Assembly: GCA_021299955.1 (NCBI GenBank) | Contig: JAJTFQ010000019.1 | Location: forward strand, 1 to 51,102 | Direction: 5' to 3' | Length of the DNA stretch: 51,102 bases | Origin: Chitinophagaceae bacterium | GTDB taxonomy: Bacteria; Bacteroidota; Bacteroidia; Chitinophagales; Chitinophagaceae | Shown here: one piece after another, positions 1 to 51,102 of the stretch | Layout: every line of letters begins with the position of its first letter | Numbering within the stretch: the first letter of the stretch is position 1 | The notes under the pieces: model-generated | What the model was told of the DNA's origin: nothing | What the model saw: the letters and a program-made list of their open reading frames with translations, nothing else | Database searches by the model: none | Position numbers and translations under genes: made by a program

Positions 1-1
1 C

Positions 2-457
2 CAGAGTGAAGTGGATATAGCCGCCCTGGCAGACCTTACCATCGTCGTGCTTGTCCCTGAATCTGGTGATGAAGTGCAAACCATGAAAGCCGGACTCATG
101 GAGATCGCTGATATCTTTGTGGTCAATAAGAGCGACCGGCCCGATGCAGACCGATTCCTGCGGACCCTGCGTCAACTCGTCCCTCCCGCGGGCGATGCCT
201 CTCATGTCGCAGCTCAGGTCCTGGCCACGGTTGCGGATAAGGGCATCGGCGTGGCGGATCTGAGGAATGCCGTTGAAGCGACCCTTGAAAACGACCCCCG
301 GCCAGCCGACCGCCTCAGGATATGGACGGAACGGGCATTCCACCTCATCCGGAAAAAAAGGATGAAAGACCTGCAAAAGCAGGACCTTCGCACGGCGATA
401 TCGGATGCGCTCAACAAAGGCGCTTTCAACTTGTATACATTCATCGAAAAATACTGA
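2..457 (+). CDS. meaB: Methylmalonyl-CoA mutase-associated GTPase MeaB (3' part)
   Basis: C-terminal part of a MeaB/ArgK-type P-loop GTPase that protects or reloads B12-dependent methylmalonyl-CoA mutase. The reading frame is open from the left edge (in-frame Q-S-E ahead of VDIAALAD), so the gene begins outside the window and the GTG at 11 is not its start. The sequence shows the end of the switch region, the G4 motif NKSD (VVNKSDRPD) giving guanine specificity, and the family's C-terminal helical dimerisation tail. The Walker A region is missing because of the window edge. It is followed after 3 bp by the CDGSH gene. The assignment rests on family sequence pattern and is fairly secure. Confidence 0.85.
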   Translation, partial: QSEVDIAALADLTIVVLVPESGDEVQTMKAGLMEIADIFVVNKSDRPDADRFLRTLRQLVPPAGDASHVAAQVLATVADKGIGVADLRNAVEATLENDPRPADRLRIWTERAFHLIRKKRMKDLQKQDLRTAISDALNKGAFNLYTFIEKY

Positions 458-460
458 AAC

Positions 461-736
461 ATGGATACCATTCCCAATGAAGGATTTCCCAGGGCAGCGA
501 AGGCAGAACCCTGTTGCGTACAGACCGAGCCCGGAAAGACGATCGCCTGGTGCACCTGCGGCCTGAGTGAAAAACAACCCTTCTGCGACGGACGACACAA
601 GCAGATCGAAGGCATGCCCTACAAAAGCCTGAAAGTGACCTTCGAACAACAGGAGGAAGTATGGCTCTGCCAGTGCAAGCAAACCAAGAACCCGCCGTAT
701 TGCGACGGCAGCCACCGAAATCTGAAGGCCGACTGA
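461..736 (+). CDS. Double CDGSH iron-sulfur domain protein
   Basis: Small cytosolic protein of 91 residues with two CDGSH-type 2Fe-2S motifs: CTCGLSEKQPFCDGRH at about residues 31-46 and CQCKQTKNPPYCDGSH at about residues 70-85. Each has the three-Cys one-His ligand set of mitoNEET-like proteins. Tandem CDGSH proteins of this size are common in bacteria and are thought to act in electron or Fe-S transfer, but the partner is not known. A Cys-Cys pair (EPCC) lies before the first motif. The start is 3 bp after the meaB stop, so co-transcription is likely; nadB follows 39 bp later. Confidence 0.88.
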   Translation: MDTIPNEGFPRAAKAEPCCVQTEPGKTIAWCTCGLSEKQPFCDGRHKQIEGMPYKSLKVTFEQQEEVWLCQCKQTKNPPYCDGSHRNLKAD

Positions 737-775
737 TCTGCCCAACGATCCTTCACCCTGCCGACACCCGCCCGC

Positions 776-2374
776 ATGCAAACCGATTTCCTCGTCATTG
801 GTTCCGGCATCGCCGGACTCACCTTCGCCCTTAAGGTAGCAGAAGCGCGTCCCGATAAGCGGGTGATGGTGATCACCAAGACCATCTCCGACGAGACGAA
901 TACCAAGTATGCGCAGGGGGGGATCGCCGCCGTGTGGGATGAGGATTCGGATGACTTCAACAAGCACATCGAAGACACCCTGATCGCAGGTGACGGACTC
1001 TGCCAGCGCGAAACGGTGGAGGCGGTGGTCACGGAAGGCCCGCAAAGGGTCCGGGAGATCATCGAATGGGGTGCCAGATTCGACAAGGATGCCGACGGCG
1101 ACTACGCCCTTGGAAAGGAGGGTGGCCACAGCGAATCCAGGATCCTGCACTACAAGGACGTTACCGGAAAGGAGATGGAACGCGCCCTGCTCGAGGCGGT
1201 GCGGCTGCGACCCAACATCGAGGTCATGAGCCACTGGTTCGTGGTCGACCTGATCACCCAGCATCATCTGGGCTACCTGGTGATGAAGTCAACCCCCGAC
1301 ATCGAGTGCTACGGCGTGTATGCGCTCAACCTCCAGACGAACCGGATCGATAAGATCCTGGCAGGTATGACCCTCCTGGCGACCGGTGGCAACGGACAGA
1401 TCTATCGGACGACCACGAACCCTGCCATCGCCACCGGTGATGGTGTGGCCATGGTCTACCGGGCCAAGGGACGCATAGAGAACATGGAATTCATCCAGTT
1501 CCATCCCACCGCACTGCACGAACCCCAGGTGAAGGGGCACTCCTTCCTGATCACGGAGGCCGTGCGCGGAGACGGCGGCATTCTCCGTAACCATTCGGGT
1601 GAAGCCTTCATGGAGCGATACGATGAGCGCAGGGACCTCGCACCACGCGATATTGTCGCCCGTGCGATCGACAGCGAGATGAAGATCCACGGAACGGAAC
1701 ATGTCTGGCTCGACTGCCGCCACATGGATGCCGGCAATTTCAGCCGACATTTCCCTAACATCCTGGAGAAATGCCGGAGCATAGGCATCGACCCGTCAAA
1801 AGACATGATACCTGTCGCCCCGGCGGCCCATTACAGCTGCGGCGGGATCAAGACCGACCTTTACGGTCGTACCAGCATCCGGCAACTCTACGCTGCCGGC
1901 GAATGTGCGTCGACAGGGCTTCACGGTGCCAACCGCCTCGCCAGCAATTCCCTTCTCGAGGCGATGGTCTTCGCCCATCGTATCAGCATCGATGCGGCTG
2001 TTGCGATCGACCGGGTATGCATCCGCAAGGATATACCCGACTGGGATGAGGCCGGCACGACCGAGCCCCGCGAGAAGATCCTCATCACCCAGAGCCTGAA
2101 GGAACTGCAGTGGCTGATGTCTGACTACGTGGGCATCCTTCGGTCTGATATGCGTCTGCAGCGGGCCAGTCGCCGGCTTGACCTGTTGCATGAGGAAACA
2201 GAGGCCCTCTACCAGAAGACGATCCTCTCCCCACAGCTCTGCGAACTCAGGAATATGATCACGGTATCCTACCTGGTGGTGAAAGGCGCACAGTTCAGAA
2301 AGGAGAGCCGCGGACTTCACTACAATACCGACCATCCTTACAAGCAGCGGCTGGTCCAGAACATCGTACTCTGA
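776..2374 (+). CDS. nadB: L-aspartate oxidase
   Basis: Flavoprotein of 532 residues that oxidises L-aspartate to iminoaspartate, the first step of de novo NAD synthesis. Visible features are the N-terminal FAD-binding Rossmann motif GSGIAGL (residues 8-14), the KYAQGGIAAVW block, the substrate-site FIQFHPTALHEP region, the second FAD segment GANRLASNSLLEA, and the C-terminal helical domain with a REXRGLHYNTDHP ending typical of NadB rather than of fumarate reductase. Length matches the family. It sits in a same-strand run with meaB and the CDGSH gene; nadA and nadC are not in the window. Iminoaspartate is reactive, so the RidA encoded at 5.3 kb is a plausible functional companion. Confidence 0.95.
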   Translation: MQTDFLVIGSGIAGLTFALKVAEARPDKRVMVITKTISDETNTKYAQGGIAAVWDEDSDDFNKHIEDTLIAGDGLCQRETVEAVVTEGPQRVREIIEWGARFDKDADGDYALGKEGGHSESRILHYKDVTGKEMERALLEAVRLRPNIEVMSHWFVVDLITQHHLGYLVMKSTPDIECYGVYALNLQTNRIDKILAGMTLLATGGNGQIYRTTTNPAIATGDGVAMVYRAKGRIENMEFIQFHPTALHEPQVKGHSFLITEAVRGDGGILRNHSGEAFMERYDERRDLAPRDIVARAIDSEMKIHGTEHVWLDCRHMDAGNFSRHFPNILEKCRSIGIDPSKDMIPVAPAAHYSCGGIKTDLYGRTSIRQLYAAGECASTGLHGANRLASNSLLEAMVFAHRISIDAAVAIDRVCIRKDIPDWDEAGTTEPREKILITQSLKELQWLMSDYVGILRSDMRLQRASRRLDLLHEETEALYQKTILSPQLCELRNMITVSYLVVKGAQFRKESRGLHYNTDHPYKQRLVQNIVL

Positions 2375-2411
2375 ACCCCCGCCCACCGCGCATCCAGTCA
2401 ACGCAACCGAC

Positions 2412-3332
2412 ATGTATCAGCTCGTCAACGCCCTGCTCTATCTGCTGTCCCTGCTTCCGTGGTTCATCATCTATGCCCTGTCGGACTTCATGTATTTCCT
2501 GGCGTTCCACGTCTTCGGTTATCGGAAGCGTGTCGTCTTCGAGAATCTGCAGCGCGCTTTTCCGGAACTGACGGATGTAGAAAGAAACGGGCTCGCGAAA
2601 AGGTTCTATAAGAATTTCACCGATACCCTGCTGGAATCGATCAAGATCATCAGCATGAGCGACCGGGCCTTCGATCGTCATTTCAAGGTGAATGAAGATA
2701 CCATGTCCCTCATCTCGGGTGTCGTGAGATCAGGGCGGACCTGCCAGATCCACGCCATGCACAATTTCAATTGGGAGTTCGTGAACCTCGGGGTGGCCCG
2801 GGCGCTCGACGTGCCCTTCCTCGGCGTGTACATGCCCCTGAAAAACCGGGCCCTGGAACGCATCTTCAGAAGGTTCCGGAGCCGATACGGCACGGTGCTC
2901 GTGCCGGCCACCGCCTTTAAACGGAATTTCGATCAGGTGGAGCGGGAATATGCACAAACGGCCTATGCGCTGGCCCTTGTGGCAGACCAGAGTCCGGGAA
3001 AACCTGCCGAAGCCTGGTGGCTCAATTTCTTCAACACCCCCACCGCCTTCATCCCGGGCCCGGAGCGCGCTGCCCGGGAACGGAAGCTTGGCGTCGTATT
3101 CGCCCATTTCTACAAGATCCGCAGGGGTTGCTACACTTTCGATGCCGTACTGGCCACAGAAGACGCTTCTACGACGGCGCCCGGCGAACTCACCCTGGCC
3201 TATGCCCGCTATGTGGAGGAATGCATCCGGAAAAGTCCGGATAATTATCTCTGGAGCCATCGGCGCTGGAAGCACGCCTACCGGCCCGAATATGCCGAAC
3301 GGGTACTGGAACCCCTCAACGGCATCAGTTGA
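2412..3332 (+). CDS. Lysophospholipid / lipid A biosynthesis acyltransferase family protein
   Basis: Protein of 306 residues of the LpxL/HtrB acyltransferase family, which transfers an acyl chain from acyl-ACP to lipid A or a related lipid at the inner membrane. It has an N-terminal hydrophobic segment (residues 1-25), then the HX4E catalytic motif in HNFNWE (around residue 118), and the later conserved DQSPGK block (around residue 192). Length is as usual for the family. It lies 37 bp after nadB, so it may be the last gene of that run. Its 3' end overlaps the convergent rhodanese gene by 8 bp. The exact acceptor cannot be told from sequence. Confidence 0.85.
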   Translation: MYQLVNALLYLLSLLPWFIIYALSDFMYFLAFHVFGYRKRVVFENLQRAFPELTDVERNGLAKRFYKNFTDTLLESIKIISMSDRAFDRHFKVNEDTMSLISGVVRSGRTCQIHAMHNFNWEFVNLGVARALDVPFLGVYMPLKNRALERIFRRFRSRYGTVLVPATAFKRNFDQVEREYAQTAYALALVADQSPGKPAEAWWLNFFNTPTAFIPGPERAARERKLGVVFAHFYKIRRGCYTFDAVLATEDASTTAPGELTLAYARYVEECIRKSPDNYLWSHRRWKHAYRPEYAERVLEPLNGIS

Positions 3333-3984
3333 GCTTGTCGGTCTCCTTTTCGATGGGTATACCCTTCTGGCTGCGGATCGCCTCCCAGCCACCATCCACC
3401 GTACGAAGAATGGAATAGCCCTGGTGAAGGATGACGGAGGCCGCCATGATACTCTTTTCGTCGGAAGGACCGCATACATACACATGTTGCTCCTCTTCGA
3501 TCAGCGAAAGTGTCCAGGCGTCCGAGATGCTGTGCATGGGAATGTTCATCGCATCCCGCACGTGACCCTCCGCAAATTCCGCTTCGGTGCGTACATCCAC
3601 CACCAGCAGCAGTTCATCGTAGGGCAGGTCCATCGCCAGTTCATCTGCCTCCACCCTGATCACCAGATGGAACTCCAGATGGTCCGCCACCCAGGCAGCC
3701 ATCCCGCCCCCGAGCCATCCCTGCGGCACCGGCCTTCCGCAACGCTCGATGCGCTCTGCCAACGGAGCCGCCATTCTATCCGGACATACCAGGAGGATCC
3801 CGCGTCCCGCCGGGATCAGTGTGGTCAGCCATTGGTCGAAATGCTCGTTGAAGGGAATGAATAGTGCGCCGGGAACATGCCCGTCTGCAAATTCATCCGC
3901 ATGGCGACTGTCAAGTACGATAATACTGTCGTCGGAATCTAATAATTGCTTGAATTCCAATGGATTGAGTGCGCGCATCTGCAA
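3325..3984 (-). CDS. Tandem rhodanese-domain protein
   Basis: Protein of 219 residues with two rhodanese-like domains: residues 1-105 with the signature IVLDSRHADEFADGHVPGA, and residues 115-210 with VVDVRTEAEFAEGHVRDA. Each has a Cys at the place of the active-site loop (LLVCPDRMA and VYVCGPSDEK), so both may carry persulfide, although neither loop is the canonical six-residue CRxGxR type. No signal peptide is seen, so it is probably cytosolic. An ArsR-type regulator lies directly upstream on the same strand, a common arrangement for sulfur-handling genes. The specific sulfur acceptor is unknown. Confidence 0.82.
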   Translation of the reverse strand: MQMRALNPLEFKQLLDSDDSIIVLDSRHADEFADGHVPGALFIPFNEHFDQWLTTLIPAGRGILLVCPDRMAAPLAERIERCGRPVPQGWLGGGMAAWVADHLEFHLVIRVEADELAMDLPYDELLLVVDVRTEAEFAEGHVRDAMNIPMHSISDAWTLSLIEEEQHVYVCGPSDEKSIMAASVILHQGYSILRTVDGGWEAIRSQKGIPIEKETDKLN

Positions 3985-4056
3985 GAATTTACCCGGGATG
4001 AATGCATCCGGGATCGCGAAACTACGTCAAAAATGCGGGCAGCCGAGACGCGGAAA

Positions 4057-4413
4057 TCAGTTCAGCAGCGTGTCGACGAATTCGTTGATGCGAAGCACCC
4101 TTTCCTCATTGATGCGGTAGTAGATGAATTTTCCGTCTCGCTCGGCCTTTACGATCCCCGCCCGACGCAGGATGGCCAGATGCTGGGAGGCCACCGACTG
4201 CTCCAGCCGAAGCTGGACATATAGTTCAGTCACCGTCATCCGACGATTTTCCTCCAGCAGCCTGATCATCTGCTGCCGAAGTTTATGGTTCAGGGCACGC
4301 AACACCAGTGCGGCCTTCTTGATGCTCAAATAGTTTATCTTGAACGGTCCTTCCATGGTTGCTTCCTGCTCTCTTGGAGATGGAGGTTTCTTGATGTTAT
4401 CGGTATTGTTCAT
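4057..4413 (-). CDS. ArsR/SmtB-type winged-helix regulator
   Basis: DNA-binding regulator with the ArsR fold: LRALNHKLRQQMIRLLEE, then the recognition region LEQSVASQHLAILRRAGIV and the wing RDGKFIYYRINEE. The frame stays open up to 4503, but the MNNTDN start at 4413 gives a normal-sized 118-residue protein. A second Met (MEGPF) at 4356 is also possible and has a weak AGGAAG sequence upstream. The core holds no Cys and no obvious metal site, so it is neither a classical metal sensor nor a Cys-based persulfide sensor. It lies 72 bp upstream of the tandem rhodanese gene on the same strand and may control it. The ligand is unknown. Confidence 0.82.
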   Translation of the reverse strand: MNNTDNIKKPPSPREQEATMEGPFKINYLSIKKAALVLRALNHKLRQQMIRLLEENRRMTVTELYVQLRLEQSVASQHLAILRRAGIVKAERDGKFIYYRINEERVLRINEFVDTLLN

Positions 4414-4530
4414 ATGGCATATTGGGTACGTGGCCTTGTTAAATCGATTTCGCTGACTAAGGTAGAGCAGAAATGTGCTCGGAAGGGTCACATGATAAAA
4501 CATTTTAATGTACTCCCCGCCCTTTTGGGG

Positions 4531-5202
4531 TCACTGCAGCTTCGCGGTGCTGTGGAAGGCCTTTCCATAGAAAGGTTCTGCGTAGGCTGTTTCGGCGAAG
4601 TCTCGTCTACCGAAGGCTGCAAGGCCAAGCGTAATGAGTTCCCGGCTGCCGGAGGTCATGTCTGCGAACCGGGCATTGGGATGATCGCAGATCTCCCGGA
4701 ATTTTCCCGCACCGTTGCCAAAGAAGACAGCCTCCCGGTCGCGCAGCCAGCCAATGAAACTGTCTGGCGTAAGGATCATCGGCGAACCTGGCATGAGCTG
4801 TTGCCCATCCACATCAAAAACGGCCGTAAACACTTCCATTCGCCGGGCATCGATCATCGGACAACGGAGCATCTCGCCCGACAAACCCACAGCACCGGAG
4901 GCCATCCATGCGAGGGTGTTGCAGCTGATCAGCGGAATGGACAGGGCGTAGCAGAGGCCTTTGGCTGCGGCCATGCCAACACGCAGTCCCGTGTAGGACC
5001 CCGGCCCTTCCACGACCTGAATAGCGTCGAGTCGTGACATGCCCCATCCGGCTTCAGCCATCAGTTCCCGGATACCGACATGTAGAAAAGCAGCATGGTC
5101 GCGCTGGTTGGGGTTGGTGCGTTCCGCCATCAGCTCTGACCCGTCCGACAGACAGATGATCGCCGTTTCCAGCGCCGTATGAATATGCAGGATCTTTGCC
5201 AT
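4531..5202 (-). CDS. tsaB: tRNA t6A biosynthesis protein TsaB
   Basis: Protein of 223 residues of the ASKHA fold, partner of TsaD and TsaE in making N6-threonylcarbamoyladenosine at position 37 of ANN-decoding tRNAs. It shows the N-terminal ILHIHTALE strand, the diagnostic block VVEGPGSYTGLRVGMAAAKGL (residues 64-84) and the ISCNTLAWM segment. Length fits TsaB rather than the longer TsaD. It is divergent from ridA, with 116 bp between the start codons. No tsaD or tsaE is in the window. Confidence 0.92.
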   Translation of the reverse strand: MAKILHIHTALETAIICLSDGSELMAERTNPNQRDHAAFLHVGIRELMAEAGWGMSRLDAIQVVEGPGSYTGLRVGMAAAKGLCYALSIPLISCNTLAWMASGAVGLSGEMLRCPMIDARRMEVFTAVFDVDGQQLMPGSPMILTPDSFIGWLRDREAVFFGNGAGKFREICDHPNARFADMTSGSRELITLGLAAFGRRDFAETAYAEPFYGKAFHSTAKLQ

Positions 5203-5289
5203 CTCTTACCTTTCTCAGGGTGGCCGCCGGGCGGAACGCAGATCCCCGTTTTTTTGAATGACATGTGGGAGACCAGCGACGCCAACAGC

Positions 5290-5297
5290 TACCTTTG
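5290..5297 (+). promoter_or_regulatory. Candidate -7 promoter element of ridA
   Basis: TACCTTTG matches the Bacteroidota -7 consensus TAnnTTTG and lies 21 bp before the ridA start codon. No clear -33 TTTG is seen at the usual 19-23 bp spacing, so the call rests on this element alone. Confidence 0.4.
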
Positions 5298-5318
5298 CGA
5301 CACAAAATTACGCAAGCC

Positions 5319-5699
5319 ATGCCCAAAATCATCATCAATACCCCGGATGCTCCCGCACCCATAGGACCATACAACCAGGCCGTCAAAGTCAACGGCATGT
5401 TGTTCGTTTCCGGACAGATCGCCATCGACCCCGCCAGCGGCACCATGCGGACCGAAACCCTGGCGGATGAGACCAGGCAGGTCCTGCGCAACCTGGAAGC
5501 CGTCCTGAAGGCTGCCGGGATGGACTTTTCACATGTCGTCAAGACCACCATCTTCCTGAGTGATATGTCGCTCTTCGGCGAGGTGAATGAAATCTACGCC
5601 ACCTGCTTCAGCGGCGACTTCCCTGCCCGGGAGACCGTTGCCGTAAAGGGACTGCCCCGCAACGTCAACGTAGAGATCAGCGTCGTGGCAGCCGAATGA
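5319..5699 (+). CDS. ridA: RidA family enamine/imine deaminase
   Basis: Protein of 126 residues of the YjgF/YER057c/UK114 family, which hydrolyses reactive 2-aminoacrylate and related imines to the keto acid plus ammonia. It has the family pattern: APAPIGPYNQAVKVNG near the N terminus, FVSGQIAIDP, and the active-site Arg in FPARETVAV, followed by LPRNVNVEISVVA. The start chosen is MPKIII at 5319, just after the -7-like element; a longer frame from 5265 would add a tail foreign to the family. Its stop overlaps the next gene by 4 bp (ATGA), suggesting translational coupling. Confidence 0.92.
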   Translation: MPKIIINTPDAPAPIGPYNQAVKVNGMLFVSGQIAIDPASGTMRTETLADETRQVLRNLEAVLKAAGMDFSHVVKTTIFLSDMSLFGEVNEIYATCFSGDFPARETVAVKGLPRNVNVEISVVAAE

Positions 5700-6319
5700 C
5701 CGGCGTCACGCACCGGGTTTGTTTTATTGCATACATTCGTCGCAATCCCCCGCAGCTGAAAAGAGTCCTGACCATATGCCTGCTTTCCCTGCACCTGTTC
5801 ACCCTGACGGGATACCATCTGGTGTTCGAAGGACTTGAGTCAGGCAGCCGGCGCCGGGTGAACGACCGCCTCGACGGACAGGATGTCCGTCCGGAAGATC
5901 TGCTTGAACTTCGGGTCGCGGTGTCACTGCCCTATCCTTCGTCGTCGACCGCATTCGAGCGGATCGATGGTGATATTGATATTGATGGTGTGCATTATAG
6001 CTATGTGAGTCGACGGATGGTCAACGACACACTCATTCTGCAGGTCATTCAAAACCACGACAAGACCCGGATACGTCATGCCCGGGAGACCTTCTTTGCC
6101 CTGGTCAACGATATGCATGACCTGGATGACGGCCGCCGCGGGACGCCGGCAGCCCCTTCGGTGAAGAAGCCCTTTTCCTTTGACGCAACGACCTTTGCTG
6201 CGTGGCCGGATTGGCCGGTAAGGCCCGTCGTCAACAACGACTGGATGGTCACCGATATCATGGGACTTCCCATGGCCACGCGCTCCGCATCGGAGCCACC
6301 TCCGGAAGGCAGCTGCTGA
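5696..6319 (+). CDS. Unknown exported or membrane-anchored protein
   Basis: Protein of 207 residues that I do not recognise. Residues 22-42 (KRVLTICLLSLHLFTLTGYHLVF) form one hydrophobic segment suited to a signal anchor. The rest is hydrophilic and probably periplasmic, with an Asp-rich stretch (DGDIDIDGVHY) and a Pro/Ser-rich tail. Coupling to ridA by the ATGA overlap suggests the two are made together, but this gives no function. Proteins with a similar outline, anchor plus HYSYVSRR-like core, appear as conserved hypotheticals in Bacteroidota, but I cannot name a family. Confidence 0.7.
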   Translation: MTGVTHRVCFIAYIRRNPPQLKRVLTICLLSLHLFTLTGYHLVFEGLESGSRRRVNDRLDGQDVRPEDLLELRVAVSLPYPSSSTAFERIDGDIDIDGVHYSYVSRRMVNDTLILQVIQNHDKTRIRHARETFFALVNDMHDLDDGRRGTPAAPSVKKPFSFDATTFAAWPDWPVRPVVNNDWMVTDIMGLPMATRSASEPPPEGSC

Positions 6320-6362
6320 CCTTAAGCACTGCCCTGGCCAATTCATCCATCAATCAATCATC

Positions 6363-7688
6363 ATGAAGATCATATCGGCGCTCTGCGCCATCATCGTGTT
6401 GTGCTCTGCCTGCGGAAACCGCAATGACATATCATACCGGTCCGTCACGAACGACCCCTTATTGTACAGCAAAACGGTTAAGAACCTCAACGACATCGTA
6501 CTGGAGAACAATTTCGCCCCAATGGTGGCCGCCCGTAACTACGTGTATGCCAATATTGCGGCCTATGAATGTATATCGGCCGGAGATTCGACCTATCCCA
6601 GTCTGTCCGGACAGATCCGCCATCTGCCTGCCATGCCGAAGCCCCAAAGCCAGGACATCGACTATTCACTGGCGGCCCTGCTGGCGCTGGTCAAGGTCGG
6701 CAATGCGGTCACCTTTCCGGAAGGCAGCATGATGTTGCACTACGACCGGTTGGTTCACATGGCCGATAGTGCGGGCATGCCGCGCAGCATGCTGCGGGAT
6801 ACCAGGGTTTTCGCCGATAGCATATCTTCTGCGATCCTGGCCTGGAGCAAGGGCGACAACTACGCCAGAACCCGCGGTGCCTCCCGATTCAATGTGCTCG
6901 ATTCGCCCGGCAGATGGACGCCCACGCCGCCCATGTACGCAACGGCCCTCGAGCCGCACTGGCGGCTCATCCGGCCGATGATGATGGATTCCGCATCGCA
7001 GTTCATGCCGCCGCGGCCTCCGGAATTCAACATCGGCGACCAGCAGAGTGTCTATTACCGGGCAGTGATGGAAGTGAAGCACACGGGTGACAGTTTGAGC
7101 GACGAGCAAAAGCATATCGCGGATTTCTGGGACGACAATCCCTTCAAGATGAATGTCACCGGACATGTCATGTATGCCACCAAAAAGTTTTCACCGGCCG
7201 GTCACTGGATGAATATCGTGGGGATCGCCGCCAAGAAAGCGGGCGCCGATTTCAACCGGACGGTAGCCGCATACGCAGCAACCTCCATCGCCCTGTTCGA
7301 TGCCTTCATCAGTTGCTGGGATGAGAAGTTCCGGAGTAACTACATCCGCCCGGAGACGGCGATCAATACGTACATCGACCAGGACTGGCGGCCCTACATC
7401 CAGACGCCCCCCTTCCCTTCATACACGAGCGGTCACTCCACGATCTCCGCCGCAGCGGCAGAACTGATGACCAAGCATTTTGGAGACCGTCTCGCCTTCA
7501 CCGATACCTCCCTGCTCGAATTCGGCATCGCCAACCGCGAGATCCCTTCTTTCCGGGCGGCAGCCCAGGAGGCCAGCGTCTCCCGGCTCTACGGTGGCAT
7601 CCATTACCGGTTCGACCTGGATGCGGGCAATAAGGCCGGAGCCGCCCTGGGCACCTGGATCTCACAGCGGCTGAAGATGCCGAAATGA
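6363..7688 (+). CDS. Vanadium-dependent haloperoxidase / PAP2-like lipoprotein
   Basis: Exported protein of 441 residues with a lipoprotein signal (LCSAC, Cys at about residue 19). The C-terminal half carries the vanadate/phosphate site shared by vanadium haloperoxidases and PAP2 acid phosphatases: KFRSNYIRPE (around residue 320), PSYTSGHS (around residue 352) and SRLYGGIHYRFD (around residue 410), which supply the Lys/Arg, Ser-Gly-His and Arg/His residues. The long helical N-terminal part and total length fit the haloperoxidase-like group better than small PAP2 phosphatases. Whether it halogenates or removes phosphate cannot be decided from sequence. A strong terminator follows. Confidence 0.85.
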   Translation: MKIISALCAIIVLCSACGNRNDISYRSVTNDPLLYSKTVKNLNDIVLENNFAPMVAARNYVYANIAAYECISAGDSTYPSLSGQIRHLPAMPKPQSQDIDYSLAALLALVKVGNAVTFPEGSMMLHYDRLVHMADSAGMPRSMLRDTRVFADSISSAILAWSKGDNYARTRGASRFNVLDSPGRWTPTPPMYATALEPHWRLIRPMMMDSASQFMPPRPPEFNIGDQQSVYYRAVMEVKHTGDSLSDEQKHIADFWDDNPFKMNVTGHVMYATKKFSPAGHWMNIVGIAAKKAGADFNRTVAAYAATSIALFDAFISCWDEKFRSNYIRPETAINTYIDQDWRPYIQTPPFPSYTSGHSTISAAAAELMTKHFGDRLAFTDTSLLEFGIANREIPSFRAAAQEASVSRLYGGIHYRFDLDAGNKAGAALGTWISQRLKMPK

Positions 7689-7715
7689 ACCAAAGCGCCC
7701 CCGGATTGTAACCAA

Positions 7716-7758
7716 CAGAGGCGCCGACCTGGTGTCAGGGCCGGCGCCTCTGTTTTTT
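7716..7758 (+). terminator. Rho-independent terminator after the haloperoxidase-like gene
   Basis: Perfect 11 bp stem, cagaggcgccg pairing with cggcgcctctg, followed directly by six T residues (7753-7758). It lies 28 bp after the stop codon and 30 bp before the ALDH start. Confidence 0.9.
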
Positions 7759-7787
7759 CGTTAACTTCCGTCAAGATCCCTGATATC

Positions 7788-9215
7788 ATGGTAAGTACAC
7801 TGACAGCACCATCCGTTACACAATCCGCCGACTTCATGGACCGGGCAGAACGCCTGTTCCAGGCCCAGCAGGCCTATTTCAGGAGCGGCGCCACCCGCCC
7901 CATCGCTTTCCGTAAACAGATGCTGAAACGTCTGCGGCAGACGGTGGAACGCCGGGAGAAGGACATCTCGGCCGCCCTGTACAACGACTTGCGGAAGTCT
8001 GAATTCGAGGCCTTCGCCTCGGAGATCGGTGTTTTTTATCAGGAAGTGCGGCATACGCTCCGGAACCTATCCGACTGGATGGCTCCTCAGCGGGTGGCAA
8101 CCCCGCTCATCTTCTTCCCCTCCTCGAGCCGTATCATCCGCGATCCGCTGGGGCAGGTATTGATCATGGGCCCATGGAACTATCCCTTTCTGCTGATGAT
8201 GCACCCCCTCGTGAGCGCCATTGCCGGAGGGAATACTGCCTTTCTGAAGCCTTCCGAACAAGCTCCGCATACGGCCGCGATCGTTGAGGAGATCGTACGG
8301 GAGACCTTCGAGGAGGAATTTGTTGCCGTCTTCCAGGGGCATGGCCACATCGTGGGTCCCGGCCTGATGGATCGATTTCATTTCGACCACGTGTTCTTTA
8401 CCGGCAATCCAACCGTGGGCAGGAGCCTCATGGAACTCGCCGCCAGACAGCTGACGCCGGTGACCCTCGAACTGGGGGGCAAGAGTCCATGTATCGTGGA
8501 TGCCTCGGCCGACCTTGCTCAGGCTGCCCGGAAGATCGCCTGGAGCAAACTATTCAATGCCGGACAGACCTGTGTGGCACCCGACTATGTACTTGTCCAT
8601 GCCGATGTGCGCGATGCATTCCTGGAGAAACTCAAGGCAGCGTTCTCCTCCATGACTGGAGCGGATCCCCGACAGGCACCTGATTTTGGCCGGATCATCA
8701 ACCGCAAGCGTTTCGATGCGGTCAGCCGCTATCTTACAAGCGGTCGCATCGCTTACGGAGGCCAGACAGATGCAGATGATCTCTTCATTGCACCAACCAT
8801 TCTGACGGACATCGACCCCAATGACCCGGTCATGCAGGAGGAGATCTTCGGCCCCGTTCTGCCCATGATCACCTGGCGCGATCGCAGCGAAGTGCTGGAC
8901 TGGATAGAGCGTAATCCTTACCCGCTGGCCCTTTATGTATTTGCAAAGTCCAGGGATGCAGAGGATTTTTTTATCAACAATGTTCGCTTTGGCGGTGGTT
9001 GCGTGAACAACGGGATCATTCATGTCGGAAACCCTGACCTGCCCTTCGGAGGTGTGGGTCCGAGCGGCATCGGACAGTATCATGGTAAATCGGGGTTCGA
9101 TACTTTCACCCGGCCCAAGAGCGTGCTCAGATCCCCGACCTGGTTCGATGTGCCGCTCTGGTATCCTCCCTACAAAGACCATCTGAAATGGGTGAAACTC
9201 ATGTTCCGACTTTGA
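7788..9215 (+). CDS. Aldehyde dehydrogenase family protein (ALDH3-like)
   Basis: NAD(P)-dependent aldehyde dehydrogenase of 475 residues. It shows the oxyanion-hole Asn in GPWNYP (N131), the coenzyme segment FTGNPTVGR, the general base Glu in TLELGGKSP (E228), the catalytic Cys in FNAGQTCVAPDY (C262), and the EEIFGPVLP and PFGGVGPSGIG blocks. Short length and the GPWNYPF and CVAPDY signatures place it with class 3 fatty/coniferyl aldehyde dehydrogenases. The hydrophobic C terminus (KWVKLMFRL) could favour membrane contact. It has its own transcription unit start after the terminator at 7.7 kb. The substrate is not evident. Confidence 0.92.
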   Translation: MVSTLTAPSVTQSADFMDRAERLFQAQQAYFRSGATRPIAFRKQMLKRLRQTVERREKDISAALYNDLRKSEFEAFASEIGVFYQEVRHTLRNLSDWMAPQRVATPLIFFPSSSRIIRDPLGQVLIMGPWNYPFLLMMHPLVSAIAGGNTAFLKPSEQAPHTAAIVEEIVRETFEEEFVAVFQGHGHIVGPGLMDRFHFDHVFFTGNPTVGRSLMELAARQLTPVTLELGGKSPCIVDASADLAQAARKIAWSKLFNAGQTCVAPDYVLVHADVRDAFLEKLKAAFSSMTGADPRQAPDFGRIINRKRFDAVSRYLTSGRIAYGGQTDADDLFIAPTILTDIDPNDPVMQEEIFGPVLPMITWRDRSEVLDWIERNPYPLALYVFAKSRDAEDFFINNVRFGGGCVNNGIIHVGNPDLPFGGVGPSGIGQYHGKSGFDTFTRPKSVLRSPTWFDVPLWYPPYKDHLKWVKLMFRL

Positions 9216-9242
9216 ACGCGTCGCCTCAAACTTATCCGTCAC

Positions 9243-9917
9243 ATGAAAAAATGGCTCCTGCTGGTCCTGTTACCCCTGCTATTGCTCATCTTGTTCGTAC
9301 TCGTTCAAAACCGTGATGCCGTGAATATGACCTTCCGTCAGAAGATGCTGCGTACGATCTATCCCCTGCTGGCCCGGGTGACCAAAAAAGCTGGCCCGAA
9401 CGGGGTGACGGCGAGGCCCGATCGGCCTGTCACGCCCCCGGTCAGCCCCTTCGTACTGAAGATCACCCTGATCGACGGCGACACCTGCACTCTCGAAAAA
9501 TTCCGGGGCAGGAAGATCCTGCTGGTGAACACGGCCAGCGACTGTGGATACACCGGCCAATATGCCTCGCTGCAGGCCCTGCAGGAGAAATACGCTGACA
9601 AACTCGTGGTGATCGGCTTTCCTGCCAACGACTTCAAGGAACAGGAAAAGGCCGGCAACGAACAGATCGCCGCCTTCTGCCAGCGAAATTATGGTGTAAC
9701 CTTCCCACTCTCGGCTAAAGTGTCGGTTGTGAAGGGCGCGGGACAGGATCCCGTGTTCCAATGGTTGTCAGATCCTGCCCGAAACGGCTGGAACGACCGA
9801 CCACCGGTGTGGAACTTCACCAAATTCCTCATTGATGAGCAGGGGAGACTGACCGGATACTTTGGTCCTGCCGTCGATCCCCTCGACCCGGCGTTCATCT
9901 CTGTCCTGGAACCCTGA
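9243..9917 (+). CDS. Membrane-anchored glutathione peroxidase-like protein
   Basis: Protein of 224 residues with an N-terminal transmembrane anchor (residues 4-22) and a thioredoxin-fold GPx domain from about residue 68. The peroxidatic Cys is in NTASDCGYTGQY (C101), the active-site Gln in FKEQEKAGNE (Q134) and the Trp-Asn pair in VWNFTKFL. Family members more often have NVASKCG(Y/F)T and CNQFGGQEP; here the second block is changed to PANDFKEQE. It probably uses thioredoxin-like reductants and faces the periplasm, judged from the anchor. It follows the ALDH gene by 27 bp and may be co-transcribed with it in a lipid-peroxide/aldehyde defence role (inference). Confidence 0.88.
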   Translation: MKKWLLLVLLPLLLLILFVLVQNRDAVNMTFRQKMLRTIYPLLARVTKKAGPNGVTARPDRPVTPPVSPFVLKITLIDGDTCTLEKFRGRKILLVNTASDCGYTGQYASLQALQEKYADKLVVIGFPANDFKEQEKAGNEQIAAFCQRNYGVTFPLSAKVSVVKGAGQDPVFQWLSDPARNGWNDRPPVWNFTKFLIDEQGRLTGYFGPAVDPLDPAFISVLEP

Positions 9918-10044
9918 TCGAACAGGTTTGTCAAATCGGGCGGCAGGGTGGAAGTCCGGCCAGGCAGATTGCTTTCGTCATGTCGGCCACAAGCCTTATC
10001 TTGATGGGGAATCTCCCTTTTACACCCGCCAAAACAACTGTCAC

Positions 10045-10563
10045 ATGCTGTCCAGAACAGAATTCGAACGCTATTTCGCTGCGGAGAAACAGATAGGCCT
10101 GATCTTCATTGTCTTTTCCATCCTGGCCATCGCCATCGCCATTTATCTTTATTTTGTACAGAAAACAGACCTGCTCAAGGGTTTTTCGATCCCGTTACTG
10201 CTGCTGGGTATTCTCTTCCTGACACAGGGTCGCACCCTGTATGGCCGGGCTGATGAACTCATGGCCACCAATGTTCTGGCCTTTGAATCGAAGTCCGCTC
10301 ACACCAAGGAAAAAGAACTTCCCCGCATCAAAAAAGTATTGGACGATATTGCGCTATACCGACTCGCAGAGATCGGACTGTTTGCCGCCGCCGCACTGCT
10401 CACGTTTTATCTGCGGTCTAAACGACCGGAACTTAATTTCTGGTATGGCCTCACCCTGTCCGTGGCCATCACCGCCCTCTGTTCGCACGGACTGAATTTC
10501 ATGGTGAAAAAACAGGCGCGGGATTACGCACAAAAGGTCGAGTCCTTTGTTAATGCGAAGTGA
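10045..10563 (+). CDS. Unknown small integral membrane protein
   Basis: Protein of 172 residues starting MLSRTEFERYF, with hydrophobic segments at about residues 18-36, 45-60, 105-122 and 130-150, so probably four membrane spans with short charged loops. I do not recognise a family. The start at 10045 was chosen over an upstream in-frame codon at 9862 because the extra part overlaps the GPx gene and lacks the hydrophobic character of the rest. It lies 24 bp before idi. Confidence 0.75.
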   Translation: MLSRTEFERYFAAEKQIGLIFIVFSILAIAIAIYLYFVQKTDLLKGFSIPLLLLGILFLTQGRTLYGRADELMATNVLAFESKSAHTKEKELPRIKKVLDDIALYRLAEIGLFAAAALLTFYLRSKRPELNFWYGLTLSVAITALCSHGLNFMVKKQARDYAQKVESFVNAK

Positions 10564-10587
10564 ATGATCGGATCATAAACTTCAAAG

Positions 10588-11112
10588 ATGATGACAGACT
10601 CGGTGGTGCTTGTGAACGAATTCGATGAGGAAGTCGGGACCATGGAAAAGATGGAGGCCCACCGGCAGGCACTGCTGCACCGTGCCTTCAGTGTGTTCAT
10701 CTTCAATGCCGGCGGAGAGATGCTTCTTCAGCGACGGGCGCTGACCAAGTATCACAGCGGAGGTCTGTGGACAAACGCCTGCTGCAGTCACCCGCGTCCG
10801 GGAGAGTCTGTCGAAGCAGCTGCCACCCGCCGATTGCAGGAAGAACTGGGTTTTGTGGCCCCTTTGGAACCCGCTTTTTCCTTTACATACAATGCTCCGT
10901 TCGACAACGGACTTACCGAATATGAATTCGACCATGTGCTGACGGGAAGCTATGACGGGGATATCCAACCCGTTCCGGAAGAGGTTTGTGATGTCTGTTA
11001 CTTGAGCATGGATGAAATCCGTGCCGACCTTTTCGACCATCCCGAAAAGTACACAGCCTGGTTTCGTATAGCCTTCCCCAAACTGGAGGAATTCATGGCA
11101 TCCAGGGCCTGA
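10588..11112 (+). CDS. idi: Isopentenyl-diphosphate delta-isomerase, type I
   Basis: Nudix-fold enzyme of 174 residues that interconverts IPP and DMAPP, the starter unit for isoprenoid and carotenoid chains. It has the metal- and substrate-binding pattern of type I enzymes: HRAFSVFIFN, QRRALTKYHSGGLWTNACCSHP with the catalytic Cys, and the Nudix-like AATRRLQEELG. Either of the first two Met codons (10588 or 10591) may serve as start. It is followed after 32 bp by a carotenoid desaturase gene, so it probably feeds that pathway. Confidence 0.95.
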   Translation: MMTDSVVLVNEFDEEVGTMEKMEAHRQALLHRAFSVFIFNAGGEMLLQRRALTKYHSGGLWTNACCSHPRPGESVEAAATRRLQEELGFVAPLEPAFSFTYNAPFDNGLTEYEFDHVLTGSYDGDIQPVPEEVCDVCYLSMDEIRADLFDHPEKYTAWFRIAFPKLEEFMASRA

Positions 11113-11144
11113 ACCTTCAATCTCCAATAATATATATCAAATAC

Positions 11145-12626
11145 ATGCCCCGGGTAATCGTCATCGGCAGTGGTATCGGAGGATTAGCCTCTGCCATTCG
11201 GCTGGCATGCAAGGGCTATGAGGTAACGGTGCTTGAAAAGAATGAAGCGCCCGGTGGTAAACTCGGAATGATAGAGCGGAACGGTTATCGTTTCGACACG
11301 GGGCCGTCGCTCTTCACGCAGCCTGCAAATCTGGAAGAACTCTTCGAACTGGCAGGCGAATCCATTCAGGATTATTTTCGTTATCGCAGCGTTGATGTTT
11401 CCTGCCATTATTTTTACGAAAACGGCAAGCGGCTCAAAGCATACACCGATCGTCATGCATTCGCCGATGAAATGCAGCGTGTTACCGGAGAGGATCGGGA
11501 ACGCGTTCATCATTACCTGGCCGAGTCTGAACGGATGTATGACGATGTAGGCAGGATCTTCCTCGATCATTCCCTGCACAAGGCATCCACCTGGCTGCAT
11601 CCCCGTGTGCTGAAGGCGATGAGACGCACGGGATTCGGGCATGTATTCCGATCGCTGGATCGCTTCAACCGGGATCGTTTCAAATCACCGGAAGCCGTCC
11701 AGCTGTTCAATCGTTACGCCACGTATAACGGGAGCAATCCATACAAGGCACCCGGGATGCTCAGCCTCATCCCGCACCTGGAACATAACGAAGGTACTTT
11801 CTATCCCGAGGGCGGCATGATCTCCATCGTGGAGGCCCTGCACCGGCTCGCCCTGATGAAAGGGGTCGAATTCCATTTCGGTCAAAAAGTGGAAGGCATC
11901 CGAACGGCGCGCGGGAGGGTGACCGGTGTTCAGTCAGGAGGCCGTTTTCTTCCCGCGGACATCGTCGTGAGCAATGTCGATGTCTACTACACATATCGTG
12001 ATCTGTTAAAGGACGAGCGACGGGCGGCCAATGTCCTGAAGCGCGAACGCAGCAGCAGCGCGCTGATCTTTTACTGGGGGATCGGTCGCTCTTTTCCGGA
12101 ATTGCATCTGCACAACATCTTTTTCAGCCGGGATTATGCGGCGGAATTCAGTCACCTGTTCGATCTGAAACGTGCTTATCCTGATCCGACCGTGTACATC
12201 AACATCACCTCCAAGATGGAGGGTGGCCAGGCACCGGATGGATCGGAAAACTGGTTTGTCATGCTCAATGCACCGGCCGGCGATGCCCTCTCGGATCCCG
12301 AGGCGGTGAAGATCGCCCGGGAAAACACCCTTGATAAACTGGAACGCATGTTGGGCAGCGACATTCGCCCACACATCCAGACGGAAGACATCCTCACCCC
12401 CAAGGGCATCGAGCGCCATACCGACTCCCACCTGGGTTCGTTGTACGGGACGAGTTCCAACTCTAAGTGGGCGGCTTTTCTGAGGCATCCCAACCAGCGT
12501 TCCGCATACCGGGGTCTGTTCTTCACGGGGGGTAGCGTGCATCCCGGAGGTGGGATCCCCCTATGTATGAAGAGCGCCCATATTGTGTCGGAGTTGCTAC
12601 CGCCCGCCAGGCAATGGAAGCCGTAA
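11145..12626 (+). CDS. crtD: CrtI/CrtD-family carotenoid desaturase, probably CrtD type
   Basis: FAD-dependent desaturase of 493 residues with the N-terminal motif VIGSGIGGLASAIRLA, the VLEKNEAPGGKLG block and the C-terminal FAD segment SVHPGGGIPLCMKSAHI. The stretch YRFDTGPSLFTQPANLEELFELAGE resembles what I recall of Bacteroidota 1-hydroxycarotenoid 3,4-desaturases (CrtD), whereas their phytoene desaturases tend to read FDMGPSWYWMP here. The CruF-like hydratase gene 2.4 kb downstream supports CrtD, since CruF makes the 1'-hydroxylated substrate. Phytoene desaturase (CrtI) remains possible; no crtB is adjacent. Confidence 0.78.
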   Translation: MPRVIVIGSGIGGLASAIRLACKGYEVTVLEKNEAPGGKLGMIERNGYRFDTGPSLFTQPANLEELFELAGESIQDYFRYRSVDVSCHYFYENGKRLKAYTDRHAFADEMQRVTGEDRERVHHYLAESERMYDDVGRIFLDHSLHKASTWLHPRVLKAMRRTGFGHVFRSLDRFNRDRFKSPEAVQLFNRYATYNGSNPYKAPGMLSLIPHLEHNEGTFYPEGGMISIVEALHRLALMKGVEFHFGQKVEGIRTARGRVTGVQSGGRFLPADIVVSNVDVYYTYRDLLKDERRAANVLKRERSSSALIFYWGIGRSFPELHLHNIFFSRDYAAEFSHLFDLKRAYPDPTVYINITSKMEGGQAPDGSENWFVMLNAPAGDALSDPEAVKIARENTLDKLERMLGSDIRPHIQTEDILTPKGIERHTDSHLGSLYGTSSNSKWAAFLRHPNQRSAYRGLFFTGGSVHPGGGIPLCMKSAHIVSELLPPARQWKP

Positions 12627-12675
12627 ATCAAACTATGCGTAAAAAGATTAATTCTGCCCCTTAATTTCGTTAATT

Positions 12676-13887
12676 ATGCGTTTTTTCCTCTCAATTATGC
12701 TCCTTGCGCATGTTTTGTTCATTCAGGCTCAGCCGGATGTCAGAAAACGGGTACAGACCGATCTGATCCTGGCCGAAGATGGTGACACCGTGAATATCCC
12801 TGAAGGAGTCTTTACCATCGATGCGACCCTGTCCATGGAAGGCAAGAAGCGGGTGGTCATCCGCGGTGCCGGGATGGATAAGACGATCCTGAATTTCGCC
12901 GGCCAGGTCACCGGTGCGGAAGGATTGCGCGTGTCGGCGGCGGAACATATCACCATCGAAGATCTCACTGTTCGGGATGCAAAGGGTGACGCTGTCAAAA
13001 CGATGAACGTGCAAGGCATCACCTTCCGGAGGGTGCGCACCGACTGGAGCGGAAAACCCAAGTCGAGCAACGGTGCTTATGGGCTCTACCCGGTCAGATG
13101 CAGTGATGTATTGATCGAGGATTGTGTGGCCCGCGGCGCCTCGGATGCCGGCATTTATGTCGGGCAGTCCAGGAATATCATCGTGCGGGGTTGCAAGGCC
13201 TTTGAGAATGTCGCCGGCATCGAGATAGAGAACTCCTCCCATGCCGATGTCTATAATAACGAGGCTTATAACAATACGGGCGGTATCCTCGTGTTTGATC
13301 TGCCCGATCTGCAGGTGAAGCGGGGCGGCTACACCCGGGTCTTCGACAACCTGGTGCGGGCCAACAACCTCGCCAATTTTGCCCCCAAGGGTAATATTGT
13401 TGGGAAGGTGCCACAAGGGACAGGTATCATCCTGCTGGCGGCCAATCACGTGGAGATCTTCCGCAACCGGATACACGAAAACAGGACCGTCGGCACCAGC
13501 ATCAACAGTTATTACATCACCGAGAACAAGATCCGTGACAAATCCTACGATCCGTATCCGACGGCCATTTCGGTGCATGACAACGATTTTGTCAAAAAGC
13601 GCCGGAAAGCCACCATGCGTGGTCGCATGGGTAAGCTTTACCGGTTCAAACTAAAGTTCGGTCGAAACGTTCCGGACATCATTTTCGACGGCATCCTGGA
13701 TGAGAAACGGAAACCTGTCAATGGAAACTATCCGGGTGAGGATCGCATCTGTATTTCAGGCAATCGCCAGGCGGGATTCGCCAATATTGATGCCGAACAT
13801 GACTTCAAGAACATTAGCAGGGATGCGGCCCCATACACCTGTCTTCCGACCCCGCTGCCGGCTGTAATGCTTCCCGGACAAAAGTGA
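12676..13887 (+). CDS. Secreted right-handed beta-helix repeat protein (TIGR03805-like)
   Basis: Exported protein of 403 residues: signal peptide (residues 1-18, cleavage after IQAQ), then a run of beta-helix coils from about residue 40 to 290 with recurring V-x-I-x-(D/N/G) strand patterns such as VVIRGAGMDKT, ITIEDLTVRDAKG, NIIVRGCKAFEN and ADVYNNEAYNNTGG. It matches my recollection of family TIGR03805, described as regularly forming two-gene pairs with a second exported protein family, which is exactly the next gene here. The fold suggests polysaccharide binding or cleavage, but no catalytic residues can be assigned. Its stop overlaps the next start (TGATG). Confidence 0.82.
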   Translation: MRFFLSIMLLAHVLFIQAQPDVRKRVQTDLILAEDGDTVNIPEGVFTIDATLSMEGKKRVVIRGAGMDKTILNFAGQVTGAEGLRVSAAEHITIEDLTVRDAKGDAVKTMNVQGITFRRVRTDWSGKPKSSNGAYGLYPVRCSDVLIEDCVARGASDAGIYVGQSRNIIVRGCKAFENVAGIEIENSSHADVYNNEAYNNTGGILVFDLPDLQVKRGGYTRVFDNLVRANNLANFAPKGNIVGKVPQGTGIILLAANHVEIFRNRIHENRTVGTSINSYYITENKIRDKSYDPYPTAISVHDNDFVKKRRKATMRGRMGKLYRFKLKFGRNVPDIIFDGILDEKRKPVNGNYPGEDRICISGNRQAGFANIDAEHDFKNISRDAAPYTCLPTPLPAVMLPGQK

Positions 13888-14948
13888 TGGATATGAGAGG
13901 ACGTACCTGGAAGATCTCTGCATCGTTGATTTGCGTGTGCCTGACGATATTGTCTGCCACCTTGAAGCGGGAACGCCCTCCACTTCAGAAACTATCCGAA
14001 TATGGTTTTTTCACGGGCCAGCCTGCCGATCAGCAACCGGCGAATGGCACGATGGCCTATCGCCTGAACACGGCATTGTTTTCTGATAACGCTGAGAAAA
14101 TCCGGTTCATCCGGCTTCCGTCCGGGGGCACTGTTCCCTATAATGACAGTGCCGTGCTGGATTTCCCGGTGGGAACGGCGATTGTCAAGACGTTTTATTA
14201 TTCGCAGGACATGCGACGTCCGGAGAAGGGTCGCAGGCTGATGGAGACCCGCGTCCTGCTTCGCGAAACTTCCGGCTGGAAGGCCCTGCCTTATGTTTGG
14301 AACGAAGACCAGACAGAGGCTTTGCTGGATGTGGCAGGTGTGACTCTCGAAGCATCTTATATTGATGTGGATGGCAGGAAGCGTAAACATCCGTATTATG
14401 TACCCAACATGAACCAGTGCAAGGGCTGCCATAATTACTCGGAAGTGTTGCGCCCGATCGGGCCCTCCGCCCGCCAATTGAGTGGTCCGTTGCAGCAGGG
14501 GGGGGTAGGACCTTCCCAGTTGGAAACCTGGGCTGCGCTGGGTTTTCTGACCGGTCTGCCAGCCGGTGAACACCGACCTGCGGCTATTGTCTGGAACGAT
14601 CCATCCAGCGGAACATTGGAGCAACGGGCCAGGCTTTGGCTGGATATCAATTGTGCGCACTGTCATAATCCCCAGGGACCCGCCTCTACATCCGGACTTT
14701 TCCTCGGAGTGAATGAATCGGATCCCCTCCACCTGGGGATTCGGAAATCACCGGTGGCCGCCGGTCGAGCCTCCGCCGGACTGACGCACGACATAGAACC
14801 CGGAAGGCCGGAGGCCAGTATTCTCTTGCATCGGATGGAATCCACCGATCCGGGTGTCATGATGCCCGAACTGGGGCGTAGCCAGGCCGATCCTGCGGCT
14901 GTTGCGCTGGTTCGCGAATGGATCCGTTCCATGCAGCCTTCGCGCTGA
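13887..14948 (+). CDS. Exported dihaem c-type cytochrome (SO2930/HNE_0200 family-like)
   Basis: Protein of about 353 residues with an N-terminal hydrophobic export signal (ISASLICVCLTILSA) and two CxxCH haem-c sites: CKGCH (around residue 177) and CAHCH (around residue 255). The start of the mature part, LSEYGFFTG followed by YRLNTALFSDNAEK, is typical of this family, which pairs with beta-helix proteins. The ATG at 13887 overlaps the previous stop by one base, so translation is probably coupled. It is probably periplasmic, or outer-surface after export. A role as electron acceptor for an oxidation done by or on the beta-helix partner is inference only. Confidence 0.85.
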   Translation: MDMRGRTWKISASLICVCLTILSATLKRERPPLQKLSEYGFFTGQPADQQPANGTMAYRLNTALFSDNAEKIRFIRLPSGGTVPYNDSAVLDFPVGTAIVKTFYYSQDMRRPEKGRRLMETRVLLRETSGWKALPYVWNEDQTEALLDVAGVTLEASYIDVDGRKRKHPYYVPNMNQCKGCHNYSEVLRPIGPSARQLSGPLQQGGVGPSQLETWAALGFLTGLPAGEHRPAAIVWNDPSSGTLEQRARLWLDINCAHCHNPQGPASTSGLFLGVNESDPLHLGIRKSPVAAGRASAGLTHDIEPGRPEASILLHRMESTDPGVMMPELGRSQADPAAVALVREWIRSMQPSR

Positions 14949-14980
14949 ACATTCCCGCTGAGGAAATTGTTATAAACCTG

Positions 14981-15700
14981 ATGTATTCTTCACTCCATGC
15001 TGCATTTGATGAAGGTTCATCCACGCGTAGCCAACAATTTGTCTGGTCGCTGGGGGTAGCGCTTATTGTTCACGTCGCCGGTCTGATCGGAATGGTCTGG
15101 GGAGATCCCGTCTGGTTTTCTTCCAAGACGCCGTTCAATCTCTTGCTGATGTGGCTGCTGCTCCTCATAAACCAGCAAAAGCGGGACAAAGCGTTCTTTC
15201 TCTTCATGATCCTGGGGTTCTTTACCGGCATGTTCACAGAAATGATCGGGGTACATACCGGCATACTATTCGGGAATTATGCCTATGGAACCATCCTCGG
15301 CCCCTCCTGGAAAGCTGTACCCTTCCTTATGGGATTGAATTGGTTTGTGACCGTCTTCATTGCCGCAGGCACAGCTCAACTGATCCTCGAACATTTCATG
15401 CCGAATGACTCCGGGATGATGCTCGCGCGCATTGTCAAATTCCTGTTGATCCCTTTGACGGGGGCGGCCATCGCTACATTTTTTGACTGGATCATGGAGC
15501 CGGCTGCGGTATCCCTGGGATTTTGGACATGGGCAGGTGACGGAACTATCCCGATGCTGAATTACATTTCCTGGTTTGCCATCAGTTGGCTATTGTTGAC
15601 GGCGGGCATGCTACTGGGTATGGATGTTCGCAATCGTTTCTCCATCCCGTTACTGTTGATCCAATCCTCTTTCTTTTTCTTGCTGCGTTTATTTTTCTGA
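14981..15700 (+). CDS. cruF: CruF-like carotenoid 1',2'-hydratase (DUF422 family)
   Basis: Integral membrane protein of 239 residues with about seven hydrophobic segments. It has the carotenoid-biosynthesis (DUF422/CruF) signatures GNYAYGTILGPSWKAVPFLMGLNWF and FDWIMEPAAVSLGFWTW, the latter containing the conserved D-x3-E-P element. CruF adds water across the 1',2' double bond of gamma-carotene or the psi end of related carotenoids. The start at 14981 is chosen since the in-frame codon at 14918 lies inside the cytochrome gene. It lies near the CrtD-like gene whose product would act next on the hydroxylated end. Confidence 0.85.
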   Translation: MYSSLHAAFDEGSSTRSQQFVWSLGVALIVHVAGLIGMVWGDPVWFSSKTPFNLLLMWLLLLINQQKRDKAFFLFMILGFFTGMFTEMIGVHTGILFGNYAYGTILGPSWKAVPFLMGLNWFVTVFIAAGTAQLILEHFMPNDSGMMLARIVKFLLIPLTGAAIATFFDWIMEPAAVSLGFWTWAGDGTIPMLNYISWFAISWLLLTAGMLLGMDVRNRFSIPLLLIQSSFFFLLRLFF

Positions 15701-15781
15701 TTTTATCCTCCACTCTTCGTCGATCAGTCGCATGCACTCCATGCCGCTCAGGTTCCAATTTTCCATGACCTGCCCTGAAAT

Positions 15782-15795
15782 GTGACGAATATCAT
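15782..15795. promoter_or_regulatory. Isolated Crp/Fnr-type palindrome upstream of the kinase operon
   Basis: GTGACGAATATCAT has the TGA-N6-TCA core seen in the operators upstream of ccoS and ccoI. It lies just before the histidine kinase/response regulator operon, so autoregulation is conceivable. The six-base core is expected several times by chance in 51 kb, and no matching promoter geometry is seen here, so the call is weak. Confidence 0.25.
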
Positions 15796-15810
15796 AATTT
15801 CATTCAGGGA

Positions 15811-17541
15811 ATGGCCGGATGGCCACTTACCGCTAACCACGAAACACCAGACATGACACAACGTGAATACACTGTGATGGATCTGGAGCGCATACATCTT
15901 ATCTATTTTGTCATCAACCGGGCATTGGAGATCACAGATAGCGGAAAGTTGATGACCCAGCGCGTCCTGCTGGGAGCTAATCTCAGGGAAGCCTTTGATG
16001 TGCTGCGTCCAAAGTTCAGGCGGGAACTGGAATTCGATGATATCGCCTCCTTTCGGGATCGCATATTTGTCCTGCGGGCAAAGCCCGGTGAATCCAAGAC
16101 TTTTTTCAGGGGCGAATTCGTGCGTGGAGACGATCCGGACACACTGACATTTTACGGCATTTCATGGTCTCCCACAGAGGCGGACCTCCGGGATATGCAA
16201 AATGGCTCAGTTTACGCGGTGAACGGTTTCTCGAAAGGGACCGATGCAGAAAATGTCGGGGGTAATGAGCTCTTCCGCATGCGATTTGACAGTTTCAGTC
16301 AGATAGATGCGTCTTTGCTGAGGGAAAAACAGCGATTTGAAGCGCTGTTCGATTACTCCACGATGGCCATCCTGGTGTCCGATGACACTGGAGGCATCGT
16401 ACTGGCGAACCCGATGGCCAAACATACCTTCGGTTACGAACCGGAGGAGTTCATCGGTCGAAAGGTGGAGGATTTCATGCCGGAGCGTTTCCGTAGAGGG
16501 CATGTCGGAAAGCGCGAGCACTTCCACAAACGACCCCAAAACCGAACCATGGGTCCGGGGCTGGACCTATATGCCCAGCGAAAGGATGGCAGTGAGTTTC
16601 CGGTCGAGATCAGTCTTGGACATTATGCAACGGAGGAAGGCAGATTCGTTATTGCCTATGTGATCGATATTACCAGGCGGAAAGAGATCGAACAGGCCAT
16701 CCTGCGTCAGCAAGAGGAAATGGCAAGGGCTCATGCCGAGATCGAGACGCTCAACGAAGAGTTGGAAGCCAAGGTGGAACAGCGCACCCGACAATTGCAG
16801 GAGACCATGGAGATCCTGGAGAAATCGCGTGACGATCTCGAACAAGCCCTCAGCAAGGAAAAGGAATTGAGCGATCTGAAAACACGTTTCGTGTCCATGG
16901 CCTCGCACGAATTCCGCACCCCCCTCAGCACCATCCTCTCCTCCGCGTCCCTGGTTGCTAAATATATACTTTCAGAAGAGCAGGATAAGCGGGATAAACA
17001 CATTCAACGGATCCGTTCTGCCGTGAGCAACCTCACCGACATTCTCAACGAATTCCTGTCGATCGGAAGGCTTGAAGAAGGAAAGATCCAGGTGAATGTT
17101 TCCGAATTCAATCTCAGGGATCAGGCTCAACTCGTATGCCATGAGATGCAGACGATCCTCAAGCCCGGCCAGCGCATACAGTATGCGCACCAGGGTTCGA
17201 TGATGGTCAAATTGGACCTCTCGATGCTCCGTAATATTTTCATCAATCTCATTTCCAACGCCCTTAAATTTTCTCCGGACAACGGACTCATCGAAGTGGA
17301 AACCGAGGTGAATGAGCAACAAATTCTCATTTCCGTCCGCGATCATGGCATCGGTATTTCTGAAGAAGATCAAAAACATTTGTTTGAACGCTTTTTCCGC
17401 GGAAAGAATGCCACCAATATTCAGGGAACGGGGTTAGGTTTACACATCGTTTCAAAATATGCGGAACTGATGGGTGGCTCCATTTCGGCGGAAAGCGCAT
17501 TGGATGAGGGAACCAGATTCATCGTAAAATTCAGGATATGA
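15811..17541 (+). CDS. PAS-domain sensor histidine kinase with haem-NO-associated-like N terminus
   Basis: Soluble sensor kinase of 576 residues without membrane spans. Residues 28-165 resemble the H-NOX-associated (HNOBA) type of dimerisation/sensor domain (GANLREAFDVLRPKF, TLTFYGISWSPTEADLRDMQ). A PAS domain follows (about 175-290), then a coiled coil (295-355). Next is a HisKA domain with the phospho-accepting His in SMASHEFRTPLS (H366), then an HATPase domain with N box NLISNALKFSPD, G1 DHGIGI and G2 GTGLGLHIV. Starts at Met15 (15853) or Met23 (15877) are also possible. It overlaps the response regulator gene by 4 bp (ATGA), a clear cognate pair. The N-terminal domain call is tentative; the kinase call is secure. 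Confidence 0.9.
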   Translation: MAGWPLTANHETPDMTQREYTVMDLERIHLIYFVINRALEITDSGKLMTQRVLLGANLREAFDVLRPKFRRELEFDDIASFRDRIFVLRAKPGESKTFFRGEFVRGDDPDTLTFYGISWSPTEADLRDMQNGSVYAVNGFSKGTDAENVGGNELFRMRFDSFSQIDASLLREKQRFEALFDYSTMAILVSDDTGGIVLANPMAKHTFGYEPEEFIGRKVEDFMPERFRRGHVGKREHFHKRPQNRTMGPGLDLYAQRKDGSEFPVEISLGHYATEEGRFVIAYVIDITRRKEIEQAILRQQEEMARAHAEIETLNEELEAKVEQRTRQLQETMEILEKSRDDLEQALSKEKELSDLKTRFVSMASHEFRTPLSTILSSASLVAKYILSEEQDKRDKHIQRIRSAVSNLTDILNEFLSIGRLEEGKIQVNVSEFNLRDQAQLVCHEMQTILKPGQRIQYAHQGSMMVKLDLSMLRNIFINLISNALKFSPDNGLIEVETEVNEQQILISVRDHGIGISEEDQKHLFERFFRGKNATNIQGTGLGLHIVSKYAELMGGSISAESALDEGTRFIVKFRI

Positions 17542-18596
17542 AGACCATACTGCTGATCGAAGACAATCTGGAAGTGCGGGAGAATACCGCGGAGATCCTG
17601 GAACTGGCCGGCTACCTTGTGGTGACCGCGGAGAATGGCAAGATCGGTGTGGAGGCCGCCATGCAGCAGAAGCCCGACCTGATCATCTGCGACATCATGA
17701 TGCCTGTACTCGATGGTTATGGTGTGCTGCACCTGTTGCGCAAGAATGATCAGTTGCAGAACATCCCCTTCATCTTTCTGACGGCCAAGGCCGAGCGCAC
17801 CGACTTCCGAAAGGGCATGGACATGGGCGCGGATGACTACATCACCAAGCCCTTCACGGACATCGAACTGCTGAACGCCATCGAGCGAAGATTGCAAAAG
17901 GTCGAATTGCTGAAGAAAGAATATGCGGCGGATATACATGGTCTGCACGACTTCATGCGGGATGCCGACCGGGAGGATGCGCTGAAGGCACTGTCAGAAG
18001 ACCGCAATATCAATCATTACAAGAAGAAACAACTCATCTACTCCGAAGGCAACCATCCACTCCGCTTATATTTTGTGCAGAAGGGTAAGGTAAAAACCTT
18101 CAAGTCGAATGACGACGGAAAGGAACTCACCGTAGGGCTCTTTCGGGAGGGCGACTTCTTCGGTTACATTTCGCTGCTGGAGAACACGGTCTACCGCGAA
18201 ACCGCAGAGGCCATGGAGGAGTCCCAAGTGGCGATCATTCCAAGGGACGAATTCGAATCCCTCATCAATGAAAATCCGGAAGTGGCCAGGCGATTCATCA
18301 GGATGCTGGCGAGCAATGTGTCGGAGAAGGAGGACCAACTGATCGGACTGGCCTACAACTCCCTCAGGAAAAGAGTGGCAGATGCCCTTATGACCCTGCA
18401 GCGCAAGTATCATCGCTCGAATGCAGAACCCTTCTCCATCCACATTTCGCGGGAGGATCTGGCGAACATCGCCGGAACGGCCACGGAGTCCCTGATCCGG
18501 ACACTCAGCGATTTCCGCGCCGAAAAACTCATCGACATCCGCGATGGCTACATCGTTATCCTCAATGAGAAGAAACTGGTCGGCATGCTCAACTGA
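17538..18596 (+). CDS. Receiver domain fused to Crp/Fnr-type DNA-binding protein
   Basis: Response regulator of 352 residues. The receiver domain (1-120) has acidic E8/D9, phospho-acceptor D52 (LIICDIMMP), T82 and K104. The linker (120-150) is followed by a cyclic-nucleotide-type beta barrel (155-265) and a Crp-type winged helix (275-345). The barrel lacks the usual cAMP-site Glu (GDFFGY in place of GExxGE), and there is no Fnr-type N-terminal Cys cluster, so phosphorylation rather than cAMP or Fe-S oxygen sensing probably controls it. The recognition helix TATESLIRTL keeps the Glu-x3-Arg pair (E317, R321) with which Crp and Fnr read TGA/TCA half-sites. Candidate regulator of the cbb3 promoters in this window. 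Confidence 0.92.
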   Translation: MKTILLIEDNLEVRENTAEILELAGYLVVTAENGKIGVEAAMQQKPDLIICDIMMPVLDGYGVLHLLRKNDQLQNIPFIFLTAKAERTDFRKGMDMGADDYITKPFTDIELLNAIERRLQKVELLKKEYAADIHGLHDFMRDADREDALKALSEDRNINHYKKKQLIYSEGNHPLRLYFVQKGKVKTFKSNDDGKELTVGLFREGDFFGYISLLENTVYRETAEAMEESQVAIIPRDEFESLINENPEVARRFIRMLASNVSEKEDQLIGLAYNSLRKRVADALMTLQRKYHRSNAEPFSIHISREDLANIAGTATESLIRTLSDFRAEKLIDIRDGYIVILNEKKLVGMLN

Positions 18597-18659
18597 CGGC
18601 TGACCTCCGCATCATACATCTGAAGGAAACATTACATGTGACAACCTTTTGTCATCCGT

Positions 18660-19049
18660 TCATTGAAGGGTGGAGGACAGGTAGTTATTGAATTCGTATC
18701 GCAGGCTGTTGAACTCTTTTTCCAGGTAATGGATCTGGCCGCGGAGCTGCTGCTGACGATCTCTCATCGCCGAGTCCGGTGAAAAGTTCTGGTGACGGAA
18801 TCTATGGGTCAGATCCCGTTCCTGTTCCTGTACATCGTGCCGGAGTTCATCCAGGAACTCATCTTTGATGATGAACTGGTTCTGAAAATGTTCGGCCTGC
18901 GCCAGAAAATCACGATCCGTCGTGCCATCTACAACCTCCGCCAACCGGTTCTTCAGAAAACTATTTTCCTGCCTGAAGAAATCGATGGATCTCAACCAGG
19001 TCATGTTCTCATGATGATACTGCTCCAATATGTTCACCAGCGCGTTCAC
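18660..19049 (-). CDS. Unknown coiled-coil protein in the cbb3 neighbourhood
   Basis: Predicted protein of 129 residues, highly charged and helical, with heptad-like regions (FRQENSFLKNRLAEVV; KDEFLDELRHDVQEQERDL; RDRQQQLRGQIHYLEKEFNSLRYEF). No signal peptide, membrane span or Cys motif is present; I do not recognise the family. The start codon is GTG, overlapping the stop of a 35-codon ORF (GTGA), so translation may be coupled. It lies 3' of the cbb3 operon on the same strand and has its own candidate promoter at 19203-19271 with the same operator layout as ccoS and ccoI. A role linked to respiration is therefore inferred from regulation only. Confidence 0.7.
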   Translation of the reverse strand: MNALVNILEQYHHENMTWLRSIDFFRQENSFLKNRLAEVVDGTTDRDFLAQAEHFQNQFIIKDEFLDELRHDVQEQERDLTHRFRHQNFSPDSAMRDRQQQLRGQIHYLEKEFNSLRYEFNNYLSSTLQ

Positions 19050-19153
19050 CTTCGTTCTCTTCTGATGTTTTTCATGATCTTCATTCCGGATACGCCATCC
19101 TTGCCCGTATCCATGTCCGAATTCCCGTCGTCATTCCCTGGCTTGTTGCCCAT
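19046..19153 (-). CDS. Possible 35-residue leader protein
   Basis: Short ORF starting with ATG (MGNKPGNDDGNSDMDTGKDG... ending IRRERR), rich in Gly, Asp and Asn with a basic tail. Its stop codon overlaps the GTG start of the coiled-coil gene by 4 bases. It begins about 45 nt after the transcription start predicted from the TACATTTG element. There is no homology recall and no Shine-Dalgarno sequence, so it could be a real small protein, a translational coupling device, or chance. Confidence 0.35.
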   Translation of the reverse strand: MGNKPGNDDGNSDMDTGKDGVSGMKIMKNIRRERR

Positions 19154-19202
19154 GAGGACTGGCTGGTAAGTTTTGTTTAAGATATCACCCCTCCTCAATA
19201 AA

Positions 19203-19271
19203 CAAATGTAAGATTTGGGATGTGCAAATTCTGTAATTTCTGTCAGACAAGAAACTGATATATATCAGTTT
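19203..19271 (-). promoter_or_regulatory. Promoter P3 with tandem Crp/Fnr-type sites (one degenerate)
   Basis: Minus-strand -7 element TACATTTG (19210-19203). The proximal half-conserved site GTAATTTCTGTCAG is at 19233-19246, and the distal site CTGATATATATCAG at 19255-19268 lies inside a 20 bp perfect palindrome (19252-19271). The gap from -7 element to proximal site is 22 bp and the centre-to-centre distance of the sites is 22 bp, as at ccoS and ccoI. The distal palindrome overlaps the stop codon of the upstream safE gene. The proximal site has TAA instead of TGA in one arm, so occupancy there is less certain. Confidence 0.55.
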
Positions 19272-19978
19272 GGCCGGCAGTGTACCGCCTGGTTGATACT
19301 GACCTTCAGGCGCGGGCTCAGATAGGGAATACCGAGATCCAATCCCCTGATGATCAGGAGAATGGACATGATGATGAGTAGGGCCGGGTACATTTTCCGG
19401 AGCTTGTAACGCACCTGATGATGCAGGATCGAACCCATCCACACCGTCGCAAGCATGACAGGGGCGGTACCCATACCAAAGAGGGCCATGAAGCCGGCTC
19501 CCTGCAGTGGACTCCCGCTGACGGCGGATCCGGCCAGTGCCATGTAGGTCAGTCCGCAGGGCAGCAGTCCGTTCAGTAGTCCGGTGGCAAACATGGCGCT
19601 GGGCGTGCCCCTGAAAAGCACTTTTGCCAGGACCTGTCGGATCCGGACCATCCGGCTTTGCATACCCCTTTGCAGCATATCCGTCGGTGCGATCGCAGGT
19701 GCAATCATGAATACGAGGATCGTGATCCCCAGGATGAGGGAGACCCGTTGCTGCCATCCAAACCAGCGCAGTCCCGCCCCCAGCCAGCCGGCCAGGAGGC
19801 CGAAGGCGGCGTAGGTCGTGATCCTGCCGGCATTGTACATCAATCCTCCGGAGATCTTCCGCCAGGGTTCGCGGCCCTGCAGGGGCATTGCCATGGCGAT
19901 TGGTCCGCACATCCCCACGCAGTGGAGGCTGCCGGCAAGGCCCATGAGCAAGGCTGGGATGATCAATTCTCCTGGCAT
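19265..19978 (-). CDS. SafE/TauE-type membrane protein of the cbb3 operon
   Basis: Membrane protein of 237 residues with about six spans, of the sulfite exporter TauE/SafE-like group found next to cbb3 oxidase genes. The first span region holds the conserved SLHCVGMCGPIAMAM with two Cys, possibly for metal; a second conserved block is NGLLPCGLTYMAL. Cbb3-linked members have been proposed to aid copper delivery or cytochrome maturation, not shown for this protein. The start at 19978 (MPGELI) avoids a 50-base overlap with ccoH; it begins 8 bp after the ccoH stop. It is the last gene of the cbb3 operon. Confidence 0.85.
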   Translation of the reverse strand: MPGELIIPALLMGLAGSLHCVGMCGPIAMAMPLQGREPWRKISGGLMYNAGRITTYAAFGLLAGWLGAGLRWFGWQQRVSLILGITILVFMIAPAIAPTDMLQRGMQSRMVRIRQVLAKVLFRGTPSAMFATGLLNGLLPCGLTYMALAGSAVSGSPLQGAGFMALFGMGTAPVMLATVWMGSILHHQVRYKLRKMYPALLIIMSILLIIRGLDLGIPYLSPRLKVSINQAVHCRPN

Positions 19979-19985
19979 TTGCGGA

Positions 19986-20435
19986 TCACGGTTTGGCTGA
20001 AAGGATGTTTTCCGTGTAATAATCGATGCCATCACAGGTCCATGTGGTCTTGACGACGGACATGCCTGTTCGTTTACGGTTAGAGGGCATCACCAATTGT
20101 TGAAGACCATCGCGGGTGTCGATGTCCACCTTTACATCCAGGGATTCATCGGCGGGATAATAAACCCAAACCTTACCTGTGATCATCTTTCCGGCCTGCT
20201 CTTCCGGAAATCGGATGAAGAGGCTGTCGCCCGAGACCATGACAGTGAGTTTGCCGGGCAGCGCATCTGCTCGTCTCGACTGATCTATCCGCTCCTGATA
20301 CCTGATCTCCTGTTCATAATAGTCGGGTGTGACGAGGTCGATCTTCTGACGGCTCGACTGCATGACCAGAAAGAGGATGCCGGCTACAAAGAGCAGGTAT
20401 GCGATGGTGATCTTGGTTCCCCAGTTGAATTGCAT
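19986..20435 (-). CDS. ccoH: FixH/CcoH family cbb3 oxidase assembly protein
   Basis: Protein of 149 residues with one N-terminal membrane span (residues 9-26, ITIAYLLFVAGILFLVM) followed by the family's conserved VTPDYYEQEIRYQERID segment and a periplasmic beta-rich domain. FixH/CcoH proteins are needed for assembly or stability of cbb3 oxidase. It sits between ccoG and the SafE-like gene with gaps of 12 bp and 7 bp, consistent with an operon. Confidence 0.88.
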   Translation of the reverse strand: MQFNWGTKITIAYLLFVAGILFLVMQSSRQKIDLVTPDYYEQEIRYQERIDQSRRADALPGKLTVMVSGDSLFIRFPEEQAGKMITGKVWVYYPADESLDVKVDIDTRDGLQQLVMPSNRKRTGMSVVKTTWTCDGIDYYTENILSAKP

Positions 20436-20447
20436 GGTTGGTTGGTA

Positions 20448-21869
20448 TTATCGCATCGGACCCATGAAGGTCACGTTCACGTTTTTGATATTGATGCCTT
20501 TTTCATACACGCCGATCCGGATGGGTGTGCGGCGCTGGCGGATCTCCGCGGGCTCCACCCTGATGATGAAGGTGGCGGTCTTGTACCCTTCCTTTTCCAC
20601 CACGATGCTTCCACCTGCCACTTCGATCTCCCCCCGGATGCCTTCGAGCTGAAGGGTGATGGGAATGTCTTCACGTGTTTTATTGGCGAGTCGGGCGTTG
20701 TACACATTTGCGATGCGGCCGTCGGGCAGTTCCCGGAAGACCGTGCCCGAGGTCCGAAGGATGGTCACGTCCACGTCATCCCGGCTGGCCAGCATGAAGG
20801 CAAGGGCACCTGCGAGTGAAAGCAGTACAAAGGAGTAACCGACGATGCGTGCATTCAGCCGGGGTTTTTCACCCTTCACCACGTTTGCCTCGGAGGCGAA
20901 GCGGATGAGGCCGGTGGGTCTGTTGACCGCTGTCATGATCTCATCACAGGCATCGATGCAGGCTGTGCAGTTCACGCATTCCAATTGCGTGCCGTTGCGG
21001 ATGTCGATACCGGTCGGACAAACCCGTACACAGGCGGCACAGTCTACACAGTCGCCATGCGTCTGTTCCGTCTTCCGGGCCTTTCCCCGGGGTTCGCCGC
21101 GTACATAGTCGTAGGCCACCACGATGGAATTCTTGTCGAGCAATACGCCCTGCAGTCGTCCGTAAGGGCAGACCACGATACATACCTGCTCCCGAAACCA
21201 GTAATAGACAAAGAAGAAAACCGTCGTAAAAATGGATAGGGCGACAAAGGTTCCGAAATGCTGATCGATGCCTTCCGTCATATATCGCTTCACCTCATCC
21301 ATGCTGATCAGATAAGCCATGAAGAAGTGGGCGATCAGGAAGGACATCAGCCAGAAAACGATGATCTTGACGGCGCGTTTCCTGATCTTGTATGCATTCC
21401 AGGGCATCTCCCGCAGCTGTCGCTGCCTGATATGGTCGCCATCGAGCCAGTATTCGATCTTCCGGAATACCATCTCCATGAAAATGGTCTGCGGACAGGC
21501 CCATCCGCAGAAGACCCTTCCGAAGACCACGGTGAAAAGGATGACGAACACCACAAAGGTGAGCATCCCAAGCATGAAGATGAAAAAGTCTTCCGGTCCG
21601 AAGATCTGACCGAAGAGAATGAATTTCCGTTTCAGGATATTGATCATGAAAATCGGCTCCCCTTTTATCTTAATGAAAGGAAGTCCGAAAAAGAGGATCA
21701 GATAAAGGATGCTGGCGATGGTTCGCTTGTTGTAGAGGCTGCCTTTTGGCTTTTTCGGGGATATGTAGTTCCTGGAGCCTTTTTTATCGATGGTGGCCAC
21801 GGAGTCGCGGAAGGATTGATCCATCTGCGACTTTTTGGCCAGGGCTTCCGCTGTGTCCCGGTGATACAT
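20448..21869 (-). CDS. ccoG: Cytochrome c oxidase accessory protein CcoG
   Basis: Membrane ferredoxin-like protein of 473 residues that takes part in cbb3 assembly, probably as a cupric reductase. It has membrane spans near residues 50-70, 95-120, 170-190 and 210-230. Between and after them are the Cys motifs CGWACPQTIFMEMVFRKIEYW, CIVVCPYGRLQG and a double 4Fe-4S ferredoxin motif CVDCAACVRVCPTGID and CVNCTACIDACDEI. The C-terminal domain (from about residue 340) is an Ig-like FixG-type fold following another span. It follows ccoP after 76 bp containing a strong hairpin. Confidence 0.95.
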   Translation of the reverse strand: MYHRDTAEALAKKSQMDQSFRDSVATIDKKGSRNYISPKKPKGSLYNKRTIASILYLILFFGLPFIKIKGEPIFMINILKRKFILFGQIFGPEDFFIFMLGMLTFVVFVILFTVVFGRVFCGWACPQTIFMEMVFRKIEYWLDGDHIRQRQLREMPWNAYKIRKRAVKIIVFWLMSFLIAHFFMAYLISMDEVKRYMTEGIDQHFGTFVALSIFTTVFFFVYYWFREQVCIVVCPYGRLQGVLLDKNSIVVAYDYVRGEPRGKARKTEQTHGDCVDCAACVRVCPTGIDIRNGTQLECVNCTACIDACDEIMTAVNRPTGLIRFASEANVVKGEKPRLNARIVGYSFVLLSLAGALAFMLASRDDVDVTILRTSGTVFRELPDGRIANVYNARLANKTREDIPITLQLEGIRGEIEVAGGSIVVEKEGYKTATFIIRVEPAEIRQRRTPIRIGVYEKGINIKNVNVTFMGPMR

Positions 21870-21897
21870 GCGTAATGGTTTACAACTTGAGCGATCA

Positions 21898-21933
21898 GGG
21901 ATCCTGCCGGACGTTCCCTTCCGGCAGGATCCT
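21898..21933 (-). other. Intercistronic hairpin between ccoP and ccoG
   Basis: GGATCCTGCCGG pairs perfectly with CCGGCAGGATCC, with one more A-T pair next to the loop, making a 13 bp GC-rich stem with an 8 nt loop. No T run follows on the minus strand, so it is not an obvious terminator. It lies at the 3' end of the structural subunit cistrons and may stabilise that mRNA or weaken read-through into the assembly genes. Confidence 0.7.
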
Positions 21934-21945
21934 GTGCAGGTGATA

Positions 21946-23058
21946 TTATTTCGAGAACGGTTCCCCCTGCGGTTCCTTCGGATTGGCGGGCTTTGTGCCT
22001 TTCATAGATTTTACGAAGGAGACCAGGTTTTTCATTTGAACGGGGTTGTACACGGACTGCCATGACTGCATCCCTTTTTCGGGATACCCCAGTTTGATCG
22101 TTTTATAGATATCGTTCATACCGCCGCCGTGTATCCAGTGATCATCTGTCAGATTCGGACCGATGCCTCCGCCGCCGTCCGTGGCATGACAGGCTACACA
22201 GCTTTGATTGTAGAGGGCTTTACCGGCAGCGATGCCCGCTGCATCAGCCAGGGTGACATTGTTCTCATCCACCAGGTCTTTTGTTTTCGCCTTGTACAAT
22301 TCTTCCTGTTTCCGGCCTTCGGCCATCTCGGCCGCATACTCCTGTTCCGGATTCTTGCCGGTTCCGAAGAGGTGGAAGTTGAAAACATAGATGAAAGCTG
22401 CAACGACCGTTACATAGAAGCCATATTTCCACCAGGGCGGCAAAGCATTGTCGAGCTCACGGATGCCGTCGTAGTCGTGGTCGAGCAAGACATCCGCTTC
22501 CTGTTCCACGGGAATGGCCCGCGTAAAAAAGTGCCGGTCGAGTCGGTTCCACCATTCGACCCAGCGGGAGGATATCTCCGTCTCCTCCACGGGCTTCGGC
22601 TCGTCCAGACCCATCAGGGCGCGATAGGTACGCCGGGCCATGAAGGCCAGGAAGAGGATGACGATGACTTCCAGCACAATTACGCCGGACAGCATGTAGA
22701 ACTCGAGTTCAGACAGTCCGCCGTAGTTGTTTGTTTGTACCATGGTGGCGACGGTTTCTTCTGCCTGCCCCACCGCCGTGGTGTTGACCCCGAAGAGTCC
22801 GATCAGGAGGATGGTGATGTTTGCCGCTTTCCGCTGTTTGTCTGTCAGATGCCGGCTGAAGATCAGCAAAGACTGGCCCAACCCCCAGATGACCGCCAGC
22901 AGGATGATGGCCGTGAAGAAAAGCATGATCTCAAGCCAGTTGGTGTCGGGCCTGCTTGATGGAGCAACTCCGCCACCCTTTGCCAGGGCAGATGCACCGG
23001 GCAGGAGCAGCAGCACTGCTGTTTTTTTCAGGTATGCGTAACCGTTATGTAGTGACAT
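21946..23058 (-). CDS. ccoP: cbb3-type cytochrome c oxidase subunit CcoP (monohaem)
   Basis: Subunit III of cbb3 oxidase, 370 residues. It begins with a hydrophobic signal-like segment and two more spans (about 43-62 and 105-125) in an N-terminal extension. The FixP N-terminal span follows (YGFYVTVVAAFIYVFNFHLF, around residue 213), then a single cytochrome c domain with haem site CVACH (C287) and the downstream GYPEKGMQSW axial Met region. Proteobacterial CcoP usually has two haem c sites; one is usual in Bacteroidota. It transfers electrons to CcoO/CcoN. Confidence 0.92.
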   Translation of the reverse strand: MSLHNGYAYLKKTAVLLLLPGASALAKGGGVAPSSRPDTNWLEIMLFFTAIILLAVIWGLGQSLLIFSRHLTDKQRKAANITILLIGLFGVNTTAVGQAEETVATMVQTNNYGGLSELEFYMLSGVIVLEVIVILFLAFMARRTYRALMGLDEPKPVEETEISSRWVEWWNRLDRHFFTRAIPVEQEADVLLDHDYDGIRELDNALPPWWKYGFYVTVVAAFIYVFNFHLFGTGKNPEQEYAAEMAEGRKQEELYKAKTKDLVDENNVTLADAAGIAAGKALYNQSCVACHATDGGGGIGPNLTDDHWIHGGGMNDIYKTIKLGYPEKGMQSWQSVYNPVQMKNLVSFVKSMKGTKPANPKEPQGEPFSK

Positions 23059-23079
23059 GTTCGGATCGTTTTATCGTTA

Positions 23080-23265
23080 TCAATGTTTGTTGTCCTCTGA
23101 CAGGTCGAGGGGAAGGTTGGACAGTTCCGAGACCTCTTCGTTGGGCAGACGCTTCACATACATCAGCACACCGGCGAAAAACAGGGTGAAGATGATCAGG
23201 GAGGCCACAGGATACCATTCGATGCCCGCGATCTGATCTGCGTATTGTTTGATGATCTTCGACAT
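23080..23265 (-). CDS. ccoQ: cbb3-type oxidase small subunit CcoQ
   Basis: Small membrane protein of 61 residues, start MSKIIKQYADQ at 23265, one base after the ccoNO stop (TGA-C-ATG). A single span (WYPVASLIIFTLFFAGVLMYV) is followed by an acidic tail, the usual CcoQ/FixQ layout. An in-frame upstream extension to 23370 overlaps ccoNO and is rejected. CcoQ stabilises the oxidase complex. Confidence 0.85.
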   Translation of the reverse strand: MSKIIKQYADQIAGIEWYPVASLIIFTLFFAGVLMYVKRLPNEEVSELSNLPLDLSEDNKH

Positions 23266-23266
23266 G

Positions 23267-25426
23267 TCAATGGTTTTGTGCGGTCTGTTCCTTTCCGATA
23301 TCCGTTCCGAGGCGTTGCAGGTAGGCGATGACGGCAATGATCTCTTTGTTGGGTGGTGTTTTGATCCCATCCTTTGCGAGATTCGACTGAATGTTTTCTG
23401 CCTGTTTCATCAGGTCATCGTTTGCCTGTGCGTCATAACCCTCCGGATAAGGGACACCCAGGCGTTGCATTGTGCGGATCTTGGCCGGGGTGCTGGCGGT
23501 ATCGAGTTCGTGCTCGAGCATGAATGAGTAAGCCGGCATTAAGGATCCGGCGGACAGGGCCTGCGGGTCGTCCATGTGGTTGTAGTGCCAGCTGTCGGAT
23601 TTCCGGTTGTTGCCCACGCCTTCGCGGGCGAGGTCCGGCCCCGTGCGCTTGGAGCCCCACTGGAATGGGTGATCGTACACAAACTCTCCGGCCTTGGAAT
23701 ATTCTCCGTACCGGGCAGTTTCGGAACGGAACGGACGGATCATCTGCGAATGGCAGGTGTAGCATCCCTCACGGATATAAATATCTCGACCCTGCAGCTC
23801 CAGCGGTGTGTAAGGTTTGACACTGGCGATCGTCGGTACATTGGATTTGATCAGGAAGGTCGGGATCATTTCCACCGCGCCTCCGATCAGGATGACCACA
23901 AGGGTCAGCACCAGCAGTTGCACGGGCCTTCGTTCGATCCAGCGGTGCCAATGCTCTGAACCGTGATGCCTGTAAGTTTCTTCAAGGGCCGGAGCAGCGG
24001 CCTCTTCTTCAGCGAGCAGCGATCCCTTCGCACAGGTCTTGAACAGATTGTATACGCCGAGGATCGATCCGAGGAGGAACAGGGTTCCGCCGAATGCACG
24101 CATCGCATAGAATCCCTTCAGCTGGGTGACGGTTTCGAGGAACTGATATTTAAGCTGCCCTGCTTCGGTAAAATCCTTCCACATCAGGCTCTGCTTGAAA
24201 CCGGCCCAGTACATCGGGATGGCATAGAACAGGATGCCCAGGGTGGCGATCCAGAAATGCATGTTGGCGAGTTTGCGCGAATACAACTCGGTTTGGAAGA
24301 TCCTCGGCAGCAGCCAGTAGAGAATGCCGAAGGTCAGCATCCCATTCCATCCCAGGCCACCGACGTGCACGTGGGCAATCGTCCAGTCGGTGAAGTGACT
24401 GATGGCGTTGACATTCTTCAGCGACAGCATCGGCCCTTCAAATGTGGACATGCCGTAAGCGGTCACCGCCACGACCATGAACTTCAGGATGACATCTTCT
24501 CGCACCTTGTCCCAGGCTCCACGCAGGGTCAGCAAGCCGTTGATCATGCCGCCCCAACTCGGGAAGATGAGGGTGAAACTGAATACGACACCGAGCGACT
24601 GCGCCCAGTTGGGCAAGGAGGTGTAGAGCAGGTGATGCGGTCCGGCCCAGATATACAGAAAGATCAGTGCCCAGAAATGTATGATCGAAAGCCGATAGGA
24701 GAATACGGGACGATTGGCTGCTTTCGGCATGAAATAATACATCAGCCCGAGGTAGGGCGTGGTCAGGAAGAACGCCACGGCATTATGGCCATACCACCAT
24801 TGTACCAGCGCGTCTTGTACGCCGGCGTACGCTGAATAACTTTTCAGGAAGGAGGCGGGGAACTCAATGGAATTGACGATGTGCAGGACCGCTACCGTCA
24901 CGAAGGTGGCGATGTAGAACCAGATGGCCACGTACAGATGTCGTTCCCGGCGTCGGAGGATGGTCCAGAACATATTGACCCCGAAAACCACCCAGATCAA
25001 GGCGATGGCAATATCGATCGGGAGTTCGAGCTCGGCGTATTCCTTGCCTGTGGTCAGGCCAAGCGGAAGGGTTAGTGCCGCCGCCACAATGATCAGCTGC
25101 CAACCCCAGAAATGGATCCGGCTCAGCAGATCGCTGGCCATGCGGGTCTTCAGCAAGCGTTGCAGGGAATAGTAGACGCCCATGAAAATGCCGTTGCCGA
25201 CAAAAGCGAAGATCACCGCATTGGTGTGCAACGGCCTCAAACGACCGAAGGACAGGCCGATGGTCTCCTTGCCGACGGCGATCGCAGAGAGATTCCATTC
25301 CGGAAATACTAACAGCAGGGCGACCCAAACGCCCACCAGCATGCCAACGATCCCCCAGATCATGGTGGCGTAGGCGAAATTCCGGACGATCCGGTTGTCA
25401 TAACTGAAATTCTGGACTTGCATCAC
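23267..25426 (-). CDS. ccoN: Fused cbb3 oxidase subunits I and II (CcoNO)
   Basis: Protein of 719 residues joining catalytic subunit CcoN (about 1-490, twelve membrane spans, with HTNAVIFAFVGNGIFMGVYY, WYGHNAVAFFLTTPYLG and the H-V-H pair of TIAHVHVGGLGWNGM as metal and haem ligands) to subunit CcoO. The CcoO part has one span near 500-520, haem-c site CYTCH (C555) and axial Met in LMPAYSFM. It is the terminal oxidase core that reduces oxygen with high affinity at the cytoplasmic membrane. The N-O fusion is common in Bacteroidota. The start overlaps ccoS by 4 bp (ATGA). Confidence 0.96.
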   Translation of the reverse strand: MMQVQNFSYDNRIVRNFAYATMIWGIVGMLVGVWVALLLVFPEWNLSAIAVGKETIGLSFGRLRPLHTNAVIFAFVGNGIFMGVYYSLQRLLKTRMASDLLSRIHFWGWQLIIVAAALTLPLGLTTGKEYAELELPIDIAIALIWVVFGVNMFWTILRRRERHLYVAIWFYIATFVTVAVLHIVNSIEFPASFLKSYSAYAGVQDALVQWWYGHNAVAFFLTTPYLGLMYYFMPKAANRPVFSYRLSIIHFWALIFLYIWAGPHHLLYTSLPNWAQSLGVVFSFTLIFPSWGGMINGLLTLRGAWDKVREDVILKFMVVAVTAYGMSTFEGPMLSLKNVNAISHFTDWTIAHVHVGGLGWNGMLTFGILYWLLPRIFQTELYSRKLANMHFWIATLGILFYAIPMYWAGFKQSLMWKDFTEAGQLKYQFLETVTQLKGFYAMRAFGGTLFLLGSILGVYNLFKTCAKGSLLAEEEAAAPALEETYRHHGSEHWHRWIERRPVQLLVLTLVVILIGGAVEMIPTFLIKSNVPTIASVKPYTPLELQGRDIYIREGCYTCHSQMIRPFRSETARYGEYSKAGEFVYDHPFQWGSKRTGPDLAREGVGNNRKSDSWHYNHMDDPQALSAGSLMPAYSFMLEHELDTASTPAKIRTMQRLGVPYPEGYDAQANDDLMKQAENIQSNLAKDGIKTPPNKEIIAVIAYLQRLGTDIGKEQTAQNH

Positions 25427-25614
25427 TTGTGTATTTGATTGTTTTGGGGTGAGTGATCGTTGGAAGGGGGAGGAGCGGCATCGTCGAACAACATGCGTAC
25501 AGAAGGTGTGTAGTCATCGTCATACTGACCATTGCGCACAGACCAAAGGAAGGCGACGAGGAAGCCACCGGCGATCAGGATGCTGGCGGTGATGAGGACG
25601 ATGATCACACTCAT
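25423..25614 (-). CDS. ccoS: cbb3 oxidase maturation protein CcoS
   Basis: Small membrane protein of 63 residues: one N-terminal span (VIIVLITASILIAGGFLVAFLW), then the conserved WSVRNGQYDD segment and an acidic, Pro/Asn-rich tail. CcoS is needed to insert haem b and copper into CcoN. It is the first gene of the operon and overlaps ccoN by 4 bp. The predicted transcription start lies only about 16 nt upstream of its ATG. Confidence 0.9.
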   Translation of the reverse strand: MSVIIVLITASILIAGGFLVAFLWSVRNGQYDDDYTPSVRMLFDDAAPPPSNDHSPQNNQIHK

Positions 25615-25634
25615 GTGCTGGGCAGAATTTGCCG

Positions 25635-25700
25635 CAAAACTATCCTCAGCTTCCCGGGCGGTCCATGACGTGGGTCAAAATCGGGGATGATTCACGTCAT
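25635..25700 (-). promoter_or_regulatory. Promoter P1 of the cbb3 operon with tandem Crp/Fnr-type sites
   Basis: Minus-strand -7 element TAGTTTTG (25642-25635) fits TAnnTTTG. The proximal operator ATGACGTGGGTCAA is at 25665-25678 and the distal ATGATTCACGTCAT at 25687-25700, both with a TGA-N6-TCA core. The gap from -7 element to proximal site is 22 bp and the site centres are 22 bp apart (two helical turns). If transcription starts about 5 nt past the -7 element, the sites centre near -41.5 and -63.5, the classical class II activator position. No -33 TTTG is present at 19-23 bp, as expected for an activator-dependent promoter. Confidence 0.75.
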
Positions 25701-25933
25701 GGAATAGTCAATAGATATAAAATATTTATTGATATCCATCTGATAAAATATAATTAAAAATCAATATATAATTTTTCTGTCCCATGCCTGGTGTGCGAAC
25801 CGGCTGCGCCTGTGCTTGGGTAACGGAGACAGGGTGCCGGTCACTTCTGCCGTTCTTCCCGAATTTTCATCCGCTCATCTTGCCCATCGCCCTGTGGTCC
25901 CCATCTTTCTTGTGGGACTTCATGAGTTTTAAT
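25701..25933. other. AT-rich intergenic spacer between divergent promoters
   Basis: This is the remaining part of the 347 bp gap between ccoS and the divergent membrane-protein gene. The left part (25701-25772) is strongly AT-rich, unlike the surrounding DNA. No ORF with coding character, RNA gene or terminator was recognised in it. Confidence 0.5.
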
Positions 25934-25956
25934 TACTTTGTATTTCAAAGTACTTT
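25934..25956. promoter_or_regulatory. Inverted-repeat operator of the membrane protein/regulator operon
   Basis: TACTTTG-TATTT-CAAAGTA is a perfect 7 bp inverted repeat with a 5 bp centre (25934-25952). It overlaps a second perfect palindrome AAAGTACTTT (25947-25956). It ends 5 bp before the start of the membrane-protein gene, whose operon encodes a winged-helix regulator, so it is a likely autoregulatory operator. Confidence 0.65.
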
Positions 25957-25961
25957 ATATA

Positions 25962-26606
25962 ATGAACATGTCAACGGAACAGGAACATCTGGAGTCGATC
26001 CGCGAAATGCGGAACCTGATGGAAAGGTCAACCCGGTATTTGTCGGTCAGTGGACTGGCGGGGGTCATTGTGGGCTTCATTGCGCTCGGTGGTGTGGCCT
26101 GTCTGCTGACCAACATGGACATTCCGATCGGGCGACCGGTTTCCTTCAATGAATTGGCCGCAGCGGGCGGTCCGCAGGCTTCATTGATCAATGAGCGGAT
26201 CCTGACCATGGCAGCCGGAGTGTTTTCGCTCTCTTTGATCGTGGAGATCGGACTGGCCTACCGGAATGCACGTAAACTGCGTTTGCCGCTCTGGGATGCT
26301 ACGGCGCGACGGATGATCACAGCCCTGGGGATTCCGATCCTGGGGGGCGGGGTCTACTGCCTGAGCCTGATCCAGGCCGGACAGCCGGATGGTCTGGCCC
26401 CGGCTTCTCTGATCTTTTACGGACTGGGTCTGGTGCATGCCGGCCGGCATGCGGTACCGGATGTCGGTCGACTGGGACTGGCCGTGTTCGTCTCCGGTCT
26501 GACGGCTTCCTTCTTTCCGTCGCTGGGCGTCTATTTCTGGGCGTTTGGATTCGGCATACTTCATATCATCTATGGCATCACCATCCACTTCAAACATCAG
26601 CGGTGA
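25962..26606 (+). CDS. Unknown membrane protein, first gene of a regulator operon
   Basis: Protein of 214 residues, start MNMSTEQEHL (a start two codons later, at 25968, is also possible). A charged N-terminal helix (EQEHLESIREMRNLMERST) precedes about six hydrophobic spans. Proteins of this outline, placed ahead of a small winged-helix regulator, occur in Bacteroidota, but I know no function. The codon at 25938 lies in the operator and is not the start. Its stop overlaps the next start (GTGA). Confidence 0.78.
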   Translation: MNMSTEQEHLESIREMRNLMERSTRYLSVSGLAGVIVGFIALGGVACLLTNMDIPIGRPVSFNELAAAGGPQASLINERILTMAAGVFSLSLIVEIGLAYRNARKLRLPLWDATARRMITALGIPILGGGVYCLSLIQAGQPDGLAPASLIFYGLGLVHAGRHAVPDVGRLGLAVFVSGLTASFFPSLGVYFWAFGFGILHIIYGITIHFKHQR

Positions 26607-26905
26607 AAGGATTCATAGCGGATTTCAACAAGGCCTTCGAAAGCCGGATCCGATTGGGCATCATGTCGATCCTGGTGGTGAACGATGCGGTAGATTTCGC
26701 TTCGCTCAAGGTGCAACTTCAGGTCACGGACGGAAACATGGCGAGCCATCTTTCCGCGCTGGAGAAGCTCGGGTACGTAGAGGTAAGCAAGCAGTTCATC
26801 GGCCGAAAGCCGAATACTTCCTATGCCGCGACCGACGCCGGACGCCTGGCCTTTGCCACACATCTTGATGCGCTGGAAAAACTGATCGGACGCAGGGAAA
26901 CATGA
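26603..26905 (+). CDS. Small winged-helix transcriptional regulator
   Basis: Regulator of 100 residues consisting of little more than one winged helix: FNKAFESRIRLGIMSILV, then FASLKVQLQVTDGNMASHLSALEKLGYVEVSKQF, and the wing GRKPNTSYAATDAGRLAFATH. The TDGNMASHLSALE pattern is typical of the MarR/ArsR-like DUF24-free group often annotated simply as transcriptional regulator in Bacteroidota. It starts at GTG, overlapping the preceding stop. Probably represses its own operon at the ACTTTG-type palindrome upstream (inference from context). Confidence 0.85.
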   Translation: MKGFIADFNKAFESRIRLGIMSILVVNDAVDFASLKVQLQVTDGNMASHLSALEKLGYVEVSKQFIGRKPNTSYAATDAGRLAFATHLDALEKLIGRRET

Positions 26906-26939
26906 TTCCATTTCAAATACACAGACAAAAACAACCCAT

Positions 26940-28156
26940 ATGACTCAGGATCTAACGTCCGGACAGCCCGATCTCAGGGAATCCATCTTGCAACACATCG
27001 AGGAGCCGGCAGTACTCGAACGCCTTTACAGAGTTGATGCCACGGCTTTTGGCAAGACCTTCATGCAACTTTATCCGATGATCAAGGACCAGGTCATCGC
27101 CCGGGTCTGGTACGAACGACTGAACCATCGGAGTACATCTGCAGTCAGCAGCATGCGTCGCGACTGGATCTTCATCTTCATCGCCACCCTGGCGGCAGGC
27201 GGGCTGATGAAGTTTCCGGATCTTTTTGGTTTCAGGGATGATGTGTTCTATCCCCGTAACATCGCCTTCGCTGTCTTTCCGATGCTATCCGCCTTCATTG
27301 TCTGGCGCAATGGTCTGAGGATGTCTGCATATCTGCTGCCGCTGGTCGTAACGGTGCTGGCCGCCATTTATATCAATGTGCTGCCGACAGATGGAACGCG
27401 TGATTCTGTTATGCTGGCCTGCATCCATCTCCCATTGCTCTTATGGGCTGTTCATGGTTATGTGTTCACGACGGATGCGGGGCATGCCCACTCCGCCCGC
27501 ATCAGCTACCTGCGTTATAATGGCGACCTTTTGGTGATGACAGCCCTGATCACCATTGCCGCTGTCATCTTTTCGATGATCACCTTCGGGCTGTTCAACA
27601 TGATCGGGATGGACATTGAAAAGGTCTGGGAATCGTACATCATCGTTTGGGGTGCGCCGGCCGTTCCGATCCTGGCCAATGTCCTGGTCAGGGAAAATCC
27701 TTCGCTGGTGAATCGCATCTCTCCGTTGATGGCTAAGATCTTCACTCCCCTGGTACTGGCCATGCTGCTGATCTTCCTCGGCACTATGGCCTTCACGGGA
27801 CGGAATCCCTACCAGGATCGGGAGTTCCTGCTCATTTTCAACGTACTGCTGATCGGGGTCTGATCCTGCTGTTTACGCTCTCCGTGCTGACCATCATCGT
27901 CAACGGCATCGCTCTTTCCGCCATCAGTTTCAGATTGGTGGAGTATGGACTTACACCGAACCGACTGGCTGTACTTGCTGGAAATCTGCTGATCATGACC
28001 CATTTGCTGATCGTTACGCGCCGCTTATTCCTGGTCGTGAACCGTAAACAATCCGTTGAGGATGTGGAAAGGGCCATCGCGGTTTTCCTGCCCGTATATG
28101 CTTTGTGGACGCTCGTTGTCGTCTTCGGTTTCCCGCTGTTCTTTGGCTTCAGATGA
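26940..28156 (+). pseudogene. Frameshifted DUF4153-like membrane protein gene
   Basis: The frame from 26940 codes for a multi-span membrane protein of 307 residues and stops at 27861-27863 directly after LLIGV. The frame one base back continues from that point without a stop to 28156 (LILLFTLSVLTIIVNG... ending FGFPLFFGFR), with matching hydrophobic spans. Adding one G to the run GGGG at 27855-27858 joins the halves as I-G-G-L-I-L-L-F, giving about 405 residues. The gene is therefore either a one-base homopolymer deletion or a sequence error; programmed frameshifting is unlikely since no slippery heptamer is seen. The family resembles DUF4153 proteins found after small regulators. Function unknown. 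Confidence 0.75.
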
Positions 28157-28174
28157 CGCCTGTTGCATACAATG

Positions 28175-28210
28175 ACGGCCGTTCCGGAACTCTCCGGGGT
28201 GGCCGTTTTT
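28175..28210 (+). terminator. Terminator after the frameshifted membrane protein gene
   Basis: ACGGCC pairs with GGCCGT, enclosing a second small stem (CCGGA with TCCGG), followed by five T residues ending at 28210. It lies 18 bp after the stop at 28156. The next 187 bp to the ccoI stop hold nothing recognised. Confidence 0.75.
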
Positions 28211-28397
28211 CATTATCTCCCGTCGCCAACCGGCCTGCTAAAATATTTAGCCATTTTCAGGGATTCATTGCGGAATGATTAAGAGGTTGAAACCACATCT
28301 TTGTAATGTTACCGCGAGGGAATGACCCAGGGTGTGATGCTGAAGGGCCGAAGTTCATTGTGATATCGAAAAAAGTATCTTGTCAGCAGACCTGGCC

Positions 28398-30842
28398 TCA
28401 GCCTTCCAACCCCAGTCTCCGGGCGGTCAGGGTCGAAAGCACGGTCACGAATACCACGATGCTAATGGAACTCGCGGGCATCAGGATGGCGGCGATCAAC
28501 GGTGATAGGTCACCCTGGATGGCAAATCCCAATCCCACGAAGTTGTAGAGGATCGACAGGACGAAGCTGGCGGCTACGACGTTTTTACCCCGCCGGGCGA
28601 ATTTCACCAGTGCGCCGAGTTTCGAAACCTGTTCTCCTTCGAGGATCCCGTCACTGGCGGGGGAGAACATGCCGGTGTGATCCGAAACGGCGATGCCTAC
28701 ATCGCTTTGGCGCAGTGCACCTGCGTCGTTGAGCCCATCTCCGAGCATGATGACCTGTCTGCCGGCTGCCTGCAGTTTGCGGATGAACTCCAGTTTTTCC
28801 TGAGGATCGCTGCGGAAGCGCATCCGCGTGTCCGGTCCGATCAGGTGGGCGAGGTTTTTGCGTTCGTGGTCATGGTCTCCGCTGAGGACGAAGAGTCCGA
28901 AACCCTTGCTGCGCAAGGTGTCCGCCATTTCGGGGAGTCCGTTCCGGTACTCGTTGCCGATCTGGAAGTTGCCGATCAGGTCTCCGTTGAGGGCGATATG
29001 GATGCGGCTTCCGTCTGTCCGGAAGTTTTGATGTTGTACCCTGTCTCCTTCGGCTGTGAAGGATGCCGACCCGATCTTCACCAATTTGCCGTCGATGGAT
29101 CCTTCCACACCGCGGCCGGGATATTCGTGGAATGATGATACTTCTCGGTTGGAATCTGCTGCCAGACCTTCCAGTTCGGCGGCCAGGCGCCGGCTCAGTG
29201 GGTGTGCCGACTGTCGGGCCAGGGAGGCGATGCGTCCCAGGTCAGCGGCATCTGGCATCCTGCCTTCGAAAAGGACCTTTGTGTTTTGACTGTGGGTGAG
29301 GGTGCCGGTCTTGTCGAATACGACCGCATCGGCCTTGCCGATCGATTCGATGACCGATGCGTTTTTAAGGTAGAGGCGGTTTCTGCCGAAGATGCGTACC
29401 ATGTTGCCATTGGTGAAGGTGGCGGAAAGCAGCAGCGAACAGGGGCAGGCCACGATCAGGATGCTGGTGACAACATGCCAGACCTTCGAAGGATCGTGCA
29501 TCTGCCAGTAGATCGCTGAACCGATGGCGATCGAAAACAGTATGTAGGTGAAATAACGGCTCCAGGGGTGGATGAAGGATCTGTGCACGTGCTTTTCATG
29601 GTGGAACACCTCGTTGTTCCACAACTCGGTGATGTGGCTGCCGGAGGCGGGTCTGATCACTTCGAGTTCGATGGCGGACCCGCATTGCCTGGCACCGGCG
29701 TAGATCAGTTCGCCTTTCCGTTTGGTAACGGGTGTCTGTTCGCCGGACACGAAACTGTAGTCGATGCTGGCCGTTGCCGACATCAGCACGGCGTCCGCCG
29801 GCACCAGTTCCTGATTGCGGACCCGGATGCGGTCATGTCTGGCGAGCCGGCTGACAGGGATGTCTTCCTCCCCGTTGCCGGTGATGCGGGTAACCCCCAG
29901 CGGAAAATAGGAACGGTAATCCCGGTCGAAGGAAAAGGAGTCGTAAGTCATGTGCTGGAACCAGCGTCCGATGAGCATGAAGAATACTATGCCGCTCATT
30001 GAATCCAGGTAGCCCGGACCGGTTTGCGTGAGGATCTCATAGATACTGCGACCGAAGGTGACGATGATGGCCAGTGCAATGGGGGCGTCTATGTTCAGCC
30101 ATCGCTGCCGCAGGCCCTTCCAGGCAGACACAAATATCTCCGACGCGCTGAAAAACACGACAGGCAGCGACAAGGCGAGGTTCAGCCATTCGAAGACCCG
30201 ATCGAGACCTTCAGCACCAGTTTCCCCGCCGGAAAAGTATTCCGGGAAGCTGAGCATCATGATGTTACCGAAGCAGAAGCCGGCGACGCCGATGCGGTGT
30301 ATTTGTCCGCGGTCGACCTTTCGGCTGGTCTTTTCCACGGCATCCTGCAAACTGATGTGCGGTTCGTAGCCGATGAATGCGAGGAGTTCGACGATCTTTT
30401 TTAATCCGGTGAGGGACGGATCGAAGACGATCAGCACTTCCTTGCGTTGGAAATTGGCGCGGGAATGGATGATGCCGGGCTGGATGCGGGGCAGGTGTTC
30501 GAGCAACCAGATACAGCTGGCGCAATGCATGGAGGGGAGGTGAAAGAGCACGTGCGACTGCCTGCCATCTGTAAAGCGGACGAGTTTCGCTGTCACTTCC
30601 GGGTCGTCGAGGTAATCGAAACGACCATGCTTGAATCTGCCTTTGGCCTGGATCCCGGGGCTCTTTTCCAGGTCATAATACGCGCACATCCCGTTCTCTT
30701 CGAGGAGCAGGTAGACCTGTCTGCAGCCTTCGCAGCAGAAGGCTTTGTGTTCATGACGGATGCGTCCATCACAGGATTCACCACAATGATGGCAGGTTGT
30801 GCGTGTTGCGGGTGGAGTTGTACTTAGGGTCGTGGCAGACAT
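28398..30842 (-). CDS. ccoI: Copper-translocating P-type ATPase CcoI
   Basis: P1B-type ATPase of 814 residues needed to supply copper for cbb3 oxidase. The N terminus (17-40) carries Cys pairs CHHC, CCEGC that may bind metal. The HMA domain follows with MHCASC (107-110), then eight membrane spans with the ion-path motif CPC (466-468), the phosphorylated Asp in DKTGT (D510) and the hinge motif GDGLND near residue 715. Start MSATTL at 30842 is chosen because the longer frame to 30941 runs into promoter P2. Unlike in many genomes, it is not adjacent to ccoNOP but lies 3 kb away beyond three opposite-strand genes, with a matching promoter. Confidence 0.93.
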   Translation of the reverse strand: MSATTLSTTPPATRTTCHHCGESCDGRIRHEHKAFCCEGCRQVYLLLEENGMCAYYDLEKSPGIQAKGRFKHGRFDYLDDPEVTAKLVRFTDGRQSHVLFHLPSMHCASCIWLLEHLPRIQPGIIHSRANFQRKEVLIVFDPSLTGLKKIVELLAFIGYEPHISLQDAVEKTSRKVDRGQIHRIGVAGFCFGNIMMLSFPEYFSGGETGAEGLDRVFEWLNLALSLPVVFFSASEIFVSAWKGLRQRWLNIDAPIALAIIVTFGRSIYEILTQTGPGYLDSMSGIVFFMLIGRWFQHMTYDSFSFDRDYRSYFPLGVTRITGNGEEDIPVSRLARHDRIRVRNQELVPADAVLMSATASIDYSFVSGEQTPVTKRKGELIYAGARQCGSAIELEVIRPASGSHITELWNNEVFHHEKHVHRSFIHPWSRYFTYILFSIAIGSAIYWQMHDPSKVWHVVTSILIVACPCSLLLSATFTNGNMVRIFGRNRLYLKNASVIESIGKADAVVFDKTGTLTHSQNTKVLFEGRMPDAADLGRIASLARQSAHPLSRRLAAELEGLAADSNREVSSFHEYPGRGVEGSIDGKLVKIGSASFTAEGDRVQHQNFRTDGSRIHIALNGDLIGNFQIGNEYRNGLPEMADTLRSKGFGLFVLSGDHDHERKNLAHLIGPDTRMRFRSDPQEKLEFIRKLQAAGRQVIMLGDGLNDAGALRQSDVGIAVSDHTGMFSPASDGILEGEQVSKLGALVKFARRGKNVVAASFVLSILYNFVGLGFAIQGDLSPLIAAILMPASSISIVVFVTVLSTLTARRLGLEG

Positions 30843-30891
30843 CGGCTGGGTATAATGGTATCGAACCGGCTTTTCGCTGAAGCCTTGGATA

Positions 30892-30957
30892 CAAAAATAC
30901 CCTTGGGGTGTGGGTTCGTCTCTGACCGGGGTCAATCGCATGCATGACCCGCGTCAG
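30892..30957 (-). promoter_or_regulatory. Promoter P2 of ccoI with tandem Crp/Fnr-type sites
   Basis: Minus-strand -7 element TATTTTTG (30899-30892). The proximal operator CTGACCGGGGTCAA is at 30922-30935 and the distal ATGACCCGCGTCAG at 30944-30957; both have the eight-base core TGAC-N4-GTCA. The gap from -7 element to proximal site is 22 bp and the centres lie 22 bp apart, identical to promoter P1 of the cbb3 operon. The sites fill the space between the LOG gene stop and ccoI. The predicted leader is about 45 nt. Confidence 0.75.
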
Positions 30958-30959
30958 TT

Positions 30960-31691
30960 TCAGGCGCGTTCAAGCAGCCATTTACGTGGCTTGATCGGCC
31001 GGAGGCCAAATTTCTGGATGCTTCGGCGCAGATGTTCCACGGCTTCTTCCACCGAATCGGTGACCAGAAACAGGTTCATGTCCTCTTCGGAGATGGTGCG
31101 TTCCGTCTTCATGCGCTCGATGTGTTCGAGCATGTCGTGGTGGTAGTTGCGGCAGAAAATGATGACCGGAAATTCCTTGATCTTCCGGGTCTGTATGAGG
31201 GTCATGGCTTCGAAGAGCTCGTCCAGTGTACCGAACCCGCCCGGCATGATCACAAAGGCATAGGAATACTTGACCAGCAGGGTTTTCCGCACGAAGAAGT
31301 AGCGGATATCGACCCATTTATCGAGGTATGGGTTGGGCTTCTGTTCGTGCGGAAGCAGGATGTTGCAACCGACCGACCGGCCGTTCACGTCGCGTGCCCC
31401 CCGGTTGGCAGCTTCCATCAGTCCGGGCCCTCCACCAGTCAGGATCGTAAATCCGAGCCTTGCGATTTCTGCGGAGAGCCGGCGTGTCAGGTCATAGAAT
31501 TCGTGGGTTTCTGCATACCTCGCGGAACCGAAGACGGCTACGCTTGGCCCCGTGAAATGCAGGGCACGGAATCCCCGGATGAATTCACGGGCCACTTTCA
31601 CCACGAATTTCAGGTCTTCCCACCGGGAGCGAGGTCCGTCCAGAAAGCGGATCTCCTGCTCCCGGGCAGACGGATTATTCGGTACACTCAT
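30960..31691 (-). CDS. LOG family protein (TIGR00730-type)
   Basis: Rossmann-fold protein of 243 residues of the LOG family, whose characterised members release the base from cytokinin-type nucleoside monophosphates. It has the paired motifs GGGPGLMEAANRGA (residues 82-95) and PGGFGTLDELFE (around residue 150), which form the nucleotide and catalytic site. An N-terminal extension of about 50 residues precedes the core. It lies immediately upstream of promoter P2 on the same strand. A physiological role in this organism cannot be stated. Confidence 0.9.
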   Translation of the reverse strand: MSVPNNPSAREQEIRFLDGPRSRWEDLKFVVKVAREFIRGFRALHFTGPSVAVFGSARYAETHEFYDLTRRLSAEIARLGFTILTGGGPGLMEAANRGARDVNGRSVGCNILLPHEQKPNPYLDKWVDIRYFFVRKTLLVKYSYAFVIMPGGFGTLDELFEAMTLIQTRKIKEFPVIIFCRNYHHDMLEHIERMKTERTISEEDMNLFLVTDSVEEAVEHLRRSIQKFGLRPIKPRKWLLERA

Positions 31692-31698
31692 GCTTACA

Positions 31699-31736
31699 GG
31701 ATTCTCGTCAAACCTAAATCAAAATGATGAGAATCC
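31699..31736 (-). promoter_or_regulatory. Promoter of the LOG gene enclosed by an inverted repeat
   Basis: A TAGGTTTG element on the minus strand (31716-31709) fits the Bacteroidota -7 consensus and lies 18 bp before the LOG start. It is enclosed by perfect 8 bp arms GGATTCTC (31699-31706) and GAGAATCC (31729-31736) with a 22 bp spacer, which may be operator half-sites. Confidence 0.45.
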
Positions 31737-31783
31737 GCTGCAGGGTCTCCGTTCATGCAATAGCGGGGTGAGTTCCTGTCACA

Positions 31784-32608
31784 TCACAGGTGTGCGATGA
31801 AGATGGGCATCCGGTGTTGTCGGATCAGGTCGGTCACGAAGCTCTTCCTGAACAACGATGAGAGTTCTCCGCGCCCGTAAGCCCCCGTCACCAGCAGGCT
31901 TCCGCGGTGTTCGCCGATCCATTGGGTGAGGCCCTCCCTGTTCTCCCCTGCGAGATGTTCGATGCTGACCGATTCGTAATGGCGGGCCATCAGCTCTTCG
32001 ATCAGGGTGAGTTGCGGGATCTCCGCATCGCTTTCTTCTGAGGCGCATACAAGCAGGGCATCCATTCGGCTGCAGGTGGGAAAAAGATAGGTGAACTGCC
32101 GGATGGCGAAGGCGGATGAAGCCTTTCCGTCGTAGGAAAAAATGAGGTTGAAGGGTTTGATGAACTGTTCGGGCACCAGCATGACCGGACATTCCGCTGA
32201 TTGCAGTGTCTTTTTCAGGTAGTCGTTGGGCTGGTGGTGGTCGATGTTTTCATAGAAAATTTCGCTGCTCACGATCAGCAGATCTGCGAATCGGGTTTCC
32301 GTGATGAGTTCCTGTAGTGCGAAGAGTTCCGTGTCTCTGTGCACCCGGTATTCGAAACCGTCTCTCCGGCATCGTTCCTCGAAGCGGGAGATGTTGGCAC
32401 TGACGAGTGCGTCGTCTTCCTGAAAGGGAGGCATCACGACCGGCGTTCCCATGCCCATGCCTGTGTAGCCGATCACTTCGCGGTAATCGATCGGGCTGAG
32501 GAAGACCCCGGTCATCAGGGCAGGCTCCTGCTCGTTGATCCAGGCTGCCATCTGCATGGCACCTTCTGAAAAATGTTTTCCGTCGAAAGCAATGAGGATC
32601 TTTTTCAT
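31784..32608 (-). CDS. Universal stress protein family, two Usp domains
   Basis: Cytosolic protein of 274 residues with an N-terminal Usp domain (MKKILIAFDGKHFSEGAMQMA; later ADLLIVSSE and CPVMLVPE) and a second Usp-like half from about residue 150 (LIFSYDGKASSAFAIRQF, LLVTGAYGRGELSSLFRKSF). Tandem Usp proteins respond to stress or low oxygen in many bacteria. Start MKKILI at 32608 fits the family; upstream in-frame codons do not. It lies 28 bp after the TerB-like gene, so the two are probably one operon. Confidence 0.88.
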   Translation of the reverse strand: MKKILIAFDGKHFSEGAMQMAAWINEQEPALMTGVFLSPIDYREVIGYTGMGMGTPVVMPPFQEDDALVSANISRFEERCRRDGFEYRVHRDTELFALQELITETRFADLLIVSSEIFYENIDHHQPNDYLKKTLQSAECPVMLVPEQFIKPFNLIFSYDGKASSAFAIRQFTYLFPTCSRMDALLVCASEESDAEIPQLTLIEELMARHYESVSIEHLAGENREGLTQWIGEHRGSLLVTGAYGRGELSSLFRKSFVTDLIRQHRMPIFIAHL

Positions 32609-32636
32609 ATACAGTGGTTTAGCGGGTGTCTGAAGA

Positions 32637-33092
32637 TCATGAAGTGGTGGTGCTATCACTCTGCGGGTGGGCCAGGTCGTCCCGCGTCAGCAAGGTTTCG
32701 CGGATGCGTTGCAGCATCTGGCGCTCCTTCCGGTTGGTATGCCGGTAGGATGCAGCCAGTCGGTCAGACAGTATCAGGCAGATCTCACGGGTCTCCATGT
32801 CGATCCGGTCGCGATAGGAGTCCAAAAAGTCGGCGAAGGACTGGAACGCCTCCTCCGGACTCAGTATCTCATCTTCCGCCGTGTCGAAGCCGAAGAGCGA
32901 GTACCAGGCATCGTTCGTACCATACGGATCCGTCAGGGTTTCCCGATGCATCAGCCGGCTGCGGATCAGGTCCAGGAGTTCGTCGCGCTCCTCGGCAGTG
33001 ACGACCCCGTCAGCGTCTGCCACGGCGTAGAGGAGCTGGCCCAGGGCAGCGTAGAATGACCGTCGGAATCCGGAATTACCATGTATCGACAT
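32637..33092 (-). CDS. TerB-like protein
   Basis: Acidic helical protein of 151 residues with a TerB-type core: ALGQLLYAVADADGVVTAEERDELLDLI (about residues 15-42), whose DADGVV loop is the conserved acidic site, and a second helix pair ending RKERQMLQRIRETLL. The function of stand-alone TerB proteins is unclear; tellurite resistance is not implied. ATG at 33092 is chosen; the frame extends four codons to a TTG. A TGAC-N4-GTCA palindrome is centred 41.5 bp upstream of this ATG. Confidence 0.75.
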   Translation of the reverse strand: MSIHGNSGFRRSFYAALGQLLYAVADADGVVTAEERDELLDLIRSRLMHRETLTDPYGTNDAWYSLFGFDTAEDEILSPEEAFQSFADFLDSYRDRIDMETREICLILSDRLAASYRHTNRKERQMLQRIRETLLTRDDLAHPQSDSTTTS

Positions 33093-33126
33093 GTTGTAAA
33101 ACAAATGAACCTTTGGCGGGTTACCT

Positions 33127-33140
33127 ATGACGGCGGTCAG
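33127..33140. promoter_or_regulatory. Single Crp/Fnr-type palindrome between terB-like gene and crtZ
   Basis: ATGACGGCGGTCAG has the same TGAC-N4-GTCA eight-base core as three of the four sites at promoters P1 and P2. It sits in the divergent region between the TerB-like/Usp operon and crtZ. No -7 element stands at the 22 bp gap seen elsewhere, so which side it serves, if any, is open. Confidence 0.4.
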
Positions 33141-33178
33141 TATTCCACATTGCCTATAACACTGTAACTTTACCTATT

Positions 33179-33685
33179 ATGACCATCATCTATTTCATCG
33201 CCGTCCTGCTGCTGACCTTCTTCGCTATGGAGGGCATCACCTGGGCTACGCACAAATGGGTGATGCATGGATTCCTCTGGTACCTGCATCGCGACCATCA
33301 TCAGGTGGAGCCCGGTTTCTTCGAGAAGAACGATGCCTTCTTCGTGATCTTCGCGATCCCGAGCATGCTGCTCATCATGTTCGGCAGCCAGGACGGGATG
33401 TGGTGGATGCAGGCCATTGGCTTTGGGATCATGGCCTATGGTTTCGCCTATTTCCTGGTACATGATGTGATCATACACCAGCGCTTCAAATGGTTCTCCC
33501 GAAGCCGGAACACTTATGTGCGGGCCATCCGCTGGGCGCACAAAATGCATCACAAACATCTGAGTAAGGAGCAAGGTGAGAGTTTCGGGATGCTGTATGT
33601 TCACCGGAAATATTGGGAAAAAGTGCGCCGCGATCAGAAGCTGATGGCTGCGAGGAAGGTCGAATACGCCCCCGAAACGGAGTAG
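33179..33685 (+). CDS. crtZ: Beta-carotene 3-hydroxylase CrtZ
   Basis: Membrane di-iron hydroxylase of 168 residues in the fatty-acid hydroxylase superfamily that adds the 3-OH to beta-ionone rings. The four His clusters of CrtZ are present: HKWVMH (22-27), HRDHH (36-40), HDVIIHQRF (around 98) and HKMHHKH (around 121-127), between hydrophobic spans. Length is typical. It lies ahead of the lycopene cyclase gene on the same strand. Confidence 0.93.
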   Translation: MTIIYFIAVLLLTFFAMEGITWATHKWVMHGFLWYLHRDHHQVEPGFFEKNDAFFVIFAIPSMLLIMFGSQDGMWWMQAIGFGIMAYGFAYFLVHDVIIHQRFKWFSRSRNTYVRAIRWAHKMHHKHLSKEQGESFGMLYVHRKYWEKVRRDQKLMAARKVEYAPETE

Positions 33686-33805
33686 ACCCAGTCTAAATTC
33701 CATCTGCCCTATCCAATGATATAAGGGCATCTCATTTCCTTAACCCACCGCCACAAGCCATACCTTATCGACCATCCGCAGACATACGACTACATCATCG
33801 CAGGC

Positions 33806-34942
33806 ATGGGTTGTGCGGGATTGGGACTGGCAGTGCATATGCACCGGGAAGGCTTGTTGCGTGACCGGACCCTGCTGATGGTCGACCGCGATCCCAAGCG
33901 ACTGAATGACCGGACCTGGTGTTTCTGGGAGACTGGAGCGGGACCATTCGAATCACTGGTGAGTCACCGATGGGAGCAGGCCTGGTTCCATGCGGAGGGA
34001 TATTCCGGGCGAAAGGATCTTGCACCCTATGCCTACAAGATGATCCGGGGGATCGACTATTACGAATACTGCCTTTCACAATTGCGGGAGATCCCGAACG
34101 TCACCATCCTGCTTGAGCAGGTAGATGACATTCGTCAGGACGAAGGTCACGCGATCATGGAAGCGGGTGGTAAGACCTATCGTGCAGGCTTTCTTTTCAA
34201 CTCCATCCTCTTCGGCAAACTGCAGCCGCTGCCAGGCGACCATCTCCTGTTGCAACATTTTAAAGGATGGATCATCCGGCTACCGGAGGATCGATTCGAT
34301 CCGAAGGAGGCCACCCTGATGGACTTCAGGCCCGACCAGGGCCAAGGTACCACGTTTGTTTATGTCATGCCCTTTGACAGACGCACGGCCCTGGTGGAAT
34401 ACACGCTTTTCACAGCGGCTCTCCTTGAGCAGGAGGCCTACGACGAAGGGTTGAAGGCATACATCACCGAACAGCTCGGATGCCCGGCCTATGAGGTACT
34501 GGATGAGGAGTTCGGGGTCATCCCGATGACCACGATGCAGTTTCCTGCCGATGAGGGCCGGATCATCCATATCGGAACGGCAGGTGGGCAGACCAAGGCT
34601 TCATCCGGATACACGTTCACCTTCATCCAGCGACATGCGGCGCGTATCGTGTCTGCCTTGTCGGCGACCGGACGTCCGCCCCGTCCGGAGCCCTTGATCA
34701 GGAAGCGCTTCGGCTGGTACGACAGTGTGCTGCTGAACATTCTGGCGAAGCATGTGCTGCCCGGATGGTTCATCTTCCGGGAACTGTTTCGTCACAACCC
34801 GACCCATCGCATCTTCCGATTTCTCGACAATGGGACGAGCGTCGCCCAGGAATTCAAATTGATGAACACATTGCCGCGATGGCCTTTCATGCGTGCAGGC
34901 TTCACCGAACTCCTGCACATGATCCGCCGGCAAAAAAAATGA
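33806..34942 (+). CDS. crtY: Lycopene cyclase CrtY, start codon unclear
   Basis: CrtY-type lycopene beta-cyclase, 378 residues from the ATG at 33806. The family core is seen: NDRTWCFWE (around residue 36), FNSI block, MPFDRRTALVEYTLF, IPMTTMQFP, GTAGGQTKASSGYTF and FLDNG near the end. However the ATG at 33806 lies inside the FAD-binding motif: the same frame upstream (33785-33805) codes Y-D-Y-I-I-A-G, making YDYIIAGMGCAG, which the fold needs. The frame is open back to 33725 but contains no ATG, GTG or TTG. Translation may begin at a rare codon (ATT 33734 or ATC 33767), or the start has been lost. Confidence 0.88.
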   Translation: MGCAGLGLAVHMHREGLLRDRTLLMVDRDPKRLNDRTWCFWETGAGPFESLVSHRWEQAWFHAEGYSGRKDLAPYAYKMIRGIDYYEYCLSQLREIPNVTILLEQVDDIRQDEGHAIMEAGGKTYRAGFLFNSILFGKLQPLPGDHLLLQHFKGWIIRLPEDRFDPKEATLMDFRPDQGQGTTFVYVMPFDRRTALVEYTLFTAALLEQEAYDEGLKAYITEQLGCPAYEVLDEEFGVIPMTTMQFPADEGRIIHIGTAGGQTKASSGYTFTFIQRHAARIVSALSATGRPPRPEPLIRKRFGWYDSVLLNILAKHVLPGWFIFRELFRHNPTHRIFRFLDNGTSVAQEFKLMNTLPRWPFMRAGFTELLHMIRRQKK

Positions 34943-35202
34943 TCACGCACATGGGTCTGCTATCCTCCTTCATTTCAGGCTGGCTGGTATTGATCGCCGC
35001 CGTGATCCTTAACCTGGCGGCCGACCGGCTCGGCATCACCGGCTGGTATGGTTTTCTGACAGGTCTGGCCACAGAGGGGAGGTCCTTTATCGCCCGATTA
35101 CGCTGGATCGACTTCGCATGGCTCTTTTTCGTGTACCCGTTGGCGTTAGGCATCGTTGCACGTACGGGTATCGTCATAACTTCATTGGTCCTTCAAAAAT
35201 AA
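34939..35202 (+). CDS. Unknown small membrane protein after crtY
   Basis: Protein of 87 residues with two hydrophobic spans (about residues 10-28 and 60-82) separated by a short basic loop. The start overlaps the crtY stop by 4 bp (ATGA), so it is probably translationally coupled to crtY. An in-frame codon at 34765 would place most of the extra part inside crtY and is rejected. No family recognised; an accessory role in carotenoid formation is only suggested by position. Confidence 0.65.
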   Translation: MITHMGLLSSFISGWLVLIAAVILNLAADRLGITGWYGFLTGLATEGRSFIARLRWIDFAWLFFVYPLALGIVARTGIVITSLVLQK

Positions 35203-35206
35203 CTAT

Positions 35207-35830
35207 ATGTGCATGACGAGCTTCGAGTCTTCACAGATAAATGATATCGGATTCGTAGAGCAGACATGCTGGCAAATGCTGTCGGATGCCGTGAAGGATC
35301 GCAATCACGCCATGCACACAGTAGTCATCGGCACGGCGGATGGAGCCCTGGCACAGCTGCGCACGGTGGTGCTCCGGCGCGTGGACATCGATACCCGAAA
35401 GGTCTATTTTCATACCGATATCCGGAGTGCCAAGATCGGTCAGATCCGAACCACCGGCCTGCTCAGCTGGTTGGCCTATGACCCCTCCCGCCGTTCGCAG
35501 ATCCGGCTGAGTGGTCCGACCATACTGCATCACGGAGACGAACTGGCTCGCCACCACTGGTCGGGGACGGCGCATTTCAGCCGGAGATGTTATCTCTTGC
35601 CCGAAGGTCCGGGTCAGCTGTTGATGCAGGACGTAACCACGGCAGACGAACGCCTCAGCGACTTCTCCTATTCCAAGGAAGAGAGTGAGGCCGGCTTTGA
35701 GCAATTTGTGGTGGTGGAGACATCGGTGGATTCCATGGAATGGTACTACACCTTCAGCCGTGGCAACAGGCGGGCTCTTTTCTCTTACCAAGAGGGGCAG
35801 TTGGTGGATGCCGCCTGGCTGACACCCTGA
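35207..35830 (+). CDS. Pyridoxamine 5'-phosphate oxidase-like flavoprotein
   Basis: Protein of 207 residues of the split-barrel FMN-binding PNPOx family: AMHTVVIGTADGALAQLRTVVLRRVD, VYFHTDIRSAKIGQI and RSQIRLSGPT in the N-terminal barrel, then a variable part and a VVVETSVDSMEWY ending. True PdxH has a C-terminal RL(S/P)P substrate motif, which is absent here (end is VDAAWLTP), so this may be a family member acting on another substrate. It begins 4 bp after the preceding stop; the second Met at 35213 could also be the start. Confidence 0.82.
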   Translation: MCMTSFESSQINDIGFVEQTCWQMLSDAVKDRNHAMHTVVIGTADGALAQLRTVVLRRVDIDTRKVYFHTDIRSAKIGQIRTTGLLSWLAYDPSRRSQIRLSGPTILHHGDELARHHWSGTAHFSRRCYLLPEGPGQLLMQDVTTADERLSDFSYSKEESEAGFEQFVVVETSVDSMEWYYTFSRGNRRALFSYQEGQLVDAAWLTP

Positions 35831-36009
35831 TGGTGGAATGTGCTGAGTCCTTCTGTTCCTTTATCTTCCCGCATCACTGATCGTGTGCGTGCATCCTTTA
35901 TGGCGTACCACCGGATTTCCCTGATCGGGATTTGGGTAAGCCGCCGGGAAATGCAATATGTGAATGCTGTAATCGTTTCATAGGGATGTAGTATATATCT
36001 TGATTCTGC

Positions 36010-37542
36010 ATGTCAATTGAAACATCAATGAGTACCCAACAACAAACGACCGGAACGCGACTGGCCACCTATCTGCTGATGGCAGCCGCCGTCATCATGT
36101 CCATATTTCAGTATCTGTATTGCCGAAGTTTCTGGACAGATGAAGCAGCCGTTGTGGTCAATATCATGGATCGGGACTTCGCAGGGCTGATGAAACCACT
36201 GATGTATTATCAGATGGCCCCCATCTTGTATCTGTGGATCACAAAGGCCATCACGACCATATTCACACCGAACGAATATAGCTTCAGGATCCTGTCGCTG
36301 ATCGCCTACCTGACCTCGCTTTGGCTGGTCTGGAAATTACTGACCCGCTTTGTAAAGGATGGTCTGGCCGTCTTCATCGGTCTGGCTTTTTTTGTGTTCA
36401 ACAACAAGCTCTTTTACTATTCGTCGGAATTGAAGCAGTACATGACCGATACGATGGTCACGCTGATCTTATTGTATGTCGCTACTGATCCCCTTTCGGC
36501 GAATAGGCGTAAGATGCTTGTCATGAGCCTGGTTGGTGCCCTGGCCATCTTCCTGTCGAATGTGGTGGTAACGGTGTTGCCGATGATCTTTCTCTTTATT
36601 TTCTTTTCCGAGTCGAAGCCATGGCAATGGTCCCACCTGCGGAGCATGCTGCTCATGGGTTTCGTGTGGTTGCTCGCTTTTGCGATCAACTATTTCATGT
36701 TCATGCATGATCATCCCAGTCGCGCACAGCAGTTGATCTTTTTCGCTGAGGCTTTTCCCCCGACCAACCTGCTGTCGAAGCAGGCCCTGGCCTTTTTCGA
36801 ATACAAGCTGCAGGTAGTCAAGCGCGATTTCGGATTTGGACAAAACAACACGCATCCGACGATTTCGATCCAGGAATACGTGCATTATGCGATCTTTCTG
36901 TTCCTGCTGGCCGGTTATGTATGGAATGTCACCAGGCGCGCGAACAGGATCCTCCTGCTCATTGTGATCCCGATCCTGATGCATGCCGTACTTGCCTACT
37001 TCAAGGCTTATCCCCTCGCCATCCGGAACATGCTCTATCAGTATCCGCTCATCTGCATCATCCTGGCACTGGGAGCCGAGAAATGGTTGAGTCTGACAAG
37101 CCGCATCCGTCCGGTGCTGACAGCCGTTACCTTCATCCTGACTGCGGTCCTGTGTGTCATTTTCGTGAGGGTACAGCTCCCGCATCAGGTCGAGGAGTCC
37201 AAACCTGTGCTGTCATTCATGCAGGAACATTCCAGGGGTGAGGAGACGATCTATTCCTATAGCGCGGGTAACTGCACGCTGGATGCATACATCCGAACCA
37301 AATATTACAAACCCACGGGACCGGTCATTTGGGGAACTTATTTCAAGGGGGATCATGTTCAGGCGGCTGCGGAGATCGGTTCTCTTCATCCGAAGAGCGC
37401 ATGGATATTTTTTGCACATTTCGCAGATGGACTGGAACACCGGATCATGGGTGAACTCTCCAACAGTGGGTATCGACAGACCGACAGTGTCCGGGCCAAG
37501 GGGGCAGCGGCCTACAGGATAGAAGCTGCTGCGGTGAAATGA
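36010..37542 (+). CDS. GT-C type membrane glycosyltransferase (GT39/ArnT-like)
   Basis: Polytopic membrane protein of 510 residues with about ten spans. The first lumenal loop has the acidic catalytic pair in CRSFWTDEAAV (D-E around residue 46), the layout of dolichyl/polyprenyl-phosphate-sugar-dependent GT-C enzymes. A soluble periplasmic domain follows the last span (from about residue 390). Substrate cannot be told. It is a single-gene unit flanked by a 180 bp spacer upstream and a strong terminator downstream. Confidence 0.82.
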   Translation: MSIETSMSTQQQTTGTRLATYLLMAAAVIMSIFQYLYCRSFWTDEAAVVVNIMDRDFAGLMKPLMYYQMAPILYLWITKAITTIFTPNEYSFRILSLIAYLTSLWLVWKLLTRFVKDGLAVFIGLAFFVFNNKLFYYSSELKQYMTDTMVTLILLYVATDPLSANRRKMLVMSLVGALAIFLSNVVVTVLPMIFLFIFFSESKPWQWSHLRSMLLMGFVWLLAFAINYFMFMHDHPSRAQQLIFFAEAFPPTNLLSKQALAFFEYKLQVVKRDFGFGQNNTHPTISIQEYVHYAIFLFLLAGYVWNVTRRANRILLLIVIPILMHAVLAYFKAYPLAIRNMLYQYPLICIILALGAEKWLSLTSRIRPVLTAVTFILTAVLCVIFVRVQLPHQVEESKPVLSFMQEHSRGEETIYSYSAGNCTLDAYIRTKYYKPTGPVIWGTYFKGDHVQAAAEIGSLHPKSAWIFFAHFADGLEHRIMGELSNSGYRQTDSVRAKGAAAYRIEAAAVK

Positions 37543-37554
37543 GGCGATCTCCGG

Positions 37555-37598
37555 AATGAAAACGGGGGGACGATGATCCGTCCCCCCGTTTTCATTTT
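37555..37598. terminator. Bidirectional terminator between the GT and the S9 peptidase gene
   Basis: Perfect 17 bp stem: AATGAAAACGGGGGGAC pairs with GTCCCCCCGTTTTCATT around an 8 nt loop. Its A-rich left side and T-rich right side allow it to work for both convergent genes (stops at 37542 and 37623). Confidence 0.9.
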
Positions 37599-37622
37599 AC
37601 GGGAGCTCATGCCCTCAAATTC

Positions 37623-39596
37623 TCATTTCAGATATTTTTCGAACCACTCCAGGTGTTTGCGGTGGCGGTGTACGATGTAACTCGGAACGCGCAGGCCGTG
37701 ATGCTGGTTGGGGTAGATGATGAGTTCTGTCGGAATGCCGGTAGACTTGAAGGCCTGGTACATTTGTTCGGCGCCGATGACCGGTACGTTGAAATCGTCT
37801 TCGCTGGCCATGAACATGGTGGGCGTTTTGATGGTGTTGACCTTGAAGAACGGATAGGAGAGGTCAAGCCATTTTTTCGGGTTCTTCCAGGGGCTTCCCA
37901 GTTCGGTCTCGTACTGCCTGATGTACTGGTCCGATCCGTACATCGACAGCTGTAGGGAGCTGCCTGCCCCGCTTACGGCCGCTTTGAAGCGGGTATCTGT
38001 CGCAATGGTGTAATTGGTCAGGATGCCGCCATAGCTCCATCCGGCAATCGCCATGCGTTGCGGATCCGCGACACCGGAGCGGATCAGGTGTTCGGCAACT
38101 GCCAGGATATCCTTTACTTCCTTATTGCCCCAATCACCGAAGATCGATTTCGTGTAGGCCAGTCCGCGCCCGTTGCTGCCGCGGTAGTTGACGGCGGCCA
38201 CGGCGTAACCTGCCCCGGCCAGAATGCGCCTGGACATGTCGAAACCATAATCGTCCTGCGCCACAGGACCACCATGAATGAACAGGACCAGGGGCAGATT
38301 CTTCGCGTCGGCTTCCGGCAGGTACAGGATCCCGTGCACTTCATTCTTGTCCGTGGCCATACACTCGATGCCGCTCACGTGGATCGGCTTCAACGGGGCC
38401 AGGAACTCATCGCTGAAGCGGGTGATCCGCTTGAATGTTCCTGTCTCCGACAGGTAAATTTCATTGGGGGTAGAGGGGTCACTGAAGAGGGTTACCATCT
38501 TCCCGTCGGATCCTACTTCCAGGGAAGCGTATCGTCCGCGATCCTGGGTGATATAAGCGTGTTGCCCGTTGAAAACGTCGAAACGCGCGATGCGGCCGTT
38601 GCGGTCGTCATCGATCAGTGTGAACACGTAACGGCTGTCGGCCGACCATGTCGGGCTGCTTACCGAACGGTCAAGGGTACCTGAGATATTCCGGGAGGTG
38701 GCGGTGCCGAGCTCGTGAACGTAAAGATGTGTGGCGTCATACATGTTGAACCCGCTTTCCGTGGTCGATTGCGTGTAGGCCAGCATGCGCCCGTCCGGAC
38801 TGAAACGTGGAGACCCGTTCTCGCCCTGGAAGGTGGTGATCTGAAGGCTTTTTCCTGTCTTCAGGTCCAGGACGAAGATGTCCTTATTCTCATTCAGGTC
38901 AGGGTCAGGAGTAATATTGCTGACGTACGCAACTTTAGCGCCATCCGGGCTAACAACGGCTCCGGTCTCATTCGAACTACCCCGGGTGAGGGTGTCGACT
39001 TTCTTCGATCCCAGGTGAAAGCGGTATAGATGGGTCTTTCTTCGGTCGAGATATCCTTCCGAATCGTTCTTGAAGGTAAAGCGATCGATCTCATAAGGCT
39101 TCCTGATCTTGCTCTTCGCTGTGTCGGCGGTGCTTGCCTCCCTGATCTCCAGCAGCAGGCTTCCGCCATCGGGGAACCATTTGTACGATTGTATCTCTCC
39201 TTTCAGACTGGTCAGCTGGATGGGCTCCCCGCCCTTTCTGTTCATCAGGTGAATTTGCGCCCCTGCATCATCCGATTTGCCACGGGCAACGAATGATATG
39301 TATTTGTTGTCGGGACTCCATGCCGCCTGACCGACACCCTTTGTCTGTTCTGTCAGCTGGATATGCTCGTCGCCCCTGAGATTCATCATGTATAGCTTGC
39401 CATCATATGCATCCTTCGCCGCATCCACTTTGGAATGATTGTAGAGTATCCACTGGCCATCGGGCGAAAGCCTGGGATTACTGACGGAATAACTCCTGTA
39501 AACGTCTTCCGGCCGGATATGCCGTTTCGGCTCCGTCTGCGCCAACGCTACGGATACGATCAGCGTGCCCATGAAAAAACATGAAATGGTTTTCAT
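37623..39596 (-). CDS. Secreted S9 family prolyl-oligopeptidase-type peptidase
   Basis: Exported protein of 657 residues with signal peptide (1-19, cut after VALAQ). A beta-propeller of WD40-like/TolB-like blades follows (about 30-390: SPDGQWILYN, SPDNKYISF, SPDGAKVAYV, SPDGRMLAYT, SADSRYVFTL). The C-terminal alpha/beta-hydrolase domain has the nucleophile in GWSYGG (S521), an Asp in ASEDDFNVP (D601) and the His in PNQHHGL (around 632). This is the acyl-aminoacyl-peptidase-like S9C arrangement. Probably periplasmic. Single gene, divergent from the sulfatase gene across a repeat-containing spacer. Confidence 0.93.
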   Translation of the reverse strand: MKTISCFFMGTLIVSVALAQTEPKRHIRPEDVYRSYSVSNPRLSPDGQWILYNHSKVDAAKDAYDGKLYMMNLRGDEHIQLTEQTKGVGQAAWSPDNKYISFVARGKSDDAGAQIHLMNRKGGEPIQLTSLKGEIQSYKWFPDGGSLLLEIREASTADTAKSKIRKPYEIDRFTFKNDSEGYLDRRKTHLYRFHLGSKKVDTLTRGSSNETGAVVSPDGAKVAYVSNITPDPDLNENKDIFVLDLKTGKSLQITTFQGENGSPRFSPDGRMLAYTQSTTESGFNMYDATHLYVHELGTATSRNISGTLDRSVSSPTWSADSRYVFTLIDDDRNGRIARFDVFNGQHAYITQDRGRYASLEVGSDGKMVTLFSDPSTPNEIYLSETGTFKRITRFSDEFLAPLKPIHVSGIECMATDKNEVHGILYLPEADAKNLPLVLFIHGGPVAQDDYGFDMSRRILAGAGYAVAAVNYRGSNGRGLAYTKSIFGDWGNKEVKDILAVAEHLIRSGVADPQRMAIAGWSYGGILTNYTIATDTRFKAAVSGAGSSLQLSMYGSDQYIRQYETELGSPWKNPKKWLDLSYPFFKVNTIKTPTMFMASEDDFNVPVIGAEQMYQAFKSTGIPTELIIYPNQHHGLRVPSYIVHRHRKHLEWFEKYLK

Positions 39597-39693
39597 CTTC
39601 TAGGTTTTCTTATTGCAATATGGATGTGTACAGATGCTAAATTATCGGATTCTTGCGGAAGTACTTTCGGAACTCCTGTTTAACATAATTACC

Positions 39694-39785
39694 CAACCCT
39701 CCAAGGGTTACCCAACACTCCAAGACTTGACAACTCTCCAAGACTTGGCAGCTCTCCAAGCGTTTGGAACCTCCAAGTGGTTTTG
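39694..39785. repeat. Five short CTCCAAG repeats in the spacer before the sulfatase gene
   Basis: The heptamer CTCCAAG occurs at 39699, 39718, 39736, 39754 and 39771, i.e. at steps of 19, 18, 18 and 17 bp, within partly conserved 18 bp units of the type AACxCTCCAAGxCTTGxC. CCAAG is in places answered by CTTGG, giving small local dyads. The rest of the 281 bp spacer (39597-39877) holds nothing else recognised. Confidence 0.85.
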
Positions 39786-39877
39786 TGGACTTTCAATCCT
39801 GTTTTTGGGGTAGCAGGCGATTGTATGGGATTTGCACAGGTTGGACGTCCGTTCATGAGGGGTTTTAGTTACATTCG

Positions 39878-41365
39878 ATGAATATGAAAAAGAGCTTTAG
39901 GTCACCGGCCGCATTTGGGTTGACCGCATTTTTAATTTGCCTGATCACCGGTGGTCTGGTACAGGCGCAGTCCGGGCGCTCTGTCAATCGGAAGCCAAAC
40001 ATCCTGGTATTGTACAGCGATGATCATAGTCATCATGCGCTGGGAGCGGCCGGAAATCGCGAGGTGGCTACGCCTAACCTTGATCGGCTGGCTGCCTCAG
40101 GGATGATGTTCACCCAAGCGCATGTGATGGGTGGGCATCAGGGGGCCGTCTGCATTCCGAGTCGTGCCATGCTGCTGACCGGCCGGTATGTCAACCGGTT
40201 GCCGGGTGATGGCGGGACGATCCCCGACAGCCTGGTCAGTCTGCCCGAGGTACTCGGGACGATGGGCTATACTACCTATCACACGGGGAAGTGGCACAGC
40301 GACAAGGCTTCGCACCATCGGATGTTCAGTCATGGCGGCGACATTTTCTTCGGTGGGATGCATTTTGAGCGCGATGGCGGTCAATTCCATCCAACTGTAC
40401 ATCCGTTCGATCCGGAGGGAGTCTTTCCCCCGTCCACCGCCCGAAAGGCCGACACTTTTTCGACCACGCTCTATGCGGAAAATGCCATCAGCTTTCTCGG
40501 CAGCCCCAGGGCCCGGCAGGCTCCCTTTTTCTGTTATGTGGCCTTTACCTCTCCGCACGACCCGCGGACTCCACCCCCTTCGACTGCCAATCTTTATCAT
40601 CCTGAAAAGATCTCGCTGCCCGCTAATTTTCTGCCCAGGCATCCGTTCGACAACGGCGACCTGAATGTGCGCGACGAACAATTGCTTCCGCGTCCGCTCA
40701 CGCCCGAGATGGTCCGCAAGGAGATCGCATCCTATTATGCCATGATCACGGAGATGGATGCGCAGGTCGGTCGCATCCTTGATGCCCTCAGGGAGAACGA
40801 CCTGTGGAACAATACCATCATCGTGTTTGCCGGTGACAACGGACTGGCCGTCGGCCGGCATGGTTTGCTGGGCAAGCAGAATCTATATGAGCACAGCATC
40901 CGTGTACCGATGATCATGGCCGGTCCCGGCATCCCGGCGGCCTCTCGTTACGACGGCTTTATGTATCTCAGTGATATCACACCTACCCTTTACCAGATGC
41001 TCTCCATCAGGGCCCCGGCCAGTGTTGAAGGTATCGGTCATGCCGCCGTGTTCAGGCAACCTTCAAAACATATGCGCAGGGATATCTATAATGTATATGG
41101 AAGCTGGAGCAGGAGCTTAAAGACGTCCGACGGCTGGAAGCTCATCATCTACAACGTAGACGGCGTATCCACGGCACAGCTCTTCAACCTGAACAACGAC
41201 CCATTCGAGATGGTCAACCTCGCGGATACTCCGGAAGCGGCGGCAAGGGTATCCGCCATGCGCCAGAGGCTCCGACAGCTGATGATGGAAACCCATGATG
41301 ACCTGGACATCGATATGCCGGACTGGAATCGGACTGCTGCCGGTCGCAAGGCAAGGGGTAAATGA
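39878..41365 (+). CDS. Secreted type I sulfatase
   Basis: Exported arylsulfatase-type hydrolase of 495 residues with an N-terminal signal (residues 10-31, cut near VQAQ). The metal ligands are in NILVLYSDDHS. The formylglycine signature is CIPSRAMLLTGR (C92, to be converted by a maturase not in this window), followed by HTGKWH and the later FAGDNGLAVGRHGLLGKQNLYEH metal/substrate block. Cys-type CxPSR is standard. It probably acts on sulfated polysaccharide or a similar polymer; substrate class cannot be set by eye. The S9 peptidase is divergent. Confidence 0.93.
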   Translation: MNMKKSFRSPAAFGLTAFLICLITGGLVQAQSGRSVNRKPNILVLYSDDHSHHALGAAGNREVATPNLDRLAASGMMFTQAHVMGGHQGAVCIPSRAMLLTGRYVNRLPGDGGTIPDSLVSLPEVLGTMGYTTYHTGKWHSDKASHHRMFSHGGDIFFGGMHFERDGGQFHPTVHPFDPEGVFPPSTARKADTFSTTLYAENAISFLGSPRARQAPFFCYVAFTSPHDPRTPPPSTANLYHPEKISLPANFLPRHPFDNGDLNVRDEQLLPRPLTPEMVRKEIASYYAMITEMDAQVGRILDALRENDLWNNTIIVFAGDNGLAVGRHGLLGKQNLYEHSIRVPMIMAGPGIPAASRYDGFMYLSDITPTLYQMLSIRAPASVEGIGHAAVFRQPSKHMRRDIYNVYGSWSRSLKTSDGWKLIIYNVDGVSTAQLFNLNNDPFEMVNLADTPEAAARVSAMRQRLRQLMMETHDDLDIDMPDWNRTAAGRKARGK

Positions 41366-41508
41366 TCCGGCATACACAATCGAAAGTCTTTTTTCTCGTT
41401 ATATATCCGGCAGTTGCATCACGGCGGAGCGCCCTTATGTGCGCAAACCAGGGAAACCGTTCCGCCCGCAGCGCAGTCGCCGAATTTCAAACAGAGAAAA
41501 AGACCGCA

Positions 41509-42486
41509 ATGAGAGATTATATCAAGATCGCCCGACCCGATCACTGGCTGAAGAACATTTTTATGTTGCCGGGTGTGTTTTTCGCCCTGATCATGACCAA
41601 GACAAGTATTGAGGGCCATCTCCTCAACATCCTGCTTGCATTGGTATCCCTGTGTCTGACGGCGTCCGCCAACTATTGCATCAACGAATATCTTGACCGG
41701 GAATTCGATAAGTTCCATCCGCGCAAGAAACATCGTCCCTCTGTGAGTGGAAGGGTGCTGGGGAAATGGGTCGCCGTGGAATATGCGATCCTGTCCGCAG
41801 CAGGTCTGCTGATCGCCAGCCTGATATCGACTCAGTTCTTCATCATGGCGGCACTCCTGCTGCTGATGGGGATCATCTACAATGTCCAACCTTTCAGATC
41901 GAAGGATAAGATCTATCTCGATGTGCTGAGTGAATCCCTCAACAATCCGATCCGCCTGATGATGGGATGGTTCGTGATCGATACGACCCTGCTGCCACCT
42001 GTGTCCCTCATCATGGCCTATTGGTTCGGAGGTGCATTTCTGATGGCCGTCAAGCGGTACTCAGAATACAGATATATTAACAACCCCGAAAAGGCAGGCC
42101 TCTATCGGGCATCCTTCAAGCGCTACACTGAGCAGTCACTACTCCAGTCGCTCTTCCTCTACGCGATGTTCACCATCTTCTTTCTCTCCACTTATCTCAT
42201 CAAGTATAAGATAGAATTCCTGATCGTATTACCTTTCATCAGCGGTCTGTTCGTAAAGTATCTCAACATTGGCATGAAGGCAGATTCCGCCGCACAGCAT
42301 CCTGAAAAGCTCTACAAAGAGCGAAGACTCCTGGGTTATGTGGGCTTTATTTTCCTGCTGTTCATCGGTCTGCTTTACATCCAGATCCCGGTACTGCATT
42401 TGACTCCTGGGTTATGTGGGCTTTATTTTCCTGCTGTTCATCGGTCTGCTTTACATCCAGATCCCGGTACTGCATTTGCTGCTTGA
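41509..42486 (+). CDS. UbiA-family prenyltransferase (DPPR-synthase-like) with altered C terminus
   Basis: Membrane prenyltransferase of about 325 residues with seven to nine spans. The first Asp-rich motif reads NEYLDREFDKFHPRKKHRP and the second DKIYLDVLSESL. The D-x3-D-K-x-H-P-x-K-x2-R-P pattern matches polyprenyl-phosphate phosphoribosyltransferases rather than quinone-pathway UbiA. Start MRDYIK at 41509. A 76 bp tandem duplication near the 3' end shifts the frame after VLHL, replacing the original LLDTNLIPY ending with an unrelated 27-residue tail. The last membrane span is intact, so the protein may still work. The ancestral stop overlapped the HAD gene start (TGATG). Confidence 0.85.
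   Translation: MRDYIKIARPDHWLKNIFMLPGVFFALIMTKTSIEGHLLNILLALVSLCLTASANYCINEYLDREFDKFHPRKKHRPSVSGRVLGKWVAVEYAILSAAGLLIASLISTQFFIMAALLLLMGIIYNVQPFRSKDKIYLDVLSESLNNPIRLMMGWFVIDTTLLPPVSLIMAYWFGGAFLMAVKRYSEYRYINNPEKAGLYRASFKRYTEQSLLQSLFLYAMFTIFFLSTYLIKYKIEFLIVLPFISGLFVKYLNIGMKADSAAQHPEKLYKERRLLGYVGFIFLLFIGLLYIQIPVLHLTPGLCGLYFPAVHRSALHPDPGTAFAA
42326..42478 (+). repeat. 76 bp perfect tandem duplication within the UbiA gene
   Basis: 42326-42401 is repeated without mismatch at 42402-42477 (one more base also matches). The unit starts gactcctgggttatgtggg and ends gtactgcattt. Since 76 is not a multiple of three, the second copy is read in another frame and the gene stops at 42486 instead of 42508. 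The identity of the copies points to a very recent event or an assembly artefact. Confidence 0.95.
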
Positions 42487-42507
42487 CACGAACCTGATAC
42501 CTTATTG

Positions 42508-43188
42508 ATGACGAACGGCACTGGCACGGACTGGTCTTCCATTCGACTCGTCATCTTGGATGTCGATGGAACCTTGTATCGGCAGACTCCCCTGCGGATG
42601 AAGATGCTGGTGAGACTCGTTACCCGACTGGCCCTCAGTCCGAAGGGATGGAAGACGCTCAAGGTGCTCCATCAGTTCAGGAAGATGCGGGAAACCATTC
42701 CCCCGGGTCCTCTGGAAGAACCGCTCGAATCATACCAGTACAATATCGTCGCACGCGCACTGGACAGCGATCCGATCGAGATCCGCAGGGTAGTGTCGCA
42801 ATGGATCCATCAGGAACCGCTGCCCTACCTCCGCGCTTGTATGTATCCGGATGTGCACCTTTTTCTGCAGACCCTTCAAGAAAAAGGGATTGCCTATGCC
42901 TTCTATTCCGATTACCCGCTGAAGGAGAAGCTCGAAGCCATGGGGATCCCCGGGGCGGATGCTTATTCCTCCGAAGATGATCAAATCAATCGTATGAAAC
43001 CCGACCCCGCCGGTCTGGAGCATATCAGGAGCAGATATGGCTTCGAATCCTCGGCGTGCCTGATGATCGGAGACAGATATGAAAAAGACGGACAATGTGC
43101 CGCTGCGGCGGGCATGCGCTCCCTTATCCTGGATCAGGGTGTATCCGGCTTCTACACTGAACTGATCACGGATCTGAAGCGATCCTGA
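42508..43188 (+). CDS. HAD superfamily hydrolase paired with UbiA
   Basis: Protein of 226 residues with the HAD motifs: I LVILDVDGTLYR (nucleophile Asp around residue 18), II FYSDYP (Ser around residue 127), III MKPDP Lys and IV MIGDRYEKDG. The helical cap (residues 30-100) is of the C1 type. The start ATG at 42508 overlaps the position of the original UbiA stop, so the genes were once translationally coupled. A UbiA/HAD pair suggests the phosphatase removes a phosphate from the product of the prenyltransferase step (inference). Confidence 0.88.
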   Translation: MTNGTGTDWSSIRLVILDVDGTLYRQTPLRMKMLVRLVTRLALSPKGWKTLKVLHQFRKMRETIPPGPLEEPLESYQYNIVARALDSDPIEIRRVVSQWIHQEPLPYLRACMYPDVHLFLQTLQEKGIAYAFYSDYPLKEKLEAMGIPGADAYSSEDDQINRMKPDPAGLEHIRSRYGFESSACLMIGDRYEKDGQCAAAAGMRSLILDQGVSGFYTELITDLKRS

Positions 43189-43378
43189 AGGGCGAATGCA
43201 CCGCTCTGAATTCACCCTCTCCCTGTGCAGGCACCACATCCCTGCATTCTCACCCCGGATCAATGGTCCATTACCCTCAGTGTTCGACATGCCCGAATGT
43301 GCGGTCATCCGCCTGAAACTTCCCCGACAATCCTTACATTGTGACAGGAAAGCATCTGTGAAAATAAACTGTGAGCAC

Positions 43379-44977
43379 ATGAAAAAAATGAGTCTTGCCA
43401 TCATCATCCTTCTTTTTGCATTGCCCATCATGGCACAGCCATCCTACAACATCATCCCCGCGCCTGTTTCGCTGACCCCCGGCACGGGTGCATTCGAAGT
43501 TCGTAACGGCTCTGTCATTCAGGTGTCGGATGCCGAATTCGGTCCTGTAGCGGAAATGCTTGCCGCGCGGCTGAAATCTTCTGCCGGATATGCGATCTCT
43601 GTGAAGAACGGCAATGCCTCCAAAGGGATCGTCTTCCGCAAGGATGCATCCCTGGCCCCCGAAGCCTATAAGCTTGAGATCACGTCTTCCCGCGTCGTTG
43701 CCACTGCTTCCACCGGTCGTGCCGCGTTCTATGCGCTGCAGAGCATTTTGCAGTTGATGCCTGCCGCCGTCTACGGAACAGTGCCTGCCGGAACGAAGAT
43801 CACCATTCCCGCCTGCCAGATCGAAGATGCCCCGCGCTTTGGTTACCGCGGACTGATGCTGGACAATGGTCGTCATTATTTTCCGGTGGCCGATGTGAAG
43901 CGGTTCATCGATCTGATGGCGATGTACAAGATGAACATGTTCCACTGGCACCTGACAGAGGATCAGGGCTGGCGCATCGAGATCAAGAAATACCCGCTGT
44001 TGACGAAGGTATCATCCATCCGCAAGGAATCCCCGGTTGGCCACAACCGCGAGAACAAGTTCGATGGAAAGCCTTATGGAGGCTTCTATACGCAGGATGA
44101 AGTTCGGGATATCGTCGCCTATGCCACGGCGCGTCACATCACCGTGATTCCGGAGATCGAGATGCCGGGCCACTCACAGGCCGTGCTGGCAGCCTATCCC
44201 CAGTTCGGATGGAATATAGATCGGATCTATCCCGTACGCACCCGCTGGGGGATCTCCGAAGATGTCCTCTTCCCCCGCGAAGAGACATTCCGTTTCCTGG
44301 AAGATGTGCTGACCGAAGTGATGGACCTCTTCCCCGGCCCTTATATTCATATTGGTGGTGACGAATGTCCCAAGACCCAGTGGAAGGAAAGCCGTTTTTG
44401 CCAGGACCTGATCAAGAAGGAAGGATTGAAAGATGAACACGAACTACAGAGCTGGTTCATCCGACGGATCGACCGCTTCATTACCTCCAAGGGACGGAAA
44501 CTGCTGGGTTGGGATGAGATCCTGGAAGGCGGACTGTCACCCAACGCCACCGTCATGTCATGGCGCGGTGTCAAAGGTGGGGTAGAAGCCGCCAAGCAGG
44601 GACATGATGTGGTGATGTCTCCGAACAGTTATTTTTATCTGGATTATTATCAGGGTACGCCCGCCAACGAGCCGCTGGCGATTGGTGGTAACCTCCCGCT
44701 ATCAAAATGCTATGAGTTTGAACCTGATCTTCCCGAACTCACCGAGGCGGAGACCAAACACGTGATCGGTGTTCAGGCGAATGTTTGGACCGAGTACATC
44801 AAGGACCAGAAATATGCCGAATACATGACCTATCCGCGGGCCCTGGCCCTGGCGGAAGTCGGATGGTCGCCCAAGCGTGCCAAGGACTACAATGCTTTCA
44901 AACAACGCGTCATCGCTCATCTTCCGGTGCTCGATGCACTGGGGGTCAACTATGCGAAGACCTTCCTGAAGCAGTGA
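43379..44977 (+). CDS. Secreted beta-N-acetylhexosaminidase, GH20
   Basis: Exported glycoside hydrolase of 532 residues: signal peptide (1-21, cut after IMAQ), a GH20 N-terminal beta domain (22-150), then the (beta/alpha)8 catalytic domain with FRGLMLDNGRH-like start, FHWHLTEDQGWRIEIKKYP, GHSQAVLAAYP and the catalytic Asp-Glu pair in HIGGDECPK (around residue 325). It releases terminal GlcNAc/GalNAc by substrate-assisted catalysis. Start MKKMSL at 43379 gives a normal signal peptide; the frame upstream is spurious. The 190 bp before it hold no other gene. A terminator follows. Confidence 0.94.
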   Translation: MKKMSLAIIILLFALPIMAQPSYNIIPAPVSLTPGTGAFEVRNGSVIQVSDAEFGPVAEMLAARLKSSAGYAISVKNGNASKGIVFRKDASLAPEAYKLEITSSRVVATASTGRAAFYALQSILQLMPAAVYGTVPAGTKITIPACQIEDAPRFGYRGLMLDNGRHYFPVADVKRFIDLMAMYKMNMFHWHLTEDQGWRIEIKKYPLLTKVSSIRKESPVGHNRENKFDGKPYGGFYTQDEVRDIVAYATARHITVIPEIEMPGHSQAVLAAYPQFGWNIDRIYPVRTRWGISEDVLFPREETFRFLEDVLTEVMDLFPGPYIHIGGDECPKTQWKESRFCQDLIKKEGLKDEHELQSWFIRRIDRFITSKGRKLLGWDEILEGGLSPNATVMSWRGVKGGVEAAKQGHDVVMSPNSYFYLDYYQGTPANEPLAIGGNLPLSKCYEFEPDLPELTEAETKHVIGVQANVWTEYIKDQKYAEYMTYPRALALAEVGWSPKRAKDYNAFKQRVIAHLPVLDALGVNYAKTFLKQ

Positions 44978-45006
44978 CGATTACTTACATCAGGATATAA
45001 ATATAA

Positions 45007-45042
45007 ATCGGCCGCCCTTCGAAGGACGGCCGATCTTATTTT
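45007..45042. terminator. Terminator between the GH20 and DUF1080 genes
   Basis: ATCGGCCG pairs with CGGCCGAT, with one C/A mismatch and an inner CCTT/AAGG continuation around a short loop, then cttatttt. It lies 30 bp after the GH20 stop and 29 bp from the convergent DUF1080 stop. Confidence 0.8.
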
Positions 45043-45070
45043 AGGGTAAGGGTTACCGTTAGTTATTTGC

Positions 45071-45661
45071 TCAAAGGGTGGCAACGCGGATGTCGCGGAA
45101 GTCGATCGACATCTCGTTCTTCGGGTGCAGCTGAAGCCCGATGGGGCCCGATTCCGGCAGCGTCGTCGAGGTGTAGTTCATCACTTCCACGCCGTTGAGC
45201 CAGACCGTGTAGGCATTACCGACGACCTTGACCTTCATCGTATTCCAATCTTTCAGTTTAAGGATGTCTTTCACTTTCGCCTCGACCGGATATCCTTTGC
45301 CGGGGATGTAGGGAGAAGCGGTGAGGTCGCGCTTCAACGATCCGGAAATACCGATCTGGATCTGGTCCTTATCGGAGCGAAGGAAGATACCTGAGTCGAC
45401 CGTGCCGTCACCCATCTTGAATTGGCACTGGATGATGAAGTCGCGATAGGATGCGTCTGTCCACAGGATCGATCCTTTTTTTGCGGCGTTGTTGCGCACA
45501 TGGAGGACGCGTTTCGATACGGTCCACTGTTCCGGGCCATCCGATACTTTCCAGCCGGATAGATTTTTACCATTGAAGATCTTCCGGAGCCTTGGCTCCT
45601 GGGCATCAACCTGGCCGGCGATCAACAGGGCGGCCAGCAAGAGGGAGGATATCTTTTTCAT
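45071..45661 (-). CDS. Secreted DUF1080 (3-keto-disaccharide hydrolase-like) protein
   Basis: Exported protein of 196 residues: signal peptide (1-20, cut near VDAQ), then one concanavalin-like beta-sandwich with the DUF1080 hallmarks LRKIFNGKNLSGWKV, FIIQCQFKMGDGTVDSGIFLRSD, and DWNTMKVKVVGNAYTVWLNG plus IGLQLHPKNEMSIDFRDI. Some family members hydrolyse 3-keto-glycosides made by Gfo/Idh/MocA oxidoreductases, and such an oxidoreductase is encoded divergently 78 bp away. The start lies right after a candidate promoter (TTG, 21 bp, TACATTTA), so its leader would be very short. Confidence 0.92.
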   Translation of the reverse strand: MKKISSLLLAALLIAGQVDAQEPRLRKIFNGKNLSGWKVSDGPEQWTVSKRVLHVRNNAAKKGSILWTDASYRDFIIQCQFKMGDGTVDSGIFLRSDKDQIQIGISGSLKRDLTASPYIPGKGYPVEAKVKDILKLKDWNTMKVKVVGNAYTVWLNGVEVMNYTSTTLPESGPIGLQLHPKNEMSIDFRDIRVATL

Positions 45662-45667
45662 ACGATA

Positions 45668-45686
45668 AATGTAATTGTTTTACATT
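45668..45686. promoter_or_regulatory. Inverted repeat between divergent DUF1080 and oxidoreductase genes
   Basis: AATGTAA-TTGTT-TTACATT, a perfect 7 bp dyad with 5 bp centre, overlaps the minus-strand -7-like element TACATTTA. Its place between two functionally related divergent genes makes it a candidate common operator. Confidence 0.5.
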
Positions 45687-45738
45687 CATGACATCAACCA
45701 AGCGCGTAACTTTCACACCCTTAAAAAACAGAACTCAC

Positions 45739-47103
45739 ATGAAGAAAGGCGTTCCGCATTCCCGTCGCAATTTCCTGCGTTCTGCCACCGGCACGGCCCT
45801 GGCCGCAGCCATTGCTCCCGTTTCCGCCATGGCAGCGAGCGAGGCGGCTTCCATTCTTCCCGCATCTGCCAGGGGTGCGAATGACAGGCTGAGGATCGCC
45901 GTGCTCGGCGTCAACCAGCGCGGCGTGACCCATTGCGAAGAGATCATCGGACTGGCACAGAAGGCCAATGTCGAACTGGCGGCCATCGCGGATCCCGATC
46001 TGCCCCTGGCACAGAAAAGGGCGGCTGAACTGGAGAAGAAATTTGGTGTAAAGGTGCGCATCGAGCAGGATTTTCGCCGGCTCTTTGAAGATAAGAATAT
46101 CGATGCCGTGACCCTGGCTACCCCTAACCACTGGCATGCCCTGCAGACAATCTGGGCCTGCCAGGCCGGGAAGGATGTGTATGTGGAGAAGCCCGCCACG
46201 CATAATATTCATGAGGGCAAGAAGATGATCGAGGCGGCATATAAATACAACCGCATCGTGCAGCACGGGGTGCAATTGCGCAGTTCGCTCGCCATCCGCG
46301 AAGCCGTGGATCATCTGAAGAACGGACTCATCGGGCGGGTGTACATGTCGCGCGGACTCGTCTTCCGCCGCCGCGGAGATATCGGCAATCAAGGCGTTTC
46401 TGCCATCCCCAAGGGACTGAATTACGACCTCTGGTGTGGTCCCGCTCCCATGCGACCGTTCTCGAAGAATCTCGTGCATTACAACTGGCACTGGCACTGG
46501 AACTATGGTAACGGCGATGTAGGCAACCAGGGCATCCATGAAACAGACCTCTGCATGTGGGGCCTGGGCATCGAGGAACTCCCGGAACACATCACCTCCA
46601 TGGGCGGTAAATTTCTGTGGGATGACTGTAAGGAAGTACCTGAAGTTCAGACCTCAATCTATCATTATCCGAAGCTGAAAAAGATGATCCAGTTCGAAGT
46701 CCGGCACTGGAACACGAACCTGGAAGACGGGGCCGGCGTGGGTAATATCTTCTACGGCGACAAAGGTTACATGGTCGTCAAAGGATACGGAACCTACGAA
46801 ACTTATCTCGGGGAGAAGCGTGAAAAGGGACCTGCCCGATCTGAGTCCGGTGAGCTCACTCTGCATTTCCAGAACTGGTTCGATGCCATCCGCGCGCGGG
46901 ATATGGGCATACAACATGGCCCCGTGCAGTCGGGCCATCTGTCATCCGCACTCGCACATCTCGGTAATATCTCCTATCGCCTCGGCCGCCAGCTGCGATT
47001 CGATCCCGTTGCCGAACGATTCATCGGCGAAGGGGAGAACGAGGCCAATGCCATGCTGAGCCGCGACTACCGCGCGCCCTACCTGCTGCCGGATGTGGTT
47101 TGA
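45739..47103 (+). CDS. Tat-exported Gfo/Idh/MocA family oxidoreductase
   Basis: NAD(P)-dependent sugar or cyclitol oxidoreductase of 454 residues with a twin-arginine signal (SRRNFLRSATGTALAAAIAP). The Rossmann domain has IAVLGVNQRG and the conserved VYVEKPATHN (the EKP Lys is the usual catalytic/cofactor residue), and the C-terminal domain carries HWHWNYGNGDVGNQGIHETDLCMWGLG with the catalytic His region. The Tat route implies export with its cofactor bound. Start MKKGVP at 45739 begins directly before the twin Arg. The likely partner is the divergent DUF1080 protein. Confidence 0.93.
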   Translation: MKKGVPHSRRNFLRSATGTALAAAIAPVSAMAASEAASILPASARGANDRLRIAVLGVNQRGVTHCEEIIGLAQKANVELAAIADPDLPLAQKRAAELEKKFGVKVRIEQDFRRLFEDKNIDAVTLATPNHWHALQTIWACQAGKDVYVEKPATHNIHEGKKMIEAAYKYNRIVQHGVQLRSSLAIREAVDHLKNGLIGRVYMSRGLVFRRRGDIGNQGVSAIPKGLNYDLWCGPAPMRPFSKNLVHYNWHWHWNYGNGDVGNQGIHETDLCMWGLGIEELPEHITSMGGKFLWDDCKEVPEVQTSIYHYPKLKKMIQFEVRHWNTNLEDGAGVGNIFYGDKGYMVVKGYGTYETYLGEKREKGPARSESGELTLHFQNWFDAIRARDMGIQHGPVQSGHLSSALAHLGNISYRLGRQLRFDPVAERFIGEGENEANAMLSRDYRAPYLLPDVV

Positions 47104-47169
47104 TCGTGACTGATGGATGATTCCATTCAATGACCACTAAAATTTCGCTTATACGTTACCGTTATGATG

Positions 47170-47203
47170 CCGTTGTCTGCAAGTACAGACAACGGAATTT
47201 TTA
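47170..47203 (+). terminator. Terminator after the Gfo/Idh/MocA gene
   Basis: CCGTTGTCTG pairs perfectly with CAGACAACGG around a 6 nt loop, followed by aatttttat. It sits 67 bp after the stop at 47103 and just before the convergent PHP gene stop. Confidence 0.85.
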
Positions 47204-47206
47204 TAT

Positions 47207-48331
47207 TTATTTTCCGGCGGCAATTTTTGACGTCCAATCAAGCACCGGATGCTTGCCCGGCGCTGTAACGGCATTCATCACCTCGAAACTCAGTTTGATA
47301 TCCGATAAACGCTCGATGGTTTTGACTTCAACGTCCAGCGATGCTCCGGCCGGCACGGTGATCACATCCCCCTGCGTGTGGAAGGTATAACGGCCGGTGT
47401 TGCGCAGGATGAAGGGTGTGCTCGAACGATTCTCCAGCGTGATGTTCAGAACAGTTGTCCCCCCACCATAAGCGGCTTTGGAGATCACGATGCTCGCCTG
47501 CACCAGCGGGTTAAGGTGTTCCGGACGGCCTATGAGCATATCCTTGAAATAGGCGATGGCCCGGCGCTGCATCAGCGCTTCTTTGATCGATTCGATGGAA
47601 CGCTCTTTCGCAAGCACCAGCGTGATGGGACGATGGCCGCCCTGCGGAACCTTGTATTCCCAGTCAACCAGCTTGTGGATATCACTCGTACCCATGATCG
47701 TCAGGTTATGATCGAGTGCGATCTGCAGGGCCTCGTCGGAATAAGTATGATCGTTAACGACCTCAATGCCATGCAGCAGCCCCTCGCGGATGAGGTACCG
47801 ATGCATGTCGGTCAGCGTCGCCACGCCGTCCTTGCGCTGACTGGTCCAGTTGGGATGGTTCCAGAAGATGAACGCACCCTGGTTTTTGGCGGCGCGGAAA
47901 ACACCTACGGAATCGTCCACCAGCATGGCGTTTGCATCCTGGATGAAGATCGCGTTATTATGACCGGGAGGCATTTTCCGGGTGATCTCCGATCCGCGGA
48001 CGATCAGCAGGTCGTGATTTTTCGCCTCCTGTACCGCCAGTTCGTAGGAACGATTCCGGTCGGGATGGGGGATGTCCTGCTTATGCGGCTGGTATTCCAG
48101 GTGTTCGGTCAGCGAGATGGCATCGAGGCCGTCCATCAGGGCTTCCATTACGCGGATGTCCGGCCACACGCTGCCGTCGGAAAAAACAGAGTGCTGATGG
48201 AAATCGCATTTCAGGGTCTTGTAGCCGGGGACATCCGGGAATTTCAGGGACCGGGCGAGGCGATGGCTGTGGTCCTGGGCGGAGGTATGACCGGCGAGGG
48301 TCAGGAAAAACAGGGTGGCAATGATGCGCAT
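47207..48331 (-). CDS. Secreted PHP-domain phosphoesterase (Sb-PDE-like)
   Basis: Exported protein of 374 residues: signal peptide (1-18, cut after TSAQ), then a PHP metallo-phosphoesterase domain with CDFHQHSVFSDG (metal His pair, around residue 43), ISLTEHLEY, RGSEIT, FWNHPNW and TSDIHKL, supplying the trinuclear metal ligands. A C-terminal beta domain (about 285-374) follows. The layout fits the Sb-PDE-type phosphodiesterase group described for organophosphate breakdown; the natural substrate here is unknown. The gene stands alone and is convergent with the oxidoreductase gene. Confidence 0.85.
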   Translation of the reverse strand: MRIIATLFFLTLAGHTSAQDHSHRLARSLKFPDVPGYKTLKCDFHQHSVFSDGSVWPDIRVMEALMDGLDAISLTEHLEYQPHKQDIPHPDRNRSYELAVQEAKNHDLLIVRGSEITRKMPPGHNNAIFIQDANAMLVDDSVGVFRAAKNQGAFIFWNHPNWTSQRKDGVATLTDMHRYLIREGLLHGIEVVNDHTYSDEALQIALDHNLTIMGTSDIHKLVDWEYKVPQGGHRPITLVLAKERSIESIKEALMQRRAIAYFKDMLIGRPEHLNPLVQASIVISKAAYGGGTTVLNITLENRSSTPFILRNTGRYTFHTQGDVITVPAGASLDVEVKTIERLSDIKLSFEVMNAVTAPGKHPVLDWTSKIAAGK

Positions 48332-48438
48332 GTTGTCGGGTTGTGTCCGAAAGCTACGGAAAGCCCGTCAAATCATACGATACGACGAATGAATAAATCA
48401 TGAGCTTTTCCAGCTCGTCCGGCCAGCTGCCACCCGCT

Positions 48439-48470
48439 CCGATTTTCATGGCAATGTCCCGGAAAATCGG
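48439..48470. other. Inverted repeat upstream of the PSCyt1 gene
   Basis: CCGATTTTC and GAAAATCGG, perfect 9 bp arms with a 14 nt spacer, in the 196 bp gap between the divergent PHP and PSCyt1/PSD1 genes. It could be an operator or leader hairpin; no T run follows. No other feature was seen in the gap. Confidence 0.45.
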
Positions 48471-48527
48471 TATATTCATCTTTCTGTCCGGTTCAGATAT
48501 CCGGTACTCCAACTCATTCACGATCGC

Positions 48528-51102
48528 ATGCAAGGCCTTACCCGAAAAACCTCCTGGTTTACATTCCTGGTGATCCTTTCCATCGCCATTTTTTCCGCCT
48601 GCGGCGATGAGGAGGCGGCCATTCCGGATCAGGTTGATTTCAATTATCATATCCGCCCCATCCTCGTGCAGAAATGCTATCTCTGCCATGGTCCGGACTC
48701 CGGCAGCCGGAAGGCAGGGCTTCGGCTCGACACCTACGAAGGTGCCACCGCCCTCACGAAGGAAGGCCTCCGGGCCATCGATCCCGGCCACGCCGACAAG
48801 AGCCTGCTGCTCTTCCGCATCAACCACAAGGATCCGGAGATGGTGATGCCCACGCCCGAATCCAATCTCACGCTGACCGACCGGGAACGCAAACTGCTGG
48901 AACGATGGATCGAACAGGGGGCAGGCTGGAAGCCTCACTGGGCCTTTATTCCGCCTAAGTCATCTGGCCTGAAAAACGACAAGGGCCATCTCGTCGACCA
49001 ATTCATCGAAGCACGATTGAAGGAAGCCGGTCTCAAACCCGGAGCCCTCGCCGATCAAACGGCCCTGATCCGCCGGGTGGCCATGGTGCTGACCGGTCTG
49101 CCTCCTACGCCGGCGGAACTGGAACGATACCTGAACGATAAGGGCGAGGGATCCTATGAACGCATGGTCGATCGGTATCTTTCCTCCCCTCGCTTCGGTG
49201 AGCGATGGGCCAGGCACTGGATGGATGTGATCCGGTATGCAGAGACCCGAGGGCATGAATTCGACTACGTCATCTCCGGTGCCTGGAGATACCGCGATTA
49301 TCTGATCCGCGCCTTCAACCAGGACCTTCCTTACGACCGATTCGTGACAGAACAGATCGCCGGCGACCAGTTAGCTGATCTCAGGCTCGATCCCACCGGC
49401 ACCTGGAATGAAACTCAACTGGCCACCCTCTTTCACACCCTTCCCGAAGGCACCCACAGTCCGGTGGACATCCGAAAGGACGAGGCCGACCGGATCGACA
49501 ATATGATCGACGTCACCGGCAAGGCATTCCAGGCACTTACGATCTCATGCGCCCGTTGTCACGATCACAAATTCGACCCCGTCAGTGCCCGCGACTATTA
49601 CGCGCTCTACGGCGTGATGGAAGGAACCCGGTTCACTCCTGTGCCGGCCGCAGAACCGGCGCATCGCCGATCGGCCGCGGCACAGCGGCAGGTGCTGGAC
49701 TCCATGCGCTCCCTCACCCTGGCCTGGCTCAGCGCAAAGATGGGTGCCTCAGCGACGGCCTCATTCGCCTCCGCACCCATGATCACACCCATGATGCCCG
49801 ATTCCGCCTCCGGCATCCTGGCGGATTTTTCCGGATCCGACCTGCAGGGATGGCGCAGCGACGGACAGGCCTTCACCGATGGCACCACCCTGGGCGATCC
49901 GGTGACCGACTCCCTCGGTAATCTACGTGGATTGAAGGAGGGCGTGGCCTCCAGCCGACGACTGGGATCGAATCTCTTCGGCGCCCTGAGATCGCCGGAT
50001 TTCGTGATCGATCGGGATTTCATCGGGGTGATGGCCGCCGGACAGAGATCCTCCGTGCGGATCATCATCGATAATTTTCAGTTGATCCAATTCCCGATCT
50101 ACGGCGACCTCGACCAGAAACTCAACACCGACCAGCCCGTCAAACTGATCTTTCCCGTCAGTGCCTGGAAAGGGCACAAGGCGTATGTTGAAGTGCTGCC
50201 GGGGAGCTACGACAGGCATGTCTACAAGCAGGCCCGCGATGCCTGGGTCGAGGTGAAATACGCCATCCGCTACGACCGTGACTGGTTCGAGCCGCGCAGG
50301 CAGTCCACATCTGTTACGCTCCCGGCGGCCTACCGGGCCTTCACCGCCGGTCAGGCAGGTCCAACGGACATCCGGTTGCTCCGCGGCCTCCTGCCCCGAA
50401 TGCTCCGGATGCCGGAACTATCAGCGCTGCAGGCCCGCGCACAAGCCATACAGTCCGCCCGCATGGACTCGCTGCAATTCATCAGCGGCGTGACGGAGGG
50501 ATTTGGGAAGAACAGTCCCGTCTTCCACCGCGGAAATCACACCGATCCATCTCCGGAAAGGGTGAAGCGGCATTTCATCCCCGCCATTCCCGTGTCGAAG
50601 ATCGACCTGGATGTGCCTGGCAGCGGACGCCTGGCCCTGGCCCGCGCCATCACCGATCCGAAGAATCCGCTCACGGCCCGCATCATGGTCAATCGCATTT
50701 GGCATCATCTCTTCGGCAGAGGACTGGTGGAAACTGTAGATAACTTTGGGATGCAGGGCAAAGTGCCTTCGCATCCGGAACTGCTCGATCAACTCGCGAT
50801 CGATTTTATGCGCGACGGGTGGTCGGTCAAGCGGATGATCCGCCATATCATGACCTCCGAAACCTTCCGTCGTTCGGTAGAGCCCGTGGCCGGAGCGGTT
50901 CAAAAGGATCCCGGCAACATCCTGCTCGCCAGTTACCCGCTGCGGCGCATGGAGGCCGAAGCCATCCGCGATGCGATGCTCTCCGTCTCCGGAAGCCTCG
51001 ACACCACGATGTTCGGTCCGCCCGTGCCCCAGCATATCACCTCATTCATGAACGGAAGGGGCCGGCCGGGGAATTCCGGACCCATCGATGGCAACGGACG
51101 GC
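48528..51102 (+). CDS. PSCyt1/DUF1549/PSD1 multi-domain lipoprotein (3' end missing)
   Basis: Start of a large exported protein, open to the right edge of the window (858 codons seen). The signal ends in the lipobox FSAC (Cys at about residue 25). A planctomycete-type cytochrome c domain follows with haem site CYLCH (around residue 51) and MVMPTPESNLT. DUF1549 (PSCyt2) spans about 145-370 with GERWARHWMDVIRYAETRG and CARCHDHKFDP, the latter a second CxxCH. A central beta-rich insert (about 415-600) is followed by DUF1553 (PSD1) with DPKNPLTARIMVNRIWHHLFGRGLV. Such proteins usually pair with DUF1501 proteins and are linked to polysaccharide use. Confidence 0.92.
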   Translation, partial: MQGLTRKTSWFTFLVILSIAIFSACGDEEAAIPDQVDFNYHIRPILVQKCYLCHGPDSGSRKAGLRLDTYEGATALTKEGLRAIDPGHADKSLLLFRINHKDPEMVMPTPESNLTLTDRERKLLERWIEQGAGWKPHWAFIPPKSSGLKNDKGHLVDQFIEARLKEAGLKPGALADQTALIRRVAMVLTGLPPTPAELERYLNDKGEGSYERMVDRYLSSPRFGERWARHWMDVIRYAETRGHEFDYVISGAWRYRDYLIRAFNQDLPYDRFVTEQIAGDQLADLRLDPTGTWNETQLATLFHTLPEGTHSPVDIRKDEADRIDNMIDVTGKAFQALTISCARCHDHKFDPVSARDYYALYGVMEGTRFTPVPAAEPAHRRSAAAQRQVLDSMRSLTLAWLSAKMGASATASFASAPMITPMMPDSASGILADFSGSDLQGWRSDGQAFTDGTTLGDPVTDSLGNLRGLKEGVASSRRLGSNLFGALRSPDFVIDRDFIGVMAAGQRSSVRIIIDNFQLIQFPIYGDLDQKLNTDQPVKLIFPVSAWKGHKAYVEVLPGSYDRHVYKQARDAWVEVKYAIRYDRDWFEPRRQSTSVTLPAAYRAFTAGQAGPTDIRLLRGLLPRMLRMPELSALQARAQAIQSARMDSLQFISGVTEGFGKNSPVFHRGNHTDPSPERVKRHFIPAIPVSKIDLDVPGSGRLALARAITDPKNPLTARIMVNRIWHHLFGRGLVETVDNFGMQGKVPSHPELLDQLAIDFMRDGWSVKRMIRHIMTSETFRRSVEPVAGAVQKDPGNILLASYPLRRMEAEAIRDAMLSVSGSLDTTMFGPPVPQHITSFMNGRGRPGNSGPIDGNGR

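Follow-up and report, generated by a model that had tools for sequence, protein, structure and literature searches.

Paired Crp-type operators with a fixed 22-bp spacing precede cbb3 oxidase and copper pump genes in Bacteroidia and are linked to a candidate receiver-Crp regulator

Results

Three promoters carry the same paired-site module

Three promoters in the window (the whole 51,102-nt stretch of DNA analysed), P1, P2 and P3, share a module of two Crp-type sites ahead of a −7 element and probably form one regulon, in which a histidine kinase would act on a receiver-Crp response regulator that binds the paired sites and activates transcription. P1 precedes ccoS and the cbb3 oxidase genes, P2 precedes the copper pump gene ccoI, and P3 lies ahead of a small gene beside that of the regulator.

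25635..25642, minus strand, P1 −7 element TAGTTTTG
25666..25677, minus strand, P1 proximal Crp-type site (predicted) TGACCCACGTCA, centre at about −41.5
25688..25699, minus strand, P1 distal Crp-type site (predicted) TGACGTGAATCA, centre at about −63.5
30892..30899, minus strand, P2 −7 element TATTTTTG
30923..30934, minus strand, P2 proximal Crp-type site (predicted) TGACCCCGGTCA, centre at about −41.5
30945..30956, minus strand, P2 distal Crp-type site (predicted) TGACGCGGGTCA, centre at about −63.5
19203..19267, minus strand, P3, third module copy with 1 mismatch, in the proximal core (−7 element 19203-19210, proximal core 19234-19245, distal core 19256-19267)
25423..25614, minus strand, ccoS, first gene of the cbb3 operon (FixS Pfam and ccoS NCBIfam models over cut-off)
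23267..25426, minus strand, fused ccoN-ccoO
21946..23058, minus strand, ccoP
20448..21869, minus strand, ccoG
19986..20435, minus strand, ccoH (FixH)
28398..30842, minus strand, ccoI copper ATPase, start revised from 30941
18660..19049, minus strand, 129-aa protein encoded behind P3 and converging on the receiver-Crp gene, predicted to fold as a three-helix bundle
15811..17541, plus strand, histidine kinase with a FixL-like PAS domain, overlapping the receiver-Crp start with its stop codon
17538..18596, plus strand, receiver-Crp regulator made up of a receiver, a cNMP-binding fold and a Crp HTH, putative reader of the paired sites

P1 and P2, both on the minus strand, match TGA-N6-TCA, N10, TGA-N6-TCA, N23, TAnnTTTG with 0 mismatches. 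The original prediction had called the two promoters identical, which is true of their layout and not of their letters: in each, the operator centres lie 22 bp apart and the distance between core and −7 element is 23 bp when 12-bp cores are counted (22 bp with 14-bp palindromes). The predicted placement of the sites at −41.5 and −63.5 would be exact if TAnnTTTG occupies −12 to −5, the position mapped in Flavobacterium psychrophilum according to excerpts of PMC9723704. The transcription start implied by this position would leave ccoS (start 25614) a leader of about 16 nt and ccoI one of about 45 nt, the latter from the ATG at 30842-30840. The longest ccoI reading frame begins at 30941 and overlaps P2; the ATG at 30842-30840 fits the alignments better, because all relatives compared except the closest (G003) align only from residue 25 or later. 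The 129-aa protein behind P3 matched no Pfam or NCBIfam family, and a fold search returned only helical bundles of a generic kind, all with E above 0.001.

The whole module, allowing up to 3 mismatches, occurs 4 times in the window against 0.03 expected, and none of 100 shuffles reached 4. One of the four is the P1 pair itself, matched at 2 mismatches on the opposite strand; its −7 element is poor there, and a divergent promoter was rejected. The tandem alone (at most 1 mismatch) was found 3 times against 0.20 expected, a count that 0 of 100 shuffles reached. TGAC-N4-GTCA, which had been said to arise about once by chance and to lie in three of the four P1 and P2 sites, is expected 0.91 times; it occurs 7 times (0 of 100 shuffles reached 7), and 3 of these do fall in the four sites. 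At up to 3 mismatches, no module precedes the kinase-regulator operon in the window itself; the kinase genes of 13 relatives do have one.

Module and spacing are conserved across the class

With at most 1 mismatch, the module was present in 183 of 248 genomes of the order and in 182 of 295 genomes of the class, while the reversed control pattern gave 1 and 2 matches, respectively. At up to 2 mismatches, 60 genomes held 294 module matches versus 12 for the reversed control (hand-summed). A check of orthologous promoters for both palindromes and their spacing had been set beforehand, and its outcome supports the prediction. Among 26 ccoN loci, including the window's own, 19 have a pair within 500 bp upstream (at most 1 mismatch in 12) at a centre spacing of exactly 22, 6 have none and 1 locus is incomplete. 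The pair was found at 12 of 26 ccoI loci (11 without mismatch; 2 loci incomplete), 7 of the 12 pairs sitting 375-443 bp upstream. Genes behind modules encode ccoS, ccoNO, ccoI, ccoG, Hsp20, a universal stress protein, a PAS kinase and a ScdA/hemerythrin protein. Two further names were dropped: an 'NrdD-like' gene proved on checking to encode an ATP-cone/Mrr-type protein, and a 165-aa 'hemerythrin-like' protein had no Pfam match.

The spacing is rigid. In a grid of gaps of 4-17 by 18-28 over 80 named receiver-Crp loci, N10/N23 was the sole peak with 85 matches, and every other cell held at most 7. Perfect tandems in the same loci gave 150 counts at N10 (both strands) and at most 10 at any other gap from 0 to 34. 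Of 42 promoters in which the proximal site and −7 element are perfect, 12 lack a distal site at spacing 22, so this site is common rather than obligatory. A logo was built from 173 of 183 distinct sites, after removal of 10 that had short flanks or exceeded 70% identity; because the fixed positions of the logo were selected, information comes only from the others. At positions 6-9 of the distal core A makes up 49-57%, giving an asymmetric, A-rich centre that is missing from proximal positions 6-8. A preference for C/T at position 4 and for A/G at position 9 is common to the two cores. Conservation does not extend to the outer T/A pair: of the sites, 11% have a T before the distal core and 39% before the proximal core, and 4% have an A after the latter.

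Modules accompany the receiver-Crp gene

In the order, modules were found in 151 of 169 genomes with the receiver-Crp regulator, in 28 of 39 with only a stand-alone Crp-like match and in 4 of 40 with neither (0 of 22 when at least 90% complete). The corresponding figures for the class outside the order were 117 of 136, 47 of 82 and 10 of 68, from a set of 286 genomes, 174 with a module, after 9 of the 295 had been set aside as present in earlier samples; 5 of these last 10 genomes are at least 90% complete. The grouping, by the E-values from a single query, with the first group below 1e-50, the second reaching about 5e-28 and the third above that, is rough, and some genomes of the third group may hold divergent Crp proteins. 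Outside the order, genomes with the fusion averaged 4.9 modules and those with only a stand-alone Crp-like match 1.5. Among receiver-Crp genomes, 18 of the 169 in the order and 19 of the 136 in the class lacked any module with at most 1 mismatch. Since 28 of 39 and 47 of 82 fusion-less genomes have modules, the fusion is not required.

Within the window's genus, all 15 checked genomes with a full receiver-Crp had at least one module (at most 1 mismatch), compared with 2 of 7 without it (one each in G023 and G033); G004, G007, G010, G012 and G028, which keep other Crp types, had none at this cut-off. The reversed control gave 0 matches in 23 genus genomes. Genus genomes at least 90% complete carried, at up to 2 mismatches, a mean of 6.9 modules in 18 with receiver-Crp versus 0.75 in 4 without (G030, with a partial receiver-Crp match, was excluded). 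P-values of the co-occurrence, distal-site and genus-mean tests are too small because the genomes share phylogeny.

The sites are also linked to the regulator gene. In 27 receiver-Crp genomes with complete site lists (G207 was left out), a receiver-Crp gene among the matches listed is no more than 20 kb away from 57 of the 133 listed sites; the other 76 have none so close. For the first 20 genomes, 53 of 119 sites lie within this distance versus 1.6 expected under a uniform distribution. Linkage and co-occurrence bear out the proposal of the receiver-Crp protein as candidate activator.

A response regulator with a Crp output lies beside a kinase with a FixL-like PAS domain

The regulator scores above cut-off for PF00027, PF13545 and PF00325, which places it in the Crp/Fnr superfamily, and its receiver matches PF00072 (E 5e-28). 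The 13 sequences of an alignment all share D9, D52, T82, K104 and the stretch GTATESLIR, and by sequence the protein is classed as a response regulator with a conserved phospho-acceptor site. It is not FNR proper, having a single Cys (C51), no N-terminal Cys cluster and 76 bits against the Fnr model cut-off of 228. FixJ was rejected since the output is of the Crp type and not a LuxR-type HTH, FixK since a receiver is present and the Caulobacter-type FixK model gives 80 bits (cut-off 300), and cAMP-CRP since the CRP equivalog gives 90 bits (cut-off 266). What we take to be the Arg of the cAMP cassette seems, in an alignment judged by eye, to be replaced by E/D. The structure model was modest (pLDDT 73, pTM 0.45), and no conclusion was drawn from it. 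We regard this protein as the best candidate for the reader of the paired sites.

The kinase comprises PAS, HisKA and HATPase_c domains. The best PDB match of its PAS domain is FixL (1d06, E 9e-14), and the 14 PDB matches at E ≤1e-3 are FixL, DosP/YddU and one multi-sensor kinase. What is presumably the proximal His of FixL is aligned in the kinase, and the presumed distal Arg is replaced by Leu. The latter position holds arginine in 16 of 65 aligned relatives; the former, in the first plus-strand PAS match of 70 loci, holds His in 62, Q in 2 and K in 1 and is uncovered in 5. Of 80 loci, 74 have a kinase like that of the window, and in every one of these the best match ends 0-239 bp ahead of the regulator. 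The signal is probably low oxygen or redox.

Discussion

We propose that low oxygen (or redox) would lead the FixL-like PAS kinase to phosphorylate the receiver of the adjoining receiver-Crp protein, two dimers of which would bind side by side at −41.5 and −63.5. A distance of 22 bp is about two helical turns, so both dimers would sit on one face of the DNA. The proximal dimer would cover the −33 region from the class II position, and the bound dimers would activate sigma-A transcription from TAnnTTTG, so that the high-affinity cbb3 oxidase and the copper pump CcoI may be switched on together. In fusion-less relatives, the same sites are probably read by stand-alone Crps whose recognition helix is nearly identical. 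The prediction of one activator for oxidase and pump is supported by the shared module and its link to the regulator, with the limit that some stand-alone Crps likely act on such sites as well.

That a stand-alone Crp/Fnr protein could be the main reader everywhere, with the fusion as a neighbour or secondary factor, draws on the modules of the fusion-less genomes in order and class, on the Crps adjoining ccoI in G014, G054 and G204, which carry GTATE..IR, and on the further Crp-type HTH proteins, some with an FNR-like E..SR helix, in all 9 genus genomes scanned. We consider this unlikely. Among 21 further Crp loci of the genus, 0 of 14 readable helices are of the GTATE type (7 were unread), the other genus Crps having GTTKEQVSR/K, NSSREV.SR or GIRVETVIR. 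The five fusion-less genus genomes that keep other Crps show no module at up to 1 mismatch, the mean module number falls from 4.9 with the fusion to 1.5 where there is only a stand-alone Crp-like match, and 7 of 11 fusion-bearing genus members without a close ccoNO keep a module (at most 1 mismatch) within about 1 kb of the fusion gene.

The coexistence of several Crp types, the A-rich distal centre with no counterpart at proximal positions 6-8, and the 12 of 42 promoters missing the distal site would also suit a division of roles, in which the proximal site binds the activator and the distal site a second Crp-family protein, or tunes repression. The common preference of both cores at positions 4 and 9 and the rigid spacing speak against it and make it rather improbable; the six fixed bases that the cores share are partly due to pattern selection. 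Single TGA-N6-TCA cores are frequent by chance, but a reading of the pairs as accidental palindromes, or as a repeat element that regulates nothing, is refuted as a full account by the shuffles and reversed-pattern controls (4 modules in the window against 0.03; 1 and 2 control matches), and we give it practically no credence. The pairs are not repeat-like, because their non-fixed letters diverge freely while the spacing stays.

The kinase and receiver-Crp system resembles rhizobial FixL-FixJ-FixK (fixNOQP, fixGHIS) in its FixL-like PAS kinase, response regulator and Crp/Fnr-family part, as well as in its target operons (oxidase, copper pump and assembly genes). It differs in joining receiver and Crp in one protein, in the absence of a FixJ-type HTH step and in its paired sites; in Rhizobium leguminosarum 3841, excerpts of PMC7888657 describe a single anaerobox each at two plasmid-borne fixNOQP operons and both fixGHIS operons. 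The module shares with the FNR/FixK anaerobox TTGAT-N4-ATCAA the inner TGA-N6-TCA core and an activating position near the promoter. An identity with anaerobox promoters was rejected, the outer T/A being unconserved in the 173 sites, and the regulator lacks the Cys cluster. Tandem E. coli CRP promoters of class II/class III similarly combine an activator at −41.5 with a further upstream dimer, at variable spacing, whereas here 22 bp is fixed across many genes and families and the promoter has a Bacteroidota −7 rather than a −10 element. Hybrid hFixL-FxkR-FixK and Myxococcus xanthus NmpRSTU likewise place a low-oxygen or oxygen-use regulon under two-component control, with different response regulators, and the extracts available on either contain no receiver-Crp fusion. 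In F. psychrophilum, cbb3 is reportedly induced under oxygen limitation, with no regulator named in the excerpts of PMC9723704. Titles and abstract openings of the open-licence literature gave no description of the module or of a receiver-Crp regulator of cbb3.

A further step, which we put forward tentatively and hold to be possible but doubtful, is that Bacteroidia have collapsed FixL-FixJ-FixK to a kinase and a receiver-Crp fusion, with the paired operator as its counterpart on the DNA, and that phosphorylation pairs the receivers of neighbouring dimers, a tetramer forming only at the exact 22-bp spacing. If so, the response to oxygen would have a sharp threshold, and the low-oxygen regulon of the whole class could be read from DNA alone. 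The module pattern itself is nearly free of background, with 1 control match in 248 genomes and 2 in 295, which would make the regulon predictable in uncultured members. It ties a regulator to its putative regulon and gives an exact, testable claim about spacing.

Results

As the original prediction had it, the promoters of the ccoS-ccoNO operon (P1) and of ccoI (P2) share one tandem-operator layout: both match the module TGA-N6-TCA, 10 bp, TGA-N6-TCA, 23 bp, TAnnTTTG with 0 mismatches. We located the following copies in the window and elsewhere in its genome (G000).

25635-25699, minus strand: P1, upstream of ccoS-ccoNO-...-ccoP-ccoG-ccoH
30892-30956, minus strand: P2, upstream of ccoI
19203-19267: third copy, 1 mismatch, upstream of the gene for a 129-aa protein (18660-19049), which is convergent with the receiver-Crp gene (17538-18596, plus strand)
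G000:C112:1932-1996: fourth copy, perfect, on another contig, before a gene resembling the glutamate synthase small chain

With as many as 3 mismatches allowed, the window has 4 modules versus 0.03 in shuffles, and TGAC-N4-GTCA palindromes number 7 versus 0.91 expected. One of these, at 33128-33139, lies 39 bp upstream of a plus-strand gene (33179-33685), and no partner at spacing 22 was found for it at up to 1 mismatch. The gene behind the fourth copy is broken in frame in contig C112; in G029, G036 and G038, too, a module precedes a gene of this type, and the G038 relative has Fer4_20 and Pyr_redox_2 domains. The longest ccoI ORF reaches into its own promoter (30842-30941), and ccoI probably starts at 30842 rather than 30941. 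Separately, the adjoining plus-strand ORFs 26940-27863 and 27884-28156 (window 26940-28156) may be a single membrane protein gene split by a frameshift.

We determined the spacing in 80 named receiver-Crp loci (Chitinophaga, Niastella, Dyadobacter, Emticicia, Larkinella, Rufibacter and many uncultured Bacteroidota). Varying both gaps in a grid gave a sole peak at 10 and 23, with 85 matches, the next value being 7. Among 42 promoters with a perfect proximal site and -7 element, a distal palindrome (up to 1 mismatch) lies at a spacing of exactly 22 in 30 and is missing there in 12; each of the other spacings between 12 and 49 yields 2 at most. TAnnTTTG is mapped at -12 to -5 in F. psychrophilum (PMC9723704); with this placement the core centres, predicted near -41.5 and -63.5, would fall exactly there.

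The module is widespread among related genomes. At up to 2 mismatches it occurs in 49 of 60 relatives, with 294 matches summed versus 12 when the pattern is reversed. With no more than 1 mismatch it is present in the order Chitinophagales in 183 of 248 genomes (control matches, 1) and in the class Bacteroidia in 182 of 295 (control matches, 2). One 5.4-Mb genome of the class, G498, has 50 matches at up to 1 mismatch, roughly tenfold the average of 4.9 in fusion-bearing genomes of the class, and its contig C56 carries at least 8 together with a receiver-Crp gene. Both palindromes and their spacing also proved conserved at orthologous promoters: a pair with centre spacing 22 and at most 1 mismatch in 12 was present at 19 of 26 ccoN loci (none in 6, 1 too short) and 12 of 26 ccoI loci (2 too short). 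Receiver-Crp is present in 18 of the 19 ccoN genomes having the pair, the exception being G003 (60% complete); of the 6 loci without it, the protein is absent in 5 (G047, G019, G054, G059, G055) and present in G058. In G054 the pair lies upstream of ccoI, not ccoN.

Downstream ORFs were assigned with a simple gene caller for 179 of 183 distinct modules in the fetched loci.

Genes downstream of modules. Groups took their names from the window genes they resemble or from the Pfam matches of one representative, and the smaller groups shown are examples; loci were picked partly around cco and the regulator, and the counts do not equal a genome-wide regulon.
ccoS: 24
ccoNO (ccoS, below the caller's length limit, probably sits between): 14
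ccoI: 14
Hsp20: 14
Universal stress protein: 13
PAS kinase: 13
129-aa helical protein: 12
DoxX membrane proteins: 5
YgaP-like membrane proteins: 5
ScdA/hemerythrin protein: 3
GltD-like oxidoreductase: 3
ccoG: 1

The 129-aa protein belongs to no Pfam or NCBIfam family and is confidently predicted as a three-helix bundle (pLDDT 91); its relatives lie behind modules in several other genomes too.

Module presence follows the regulator, in the order and in the rest of the class. The module was found in 151 of 169 order genomes with receiver-Crp, 28 of 39 with only a stand-alone Crp-like match and 4 of 40 with neither; the corresponding figures for the rest of the class are 117 of 136, 47 of 82 and 10 of 68. 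Of 133 listed sites in 27 genomes, 57 lie within 20 kb of a receiver-Crp gene, and 21 of the 27 have at least one. For the window's genus, with no more than 1 mismatch allowed, a module was found in each of the 15 checked genomes that encode full receiver-Crp and in 2 of 7 without it (G023 and G033, one each); these two matches may be due to chance because no Crp-type HTH was matched there. G004, G007, G010, G012 and G028 lack both and keep other Crp types; G030, with a partial receiver-Crp match, has one module. Eleven genus members carry the fusion and no close ccoNO (G001, G002, G006, G009, G020, G025, G027, G031, G032, G037, G042); 7 of them have a module no more than about 1 kb from the fusion gene when 1 mismatch is allowed, and G031 has one at 2 mismatches.

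Could a stand-alone Crp be the general reader of these sites? The module frequencies in genomes with only such a match speak for this main rival reading, as does the recognition helix: GTATE or GTSTE with ..IR occurs in stand-alone Crps of G014, G051, G054, G105, G116, G204 and G019, and the helix is therefore common to both forms. Judged from these residues, both fusion and stand-alone Crp are expected to be able to bind, and we consider it unlikely that the stand-alone form is the general reader. That the distal and proximal sites are bound by different proteins seems quite improbable. As for base composition, the 173 distinct sites lack the anaerobox's outer T/A and have an asymmetric, A-rich distal core. 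Some operator pairs have a -7 element on each side (G176:C8:12646/12677; G201:C10:333138/333169 and 378970/379001; G346:C9:95760/95791; G425:C1:1323458/1323489), and there either palindrome would serve one promoter from -41.5 and the divergent promoter from -63.5.

In the window, the receiver-Crp gene directly follows a histidine kinase gene (15811-17541, plus strand), its start overlapping the kinase stop. A similar kinase occurs in 74 of the 80 named loci, its best match ending 0-239 bp upstream of the regulator in all 74; the contig ends at that place in 2 of the other 6. The 14 PDB matches of the PAS domain at E <=1e-3 are FixL, DosP/YddU and one multi-sensor kinase. Of 70 loci, 65 could be aligned over the FixL heme-ligand position and 5 were not covered; the residue is His in the window kinase and in 62 of the 65 relatives. 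In place of the distal Arg the window kinase has Leu, and the 65 relatives have Met in 27, Arg in 16 and Leu in 11. The N-terminus (15811-16300) weakly matches HNOBA (heme NO binding associated; E 2e-5). The PAS matches, the His and the HNOBA match make an oxygen or redox signal likely. Receiver residues D9, D52, T82 and K104 are invariant in 13 sequences, and the receiver looks functional.

Discussion

We propose that receiver-Crp would be phosphorylated at low oxygen, that two dimers would bind side by side on a single DNA face, and that the promoter would thereby undergo class II activation. Rhizobial FixL-FixJ-FixK control of fixNOQP/fixGHIS works alike. The window regulator nevertheless falls outside the tested definitions of FixJ, FixK, FNR and CRP, and its paired sites differ from the single anaeroboxes at fixNOQP/fixGHIS of R. 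leguminosarum described in PMC7888657. FixLJ and FnrN/FixK are treated as separate systems in PMC4999443. No description of the module was found in the open-licence papers searched.
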